The notes: generated by a model not told the origin, from the letters alone. A stretch of 32,200 bases of DNA from Wenzhouxiangellaceae bacterium (GCA_007135395.1 SLIZ01000114.1:1-32200), one strand, 5' to 3'. Positions 1-32,200 are shown, counted from the first letter of the stretch. Translations and numbers: made by a program.

Positions 1-2010
1 GGAATAATCGGCTGCGAGCAGGACGTAGCCCTTTTCGGCAATAAAGGCCTTGCGGATTCTTCGCCCCTCGGGTTTTCGAATGGGGATGTTCTGCAGGTTC
101 GGCTCAGTCGATGACAACCGTCCGGTGGCCGCGACCGCCTGGTGGTAGGAGGTATGGATGCGCCCGGTTTCCGGGTTGATGCGCCGGGGCAGGGTGTCGG
201 TATAGGTGCTCTTGAGCTTGGAAAGCCCCCGGTGTTCCAGGATCAGGCTGGGAAGCTCGTAATCCCGGGCCAGTTCCACCAGTACGTCTTCGGCGGTCGA
301 CGGCTGACCTTTCGGAGTCTTGCGCACCACTGGCAGCTCCAGCTTTTCAAACAGGATGGCCTGAAGCTGCTTCGGCGATCCCGGATTGAACGCTTCCCCG
401 GCGGCTTCGAAGGCCTGTTCCTGGAGACTTTCCATGCGTGAGCTCAGGTCCGCGCTTTGCCGGGACAGCTCGTCGGCATCGACTTTCACCCCGTGGCGCT
501 CCATCCGGGCCAGCACCGGAATCAGGGGAATTTCCAGTTCCTCGTAGATCTTTCGGGGCCCGTCCAGTTTCTTCAGCCGTGGCCAGAGCTTGTGATGCAG
601 GCAAAGGGTGACGTCGGTGTCCTCCCCGGCGTAGTCGGCAGCCGATTCCACCGGGACCTGGTCGAAGGTCAGCTGGTTCCGGCCCTTGCCTGCCACATCC
701 TGGAAGGACGTTGTCTGGCGGTTCAGGTAGCGGCCGGCCAGGGAGTCCAGGTCATGCCGGGTGGCCGTGGAGTTGTAGACGTAGGACTCGAGCATGGTGT
801 CGTGGGCGAATCCGGCCAGCTCGATGCCGGCCCGGAAAAGAACATTGAGATCGTATTTCAGGTGCTGACCCACCTTGGGGCGAGCCGGGTCGGTCAGCAC
901 CGGTGCCAGGGCCTTGAGGGCGCCGGACCGGTCGAATTCCGTGTCCTGGTCGGCGTGGGCCAGGGGCACGTACCAGGCCTTGCCCGGAACCAGGCTGAAG
1001 GCCAGGCCCACCGGTTCGGCTTCCATCGGGTTGATGCTGGTGGTTTCCGAATCCACGGCAATCAGCTCGGCGGCTTCCAGGACTGTGACCAGTTCATCGA
1101 GCTGGTCACGAGTGGTTACCGTCACCACCTCGAGCTCGCCGGCGGCATCTGTTTCCTGCCCGGAGACTTCCTTGAGCCAGGAAGAAAAACCGTGGGTCTT
1201 GAGCAGGGGAACGAGCTTTTCAGGATTGGCGGGGTTGACCTTCAATTCATCGACGCCGGTGTTGATGGCCACATCGTCCTTGAGGGCTACCAGGCGCCGG
1301 GACAGGGGAATCTGGTCCAGGGCGGCCTTCAGGTTATCTCCGACCTTGCCGCCGATGGAATCGGCGTTTTCCATGACTTCATCGAGACTTCCATGGGCAT
1401 TGAGCCATTTGGCGGCCGTCTTGGGGCCGACCTTTTCAACGCCGGGAATATTGTCCGAAGTATCCCCGGTCAGTGCCAGCAGGTCGGCAACCAGGGTCGG
1501 CGGGACGCCGAATTTTTCCTCCACTGCGGCGCTGTCGTAGCGCTTTTCCTGCATGGTGTCTTCCAGTGTTACCTGACTGCCCACCAGCTGGGCCAGATCC
1601 TTGTCGCCGGAAGAAATCAGAACATCAAAACCCTGCTTTCGGGCCTGGGCTGTCAGGGTGGCAATCACATCGTCGGCCTCCACACCGGGTTCGACGATCA
1701 GTGGCAGGCCCATGGCCAGGACCAGCTCGTGCAAGGGCCTGATCTGGCCGCGCAACTCGTCGGGCATGGGTGGCCGGTTGGCCTTGTAGTCCGGGTAGGC
1801 CTCGTGACGAAAATTCTTGCCCGGGGCGTCGAAGATCACGGCAGCATGGGTTGGCTGGTAGCTGTCGACCAGCCGCCGGAGCATGTTTGCTACCCCGAAC
1901 AGGGCACCGGTTGGTTCACCCTCTGCATTGGTCAGATTGGGAAGGGCGTGAAAGGCCCGATAGAGGTAGGAAGAGCCGTCAACAAGGTAGAGGGTGGGTT
2001 GGTCACTCAT
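1..2010 (-). CDS. polA: DNA polymerase I, N-terminal 670 residues (gene continues past the left edge)
   Basis: Repair and Okazaki-fragment polymerase. The protein starts MSDQPTLYLVDGSSYLYRAF, a typical PolA N-terminus. The 5' nuclease domain (about 1-290) shows GVEADDVIATL, SSGDKDLAQLV and LTGDTSDNIPGVEKVGPKTA. The 3'-5' proofreading domain carries all three Exo motifs: D320-S-E322, GQHLKYDLNVL, and YAGEDTDVTLCL. Proofreading is therefore probably active, unlike in many Bacillus-type and Thermus-type enzymes. The polymerase domain begins with TGRLSSTEPNLQNIPIR and runs off the window inside motif A (VLLAADYS), so the last third is not visible. The reading frame is open to base 1. It is divergent from the DUF2782 gene. 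The start is the first ATG, matching the family N-terminus. Confidence 0.98.
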   Translation of the reverse strand, partial: MSDQPTLYLVDGSSYLYRAFHALPNLTNAEGEPTGALFGVANMLRRLVDSYQPTHAAVIFDAPGKNFRHEAYPDYKANRPPMPDELRGQIRPLHELVLAMGLPLIVEPGVEADDVIATLTAQARKQGFDVLISSGDKDLAQLVGSQVTLEDTMQEKRYDSAAVEEKFGVPPTLVADLLALTGDTSDNIPGVEKVGPKTAAKWLNAHGSLDEVMENADSIGGKVGDNLKAALDQIPLSRRLVALKDDVAINTGVDELKVNPANPEKLVPLLKTHGFSSWLKEVSGQETDAAGELEVVTVTTRDQLDELVTVLEAAELIAVDSETTSINPMEAEPVGLAFSLVPGKAWYVPLAHADQDTEFDRSGALKALAPVLTDPARPKVGQHLKYDLNVLFRAGIELAGFAHDTMLESYVYNSTATRHDLDSLAGRYLNRQTTSFQDVAGKGRNQLTFDQVPVESAADYAGEDTDVTLCLHHKLWPRLKKLDGPRKIYEELEIPLIPVLARMERHGVKVDADELSRQSADLSSRMESLQEQAFEAAGEAFNPGSPKQLQAILFEKLELPVVRKTPKGQPSTAEDVLVELARDYELPSLILEHRGLSKLKSTYTDTLPRRINPETGRIHTSYHQAVAATGRLSSTEPNLQNIPIRKPEGRRIRKAFIAEKGYVLLAADYS

Positions 2011-2173
2011 GGGTCCGGATGCTCCAGTCGCGCTAGTCGATGATGATAGGCCATGTTGACCGGTTGGTGAGTGGCCGTTCGGCTACGACCATCGATCCGC
2101 GATCTGAGCTCATTGGTCTTCTTTCGGCTGTCCCGAAAAGGTTGATCAATACACGGGGCTCGGGGAATTCTGT

Positions 2174-2183
2174 CTGCTAGACT
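2174..2183 (+). promoter_or_regulatory. Candidate extended -10 promoter for the DUF2782 gene
   Basis: TG-C-TAGACT (TG at 2175-2176, hexamer 2178-2183) looks like an extended -10 element about 40 bp upstream of the ATG at 2224. There is no good -35 box at 16-18 bp. Weak call from sequence alone. Confidence 0.25.
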
Positions 2184-2223
2184 GGGGTCTCAGGCATTAT
2201 TGTGTGTTGACAGGGATATCGCC

Positions 2224-2568
2224 ATGATTCGCCCGGTTCTGATTGCGCTTTTGCTCCTGCCCCTCGGTCTTGCTGCCGATGAGCCGCCGGATGATCCGGC
2301 ACCGCCTCCGCCGCCCATTCCCGAACCCCAGCCACCCCAGGTCTGGGATCCGGACGAGGAAGGGGAACCGGAAGTCATCATTCGCCAGGACGGGGATCAG
2401 ACTATTGAGGAGTACCGCCGGGGCGGCAGGTTGTTCATGGTCCGTATTACGCCGGCCAGGGGTGAGCCGTACTACCTGATCGATACGACCGGTGACGGTG
2501 AACTGGATTTTCGCCACGATCACATGAACCCGGTCAAGCCTGCTCACTGGCGCGTGATCGAATGGTAG
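2224..2568 (+). CDS. DUF2782 family exported protein
   Basis: A 114-aa protein of unknown function. It has a signal peptide (MIRPVLIALLLLPLGLAADE), then a proline- and acid-rich linker (PPDDPAPPPPPIPEPQPP, about residues 21-38). The compact C-terminal domain contains IIRQDGDQTIEEYRRGGRLFM and ends in DTTGDGELDFRHDHMNPVKPAHWRVIEW-like residues, typical of DUF2782. From established knowledge, members often sit beside polA in pseudomonads and related gammaproteobacteria, as here. A TTG eight codons upstream is in frame, but the ATG at 2224 begins the signal peptide directly and is preceded by AGGGAT, so it is preferred. It probably acts in the periplasm; its role is not known. Confidence 0.85.
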   Translation: MIRPVLIALLLLPLGLAADEPPDDPAPPPPPIPEPQPPQVWDPDEEGEPEVIIRQDGDQTIEEYRRGGRLFMVRITPARGEPYYLIDTTGDGELDFRHDHMNPVKPAHWRVIEW

Positions 2569-2615
2569 TCCGCCGGGCGGGGCCATAAACGATCTCGCAG
2601 GATCGACGCGGGGGG

Positions 2616-3110
2616 CTATGCCGCCCCGGGGGTTGGGGAATCGGGTCTTGCCCCCACCTTTTGCTTCACCGCCGTAATTTCTCCCTGATCATCGAGCTCG
2701 AGCACAATGACCTTGCTGGCGTGAATCCGCCGCAAGTCCTCCATGCTGACCTTGAATCGCTCGCTGATCATTTCATTAGTAACCCGTTGCGATGGCTTGC
2801 GCCGGCTTCTTCCTGTGAATCGGATCTGGTTGTACCGGCTCCAGCCCACGATCACCAGCGCCGCCGCGGCAATGACGACCGCGTAGAGGGTCAGGGTGAT
2901 CAGGTAGCTTCGACCCGCCGGGTCGAGCATGTAGCGGCCAAACAGATCCGCGCCGAGCCACCAGGCAAGCAGGCTGAGCAGGGGCGCAAGCAGGTAAAGC
3001 CAGATGGCCCATGCAGCGACTGTCAGGGCCCGGTAGGCATTGCGCTGCCCCCGGGATTGTAGGTCCGGCCGAAAAATGATGTCCGGATGTTTCGGTGGAT
3101 GGTTGGTCAT
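2616..3110 (-). CDS. pgaD: PgaD, inner-membrane subunit of poly-GlcNAc synthase
   Basis: A 164-aa partner of PgaC in the inner-membrane poly-beta-1,6-N-acetylglucosamine synthase. Known PgaD proteins have two membrane helices and a short cytoplasmic tail, and in E. coli PgaD and PgaC together bind c-di-GMP. Here the helices lie at about 29-52 and 68-90, followed by the family signature SRYNQIRF (91-98). The C-terminal part matches the E. coli layout, ending in a short segment like VIVLELDDQGEITAVK. It is somewhat longer than E. coli PgaD (137 aa). The ATG at 3110 overlaps the pgaC stop by ATGA, which supports this start and translational coupling. An upstream in-frame extension to 3257 lies inside pgaC and is rejected. 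Confidence 0.88.
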   Translation of the reverse strand: MTNHPPKHPDIIFRPDLQSRGQRNAYRALTVAAWAIWLYLLAPLLSLLAWWLGADLFGRYMLDPAGRSYLITLTLYAVVIAAAALVIVGWSRYNQIRFTGRSRRKPSQRVTNEMISERFKVSMEDLRRIHASKVIVLELDDQGEITAVKQKVGARPDSPTPGAA

Positions 3111-4384
3111 GGCCGCACCCCCCGGTCCGGGCTGACCCAGACGGCGCGCTTTCCGGGTTTTTTGAGGAAAGCCCTTGGCAGGGCCACTACCGTGGTCAGC
3201 ATGCTGATCAACCAGAAGGCCAGCGGGTACCAGATAACCCAGAAGTAGATTCGCCAAAGTCCCTTTTCATACCGACTGTCGATGGTCAGGCTGACGGCAA
3301 ACTGGATCAGGCAGGTGATTCCCAGGATGACTCCGTTCCACTGGGGCAGCAGGGTCTCAACGGTCAAAGCCTGGGGCAGCGGTGCGATAAGTCCGGCGAA
3401 ATACAGCACTACGATGGCCAGCATGACATAGGCCCAAAGCACGCTCAGGACATACTCGAACAAAACGCCCCAGAGCCGTCGCCGGCGCCAGGTCAGGGTA
3501 TCCAGGGCATAGCGCCTGAGAACTTCGATGCCGCCCTGGGCCCAGCGCAAGCGCTGACTCCAGAGCCCCTTGAGGGTTTCCGGCATGAGAATCCAGCACA
3601 AGGCATTGGGTTCGTAGCGAACGTCCCAGTGGTCGGACTGCAGCAGCCAGGTCACATCGATGTCCTCGGTGACCATATCGGTATTCCAGTAGCGATTGCG
3701 GTGCAGTGCGGACTTGCGAAAACCGGCGACCACACCGGACACGGTAAACACCCGGCCGTAGATGCGCTGGGCACGCTTGATCAGACCGATGATGGAAGAG
3801 AACTCACCGACCTGCAGACGACCAAGCAGGGTGGAGCGGTTGCGGATGCGGGGGTTTCCGGTGACCGCGCCGACCCGGGTTCCGGAGGTCAGATGCCACA
3901 TCAACCACTGCACCGCAGCGGGATGCAGAATGGCATCGCCGTCAATACAGACCAGGTACTCGTTTTCCGAAGCCATGGCCCCCATCCGCAGGCCCATGGC
4001 CTTGCCCTGGTTGGTGGCAAAGTGAATCACACGGAGCTTGTCGTGGCGTTCGGTCAACTCGTCCAGGATTTGTGCCGTGTTGTCGGTGCTGCCATCGTTG
4101 ATGGCGATGACTTCATAGTTCGGGTAGGTCTGGTCCATCAACCATGCAACGGTCTCCCGCAGGTTTTCTCCTTCATTGAAGCACGGCAGCAGGACGGAGC
4201 AGGGCGGATAGGAATCCAGGGCCGGCGGTTTTTCCGGATCGGCGCTTTGCCGGCGCTCCCAGTGGAAGAAATACCAAAGCCCGCCAAGCATCCATACCCA
4301 GGCCATGAACAGTGGGTAGAAAAAGGCGAAGTTGAACATCCACGCAACCGGACCGGTGGTGGCACCCCATGCAAGCCAGTCCAT
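3107..4384 (-). CDS. pgaC: PgaC, poly-beta-1,6-GlcNAc synthase (GT2 glycosyltransferase)
   Basis: Processive family-2 glycosyltransferase that polymerises UDP-GlcNAc and passes the chain through the inner membrane. It has 425 residues against 441 in E. coli. An N-terminal membrane segment spans about 15-40. The catalytic domain shows CSVLLPCFNEGENL (62-75), INDGSTD with D97, the DGD metal-binding motif (148-150), the catalytic TED motif (239-241) and QRLRW (277-281). Three or four further membrane helices follow (about 305-335, 350-368 and 378-402). All signature residues are present, so the enzyme should be active. The start codon overlaps the pgaA stop codon (TGATG) and the stop overlaps the pgaD start (ATGA), a fully coupled three-gene unit. 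The gene order leaves no room for pgaB. Confidence 0.95.
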   Translation of the reverse strand: MDWLAWGATTGPVAWMFNFAFFYPLFMAWVWMLGGLWYFFHWERRQSADPEKPPALDSYPPCSVLLPCFNEGENLRETVAWLMDQTYPNYEVIAINDGSTDNTAQILDELTERHDKLRVIHFATNQGKAMGLRMGAMASENEYLVCIDGDAILHPAAVQWLMWHLTSGTRVGAVTGNPRIRNRSTLLGRLQVGEFSSIIGLIKRAQRIYGRVFTVSGVVAGFRKSALHRNRYWNTDMVTEDIDVTWLLQSDHWDVRYEPNALCWILMPETLKGLWSQRLRWAQGGIEVLRRYALDTLTWRRRRLWGVLFEYVLSVLWAYVMLAIVVLYFAGLIAPLPQALTVETLLPQWNGVILGITCLIQFAVSLTIDSRYEKGLWRIYFWVIWYPLAFWLISMLTTVVALPRAFLKKPGKRAVWVSPDRGVRP

Positions 4385-6411
4385 CAGAAACGTACCTCCA
4401 GGCCAATGCTCCCGTGGAGCCTTTGCTCCCGGTCACCATCGTAGACCCGGGTCGACAGACCGACCCCGTAATCCAGATGGAAATCGTTGCCCAGAGCCCA
4501 GCGGTGCCGGTAACCAAGGTCGCCGATGGCGCCGGTACCTGCCCCGTCCTGCCAGTAGGCCCCGGCCCCGGCCAGGAAGCGCTGGGTCAGGGAATTCGTG
4601 TAGTGACGCCAGGTAAGCCAGTCATGCTGGACGGTATAGCCCAGCGAGGCATCCCGGGATGGGTTGAAGTAGGGTCCGCCTTCCTGGCTGGCCCGGGAGC
4701 CATACAGGTCCAGCGACCCGGAAGTGATGTGGTGGGCCTGGCTGATCAGGCGGTGGTCGCTGCCCAGCAGGGCGGACCATCGGGTATTGCCATCGGAGAT
4801 TCCAACACGGGTCAGGGAACCCCGGATTCCCAGGGATTCATGGGCCTGCCAGCGAACCGCAACCTGTCCCTTGTCCCCGTCCAGGCCCTGCCCCCGGGCT
4901 CGTAATGGAACGTCCTGGGTAAAGCTCTCGTAGCGGGTGGCAAAGCTCCAGTGATCCCCGGAATGCCAGTCGTACCCGGCAGTCCATCCCGTTTCCGCGG
5001 TTCCCGTCCGGTTGCGGTGAATTTCAAGGTACCCATGGTGGCGACGGTCCCGCCAGCTGGCGCCCACACCGATGCGGTCGTAGTCCGCCTCGCCCTCGGG
5101 AAACCGGGCGTCGGCATAGCGGCTGGTAATCCAGGGCTGGAAGTGGTGGCCGATGACCGGTGCCGTCAGGCGGTTGTTCAAGGACCGGTCCCTGGAGCCC
5201 AGCGCCTGAAAGCCATCGCTGTCGCCGTACTCGGCCCGGCTGGACAGGTGCCAACGGTCCCGATTCTGCCAGTCCCGGTATTGGCGCTGGACATGCAGGT
5301 TTTCCGGATGATCGGCAAGCAGGGATTCCAGCATCGCCTCGGCCTGCGCCGGGCGCTGGAGTTCGGCCAGGGCGGCGGCACGGGCCAGCCGGGGACCAAC
5401 CGCCTCCGGTGCCTCGGCCACTACCGGGTCTATGATCTCAAGGGCCCGGTTGGGCCAGCCCCGCCAGCGGTAGACCGTCGACAGCTCCTGACGGATACGA
5501 AGGTGCTCCGGATGTGCTTCGGCAAGGGCTTCCAGCCGTTGCTGGGCTTTGTCGAGCCGATTGGCAAAGGCGTGCCCCATGGCGGCAACCAGTTCAGCTT
5601 CCACGCCGGAGGGTTGGCCCTTGTGCTCGGCAGCCAGGTTCTCGATTTCTTCCAAAGCTTCATTGAACCGCTCGGATTCGACCAGGGCGTAAAACAGGGC
5701 AATTCGCGCCTGGAAAGCGGTCGGATCTCCGGCCAGTACTTGCCGGTAAAGGGTCGTGGCTTGTTCAGGCTGGCGCAGGTAGAGGTGGGCATCGGCGGCA
5801 GACTGGATTACCCAGCTCGGCGGCTCGATGCCCTCGTCGATCAGGGCCTGGTACTCGGCCACGGTTTCTTCCATGCGTTCGCGCTGGCGCAGTGCCAGGA
5901 TGTAGTCGAACCGGGCCCGCCGGGTGGCCGGGCCGTCGGCGGGCAATTCCTCGAGCAGGCCTTCGAGCTCTTCCAGTGCCTGGTCAGTCGTTGCCTGGCG
6001 CCGGGGAATATCCTCCATGGGTTCTGCCTGGCGAATCCACTGGGCGGCCATGTCTCCCCGTAACTCGATGACCTGGTCTTCGTCCAGCTCGCCGCGAAAC
6101 CGTTCGAGCAACTCACGAGCCGCATCCGGCCCTTCCAGTACGGCCACTTCCAGAATCCGCTCCCGCAGGGCCTGGAAGTCCGAGGGGGCTGGCTCGGTGG
6201 CACTGGCTGACATCAGATAGCCGACCTGATCCAGCGATATGCCGGATGGCTCGGCTGCACCTGCGTCCACGATCGTGGAGCCGATCACCAGTGCTGAGGC
6301 CAGGAGAAGCAAAAAGGGTCGTGGCAACGGCCTGATTTCCCCCCCACCCTGATGTGCCGGCCTGGAGTGGCCTTGCGGCCGGCTGGCAGTGGTCGAGCCT
6401 GAATGAAACAT
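4384..6411 (-). CDS. pgaA: PgaA-like outer-membrane poly-GlcNAc porin with TPR domain
   Basis: A 675-aa protein expected to export poly-GlcNAc across the outer membrane. It has a long n-region followed by a hydrophobic signal segment (PFLLLLASALVIG, about 33-45). Alpha-helical TPR-like repeats fill about 75-390, for example AEYQALIDEG, ATTLYRQVLAGDP and ALEIIDPVVAEAP. In E. coli PgaA this part scaffolds the deacetylase PgaB in the periplasm. The C-terminal 280 residues are rich in alternating aromatic beta strands and end in EVRF, as an outer-membrane barrel does. It is shorter than E. coli PgaA (807 aa). The ATG at 6411 has an AAGGAAG ribosome site 8 bp upstream; a later TTG start would give a more usual signal peptide but has no better site. 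First gene of the pgaACD unit. Confidence 0.88.
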   Translation of the reverse strand: MFHSGSTTASRPQGHSRPAHQGGGEIRPLPRPFLLLLASALVIGSTIVDAGAAEPSGISLDQVGYLMSASATEPAPSDFQALRERILEVAVLEGPDAARELLERFRGELDEDQVIELRGDMAAQWIRQAEPMEDIPRRQATTDQALEELEGLLEELPADGPATRRARFDYILALRQRERMEETVAEYQALIDEGIEPPSWVIQSAADAHLYLRQPEQATTLYRQVLAGDPTAFQARIALFYALVESERFNEALEEIENLAAEHKGQPSGVEAELVAAMGHAFANRLDKAQQRLEALAEAHPEHLRIRQELSTVYRWRGWPNRALEIIDPVVAEAPEAVGPRLARAAALAELQRPAQAEAMLESLLADHPENLHVQRQYRDWQNRDRWHLSSRAEYGDSDGFQALGSRDRSLNNRLTAPVIGHHFQPWITSRYADARFPEGEADYDRIGVGASWRDRRHHGYLEIHRNRTGTAETGWTAGYDWHSGDHWSFATRYESFTQDVPLRARGQGLDGDKGQVAVRWQAHESLGIRGSLTRVGISDGNTRWSALLGSDHRLISQAHHITSGSLDLYGSRASQEGGPYFNPSRDASLGYTVQHDWLTWRHYTNSLTQRFLAGAGAYWQDGAGTGAIGDLGYRHRWALGNDFHLDYGVGLSTRVYDGDREQRLHGSIGLEVRF

Positions 6412-6424
6412 TCGTATGGCTTCC

Positions 6425-6443
6425 TTCGGCCGGTGAGGCCGAA
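6425..6443 (-). promoter_or_regulatory. Hairpin next to the pgaA ribosome-binding site
   Basis: TTCGGCC and GGCCGAA form a perfect 7-bp inverted repeat around a 5-nt loop. In the pgaA transcript the stem's 3' arm runs directly into the ribosome site (GGCCGAAGGAAG), about 14 nt before the start codon. The stem would partly compete with ribosome binding. The GGA in the ribosome site would suit a CsrA/RsmA-type repressor, which controls pgaA in E. coli, but GGA is not in the loop. Confidence 0.45.
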
Positions 6444-6480
6444 TCTACAAGTCACTACCCTGGGGAGATGTGTATCATCG

Positions 6481-6488
6481 CCCCCCCC
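6481..6488. repeat. Homopolymer tract (C8 on plus, G8 in the pgaA sense strand)
   Basis: Eight identical bases about 70 bp upstream of the pgaA start codon, in the promoter or untranslated leader. Runs like this can vary in length by slipped-strand mispairing. Confidence 0.6.
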
Positions 6489-6564
6489 TTTCTTGCCGCC
6501 GGCCATGGATTGCCGGTCGGGCTATGGTTTATCGAAACTGATGAACCAGTGATGATTGGATTCC

Positions 6565-6582
6565 GGAACTGGAATAAGTTCC
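6565..6582. repeat. Perfect inverted repeat between pgaA and uspA
   Basis: GGAACT and AGTTCC flank a 6-nt centre (GGAATA). Flanking CCGG/CCCGG extends the symmetry with one bulged base. It could be an operator for either divergent gene. No known regulator motif was recognised. Confidence 0.35.
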
Positions 6583-6678
6583 CGGCGCTGCTCGAATTTT
6601 GAAGTATCCGTATTGATGGCCGCTTATCCGGGCAGCCGGGGCCTTGCCAGCCAGGAGATTGATGTAGACTGATTCAGT

Positions 6679-6708
6679 TTGGCGTGTCCGGCGTGCCTTT
6701 CCTGGAAT
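6679..6708 (+). promoter_or_regulatory. Candidate sigma70 promoter of the first uspA gene
   Basis: TTGGCG (6679-6684), an 18-bp spacer, then TGGAAT (6703-6708). Each hexamer matches the consensus at four of six positions. The start codon lies about 58 bp downstream. Weak but the best pairing in this interval. Confidence 0.3.
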
Positions 6709-6765
6709 ACCTAAAAAAAGCTGCATATGGCACGATGGCGGCAGCGTTGTGATCAGGAAACAAGC

Positions 6766-7200
6766 ATGGAAGAAATCAGTGAAATCGTGGTTGCCGTGGA
6801 TGGTTCCGACAGCGCGTTGCGTGCTGCCCGGTTCGCCCACGGGCTATCCCGGGTGTCCGGCAGTCCCCTGACGTTGCTTTATGTCTTGCCGGCAAGTCCG
6901 ATGGATTCTGCCTGGGTGGCAGCCCTTACGGCGGATGAACTGGCCAGGGCCAGAGAGGAGGCCGGCAGGACAGTCATCCAGGGGGTTTGCGAAAAACTCG
7001 GCCTGACCGAATCCGATGTGGACGGGGTAATAGTATCGGGGGATCCGGCCGGTGAAATCATCGACTACCTGTCGGAAGGCTCCGGGCGCATGTGTGTGAT
7101 GGGCCGGCGGGGACGTTCCGGATTCGGCGCCCTGTTGCTCGGCAGTGTCAGCGACAAGGTGGTCCGCCATGCCCCGGGGGTGGTTACCCTGGTTAGTTGA
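6766..7200 (+). CDS. Universal stress protein, UspA family (first of a tandem pair)
   Basis: A 144-aa single-domain Usp. It starts with IVVAVDGSDSALRAARFA (D12 in the nucleotide-binding VAVDGS strand). It ends with the ATP-binding motif G113-RR-G116, nine residues, then G126-S127, which marks the ATP-binding type rather than the UspA type that lacks nucleotide. Such proteins support survival in stress, stationary phase or oxygen lack. The ATG at 6766 is chosen because AGGAAA lies just upstream; an in-frame ATG at 6727 has no ribosome site and adds residues not found in the family. The second copy, 107 bp downstream, has the same length and nearly the same C-terminus (MGRRGRS...LLLGSVSDKVVRHA), so the pair is a tandem duplication. 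Confidence 0.93.
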   Translation: MEEISEIVVAVDGSDSALRAARFAHGLSRVSGSPLTLLYVLPASPMDSAWVAALTADELARAREEAGRTVIQGVCEKLGLTESDVDGVIVSGDPAGEIIDYLSEGSGRMCVMGRRGRSGFGALLLGSVSDKVVRHAPGVVTLVS

Positions 7201-7210
7201 TTCACATCAA
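7197..7210 (+). promoter_or_regulatory. FNR/ANR box upstream of the second uspA
   Basis: TTGAT-TCAC-ATCAA is an exact match to the TTGAT-N4-ATCAA site bound by FNR, ANR and DNR oxygen or NO sensors. It overlaps the TGA stop of the first uspA. Its centre (7203.5) lies about 42 bp before the start point predicted from the -10 candidate at 7234-7239, the usual class II activator spacing. Confidence 0.75.
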
Positions 7211-7233
7211 GTCCATACATGCCCGCCAGGTGG

Positions 7234-7239
7234 CACAAT
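7234..7239 (+). promoter_or_regulatory. Candidate -10 element of the FNR-type promoter for the second uspA
   Basis: CACAAT, four of six matches to TATAAT. Transcription would start near 7245-7246, giving a leader of about 62 nt. There is no good -35 box, as expected for a promoter that needs an activator at -41.5. Confidence 0.45.
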
Positions 7240-7307
7240 GAAGTGACCGGCAAGACGCTTTCGGGTTAGCCCGGATCAGAATCAGGAAAAAAGGAGAGCA
7301 GATCATC

Positions 7308-7742
7308 ATGAGCGAATTCAGTCGTATTGCAGTAGCCGTGGACGGATCGGATGGATCGATTCGTGCCGCCCGGGTCGCCAGTCGCCTGTCCCGGGATACC
7401 GGAAGCCGGCTGACCCTGCTTCACGTGTACCCCATTCTGCCCAGCGAGATCATGGGTGCCGTGAGCCTGACCGCCGAGGAAATCGAGCGGGCGAAGAAGT
7501 CCAGCGCAGAGCGGGTTTTCAAGGTTGTCGAAGACGAATTGAGTGATCTGCCCGATGATGTGGAGCGGACCAGTCTGCTCGGAGATCCTGCCGAAGAGAT
7601 TCTCGGTTACCTTGAAGAGCACTCCGGAACCCTGATGGTCATGGGTCGCCGGGGACGTTCGAAAATCCAGTCCCTGCTGCTCGGTAGTGTCAGCGACAAG
7701 GTTGTTCGCCACGCAAGAAGCCCGGTAACCCTGGTTACCTGA
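7308..7742 (+). CDS. Universal stress protein, UspA family (second of a tandem pair)
   Basis: A 144-aa Usp with the same architecture as its upstream neighbour: IAVAVDGSDGSIRAARVA at the N-terminus and the ATP-binding motif GRRG-N9-GS near the C-terminus. The ribosome site is an AAAAAAGGAGAG stretch 5' of the ATG. The two copies differ mainly in the middle (about 40-105), where dimer or partner specificity is expected to lie. A perfect FNR/ANR box at 7197-7210 suggests induction when oxygen is low, as known for several Pseudomonas usp genes under ANR. It ends 18 bp from the convergent aroE stop. Confidence 0.93.
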   Translation: MSEFSRIAVAVDGSDGSIRAARVASRLSRDTGSRLTLLHVYPILPSEIMGAVSLTAEEIERAKKSSAERVFKVVEDELSDLPDDVERTSLLGDPAEEILGYLEEHSGTLMVMGRRGRSKIQSLLLGSVSDKVVRHARSPVTLVT

Positions 7743-7760
7743 GTCCCGGCTTCTGCCTGC

Positions 7761-9568
<1,808 letters not shown>

Positions 9569-9645
9569 CTACGGGTCAGCAGAGTCTGGTGAATGGTAAA
9601 TGGTCCGGGGCGATTGGGAAAGCAGTCAGCCCCGGCCCGTGCCTG

Positions 9646-10263
9646 TCAGGGAGTTCCGTCCGGAGCTTGTTCTCCGAACCATTCGGCCAGGATCGTTTCG
9701 AGTGGCTCCAGCCCGAAGCCCGATTCGGCGGAAAAGGCCTGGACGGTAATGCCTTCGCCGCACTGGGCCTGGACCTTGCGCACGGTTTCGAGCATCTTGC
9801 CCCGGCCCAGCTTGTCGGCCTTGGTCAGTACCAGGTGGCAGGGCAGGTGGCGTTCGGCCGCCCAATTGGCCAGTTGGACATCGCCCTCTTTCAGCGGGTG
9901 GCGGATATCCATGACGATAACCAGCCCTTTCAGTGCCTGGCGTGTATCCAGGTACTGCTCGATCAGCTTGTGCCAGTGGCGCTGCATATCGCCGCTGACC
10001 CGGGCGTAGCCATAGCCGGGCAGGTCGACCAGCCAGCGGTCACCGGTCAGGTCGAAAAACACCAACTGACGGGTTCTGCCCGGTGTCCGGGAGGTCCGTG
10101 CCAGGGCCTTCCGGTTACACAGGCGATTGATCAGGCTCGATTTTCCCGCATTGGAACGCCCGGCGATGGCGACTTCGGTCCCGGAATCAGGCGGAAGTTG
10201 CGACCGGTTGTGGACGCTGTCGTGGTATGTTGCTTTCCGGACGAGGTTTCGAATTGAGCTCAC
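9646..10263 (-). CDS. engB: Ribosome biogenesis GTPase EngB (YihA/YsxC)
   Basis: Essential GTPase needed for maturation of the large ribosomal subunit. It has 205 residues. G1 is GRSNAGKSS (35-43), the G2 region SRTPGRTR (58-65), G3 DLPGYGYA (80-87), G4 TKADK (147-151) and G5 FSAES (177-181). All nucleotide-binding motifs are intact. The start is GTG at 10263, followed by the expected short basic N-terminus; no better ATG exists upstream of the domain and the ribosome site is poor. In pseudomonads engB sits between polA and cytochrome c4. Here it diverges from cytochrome c4 with 66 bp between the starts. Confidence 0.97.
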   Translation of the reverse strand: MSSIRNLVRKATYHDSVHNRSQLPPDSGTEVAIAGRSNAGKSSLINRLCNRKALARTSRTPGRTRQLVFFDLTGDRWLVDLPGYGYARVSGDMQRHWHKLIEQYLDTRQALKGLVIVMDIRHPLKEGDVQLANWAAERHLPCHLVLTKADKLGRGKMLETVRKVQAQCGEGITVQAFSAESGFGLEPLETILAEWFGEQAPDGTP

Positions 10264-10290
10264 GGGCTGGAATGAAGTTCGGTAAGCGGC

Positions 10291-10296
10291 GATAAT
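10291..10296 (+). promoter_or_regulatory. Candidate -10 element for the cytochrome c4 gene
   Basis: GATAAT in the 66-bp gap between engB and cytochrome c4, 33 bp before the ATG. The -35 region (TGGAAT at 17 bp) is poor. Weak call. Confidence 0.28.
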
Positions 10297-10329
10297 AACA
10301 AGTTAGCGTTTTTGCAAGGAGCATTCTTG

Positions 10330-10944
10330 ATGATCCGTATTCTTGTGTCCCTGGCCTTGCTGGCCCCGGGCATGGTATTTGCGCTGGATATTGGCGATCC
10401 GGAAGCCGGTGAGGACAAGGCGGCCGCCTGTGCGGCTTGTCACGGCATGGATGGCAACAGCAGTGTGCCGGAGTGGCCGACGATTGCCGGCCAGCATGTG
10501 GATTATGCCGCCCGGCAGACCCGCATGATTCGCGATGGTGTGCGTAGCGTACCGGAAATGCAGGGCATCGTTGCCGGACTGAGCGACGAGGATATAGCCG
10601 ATATCTCGGCCTTTTATGCCCAGCAGACCGTGGACCCCGGTGTGGCCGATGAGGAACTGGTTGAGCTGGGACGAAAGGTCTACCAGGGTGGAAACCGGGA
10701 GTCCGGTGTCCCGGCCTGTGCGGCTTGTCACGGCACGACCGGCAGCGGAATCCCTGGTGCCCATTACCCGCTGGTGCGGGGTCAGCATGCCGAGTACTCC
10801 GAGGATCGCCTGCGCCGCTACCGGGACGGGGAGACCTTCGAGGATGATCCGCACAGCGAGGTTATGGCCGAGATTGCAGCCGAGCTCACCGACGAGGAAA
10901 TCATTGCCGTTTCCTCCTACATGGAAGGGCTTTATCGGCCCTGA
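10330..10944 (+). CDS. Diheme cytochrome c4
   Basis: Periplasmic electron carrier, usually donating electrons to cbb3-type terminal oxidases. It has 204 residues with a signal peptide (about 1-19, ending MVFA). Two homologous class I cytochrome c domains follow, each with a CAACH haem site (C34-H38 and C130-H134). M77 (VPEM) and M179 (SEVM) are the likely distal haem ligands. The ATG at 10330 follows AAGGAG with an 8-nt gap; an in-frame TTG at 10312 lies before that ribosome site and is rejected. It is followed by dsbA, the order seen in Pseudomonas and Azotobacter. DsbA may help haem-site cysteine chemistry during cytochrome c maturation (inference from context). Confidence 0.95.
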   Translation: MIRILVSLALLAPGMVFALDIGDPEAGEDKAAACAACHGMDGNSSVPEWPTIAGQHVDYAARQTRMIRDGVRSVPEMQGIVAGLSDEDIADISAFYAQQTVDPGVADEELVELGRKVYQGGNRESGVPACAACHGTTGSGIPGAHYPLVRGQHAEYSEDRLRRYRDGETFEDDPHSEVMAEIAAELTDEEIIAVSSYMEGLYRP

Positions 10945-11021
10945 TGCGGGAATCGATCGGAACCTGCGGCGTCAGCCGTGGTCTTCTGGAAGCTAATCTT
11001 GAGAATACAACGGGAAGCACC

Positions 11022-11765
11022 ATGACTCGACTTTTAACTCTTACCGTATCGTTGTTTTTCCTCCTTTCGGCTGCCTGTGCCGAAGAATCCGGCGGTAATA
11101 CTGACGACAACCGTTTCCAGAAGGGTGTCCACTATCACGAGACCGACTCGACTACGTCGACTGACTCCGACCGGGTTGAAGTCGTAGAGGTGTTTTCCTA
11201 TGCCTGCCCGGGATGCAACGCATTTCTGCCCCGGATCAATCAGTGGCATGAGAACAAGCCCGATCACGTGGAGTTTCGCAGGGTTCCTGTGGTCTTCCAG
11301 CGTTCCTGGGAGCCGTTTGCCCGAGCGTATTTCACCGCCGAGGTACTCGATATCGTAGAAGACGGCCATGCCGGCCTGTTCAATGCCCTGCACGCCGAAC
11401 GGCAGGCGATCCGCAATATGGATGATCTTGCCGAGTTCTGGAGCGAGTACGGTGTCGACAAGGACGAGTTCTTGTCCGCTTCCCGCTCCTTTTCCGTGGA
11501 TTCCAAATTGCGCCAGTCCCGCAACAACATCAGTCGCTGGGCTGTGCCGGGCACCCCGTCAATGGTTGTCAACGGCAAGTGGCGGATCACCGCGGGCAAC
11601 AACATCGATCACGGCACGATCATAGAAGTTCTCGACTACCTGGTCGAAAAGGAATATCAGAGGATTCAGGCGGCTTCCGACAACGGGGCCGATCACAACG
11701 AGGAATCGGCCGAGGCGTCGGAAGACGCTGACGATGAAGGGGAAGCCGACGACGATTCGTCCTGA
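11022..11765 (+). CDS. dsbA: DsbA-type thiol:disulfide oxidoreductase
   Basis: Periplasmic thioredoxin-fold protein that puts disulfide bonds into exported proteins. It has 247 residues from the ATG at 11022; an in-frame start near 10944 would place about 26 extra residues before the signal sequence and is rejected. The signal segment is TRLLTLTVSLFFLLSAACA. C19 could be a lipid-attachment cysteine, but the LSAAC box is imperfect. The active site is C62-P-G-C65, as in several pseudomonad DsbA proteins rather than CPHC of E. coli, and the cis-proline is P179 (GTPS). An unusual acidic tail of about 28 residues (223-247 region, EESAEASEDADDEGEADDD) follows the fold. Confidence 0.93.
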   Translation: MTRLLTLTVSLFFLLSAACAEESGGNTDDNRFQKGVHYHETDSTTSTDSDRVEVVEVFSYACPGCNAFLPRINQWHENKPDHVEFRRVPVVFQRSWEPFARAYFTAEVLDIVEDGHAGLFNALHAERQAIRNMDDLAEFWSEYGVDKDEFLSASRSFSVDSKLRQSRNNISRWAVPGTPSMVVNGKWRITAGNNIDHGTIIEVLDYLVEKEYQRIQAASDNGADHNEESAEASEDADDEGEADDDSS

Positions 11766-11813
11766 ACCTGTGGGTACGACCGGACCGCCCTGGTTTCGGT
11801 CGCCTGCCTGGCC

Positions 11814-12641
11814 GTGAAAAGCCCCTCTCGCATCAAGCTGCTGACCTACAACATCCAGGCCGGCACGACCACGGCTCGCTATAGCGAGTATTTCACCCGG
11901 AGCTGGCGCCAGATTCTGCCCAACAACCAGCGGGTGGCCAACCTGGATGCCATCGCCGAACTGATCAGCGACTATGACCTGGTCGGCCTGCAGGAGGTTG
12001 ATGTGGGCAGCTTGCGATCCGGGTTTCTCAACCAGGCCAAGTACCTGGCCCAGCATGCCCGCTTTCCCCACTGGAGCCACCAGGGAAACCGCAAGGTGGG
12101 CATGATTGCCCATGCTGGCAACGGCATGCTGTCCCGTATGGTGCCCAATGCCGTGCAGGAGCATCGGTTGCCGGGAGCAATTCCGGGCCGGGGGGCGCTG
12201 GTCATCCGCTTTGGTGAAGAGGACATGGCCCTGTGGGTAGTCGTCCTGCACCTGGCCCTGGGGCGCCGCGCCCGGGTCCAACAGCTTCGCTATGTTGCCC
12301 ACCTGATCGACCATCACCCCAATGTCCTGGTCATGGGCGACATGAATACCAGTCCGGACAGCCTGGAAATGCGGGAATTTGCCGACCGGGCGGGGCTGAT
12401 CATTCCCGAGCGCGCGCTTCTGACCTTTCCCAGCTGGCAGCCCCAGCGCGCCATTGATCACATCCTGGTTTCTCCGGGCATGGAAATCGAGAAATTCGAT
12501 GTGATCCCGGTGACCTTTTCCGATCACATGCCCCTGGCCATGACCGTACGATTGCCCGAGGGTCTTCAGCTAAATGAGCATGCGAAGGCCGACGAGGACC
12601 AGGAAGATGCCGAATACACGGCGCAGAATACTGGCAGGTAG
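11814..12641 (+). CDS. Endonuclease/exonuclease/phosphatase (EEP) family protein
   Basis: A 275-aa metal-dependent phosphodiesterase or phosphatase of unknown substrate. EEP motifs are present in order: TYNIQ (about 11-15), LQEVD with its catalytic glutamate, MGDMNTSP (DxN), AIDHILVS and FSDHMPL (the SDH motif). SLRSGFLNQAKYLA matches the homologue that follows dsbA in Pseudomonas (PA5488-like, from memory). There is no signal peptide, so it is probably cytoplasmic. The start is GTG at 11814, chosen because the fold begins only about 10 residues later; the ribosome site is poor. The last 24 codons, an acidic tail, overlap the convergent permease gene by 72 nt. Confidence 0.87.
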   Translation: MKSPSRIKLLTYNIQAGTTTARYSEYFTRSWRQILPNNQRVANLDAIAELISDYDLVGLQEVDVGSLRSGFLNQAKYLAQHARFPHWSHQGNRKVGMIAHAGNGMLSRMVPNAVQEHRLPGAIPGRGALVIRFGEEDMALWVVVLHLALGRRARVQQLRYVAHLIDHHPNVLVMGDMNTSPDSLEMREFADRAGLIIPERALLTFPSWQPQRAIDHILVSPGMEIEKFDVIPVTFSDHMPLAMTVRLPEGLQLNEHAKADEDQEDAEYTAQNTGR

Positions 12642-13358
12642 GCGATGGGCAAGCCGGGCACCGACCGGCGCTGTAATGATACCGCCGAGCCCAATGATCA
12701 AGACGCCGGGTCCGTACCACCAGCCGAATGACCCGGGCCAGTCCACCCGGCCCCATCCGAGCACCAGAAATGTCACCGAACCGGCCAGGGCGATCGGATA
12801 GCCGCAGGCCGAGGCAATGGCTACTGCGTGGGCCATCGAGTAGCCGTTGCGGGCAAGGTAGGGGACGTTGAAGCTGCCTCCGCCGATTCCGACCATTGCC
12901 GAGACCGCGCCGATGACCGGGCCGGCCAGCCACCACCCCCGGGGCCGGGGATCGAGTGGGGTAACCGGGGGTTTAATGGCCAGCAACATTCTCAACCCGA
13001 TCAGACAGGCAACAACACCAAAAAACCGGGCCAGCGACTGGCCGGATACGGCTGATGCGGCCACCGCGCCGGCAATGGCACCGATTGCGACTGCAATGCC
13101 GAGTTTCCTGATACAGTCGAGGTCCATCCCACCGAGCCGGTGATGGGAGAAAATGGCGCTGGCCGAGGTCAATAACATACTGGCCAGGGAAGTGGCTACC
13201 GCCATGGGCACGGCGATATCCACAGGCGCGCCCTGGGCTATCAACAGCCAGGACAGCACTGGCACGATTACCAGTCCACCGCCAATGCCGAGCAGCCCGG
13301 CAAGCAGGCCGGCTGCCAGTCCACACAAAAGGAGAATCGAGACAACACTTATGGTCAT
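12570..13358 (-). CDS. TauE/SafE (TSUP) family membrane permease
   Basis: A 262-aa inner-membrane protein with about eight hydrophobic helices. It has the two half-repeats of the family, each with its glycine motif: GLLGIGGGLVIVPVL near the N-terminus and AMVGIGGGSFNVPYL in the second half. TSUP proteins are proposed exporters or importers of sulfite, sulfonates or other organic anions; the substrate here cannot be told. The ATG at 13358 begins MTISVVSILLLCG, a normal start; a 65-residue upstream extension would run through slt and is rejected. Its start overlaps that of the divergent slt gene, and its end overlaps the EEP gene. Confidence 0.9.
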   Translation of the reverse strand: MTISVVSILLLCGLAAGLLAGLLGIGGGLVIVPVLSWLLIAQGAPVDIAVPMAVATSLASMLLTSASAIFSHHRLGGMDLDCIRKLGIAVAIGAIAGAVAASAVSGQSLARFFGVVACLIGLRMLLAIKPPVTPLDPRPRGWWLAGPVIGAVSAMVGIGGGSFNVPYLARNGYSMAHAVAIASACGYPIALAGSVTFLVLGWGRVDWPGSFGWWYGPGVLIIGLGGIITAPVGARLAHRLPASILRRVFGIFLVLVGLRMLI

Positions 13359-15348
13359 CTGGAATTCCGGGGGCGGAATACGAAGGGGAGTCTGGACTGG
13401 CCTGGCCGCATGGGCACTTATTGTATGTAGTTTGCCGGCTGCGGGTTCGGTTTCGGTCGTCCACGTTGACCGGGACAGCCAGCGCGAGGAGTTCCGGGCT
13501 GCCTGGGCGGCTGCTTCCCGGGGCGACCAGCGGCGGGTACTGGAGGGCATCAACCGGCTGGGCGAATATCCCCTGGTGCCCTACCTGGAGTTCGAATTGC
13601 TGCGCCAGCGAATCGACACTGTACCCCATGAAACCATGCTGGAATTCCTTGCCCGGCACCAGGACTGGTCGTTTCGTCCTGCCCTGGAAACCCGATGGCT
13701 GCGCAGCCTGGGGCAACGCCGGGAGGATTCGCTGCTGCTCGCTCACGGGGGAAAGTCCACCGACGAGCAGGTCCGGTGTCACGTGGCCGCTGCACGGATT
13801 CGGGCCGGACAGACTGAAGGCCTGGAAGACGAGATCCAGTCTCTCTGGGTCAGCCCCCGCTCGGTCCATTCCAGTTGCGACCCGGCCTTTTCCTGGTGGC
13901 GCCGCCAGGGAAATCCGGACGCCACGGTGGCCTGGCAACGGTTTTCCGGTGCGATCAAGGCCGGGGAATTCGGCCTGGCCTCCTACCTGAGGCGTTACCT
14001 GGGCAGCGAGGAGGAATACTGGGGGGAGCAGTGGGTGCAGGTGGGTCGACGGGGTACTGGCGGATTGCGTGATGCCCGGCGCTGGCCCGACCACCCCCTG
14101 GCCCGGGACCTGATTTCCACCCTGCTGCAGCGCAAGGCAGTCTCGGACTGGGACCGGGCGGCTGCCGAATGGCAGGTCCAGTCGATTCGCCAGGATTGGC
14201 CGTCGGCGGCCTCGGCCCGGATTGAACGACAGATCGCCCTGTTTCGCGCCGTGGATCTCGACGATGGGGCGCTGGAGGCCATGGGAAAACTGCCCGCCGA
14301 CCAGGTCGACCAGCAGATTCTCGAATGGCGGGCCCGGGTTGCCCTGGCCCATGGACAATGGGAAGAGGTGCTCGAAAGCATCGAGCAAATGGCCGAAAGC
14401 GAGCAGCGGCGCGGACGCTGGCGCTACTGGCGGGGTCGTGCCCTGGCAGCCCTGGATCGTCCCGAGGCGGCATTGCATTTTGCCACCCTGGCCGAAGAGC
14501 CCCATTACTACGGATTTCTTGCTGCTGACCGTTTGGGCAGCGGCTACCGGCTATGCACCACCGAGCTGGTACCGGATGGGGAAATTCAGCGCCGGCTGGC
14601 CCGGGATGCGGAAATCGAGCGAGCCGTCGAGCTGTTTCATGTCGGGCTTGCCCATCATGCCCGTCGGACCTGGACTCGGGCGGCGGGCCGATTGACCGGC
14701 CAGGAACGGGAACAGGCCGCATTGCTTGCCGCCAGCGAGGGCTGGTACGAGCGGAGCATCGGGATTCTGGCCGGAACCGGAAACCGGAGCGCCTATCCCT
14801 GGCGGTTCCCCATGCTCGAACGGGCCGAGGTGGAACGATTCGGTCAGCAGTACGGGGTCGACCCGGCCTGGATCTACGGATTGATGCGGGCCGAATCGGC
14901 CATGCAACCCGATGCGGTTTCACCTGCCGGGGCACGGGGGCTGCTGCAACTGATGCCGGATACGGCCGGGGCAGTGGCCCGCCGGCAGGGGCTGGGCTAC
15001 ACCGGCCCGGCCAGCCTGCTTGAGCCTCAAACCAACATTCCCCTCGGGGTCGCGCACCTGGGAGAATTACAGGCACGCTTCGACGGCAACCTGCCCCGGG
15101 TGGCCGGGGCCTACAATGCCGGTATCGGGGCGGTGGAACGGTGGCTGAAGGAACGGCCGGACACCGAGGCCGATATCTGGGTTGAAACCCTGCCGTTTTT
15201 CGAGACCCGGGACTACATTCCCCGGGTCCTGGCCTTCGCCACAGTCTACGACTGGTTGCTCAACGATCAGCCCCTGCGGGTTTCCGAGCGCCTGGGGCTG
15301 CTCACCCGGGAAAATTCCGGGCGGGTCGAGCTGGTCGAATGTTCCTGA
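13351..15348 (+). CDS. slt: Soluble lytic murein transglycosylase (Slt70-like)
   Basis: Periplasmic enzyme that cleaves peptidoglycan between MurNAc and GlcNAc, forming 1,6-anhydroMurNAc. It has 665 residues against about 645 for E. coli Slt70. A signal segment (GVWTGLAAWALIVCSLPAAG, about 13-33) is followed by a long alpha-superhelical U/L region (about 45-480). The C-terminal lysozyme-like domain has E515 in LMRAESAMQ, then SPAGARGLLQLMP and AYNAGIG. The ATG at 13351 is the only reasonable start before the signal peptide. It lies within the first codons of the divergent permease gene, so both promoters must lie inside coding sequence of the neighbour. The ribosome site is weak (GGAG 16 bp upstream). 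Confidence 0.93.
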   Translation: MVIWNSGGGIRRGVWTGLAAWALIVCSLPAAGSVSVVHVDRDSQREEFRAAWAAASRGDQRRVLEGINRLGEYPLVPYLEFELLRQRIDTVPHETMLEFLARHQDWSFRPALETRWLRSLGQRREDSLLLAHGGKSTDEQVRCHVAAARIRAGQTEGLEDEIQSLWVSPRSVHSSCDPAFSWWRRQGNPDATVAWQRFSGAIKAGEFGLASYLRRYLGSEEEYWGEQWVQVGRRGTGGLRDARRWPDHPLARDLISTLLQRKAVSDWDRAAAEWQVQSIRQDWPSAASARIERQIALFRAVDLDDGALEAMGKLPADQVDQQILEWRARVALAHGQWEEVLESIEQMAESEQRRGRWRYWRGRALAALDRPEAALHFATLAEEPHYYGFLAADRLGSGYRLCTTELVPDGEIQRRLARDAEIERAVELFHVGLAHHARRTWTRAAGRLTGQEREQAALLAASEGWYERSIGILAGTGNRSAYPWRFPMLERAEVERFGQQYGVDPAWIYGLMRAESAMQPDAVSPAGARGLLQLMPDTAGAVARRQGLGYTGPASLLEPQTNIPLGVAHLGELQARFDGNLPRVAGAYNAGIGAVERWLKERPDTEADIWVETLPFFETRDYIPRVLAFATVYDWLLNDQPLRVSERLGLLTRENSGRVELVECS

Positions 15349-15357
15349 GTAGACTTT

Positions 15358-15537
15358 TTACCGCTTCGGCCCCAGCAACAGCCAGAGGATAAGCCCGAGC
15401 ACGGGCAGGATCAGAAGGATCAGAATCCAGAGGATCTTGGCGACCGGCCCGGCGGCGCTGGTGGCCGTCTTGATGATTGCCCAGATTACGATGATCAGCC
15501 AGATCAGGCCGAGAATTCCGCCGACTTCGATTCCCAT
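15358..15537 (-). CDS. Small membrane protein, PLDc_N (phospholipase D nuclease N-terminal-like) family
   Basis: A 59-aa protein beginning MGIEVGGILGLIWLIIVIWA and ending LILWLLLGPKR. It consists of two membrane helices (about 7-23 and 34-56) joined by a short loop (KTATSAAGPVAK). This two-helix shape with a terminal GPK/R is typical of stand-alone PLDc_N domain proteins, whose function is unknown. An AAGGAA ribosome site lies 9 bp before the ATG at 15537, which strongly supports expression. It is convergent with slt (9-bp gap) and divergent from the transketolase gene. Confidence 0.85.
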   Translation of the reverse strand: MGIEVGGILGLIWLIIVIWAIIKTATSAAGPVAKILWILILLILPVLGLILWLLLGPKR

Positions 15538-15629
15538 TGTTGTGTATTCCTTTACGGTCAGGGGGAAAGGGGATGGTATCCCATTGGCCGGCCGATGACA
15601 GCATCGGTCCGCCGAGCACTCCGGCGCTC

Positions 15630-15658
15630 TTGTGCTGGTTCTCCCGGCACGGCAGAAT
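15630..15658 (+). promoter_or_regulatory. Candidate sigma70 promoter of the transketolase gene
   Basis: TTGTGC (15630-15635), a 17-bp spacer and CAGAAT (15653-15658). Each box matches the consensus at four of six positions, and the start codon is 31 bp downstream of the -10. Reasonable but unproven. Confidence 0.4.
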
Positions 15659-15689
15659 GCCCGGTTTACCCCGATAGTCAGGAATCAAG

Positions 15690-17690
15690 ATGAGCGAGCG
15701 CCGTACCCTTGCAAATGCTGTCCGTGCCCTTTCCATGGACGCGGTGGAAAAGGCCGCCAGCGGGCACCCGGGAATGCCGATGGGTATGGCCGACATCGCG
15801 GAGGTTCTTTTCAACGACTTCCACCGGCACAATCCGGCCAATCCGGGCTGGTGGAACCGGGACCGGTTCGTCATCTCCAACGGTCACGGCTCCATGCTCC
15901 AGTATGCGCTTCTCCACCTGGCCGGCTACGACCTGCCCATGGAAGAGTTGAAAAACTTTCGCCAGCTACACTCCCGGACTGCAGGACACCCGGAATATGG
16001 TGAGACCCCGGGGGTGGAAACCACCACCGGCCCCCTGGGCCAGGGCTTGGCCAACGGGGTGGGAATGGCCCTGGCCGAGAAGCTGCTGGCGGCCCGGTTC
16101 AACCGGGAAGGTTTCGACATCGTGGACCATTTCACCTGGGTGTTTACCGGCGATGGCTGCCTGATGGAAGGCATTTCCCACGAGGTCTGCTCCCTGGCAG
16201 GAACCTGGGGCCTTGGAAAGCTGGTCGTGTTCTACGACGACAACGGCATTTCCATCGACGGGGAAACCGAAGGCTGGTTTACTGACGATACGCCAAAGCG
16301 CTTCGAGGCCTACGGCTGGCAGGTCATCCCGTCCGTCGACGGCCATGACCCCGAAGCCGTCCGGCAGGCCATCGAGCAGGCCCGCGGCGATAACAGGCGT
16401 CCGACCCTGATCTGCTGCAAGACCAGGATTGGCTACGGGGCTCCCAACAAGCAGGGTACGGCGGCAACCCACGGGGCGCCCCTGGGTGCCGAGGAAATCG
16501 CCGCGGCCCGGAAGGAACTTGGCTGGAGCCACGGTCCCTTCGAGATTCCCGACGAAGTCTACGCCGGCTGGGATGCACGGGACCGGGGCCGTGAGCTGGA
16601 AAGCCGCTGGGATCTGTTGCTCCAGGATTATCGGGAAAAGCACCCGGGGCTGGCCGGTGAATTCGAGCGTCGCATGGCCGGGCAATTCCCGGAAAACTTC
16701 CGGGGCGTGGTTCAGAAAGTTCTGGCCCGGATGCAGGCCGACGACAAGACCGTGGCCACCCGCAAGGCTTCCGGCATGAGTCTGGAAGCATTCGGCCCCC
16801 ACCTGCCAGAACTTCTCGGCGGGTCGGCGGACCTGACCGGTTCGAACAATACCAACTGGTCGGGCAGCGTGGATATTCTCGACGATCCCGGCCAGGGCAA
16901 CTATATCTATTACGGCGTGCGGGAATTCGGAATGACCGCCATTGCCAACGGCCTGTCACTCCACGGGGGGTTCATTCCCTACACCGGCACCTTCCTGGTA
17001 TTTTCCGACTATGCGCGCAATGCTGTTCGCATGTCGGCATTGATTCCAACCGGCGCCATTCATGTCTACACCCATGATTCCATCGGGCTGGGCGAGGACG
17101 GCCCGACCCACCAGCCAGTGGAGCACCTGGCCGCACTGCGCGTGATTCCCAATCTTTCCGTATGGCGTCCGGCCGACAAGGTTGAAACGGCAGCCGCCTG
17201 GGTAGCTGCCCTGGCCCGTCGGGATGCTCCCACCGCCCTGGCTCTCTCACGCCAGGGCCTGCCGCACCTTCCACGCACCGAAGAACAGGTCGGGCTGATC
17301 GCCCGGGGCGGGTATATCCTGCGCGACCCGGAATCCCGGGCCCCCATGGTGGCCATCCTGGCCAGTGGTTCGGAGGTGGGTCTGGCGATTTCAGCCGCCG
17401 AGCAGCTCACTGCCGAGGATATTCCCGTGCGGGTAATTTCCATGCCCAACCCGTGCCTTTTCATGGAACAGGATGCCGAGTACCGCGAGATGGTTCTGCC
17501 GGAAGGCCTGACCGCCCGGGTGGCAGTCGAAGCCGGGGTTACCCATTACTGGCATCGCCTCGTCGGCGACCGGGGCCGGGTAGTCGGCATCGACCAGTAC
17601 GGGGCCAGCGCACCGGCGGATAAACTTTTCCCGCACTTCGGTTTTACGGTCGATAATGTGGTCGAAACGGTCCGGAAAGTACTCGGGTAA
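15690..17690 (+). CDS. tkt: Transketolase
   Basis: Thiamine-diphosphate enzyme that moves two-carbon units between sugar phosphates in the pentose phosphate pathway (and in the Calvin cycle where present). It has 666 residues, the usual length. H26 (ASGHPG) and H66 (SNGHGS) are the expected active-site histidines. ThDP and metal binding are shown by [18 protein letters not shown] (about 111-128) and [12 protein letters not shown] (from about 154). The pyrimidine domain has [14 protein letters not shown]-type sequence and [19 protein letters not shown]. The ATG follows an AGGA site. The gene is not beside gapA/pgk here, so it may be expressed alone. It converges on the porin gene with a 2-bp gap. 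Confidence 0.98.
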
Positions 17691-17692
17691 TC

Positions 17693-19054
17693 CTAGAAGT
17701 GGTACATGCCCGAAAACTGCAGCCGGTTCATGTCGCCGCTTTCGCCGGACTCGATCTTTCTGCGGGCATATATGTACTCCACCCCGAAGCTCAGAGCCGA
17801 GTTGACCTGGTGAATCAGGTTAACGTGACCGCTGACCGACTCCTTGGTCGCGCCGGTTCCCGTCAGGCTGATATCGTTGTCGATCCACTGGCCGGATAGG
17901 GTGAAGTTGCTGCGCCAGTTCGGCGTCCAGAAGTGCCGATAGGAAACAAATCCGCCGTAGGCATCGATTGCTTCCAGGCTGCCATCTTCGGTCAGGACCG
18001 CATCATTGGTGGTATTCAGACCCAGGTAGCGTCCGATACCCGAGCCGTAGGTAGCCATGTAGCGGATATCGTTACGCTCACCGACAGACAGCGTGCCGCC
18101 GGCGCTGATTCCGAATCCCGTTTCGGTTTCCCGGCTACCATTGGTGCGAACGGCCATCTGACGGGCCAGCGCTGCTACGCTGAAGCTGCCCCAGTCCCCG
18201 GAGAGGTTGTAACGGGCGGTCACGTCCGGCGCCCAGCCGGTATCGGTCACGATCCGTGCCCCGCCCCCGAATGGGGTCACAGTGGTTTCCGGGTTCTCTA
18301 CAGAGAACTGCCAGGGGCCATTGTCGTAACGAATCATGGGCTGGCGAACAAACACAGTACCTTCGGCCGGGCCGACGAAATCCAGGTTTTCCGCCAGCGC
18401 ACCGACGATGAAGAAATTGGACCAGGTCTGCCCCACAAGCCAGTTTCTGTAGCTTAACCAGGCGTGCCTGATTCCGGGACTGTAGGCGTTGGTCAGCCGC
18501 TCGTCCCCCCCCGGGGCGCCGGAAGTGAAATCGAACTCAAGGTAGCCGGAAATATCTTCGCCGTTATCCAGGGTCGTGTCGGTGCGGAACCAGAACCGGG
18601 ACTCCTTTACGTGGGCGTCGAAATCCGTACCGGAACTCTCACCACCCACGGGAACAGTGGCGGGGACGTAGAAGTCCCGGCCCACGTTGCGTGCGGGCAG
18701 CGAGCCATCACTGAAACGGGTCATCAGGATATCGGTCTTGATGTAGCCGCCGTAGGTGAAACGGGTCTCGTCGGAGCGAGTGACCTTTGTCTGGCCGGGA
18801 GGCTTGTCCTCCACGGCGGCAACCCGCTCATCCACGGACTCTACCCGTTCCCGCATGCCAGCGGTCTCCCGCTGGTCTTCTTCCCGTTCGGCAAGCAAAC
18901 GGTGGACGAGCCGCTCGAGTTCGGCTACCCGTTCTTCCAGCTCTGCTTCCCGCTGGCTGGTATCTGCCAGGGCCATTGCAGGGAGAAAAAGGGCGGCGGC
19001 CAACAGCAAGAATACAATGAGTAGGGGCCGGGCAGGTCGTGACGGGTTGGTCAT
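17693..19054 (-). CDS. DcaP-like outer-membrane porin
   Basis: A 453-aa protein with a signal peptide (cleavage expected after A30, MALA|DT). A heptad-rich coiled coil follows (about 34-83, REAELEERVAELERLVHRLL...). Then comes a beta-barrel with many aromatic and glycine residues, for example TYGGYIKTDIL, LSYRNWLVGQTWSNF and AYGGFVSYRHFW, ending in FSGMYHF. This matches DcaP-type trimeric porins, whose N-terminal coiled coil holds the trimer and which pass dicarboxylates and similar anions. The start at 19054 has a GGAGGAA site 4-5 bp upstream; a 24-codon upstream extension is less likely. It diverges from acs, so a role in uptake of organic acids is possible (inference). Confidence 0.87.
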   Translation of the reverse strand: MTNPSRPARPLLIVFLLLAAALFLPAMALADTSQREAELEERVAELERLVHRLLAEREEDQRETAGMRERVESVDERVAAVEDKPPGQTKVTRSDETRFTYGGYIKTDILMTRFSDGSLPARNVGRDFYVPATVPVGGESSGTDFDAHVKESRFWFRTDTTLDNGEDISGYLEFDFTSGAPGGDERLTNAYSPGIRHAWLSYRNWLVGQTWSNFFIVGALAENLDFVGPAEGTVFVRQPMIRYDNGPWQFSVENPETTVTPFGGGARIVTDTGWAPDVTARYNLSGDWGSFSVAALARQMAVRTNGSRETETGFGISAGGTLSVGERNDIRYMATYGSGIGRYLGLNTTNDAVLTEDGSLEAIDAYGGFVSYRHFWTPNWRSNFTLSGQWIDNDISLTGTGATKESVSGHVNLIHQVNSALSFGVEYIYARRKIESGESGDMNRLQFSGMYHF

Positions 19055-19218
19055 GGGTTCCTCCACTTGAAAGTGCCAGGAGGTTGAACCGGAAAATACG
19101 CCGGAGACCTGACGGTATCCGGTCATTCCTTCAGTTCTACCTCATGTGAACTCATTGTCACGCAGGCTTGCGGCTGTCTGCCATTAGCCTATGGTCTATG
19201 GCGGACCCGTCGGTGTTT

Positions 19219-19228
19219 GACCAAGGTC
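19219..19228 (+). promoter_or_regulatory. Candidate activator half-site pair upstream of acs
   Basis: GACC-AA-GGTC is an inverted repeat, with imperfect extension to TTGACCAAGGTCGAA (19217-19231). Its centre is about 44 bp before the start point predicted from TATACT at 19256-19261, close to class II activator spacing. CrbR, encoded just downstream, is the natural candidate. Its binding motif is not known to me, so this is inference. Confidence 0.3.
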
Positions 19229-19255
19229 GAATAGGATGGCGGACTCCCGGGCTTC

Positions 19256-19261
19256 TATACT
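19256..19261 (+). promoter_or_regulatory. Candidate -10 element of the acs promoter
   Basis: TATACT, five of six matches to TATAAT, 43 bp before the acs ATG. No acceptable -35 box is found at 16-18 bp, which fits an activator-dependent promoter. Confidence 0.4.
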
Positions 19262-19304
19262 TCAGGTATGGTTGTAGTTTTTCAGATTGCAGGAGTTCGC
19301 TCTT

Positions 19305-21254
19305 ATGTCAGATGCATCAACCCGTATCCCGATACCCGGAGACTTTGCCGAGAAGGCCCTCATTGATGAAGCCACGTACAAGGCCATGTATCGGAAGTCG
19401 GTGGAGGACCCCGAAGGATTCTGGGCCGAACACGGTCGGCGGATTGACTGGATCAAGCCTTACGCGAAAATCAAGGATGTATCCTTTGCCGAAGATGACC
19501 TGCATATTCGCTGGTTCCACGATGGCACGCTGAATGTTGCCGCCAACTGTGTGGATCGCCACCTGGCCGAGCGCGGCGACCAGGTGGCCATCCTCTGGGA
19601 AGGCGATGATCCGTCCGAAGATCGGAAGATCACCTATCGGGAACTGCATGAAATGGTCTGTCGGCTGGCCAATGTGCTGAAAGATCAGGGGGTGAGCAAG
19701 GGTGACCGGGTAACCATTTACATGCCCATGGTGCCTGAAGCGGCAGTGGCCATGCTGGCCTGTGCCCGGATCGGTGCCGTTCACTCGGTGGTCTTCGGGG
19801 GGTTTTCGCCGGAGTCTGTCGCCGGGCGGATCATTGATTGTCAGTCCAGCTTCGTGATTACTGCCGACGAGGGGCTACGGGGGGGCAGGAAGATCCCCCT
19901 CAAGAAGAACGTGGACGAGGCGCTCGCCCAGGACGGCGTGGACACCGTGGAAAAGGTCCTGGTGTATCGCCGGACCGGCGGAGAGATCGACTGGGATCCG
20001 GAACGGGACTTGTGGTATCACGAACAGGTCGCTGCTGCCTCGCCGGATTGTCCGGTCGAGGAAATGGGTGCCGAAGACCCCCTGTTCATCCTCTACACCT
20101 CCGGTTCCACCGGCACACCAAAGGGCGTGATGCATACCTCCGGCGGTTATCTTGTATACGTTTCCATGACCCACCAGTACGTGTTCGACTACCACGATGG
20201 GGAGATCTACTGGTGTACGGCTGATGTTGGCTGGGTGACCGGGCACAGCTATATCGTCTATGGCCCCCTGGCCAACGGGGCGACCACGGTCATGTTCGAG
20301 GGGGTGCCCAACTATCCGGATGCCAGCCGGCACTGGGAAGTCATTGACAAGCACAACATCAACATTTATTACACCGCTCCCACCGCCATACGTGCGCTCA
20401 TGCGGGAAGGGGATGATCCGGTGACGCGCACTTCCCGCAAGTCTCTGCGCCTGCTGGGCACCGTGGGCGAGCCGATCAATCCCCAGGCCTGGACCTGGTA
20501 CCACCAGGTGGTCGGCGGTGGGCGCTGCCCGATTGTGGATACCTGGTGGCAGACCGAGACCGGGGGTATTCTCATTTCGCCCCTTCCGGGGGCCATGGAG
20601 CTCAAGCCGGGCTCGGCCACCCGGCCATTCTTTGGAGTTCAGCCGGCCCTGGTAGACGGGGAGGGCAAGGAGCTGGACGGTGCGGTATCCGGCAACCTGG
20701 TGATCACCGACAGCTGGCCGGGACAGATGCGCACAGTCTACGGCGACCATGAGCGTTTCTTTCAGACCTATTTCGCCACCTTTCCGGGCCGGTATTTCAC
20801 CGGTGACGGGGCCCGGCGAGACGAGGATGGCTACTACTGGATCACCGGTCGTGTAGATGACGTCCTGAATATATCCGGCCATCGCATGGGCACCGCAGAG
20901 ATCGAAAGCGCCCTGGTGGCCCACGACAAGGTGGCCGAGGCCGCTGTCGTTGGCTATCCCCATGACATCAAGGGTCAGGGCATCTATGTGTATGTCACCC
21001 TGAACGCAGGCGAGGAGCCTTCAGAGGAACTGCGCGGGGAATTGCGCCAGTGGGTGCGAAAGCGGATTGGACCCATTGCAACCCCGGATCACATTCAATG
21101 GGCTCCGGGCCTGCCCAAGACCCGCTCGGGAAAGATCATGCGCCGGATCCTGCGCAAGGTAGCCGAGAACGAATACAGTAACCTTGGTGATATCTCGACC
21201 CTTGCCGATCCATCGGTGGTCGAGAACCTGATCGAAAACCGGCAGAATCGCTAG
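19305..21254 (+). CDS. acs: Acetyl-CoA synthetase (AMP-forming)
   Basis: High-affinity acetate activation: acetate plus ATP and CoA to acetyl-CoA via acetyl-AMP. It has 649 residues, the usual length. The adenylate-forming motif [11 protein letters not shown] starts at 264. The second signature [10 protein letters not shown] and the hinge region [20 protein letters not shown] follow. The C-terminal [11 protein letters not shown] motif has K610, the lysine known to be switched off by acetylation in Acs enzymes (Pat/CobB system). The ATG at 19305 follows CAGGAG with a 9-nt gap; a TTG at 19287 lies before the ribosome site and is rejected. The next gene, 90 bp downstream on the same strand, is a LuxR-type regulator likely to control acs. 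Confidence 0.98.
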
Positions 21255-21344
21255 TGGGCCCCGCGACAAGTTCGGTAATACTCAGCCGCAGCACAAGTGT
21301 ATCCGCCACTCATTGTGTGACATTGAGGATGCACTAGGACCAAC

Positions 21345-22016
21345 ATGAACTCCGGTCTGAGCATTTCCGCAGAGCGCATCGTCATCGCCGACGACCATCC
21401 GCTGTTTCGCACGGCCCTGCGCGGTGCCGTGGAACGGCTACTGGACCGGGTAACGATCATCGAGGCCGAAAGCCTGGCCTCCCTTCAGGCCGTGATGGAA
21501 ACCGGGCCAGCGCCAGATTTGCTCCTGCTGGATCTCAGGATGCCCGGTGTGCAGGGCTTTTCAGGTCTGGTGTTCATGCGGGCCCATTACCCGGATGTTC
21601 CCATCGTGGTGGTGTCGGCTCAGGACGAGCCCTACATTGTCCGGCGAACACTGAGTCATGGCGCGGCGGGTTTCATCCCCAAGTCGGAGACTGACCGGGG
21701 AATCCGTCAGGCCCTGGAGGCCGTGCTATCGGGTGATTTGTGGCTACCCGAGGGGATGGATTCGTCCGCTGCCGGTCTGGGCCGGGAGGAAGCCGAGACG
21801 GCTGCCGGTATTGCCAGTCTGACCCCCCAGCAGTTCCGGGTGATGAGCATGCTTTCGGCGGGACTGCTCAACAAGCAGATCGCCTGGGAGCTGGACGTCT
21901 CCGAGGCCACCATCAAGGCCCATGTCACGGCGATCTTCCGCAAGCTCGGAGTGCAGAATCGAACCCAGGCAGTGCTCGTCGCCGGGCGTCTGGCAGTGGA
22001 CCCGGTGGCCCACTAG
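21345..22016 (+). CDS. crbR: LuxR/NarL-type response regulator, CrbR/ErdR-like
   Basis: A 223-aa regulator. The receiver domain (about 11-125) has D16/D17 in IADDHP, the phosphorylated aspartate D63 in LLLLDLRMPG, S91 and K113 (IPKS). A GerE helix-turn-helix follows (about 158-212: LTPQQFRVMSMLSAGLLNKQIAWELDVSEATIKAHVTAIFRKL split across two helices). All receiver residues are intact. An AGGA ribosome site lies 5 bp before the ATG. Its place between acs and an SSS-domain hybrid kinase is what is known for CrbS/CrbR of Vibrio and MxtR/ErdR of Pseudomonas, which switch on acs for acetate use. The specific name is inferred from context, not from sequence comparison. Confidence 0.85.
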   Translation: MNSGLSISAERIVIADDHPLFRTALRGAVERLLDRVTIIEAESLASLQAVMETGPAPDLLLLDLRMPGVQGFSGLVFMRAHYPDVPIVVVSAQDEPYIVRRTLSHGAAGFIPKSETDRGIRQALEAVLSGDLWLPEGMDSSAAGLGREEAETAAGIASLTPQQFRVMSMLSAGLLNKQIAWELDVSEATIKAHVTAIFRKLGVQNRTQAVLVAGRLAVDPVAH

Positions 22017-22047
22017 GCCTCGGGCGGGGTCTTGCTGGTGAATGATC

Positions 22048-25000
22048 TCATTCGTAATCTCCGGTCCGGCTCCGGGCCACTGAAATCTGGCTGAGTACTG
22101 CCCGAAGCGCCGCCGGTTTGACCGGCTTTTGCAGGAACTGATAGCCACGCTTGACGATGGTCTCGCGCAGCTTCTCGGTGTGGTCGGCGGTGATGATCAC
22201 TCCGGCGATCGACCGGCCCCACTCGGCCTTCAGGGCATCCAGGACGGTGGCACCGTTGGCACCCCGGTCCAGGTGATAGTCGGCCAGGATAGCCGCCGGC
22301 GGGCCGTGTTCGGCCATGTACCGGCGGGCACCGGCCTCATCGCGCACTCCGTGGACCCGGCAGCCCCAGCGGGAGACGAGGGCTTCCATGCCTTCCAGGA
22401 TGTGTGCCTCGTTGTCGATGCACAGTACCTGCATTCCCGTGAGGCGGGGGTCACCCCGGCCGCTTGCCGGGTACGCCGGGTCGGAGCCGGACGCAACGGC
22501 GTCGCAAACTGGCACGGTCACCGAGAACACGCTCCCCCGGCCGGGCCAGGATCGCAGGCCCAGTGGGTGGTCCAGCACCCGGGCCATGCGTTCGGCAATG
22601 GCCAGCCCCAGCCCGAGCCCCTTTTCCCCGCCCTCGTCGCTGTCGAGGCGATGAAACTCCTCGAAGATGGCCTGGTACTTGGTTTCCGGAATGCCCGGTC
22701 CCGTGTCCCAGATCTCGATACGCACGCGGCCGTCCAGCCGCCGACAGCCCAGAGTGACCCGGCCATCGCGGGTATAGCGCATAGCGTTGGATACGAAGTT
22801 CTGGAGAATCCTGCGCAGCAGTTTCTGGTCGCTTTCGATGGTAAGGCTGCAACCCACCCGGCGAAATTCCAGGCCCCGGTTTCTGGCCAGGGGGCCGAAC
22901 TCGGTGTGCAGTCGTTCGAGCAGGTCCGACACTCGGAAGCGGGTGATGCTGGGTTGCAGCGCTCCGGCATCGAGCCGGGATATGTCCAGCAGGGTTGTCA
23001 GAAGGGTCTCGGCGCTTTGCAGGGAGCTGTCCACCCGGTCCACCATCCGCGACCAGTCCTGTGGTGGCTGATCGCCGGAATGGTGCAGGGCGGAGGTAAA
23101 AAGACGTGCTGCGTTGAGCGGCTGGAGCAGGTCGTGGGAAGCGGCGGCCAGGAATCGGGTCTTGGACAAATTGGCGTTTTCGGCCTCGGACTTGGCCTGT
23201 AGCAGGGCCTGCTCGACTTCCCCTCGAATCGAGATTTCCCGGCTGAGTTCCTCATTGAGTTCGGTCAACTCCCGGGTGCGCTCGGTGACCCGTTGCTCCA
23301 GTTCGGCATAGGCTTCCTGCAGATTGATCTCGGCCTCGCGCCGGTCAGTGATGTCCTGGAACAGGGCGAAGAACCCCTGGACGCCGCCATTGGCATCGGT
23401 CTGGGGGATGTAGGTGCCAAGGGCATAGCGGACTCCGCCGGTGCTGTCGGGCAATTCGATCTCGAAGTCCTGACGGTGGCCGTCCAGGGCGGCTTGCAGG
23501 TAAGGGCTGCGGCGCAGGTATTCCTCCTGGGCAAAGATCTGGCTGACTTCCCTGCCCATGATGTCCTCGCGCTTCTGGCCGAGGGCTTCGGCGTAGGCAC
23601 GGTTGCAGAAGCGCAGCCTGAGGTCGGCATCCACGAATGCGATCAGCGCCGGCATATTGTCGGTATATATCCGGATGGATTCCTCGCTTTCCCGCAGGGC
23701 CTCCAGGGTTCGCTTGCGTTCGGTCACGTCGGTAAACGAGGTCACGAACCCGCCGCCCGGCATGGGATTGCCCCGGATTTCGAGAATCGTCCCTCCGGGC
23801 CCGTAGCGCTCTACAGAATAGGTGGATCCCCGGCGCAGGTAGGCCATTCGCTTGGTTACATGCTCCTCTACGCTGCCAGGCCCGCACAGGCCACGCCGGG
23901 CGTTGAAGCGGATAATCTCCTCGATGGGCCGGCCGACCACGATTAAATCGTCCGGATACTCGAACAGTTCCAGGTAGCGGCGATTCCAGGCCACAAGGCG
24001 CATCTTTCCGTCGACCACACTGATGCCTTCGGAAAGGTTGTCCATCCCCTTGCGCAACAGTTCTTCGCGAAACTGCATCTCCTGGGAGGCCTGATCCAGG
24101 ACTTCGAGCACCTGATCGGCACGCATCCCCCGGCCTGTCAGGGTTGATGCCACCACGGTGCGTGCCGAAGAGGCACCGATGACCGCTGCAAGTATCCGCT
24201 CGGCATGGCGCACAAGGGCGGGTTGGGCGGTTTCCCCCGGATCCGGGTCACGGCCCTGGCCCCTGGCGAATTCGGTAAAGGCCTGCCGGCATCGAGTCGG
24301 TCCGACGAAGCGCTCGACCAATTCCCGCATCTCGCGCACGGTTGTCCCCCCCGGCCGTGGTCGCATTTCCCGGTAGCCGGCCCAGTGGGCCGGCCCCACA
24401 AACGCACCAGCCTGAACCCGGTCTACCGAGCGCTCGCGGCCAAGCAGGGAACCGACTATCAGGCCCAGAACATTGCCACCCAGACTCAGCAGAACTCCGT
24501 GGGTCAGGCTGTCGAGTCCACCCAGGCCGAGCATGGCTTCCGGTGTTAGCCAGCCCAGACCCAGCAGCCCTTGTTCCAGGAGCTGGCTTCCGGTGTCTGC
24601 ACCCCTCAGTATGCCGGGCAGCAGCAGGGTATAGGCCCAGAGCCCGAAGCCAACCACCAGGCCTGCCATGGCCCCGTAGCGATTGGCCCGATTCCAGTAC
24701 ATTCCGGCGATGATGGGGGGCGCGAACTGGGCCACGGCGGCAAAGGAAAGCAGGCCGATGGCCGCCAGGGTATCCAGTTCACCGAACAGGCGGTGATAGG
24801 CGTAGGCGGCCAGCAAAAGCGCCACAATGGTGGTGCGCCGGATGATCAGCAGCAATCGGGGCATGTTGCTGCCCACCCCCAGTCCAAAGGAGCGCATGCG
24901 CAGAAGGGCCGGCATGACCAACTCGTTGGAGACCATGGTAGACAAGGCAACGGTGGCGACGATGACCATGCCCGTGGCGGCGGAGAAACCGCCGAGAAGG

Positions 25001-26022
25001 GCCAGAAGCGCAAGCCCCGGGGCATCGGCGGACATGGGCAAGGTGATCATGAAGGTGTCGGCATCCACGCTTCCGTCGTCAAAGCGCACCATGCCGGCGA
25101 TGGCGATCGGCACGATGAATGCCGAAATGGCCAGCAGGTACAGGGGGAACATCCAGCGAGCCTTGCGCACGTCCCGGGGATGAGTGTTCTCCACTACCGC
25201 CACGTGGAATTGCCGGGGCAAACAGAAAATGGCAGTCATGGCCAGCAGGCCAGTGGTCAGAAAGCTGAGGCGGATCCCGTCCATGGCGAATACATTGCGG
25301 ATGTCCTCGCGCCGGTTCATCTCACCCAGCAGCCCCCCCAGCCCCTCGTGCATCCCCCAGACCACGAAGAAGCCCACAGCCAGGAAGGCCACGAGCTTGA
25401 CCAGGGACTCGAAGGCGATGGCCAGCATCAGCCCCGGATGATGCTCGGTGGCATCGATCTGGCGGGTGCCGAAAAGTATGGTGAAAACCGCCAGCAGCAG
25501 AGCCATTGCCAGGGCGGTGTCGTTCCACAGGGTGGTTGTCTCGGTGGCCCGGGCGTACTCGGCCATGGAATCGGTGGTCAGCAGGTGATAGCCCATGGCG
25601 ATGGCCTTGAGCTGCAGGGCAATGTAGGGCAGCAGTCCGATCACTGCCACGATGGTCACGCACACCGCCAGGCCTTGTGTCTTGCCGTAACGTGCGGCAA
25701 TGAAGTCGGCAATGGAGGTGATGTTCTGTTCCTTGCTGACCTGTACCAGCCGGATCATGAATCCCCCGAAGACCGTGAACACCAGTGCCGGTCCCAGGTA
25801 AATGGGCAGAAAATCCCAGCCGGATGTAGCGGCTTGTCCCACCGCGCCGTAGAAGGTCCAGGAGGTGCAATAGACTGCAAGCGACAGGCTGTAGATCACC
25901 GGCCGGCTGACACTCCGGTCGTCGGTCCGAAGACTGGCAGCCCGGTCTCCCCACCAGGCCAGGGCAAACAGGACCCCCACATAGGCCAGGGAGATACCCA
26001 GCAGCACCCAGCCGGGAAACAC
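22048..26022 (-). CDS. crbS: SSS-STAC-PAS-PAS hybrid histidine kinase, CrbS/MxtR-like
   Basis: A 1324-aa sensor. Residues 1 to about 528 form a sodium/solute symporter (SSS, SLC5) domain with about 13 helices. A STAC linker domain (about 560-650) and two PAS domains (about 660-767 and 789-894) follow, then a coiled coil. The kinase core has H963 in AASHDLLQPLN, an N box NFVSNAMRYT near 1077, DTGPGIP near 1107 and GLGLGLAIAERM near 1137. The C-terminal receiver has D1248 in ILADYHLD and a KPVKP lysine. All catalytic residues are present. The start is GTG at 26022: AGGAG lies 6 bp upstream, while a TTG five codons earlier lies before that site. It converges on the crbR-like gene (31-bp gap). 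It probably senses or transports acetate or a related solute. Confidence 0.88.
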   Translation of the reverse strand: MFPGWVLLGISLAYVGVLFALAWWGDRAASLRTDDRSVSRPVIYSLSLAVYCTSWTFYGAVGQAATSGWDFLPIYLGPALVFTVFGGFMIRLVQVSKEQNITSIADFIAARYGKTQGLAVCVTIVAVIGLLPYIALQLKAIAMGYHLLTTDSMAEYARATETTTLWNDTALAMALLLAVFTILFGTRQIDATEHHPGLMLAIAFESLVKLVAFLAVGFFVVWGMHEGLGGLLGEMNRREDIRNVFAMDGIRLSFLTTGLLAMTAIFCLPRQFHVAVVENTHPRDVRKARWMFPLYLLAISAFIVPIAIAGMVRFDDGSVDADTFMITLPMSADAPGLALLALLGGFSAATGMVIVATVALSTMVSNELVMPALLRMRSFGLGVGSNMPRLLLIIRRTTIVALLLAAYAYHRLFGELDTLAAIGLLSFAAVAQFAPPIIAGMYWNRANRYGAMAGLVVGFGLWAYTLLLPGILRGADTGSQLLEQGLLGLGWLTPEAMLGLGGLDSLTHGVLLSLGGNVLGLIVGSLLGRERSVDRVQAGAFVGPAHWAGYREMRPRPGGTTVREMRELVERFVGPTRCRQAFTEFARGQGRDPDPGETAQPALVRHAERILAAVIGASSARTVVASTLTGRGMRADQVLEVLDQASQEMQFREELLRKGMDNLSEGISVVDGKMRLVAWNRRYLELFEYPDDLIVVGRPIEEIIRFNARRGLCGPGSVEEHVTKRMAYLRRGSTYSVERYGPGGTILEIRGNPMPGGGFVTSFTDVTERKRTLEALRESEESIRIYTDNMPALIAFVDADLRLRFCNRAYAEALGQKREDIMGREVSQIFAQEEYLRRSPYLQAALDGHRQDFEIELPDSTGGVRYALGTYIPQTDANGGVQGFFALFQDITDRREAEINLQEAYAELEQRVTERTRELTELNEELSREISIRGEVEQALLQAKSEAENANLSKTRFLAAASHDLLQPLNAARLFTSALHHSGDQPPQDWSRMVDRVDSSLQSAETLLTTLLDISRLDAGALQPSITRFRVSDLLERLHTEFGPLARNRGLEFRRVGCSLTIESDQKLLRRILQNFVSNAMRYTRDGRVTLGCRRLDGRVRIEIWDTGPGIPETKYQAIFEEFHRLDSDEGGEKGLGLGLAIAERMARVLDHPLGLRSWPGRGSVFSVTVPVCDAVASGSDPAYPASGRGDPRLTGMQVLCIDNEAHILEGMEALVSRWGCRVHGVRDEAGARRYMAEHGPPAAILADYHLDRGANGATVLDALKAEWGRSIAGVIITADHTEKLRETIVKRGYQFLQKPVKPAALRAVLSQISVARSRTGDYE

Positions 26023-26326
26023 TAGGGGCTCCTGCAATCAGTTGTGGTCGGTGGAATCCGGGCGGGATGAGGGTCCATGATGTCAGTAACTACCACGGGT
26101 ACCTCGGTCCCGCAAGCCGCCGGTAAATTGCCCAAGAGCCGGGAGCAATCTGGTGGGCTGAGTATTTCATGGCAGGTGACCTATAATTCGCGCTGTTTCA
26201 AACACGGGACCCGACATGCCGAGGCGCTGCTGATTGTCGGCCACACCGACAACGGCGGTAATTTCGAATACAAGCTCCACCTGTCCATGGACCCTGCCCG
26301 GGCTGCCCGTTCCCCCGGCAGCAGGT
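26023..26326. other. 304-bp intergenic region between the DUF294 gene and the crbS-like gene
   Basis: No convincing protein gene. It should hold the crbS promoter; no clear -35/-10 pair was found on the minus strand. On the plus strand there is a TATAAT (26182-26187) and, downstream, a perfect hairpin TTGTCGG/CCGACAA (26234-26252) without a T-run. actP and yjcH, which adjoin related genes in Pseudomonas, are absent here. Confidence 0.5.
26182..26187 (+). promoter_or_regulatory. Consensus -10 element pointing away from crbS, with no gene behind it
   Basis: TATAAT followed by the GC-rich stretch TCGCGC, on the plus strand. The -35 position (TGAGTA at 17 bp) is poor. A transcript from about 26194 would run antisense into the end of the DUF294 gene or form a short RNA with the hairpin at 26234-26252. 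Confidence 0.3.
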
Positions 26327-28144
26327 TCAGAGCACGTACCGCTGGGCCAGTGCCTTCTGGGCGGCACGGACGATACCGAAGGCCGACCGCAGGTAGCGTC
26401 GGTGCAAGCCGGACAACTCGTCGGGGTTGACCAGGTGGTCGGGACGTTCGCCGCGTTCGAATTGCCGGACCTGGTGATGAAGGCGCAGGTTGGCGATGAA
26501 CCGGAAGGCGTGGATCAGGTCGTCGGCGTCCCGGGCATTGATGTTGCCGGCCTCGGCGGAGGCCTTCAGGCGGGCCTCGGTCTGGACAACCTGGATAGCC
26601 CCTTCCAGCGCCCGGACCCGGGCCAGGTCCACGATGGGAATCACGCCGCGCTTTTTGAGGTTGAGCCCCTGGCTCTGGCGACCGTCGCTTTCCTGGACAA
26701 AGCGTCGAAACAGCCCGATGGGCGGTGTATGGCTCATGGATTCGGCGGCCAGGAAGCGCCGGAAGATTTCCCGGTCCCGGGCCTGCCGAAGAACGGTTTC
26801 CTGCAGTCCGGCTCCAAGGGCCGGGTCCCCGTCGACCACTCGCAGGTCGAAAAAGATGCTCGATTGCATCACCGACTTCGGCTCCGGTTGCTGTATCCAG
26901 CCCTTGAAGGTGGATTGCCAGGCAGCCCGGGACATGCGCCATTCACCCATGGCCATGACCCCGCCGGGGCAGAAGACGTAGCCTCCGGCATCCAGCCCCC
27001 GGCATACCCGTTCGGCCATCTGGCGAAAGTATTCCCGACCGTCGGCGTCGGGCTCTTCGGCCAGAAGCAGGCCGTTGTCCTGATCGGTGACCAGCCCCTG
27101 TTCCATTCGGGCCTGGGAGCCGAAGGCCAGCCAGGCCCAGTCCATGGGAGGTGGCCCGAGATCGGCCTGCGCCAGGGCCAGCAGCCGTCGGGTACTGGCG
27201 TCGGTCAGCATGCCGGCTACGCGGCCGATCTCCGTGGCCTGGCTGCCGCTGGCGGCCAGCGAGGCCAGCACCCCCGGGCCGCGGCAGGCCACCTGGGCGA
27301 CCTCCTCGTCAGACCCGGCCCGTTGGATGGCGCGGACCAGTTGCAACGGATGGGGAGATTGCTGGCGCAGCAGGTCGCCGGCGCTTATTACGCCGGCCAA
27401 TCGGCCGCTTTCGTCGCAGACCGGCAGGTGATGGATTCCCAGCCGCATCATCTCCACCAGCGCATCGTTGATGGTTGATGCGTTCGATATGCGGGTCGGG
27501 TCCGGAGTCATCACCCGTTCAACCGGCGACTCGGGATCCACTTCACCAGCCAGTACCCGGTTGCGCAGATCCCGGTCGGTGACAATCCCGACCAGCCGGT
27601 CATCATCCACCAGGGGCAGGCAACTGATGCGGTGTTCGGCCATTCGCCGAGCGCATTCGACAATGGAAGTTTGCGGGCCGGCGGTGACTGGAGTGCGCAG
27701 TCCCAGCCCGGCGATGTTTGCCGGTGACGATTGATGCAGCGATCGCAGACGATCACCCGGACCTGCGCTGAAAAAATGTGCAACCTCCGGGTGGGCGGCA
27801 ATCAGCTTCTGCAGGGGTCCAGGAGCCAGATACCAGCTTCGGGTGACCTCATCGGCGACGACCCGGTAGGGTGGGTAGTCGCTGTCAAGGCAAATGGCAT
27901 GGCCGAAAAGCTCGCCCTCGCCCCGTTGCTCCAGGACCTGACCCTGTTCGTCTTCCAGCCGGACTGCGCCGTGATCGATGACGTAGAGGCCTTCGTCCTG
28001 TCCGGGAACGAAGCGTCCCACGGCTTCTTCTGCATCGAAGGTTCGAAGCTCGAAGTCACCGACGATGGCCTGGAGCGTAGCGAAGTCGAGCCCGGACAGG
28101 GGCGTGACGGTGGCAAGGAATTCGGGCCTTGGTTGTTCGGACAT
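26327..28144 (-). CDS. CNB-CBS-CBS-DUF294 nucleotidyltransferase-like signalling protein
   Basis: A 605-aa cytoplasmic protein. A cyclic-nucleotide-binding domain (about 10-125) keeps the GEGELFGH turn and R94 in PPYRVVA, so it may bind a cyclic nucleotide. Two CBS domains follow (about 150-205 and 212-265), each with a G-(V)I-(T/S)-x-x-D-L pattern: VGIVTDRDL and AGVISAGDLL. The DUF294 nucleotidyltransferase domain has GSQARME (342-348) and TDQDN with D354 and D356, and a helical DUF294_C tail follows. The domain resembles the GlnD/GlnE nucleotidyltransferase fold; the target is unknown. PA3233 of P. aeruginosa has this architecture beside actP (from memory). It is the last gene of the operon, 39 bp after the exonuclease gene. 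Confidence 0.88.
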   Translation of the reverse strand: MSEQPRPEFLATVTPLSGLDFATLQAIVGDFELRTFDAEEAVGRFVPGQDEGLYVIDHGAVRLEDEQGQVLEQRGEGELFGHAICLDSDYPPYRVVADEVTRSWYLAPGPLQKLIAAHPEVAHFFSAGPGDRLRSLHQSSPANIAGLGLRTPVTAGPQTSIVECARRMAEHRISCLPLVDDDRLVGIVTDRDLRNRVLAGEVDPESPVERVMTPDPTRISNASTINDALVEMMRLGIHHLPVCDESGRLAGVISAGDLLRQQSPHPLQLVRAIQRAGSDEEVAQVACRGPGVLASLAASGSQATEIGRVAGMLTDASTRRLLALAQADLGPPPMDWAWLAFGSQARMEQGLVTDQDNGLLLAEEPDADGREYFRQMAERVCRGLDAGGYVFCPGGVMAMGEWRMSRAAWQSTFKGWIQQPEPKSVMQSSIFFDLRVVDGDPALGAGLQETVLRQARDREIFRRFLAAESMSHTPPIGLFRRFVQESDGRQSQGLNLKKRGVIPIVDLARVRALEGAIQVVQTEARLKASAEAGNINARDADDLIHAFRFIANLRLHHQVRQFERGERPDHLVNPDELSGLHRRYLRSAFGIVRAAQKALAQRYVL

Positions 28145-28183
28145 GGGTTCTGGCGCTCCGGTTGGGGATCGTCTAGTGGGCCA

Positions 28184-30367
28184 CTAGTATTTGATCCGGG
28201 CGTGAAGGGTTGTGCGTGAAGCATCCCGGGCCTGGCCCAGGGTCTCGATTCCCCGGTCGCCCAATAGGCGGATCAGGCGCAGGAAGATTTCGGCGGTCAC
28301 CCGGGCGTCTCCGAGTGCCGTGTGGCGTGCCTGGACAGTCAGTCCGAAACGTTCGGCAATGGACTCCAGATCGTGGGATTCCTGTTGCGGATGGACCAGC
28401 GCCGACAGCAGCAGGGTATCGAGCACCGGGTGGTTGAATTCCAGGCCCACTCGTCCCTGGACGATTTCCAGGCAGCGCATGTCGAAGGCAGCGTTGTGGG
28501 CCACCAGGACCGTATCGGCGCAAAAGGCGTGGAAGGCCGGCAGGACCTTCTCGATGGTCGGAGCCTCACGCACCATCTCCGGGGTAATGCCATGGATGGC
28601 AGTACTTCGCGCCGGAATGGTCTGGCGGGGACGGACGAGTTGGTCGAAACGCTCCTGGGCCAGCACCCGGCCATTGACGATACGAACCGCTCCGAGCTGG
28701 ACGATCTCGTCACCTCCGGCAGGGTCAAGCCCGGTGGTCTCGGTGTCGAATACCGTGCAGTTCAGCCGGGCAAGCGGGGTGTCTTCAAGGGACCGCACGG
28801 CCTTGCTGTCGCCGAACAGATCGAAGTCGTAATACTCGGGTCGGCTGCCCAGGGGGCGGGCGGGCTCGTCAGTGGACACTTCCCGGGGTTCGGCCAGGGG
28901 CAGAAGCAAGCGTATCCGGATACGATTGCCGTCTTCGACCCGGTCAATCCAGCCGTCTCCGTCGTGTCGATCAAGAACGGTCCGTGGCGTCAGCCCCAGG
29001 GGGGAGTCGTCGCCGACATTCAGCGGCCGGTCCAGCCAGTCCGCCAGGATCCGGTCATCTCCCGCCCCGGAATAGAGAAGGTCAAGGCAGGCCCGGTTGC
29101 CGCTGCGGGTCAAACACAGACCCAGGTGCCGGGCATCAGTCTCATGGACGGCCCGCCAGGCCAGGTGAACGACAAGCTCGACCAGGCTGAAGCTTTCCAC
29201 CTTCAGCCAGAGTGACTCGTCGATGGACTCCGACTCGGCCTCGAGACCAAGACGCTCTTCCAGGTTCTGGATGGCGGCCTCGACAAGGTCGGCACCTCGC
29301 ATCTCTTCCAGCGGCCACCGGCTGGAAAGGTGACCCACCGGGGAATCGTGCAGGGATTCGATCCGCAGGCTCATGCCGGCTACTTCTTCACGGATGACAC
29401 CGAGCAGTCGGGCCCGCAGCGGCTCGTCGATATCCGGATCTTCCAGCACCTCGATGGCGGCTCGGGTATTGGCCACGGCCTGGCGGCTGCCTTCGGTGAG
29501 TGCCTGGAGCTGCCGGTCAGTCTCCGCGTCGGCCTCGTATTCCTGGGTGATGTTCTCGATCAGCAGCACGTAGCCGGTAATCTCTGGTGCTTCCGGGGCG
29601 TCGGTTTCCGTCTCATCCGGGCCGGCCAGCACCGGGGTCATGTGTACCCGCAGCAGCCGTCCGGCGGCGGTCGTTGTGACAAACCTGGCCGAGGAGCTTT
29701 GCGGGTCGCGGGCCAGCCGGCGGCGAACGGATTCCAGGGCGTGATTGATCAGCCTGCGATCGATGACCGTGAGGATGGACCGGCCCAGGCCCATGAGCTC
29801 GGCGCCGTCAGAGAACTCGGGGTTTTCGACCAGCCGGCGAAACTGCCTTCGGGCCCGGTTGTTGTAGAGCAGAATGCGGCCTTCCAGGTTGCACACCACG
29901 ACCGACTTTGTCAGCTCTGACATCAACGCGGCCAGCTGGCGCTTTTCGCGCTCGACAGCACGACTGGACTCGCGAATCCGCGTTTCCATCTCCTGTCTCA
30001 GCGCCCGATGTTCCTCCAGCAGCCGGTTGAAGGCCCTGGCAAGGGCCCTGGCCCCGGAATTGCCCCGGAGGCTCACATGGCTGCTGCCGTCGGATGTCAG
30101 CCGGGAAGCGGCCTCCTCGGCCATCCGCGCCGGCGCCTGTACGTGATGGGTTACCAGCCAGCGCACCGCCGGGGCGAGCATCAGCAGGAACATTCCGGAG
30201 GCCAGTATTAGCAAACCGGCCTGGGGTACCAGGACTTCCAGCAGCCGGTCCCGGTCTTGTGTGTCGGTGACCGCCCAAAGCAGCGCGGCCCCGGCGGTCA
30301 ACCAGGCCAGCCCGGTCAGCCCGAGGCCGACCAGCAGCGCACCGACCCGCCAGTCCGGCCGTCTCAT
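28184..30367 (-). CDS. Membrane-anchored HAMP-PAS-pseudokinase protein fused to a DEDDh 3'-5' exonuclease
   Basis: A 727-aa fusion. Two membrane helices (about 9-32 and 48-72) are followed by a HAMP-like linker (72-125) and a coiled coil (125-150). A PAS domain (about 152-275, SVVVCNLEGRILLYNNRA) comes next. Residues 285-490 look like a degenerate histidine kinase. The four-helix part has no phospho-accepting histidine, the N box reads LVELVVHLAWRAVHE without its asparagine, and only GAG and SPLGLTPRTVLDRHDG recall the ATP-binding glycine motifs. The last 190 residues form a DnaQ/epsilon-like exonuclease with D541-T-E543, D629 in AHNAAFDM, and H682/D687 in RHTALGDA, all intact. ATGA overlap with the upstream receiver gene. 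The substrate is unknown; PA3232 of Pseudomonas carries only the nuclease part (from memory). Confidence 0.85.
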   Translation of the reverse strand: MRRPDWRVGALLVGLGLTGLAWLTAGAALLWAVTDTQDRDRLLEVLVPQAGLLILASGMFLLMLAPAVRWLVTHHVQAPARMAEEAASRLTSDGSSHVSLRGNSGARALARAFNRLLEEHRALRQEMETRIRESSRAVEREKRQLAALMSELTKSVVVCNLEGRILLYNNRARRQFRRLVENPEFSDGAELMGLGRSILTVIDRRLINHALESVRRRLARDPQSSSARFVTTTAAGRLLRVHMTPVLAGPDETETDAPEAPEITGYVLLIENITQEYEADAETDRQLQALTEGSRQAVANTRAAIEVLEDPDIDEPLRARLLGVIREEVAGMSLRIESLHDSPVGHLSSRWPLEEMRGADLVEAAIQNLEERLGLEAESESIDESLWLKVESFSLVELVVHLAWRAVHETDARHLGLCLTRSGNRACLDLLYSGAGDDRILADWLDRPLNVGDDSPLGLTPRTVLDRHDGDGWIDRVEDGNRIRIRLLLPLAEPREVSTDEPARPLGSRPEYYDFDLFGDSKAVRSLEDTPLARLNCTVFDTETTGLDPAGGDEIVQLGAVRIVNGRVLAQERFDQLVRPRQTIPARSTAIHGITPEMVREAPTIEKVLPAFHAFCADTVLVAHNAAFDMRCLEIVQGRVGLEFNHPVLDTLLLSALVHPQQESHDLESIAERFGLTVQARHTALGDARVTAEIFLRLIRLLGDRGIETLGQARDASRTTLHARIKY

Positions 30368-30738
30368 GATTTCTCTGTCAGCATTTCCCGGACCTTGTCG
30401 GCCAACTCCCGGGTGGAAAACGGTTTGACCACGTAGGCATCGGCGCCCATGGCCTGTCCCTTGGCGATGTCCGTGTCGCGCCCGCGGGCAGTGAGCATGA
30501 GAATGCGCATGTCCCGGAGTTCCGGGTCCGCACGGATTTCCCGGCAGACCTCGAAACCGTCCCGGCCAGGCATCATGGCGTCGAGAAGGATCAGGTCCGG
30601 GTGCCGGTCGCGGGCCAGTTCCAAAGCCTCGTTCCCGTCCCGGGCCACAAGTACCTCGAAGCCTTCCCGTTGCATCAGGTATTCAAGCGAGATCAGGATG
30701 TTGGGTTCATCGTCAGCGATGAGAATCTTTCGGGTCAC
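30364..30738 (-). CDS. Stand-alone receiver (REC) response regulator
   Basis: A 124-aa single-domain receiver with no output domain. Starting at MTRKILIADDEPN, D9/D10 bind metal, D53 (LILLDAMMPG) is the phosphorylation site, T83 the switch threonine and K105 (VVKPF) the conserved lysine. The start is GTG at 30738 because AGGAGG lies 8 bp upstream. A GTG at 30777 in frame would place that ribosome site inside the gene. It lies 49 bp after the SSS kinase stop and overlaps the exonuclease gene by ATGA. It probably receives phosphate from that kinase and acts by protein contact, perhaps on the exonuclease or pseudokinase encoded next (inference). Confidence 0.92.
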   Translation of the reverse strand: MTRKILIADDEPNILISLEYLMQREGFEVLVARDGNEALELARDRHPDLILLDAMMPGRDGFEVCREIRADPELRDMRILMLTARGRDTDIAKGQAMGADAYVVKPFSTRELADKVREMLTEKS

Positions 30739-30787
30739 CGGCTTTTCCTCCTGCAATTCGTAATCGAAATTTTCCACCGTGACGGGA

Positions 30788-32200
30788 TCATGGCGAATCG
30801 GATTCGGTGCGGGGTATGAAGAACCCGAAGCATGCCCCGCTGCCCGGTTCGGAGTCGAGCCACATCCACCCGCCGAAGTGTTCCACGATCTGACGGCTGA
30901 TGGGCAGACCCAGCCCGGTTCCGGCCGGCCGATCCGTGCCGCTGCCAGCCTGGCGAAACTTCTCGAATACCCGGTCCTGATCGGCCTTTGCTATCCCCGG
31001 GCCGTTGTCGCGGACCGATACTCTCACCCCGTCGGTTGCGTCACGGATATCCACCGTCACCCGGCCCTGGCCCTGCGGCACATGCTTGAGTGCGTTGGAC
31101 AGAAGATTGATGAGAACCTGAACCAGCCGGTCAGCATCGGCCTGAACGTGTCTTACATGCTCATCACCGGTGAGTTCCAGTTCGGCCTCGTGTTCGGCAA
31201 AGCTTTCGCCCATGCTGGCCATGGCCCGATCAGCCACCTGGCGCAGGTCCACCGGCCCGATTTCCCACTCGGCATGGCCGGATTCGATTCGGGCCAGGTC
31301 CAGAATTTCACCCACCAGCCGGCTCAGGCGGCGGGCCTCTTCGACAATGATGCCCAGGAAGCGACGTCGCTGCTCGACCGGCATGTCCGCCTCGTCGAGC
31401 AGCAATTCGGCCATGGCCCGAATGGAGGTCAGCGGAGTGCGCAGCTCGTGAGTTACCGCCGACATGAAGTCGTCCTTGAGCCGGTCCAGGCTGCGCAATT
31501 CCTCGTTGGCCGCCTGGAGTTCGGCCGTCACTTTTTCCAGTGAGCGCTTCTTGTCCTCCAGTTCCCGGGACCAGGCCCGAACCCTTGAGGCTTCGTCGAG
31601 GATGCGCATGACATCTTCCATTTCCAGTGATTCCTCCTCGACCACCGATGCCACCATCACCCGGGCCGACGCGCTGCCAATGGCACCGGCCAGGGCCGTT
31701 TCCACTTCCTGGACCACACGGGCATCGGCGGGCATCTCTTCGTCCAGGTCGATCTGACTGTCGGCAGCGAGTTTTCCGAACAGATCCTCGGCCCTGGCGG
31801 GGCCGAGAAACCGACTGACCAGTCTTGCCAGATCGTCACTGCGGGCCGAGCCACGCCAGAACACCGGGGCCGATTGTCCGCCGCGTCGGAACACGTCCAC
31901 GAAAAGCTGGGCCTGGCCGGTTTCCCGGGCCGACGGGCCACGGGCCACCGAGACCAGAACGTAGGCGGCGATGTTGGCCAGAAGGCTCCAGAAGAGTGAA
32001 TGGGTCAGCGGGTCAAGTCCGGTGAGCCCCAGCAGACGTTCCGGGGCCAGCAACCCGATGCCGAAGGGGCCGGATTCAACAAAATCCATTGTCAACCATC
32101 CGGCCCGGGCAATCGAAGGCAGCATCAGGGTATAAATCCAGAGTGCAAACCCCGCCGTCAGCCCGACCAGCACCCCGTCCCGGGTCCCGCCTTTCCAGTA
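30788..32200 (-). CDS. SSS-STAC sensor histidine kinase, C-terminal 470 residues (5' part lies past the right edge)
   Basis: The visible part begins inside the last helices of an SSS symporter domain (YWKGGTRDGVLVGLTAGFALW). It matches the corresponding GMYWNRANRYGAMAGLVVGFGLWAY-like stretch of the CrbS-like kinase in this window. A STAC domain follows, containing FLGPARAEDLFGKLA and EVETALAGAIGSASARVMVASV, then a coiled coil (RAWSRELEDKKRSLEKV). The kinase core has the histidine of AVTHELRTPL (codon at 31448-31450), N box INLLSNALKHV, DNGPGIA and GTGLGLPISRQIVEHFGG. It has no PAS or receiver domain, unlike its paralogue. It is the first visible gene of the operon that continues with the stand-alone receiver. 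The ligand is unknown; CbrA-type kinases of this build sense or carry histidine or other nutrients. Confidence 0.92.
   Translation of the reverse strand, partial: YWKGGTRDGVLVGLTAGFALWIYTLMLPSIARAGWLTMDFVESGPFGIGLLAPERLLGLTGLDPLTHSLFWSLLANIAAYVLVSVARGPSARETGQAQLFVDVFRRGGQSAPVFWRGSARSDDLARLVSRFLGPARAEDLFGKLAADSQIDLDEEMPADARVVQEVETALAGAIGSASARVMVASVVEEESLEMEDVMRILDEASRVRAWSRELEDKKRSLEKVTAELQAANEELRSLDRLKDDFMSAVTHELRTPLTSIRAMAELLLDEADMPVEQRRRFLGIIVEEARRLSRLVGEILDLARIESGHAEWEIGPVDLRQVADRAMASMGESFAEHEAELELTGDEHVRHVQADADRLVQVLINLLSNALKHVPQGQGRVTVDIRDATDGVRVSVRDNGPGIAKADQDRVFEKFRQAGSGTDRPAGTGLGLPISRQIVEHFGGWMWLDSEPGSGACFGFFIPRTESDSP

Follow-up and report, generated by a model that had tools for sequence, protein, structure and literature searches.

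The window, that is the whole stretch of 32,200 nucleotides analysed here, constitutes an entire contig (C94) of a Wenzhouxiangellaceae genome assembled to 2.78 Mb in 271 contigs and estimated to be 91.9% complete. It carries a three-gene PNAG operon on the minus strand, with the following features.

4384..6411, minus strand: pgaA, 675 aa, PNAG export porin of the outer membrane with a shortened periplasmic TPR domain (TIGR03939, PF21197); leader at residues ~1–53, TPR region at ~60–385, 16-strand barrel at 388–675
4382..4386, minus strand: TGATG, overlap of the pgaA stop and the pgaC start, at the site occupied by pgaB in other genera (from the sequence)
3107..4384, minus strand: pgaC, 425 aa, GT2-family PNAG synthase (TIGR03937; alignment to E. 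coli PgaC)
2616..3110, minus strand: pgaD, 164 aa, synthase partner subunit (TIGR03940, PF13994)

In profile searches all three products exceeded the curated cut-offs of the NCBIfam equivalog (TIGR) models, with 419 bits versus 367 for PgaA, 614 versus 422 for PgaC, and 99 versus 31 for PgaD; the expected Pfam models were matched as well. The preliminary description of this DNA had reported the operon at these coordinates, with pgaA and pgaC overlapping by TGATG and no pgaB between them, which the sequence bears out. As pgaC and pgaD likewise overlap (ATGA), there is neither a gene nor a remnant between the three genes. The DGD, TED, and QRLRW motifs of PgaC are intact in an alignment to E. 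coli PgaC, and inspection of the PgaC alignment revealed no site altered in PgaB-less sequences alone. Two tandem universal-stress-protein-like genes (6727–7742) diverge from pgaA, and three relatives (L032, L033, and L104) have at least one such gene upstream of pgaA; these genes and pgaA perhaps share a control region.

PgaB had been noted as missing from operon and window, with a suggestion to look for it elsewhere in the genome. Neither the PgaB model (TIGR03938) nor the model of its GH domain (PF14883) gave a match anywhere in the 91.9% complete assembly, while both detect E. coli PgaB as a control. The survey was extended to 101 genomes of the order, 15 of which contain PgaC above cut-off, six within Wenzhouxiangellaceae and nine outside. 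All six pga-positive members of the family (mostly MAGs) lack PgaB, TIGR03938 showing no hit above cut-off in any of the five relatives of the window's genome; these include the cultured Wenzhouxiangella sediminis XDB06 (G006). Conversely, PgaB was found in 88 of 88 pga-positive genomes outside the family but within the order (9/9, then 79/79 in a wider draw). The PgaA, PgaC, and PgaD components of the Gram-negative PNAG (pga/hms/bps) system are thus present but the periplasmic CE4 deacetylase with GH153 domain that defines PgaB is not, and by its gene content the system is a PgaB-less variant rather than a canonical pgaABCD system. Neither a gap in the assembly nor a recent deletion accounts for the absence; the latter had been considered initially, in the form of a simple loss visible against close relatives, and does not hold given that the loss is clade-wide (6/6). 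A different arrangement was observed in Alkanindiges and another Moraxellaceae genome, in which pgaA and pgaC are adjacent and pgaB is located on the other strand at a distance of a few kb (L112:7978-13641; L113:7963-13726).

The closest operons found outside the family are those of DLM2.Bin61 (L107), CSSed162cmB_233 (L108), and Thioalkalivibrio sp. XN8 (L110), which share 73–77% identity with the window in PgaC and 45–47% in PgaA. These three, and L111, have pgaB between pgaA and pgaC. In a concatenated PgaA and PgaC tree the PgaB-less operons of the family form one clade (support 97/95) beside the PgaB-containing L107, L108, and L110, and one ancestral loss of pgaB among the pga-bearing Wenzhouxiangellaceae is therefore the best reading of the sequence data. 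The position of the window is not fixed in a tree of PgaC only. The operon lies beside usp and aroE in G034, in G038, and in the window, and the neighbourhood in G038 also includes hemB, engB, and a cytochrome gene farther out; this shared context argues that the locus was inherited and that the loss is ancestral. Judged from these comparisons, the PgaB-less state predates the split of two genera. A gammaproteobacterial MAG (CSSed165cm_587, L116:319-3473) shows the same layout, with a pgaA of 622 aa overlapping pgaC and no pgaB. Grouping it with the PgaB-less operons of the family is rejected in the PgaA and PgaC tree (AU test, p = 6e-5), so that it apparently represents a second, independent loss, as far as the 1.3 Mb of genome examined allow. 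A further candidate, G444 (L117), was dropped since its pgaA runs to the contig edge.

PgaA of the window comprises 675 residues as compared to 807 in E. coli. The difference of 132, located at the N-terminus, agrees with the earlier estimate of about 130 residues and with a TPR region having been kept. An AlphaFold2 model (mean pLDDT 88) depicts a TPR superhelix followed by a 16-strand barrel, the latter superimposing on the solved barrel of E. coli PgaA (4Y25) with a Z score of 31.2 and 1.5 Å over 287 residues. By sequence, residues 115–247 match the TPR module of E. coli PgaA (7T8N; E = 1.5e-5). Across the family, 303–382 residues precede the barrel, up to ~50 of them leader, as compared to 513 in E. 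coli and 557–676 in the closest PgaB-containing relatives, whose starts may be set too early. The segment gone from the family PgaA corresponds to most of E. coli residues 32–220, and all six PgaB-less proteins of the family retain the groove residues D230, R237, R279, and the aromatic residue at position 314. In E. coli, residues 32–220 are needed to stimulate the PgaB hydrolase but not for PgaB binding, residues 220–515 bind the deacetylase domain of PgaB, and residues 220–367 bind two kinds of PNAG pentamer with nearly the same affinity, the Kd values being 1.7 mM (fully acetylated) and 1.3 mM (mono-deacetylated) (PMC9384988). The part serving the hydrolase is thus mostly gone while the part serving the polymer is kept, and we infer from this comparison that the losses of PgaB and of the N-terminal TPR segment are functionally linked. 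The shortening cannot be equated with loss of the PgaB-binding part, because the region that binds PgaB in E. coli (220–515) is the retained C-terminal TPR.

Nor does PgaA length alone serve as a marker of PgaB loss, as the preliminary description implied: PgaA proteins of 675–699 aa are encoded by PgaB-containing genomes of family f2, which belongs to the same order (f2 appears to be Rhodanobacteraceae-like, and f12 Xanthomonadaceae-like). Leaving out frames cut by contig ends, no PgaA frame below 685 was found across 92 operons with complete PgaB, versus 611–686 in PgaB-less operons (Mann–Whitney p = 3e-5, ignoring kinship). A short PgaA accompanying PgaB loss is a trend rather than a rule or a test. 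In two genomes, G408 and G398 (L095:5861-8937; L156:2932-6364), PgaB matches the deacetylase half but hardly any or none of the GH153 half, and their PgaA proteins are the shortest seen (511 and 559 aa). In G301 PgaB is shortened, yet PgaA is not very short. The first two cases hint at a joint evolution of the N-terminal TPR segment of PgaA and the hydrolase domain of PgaB. No barrel change marking the PgaB-less clade was found among the two features compared, total net charge and R556Q. The arginine is invariant in 21 PgaB-containing sequences and replaced by glutamine in the PgaB-less ones, but glutamine also occurs in the PgaB-containing L107, L108, and L110; the exchange is a lineage change unlinked to PgaB loss. 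Likewise, a loss of acidic barrel charge was discarded, as total net charge (−5 to +3 in PgaB-less versus −19 to +8 in PgaB-containing proteins) does not differ.

We propose that the operon encodes a PgaB-independent PNAG machine in which the product of PgaC and PgaD leaves through the shortened PgaA without deacetylation or trimming, a reading given a probability of roughly 0.6 on the basis of the comparative analysis. An ancestor of the pga-bearing Wenzhouxiangellaceae would have carried pgaABCD and lost pgaB once. As judged from their families, PgaC and PgaD would polymerise β-1,6-GlcNAc and move the polymer across the inner membrane, where it would meet the TPR module of PgaA that lies closest to the membrane and corresponds to E. 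coli 220–367. The PgaA barrel would then export a polymer neither deacetylated nor trimmed. Comparison shows that the N-terminal TPR segment was mostly lost along with PgaB, and the predicted product is PNAG that is essentially fully acetylated and uncharged. A precedent may be seen in Bordetella bronchiseptica, where deacetylation is apparently not needed for PNAG transport albeit needed for robust biofilm (PMC5933820), and where one explanation put forward for transport without deacetylation is that PgaA has a smaller TPR domain (PMC9935895). Several points speak against the proposal. E. coli without PgaB keeps PNAG in the periplasm, according to work cited in PMC9935895; a preference for cationic polymer has been ascribed to the E. 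coli barrel; the comparison revealed no barrel change specific to the PgaB-less clade; the PgaB-containing f2 genomes also have a rather short PgaA; and the six PgaB-less genomes are mostly MAGs. A high-pH habitat as cause, i.e. amines being uncharged in soda lakes, was considered and rejected as the sole explanation, as several PgaB-less and PgaB-containing operons alike stem from isolates with soda-lake-sounding names.

If a secreted deacetylase encoded elsewhere acted in trans, the exported polymer would still be partly deacetylated. The preliminary description had left the choice between such an enzyme and a fully acetylated polymer, and the latter fits better: no CE4 family tested tracks pga or is common to all six pga-positive genomes. 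The genome-wide check for PF01522 deacetylases that it called for returned a single match in the window's genome (G000), a CE4-like protein on contig C128 without recognisable signal peptide. Its family occurs in most relatives lacking pga, and an ortholog is absent from the pga-positive G006. Distribution and the absent signal peptide thus rule against this protein as a substitute for PgaB. G006 and G040 do carry a secreted-looking CE4 protein beside a glucosaminidase-like gene, which would suit a role in trans; however, the secreted CE4 of G006 is present in at least nine pga-less family members but in just two of the six pga-positive ones, a distribution that rules it out as well. The searches were confined to CE4 families, a scope that leaves this alternative some room; it is the main rival reading, and overall we regard it as doubtful. 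Independently of pga, the secreted-looking CE4 gene adjoining a Bax/FlgJ-like glucosaminidase-like gene is widespread in Wenzhouxiangellaceae (L057:560-2484; L056:1010-2934). The C128-type family (L001:1327-2136) adjoins prmA in the window's genome and is sometimes present in two to three copies per genome in relatives.

The operon could also be a relic on its way out, with the polymer trapped or never made, as proposed for pgaB-less Shigella, in which loss of pgaB was read as lost PNAG production (PMC7112194); the patchy occurrence of pga, which 6 of the family's 43 genomes carry, would be in line with this. Still, no complete PgaB-less copy has a disrupted reading frame, and comparisons of species pairs in which pgaB is missing from both give dN/dS values of 0.13–0.17 for pgaA, 0.03 for pgaC, and 0.06 for pgaD. 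Values this far below 1 indicate that all three genes are still under purifying selection. Together with the conserved PgaC motifs and a PgaB-less state that antedates the divergence of two genera, this makes a dying operon unlikely. Finally, pgaB might be present but unassembled, or too diverged for the profiles, considering that G000 is 92% complete and fragmented into 271 contigs. This is contradicted by the agreement of all six family genomes, one of which (G006) is 99% complete, by pgaA and pgaC lying adjacent in every copy with both genes on one contig (a gap of 12–46 bases or an overlap), and by the detection of PgaB with TIGR03938 in 79 of 79 other genomes. A missed pgaB is, accordingly, very unlikely.

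In summary, PgaB-independent export is the preferred reading, and a selected pgaACD operon without pgaB suggests that an exporter of unmodified PNAG exists in nature. The chances appear about even that the whole clade practises stable three-gene export of PNAG that is uncharged and fully acetylated, the trimming of the PgaB-specific part of PgaA being a consequence, and that L116 reached this layout on its own. In E. coli, unlike in Bordetella, PgaB is regarded as essential to the export of PNAG. Since one member of the PgaB-less clade, W. sediminis XDB06, is cultured, it can be tested directly whether export requires deacetylation or whether adhesion alone does; acetylated PNAG and a minimal PgaA might also be obtained from the clade. 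The paired loss of PgaB and the N-terminal TPR segment would moreover lend evolutionary support to the division of labour in PgaA proposed on biochemical grounds.

Gene losses in pga operons are already on record from a survey covering 1,733 genomes (PMC7112194). What appears to be new is a conserved, selected pgaACD system without PgaB that was inherited across a family; a narrow text search of the literature returned no description of a PgaB-less operon of this kind. An environmental organisation in the same survey (S4 Fig. iii) resembles the window in having no detectable pgaB. There, however, pgaC is rearranged and pgaD is missing, and the authors suspected undetected divergence, whereas the window operon has retained pgaD and the usual gene order, and PgaB was sought throughout the genome. 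The operons L110, L107, and L108 differ from that of the window in that their PgaA is long and a gene for full-length PgaB separates pgaA from pgaC. The bpsABCD system of B. bronchiseptica is alike in that PNAG export without deacetylation has been reported, with a smaller PgaA TPR domain suggested as reason, but Bordetella encodes PgaB and needs it for robust biofilm, while the window operon is devoid of the gene. Compared to E. coli pgaABCD, PgaC, PgaD, and the PgaA barrel belong to the same families, and the TPR module 220–367 is kept along with its groove residues. The operon differs from that of E. coli in lacking PgaB, deacetylase and GH153 domain alike, and in a PgaA without most of residues 32–220.
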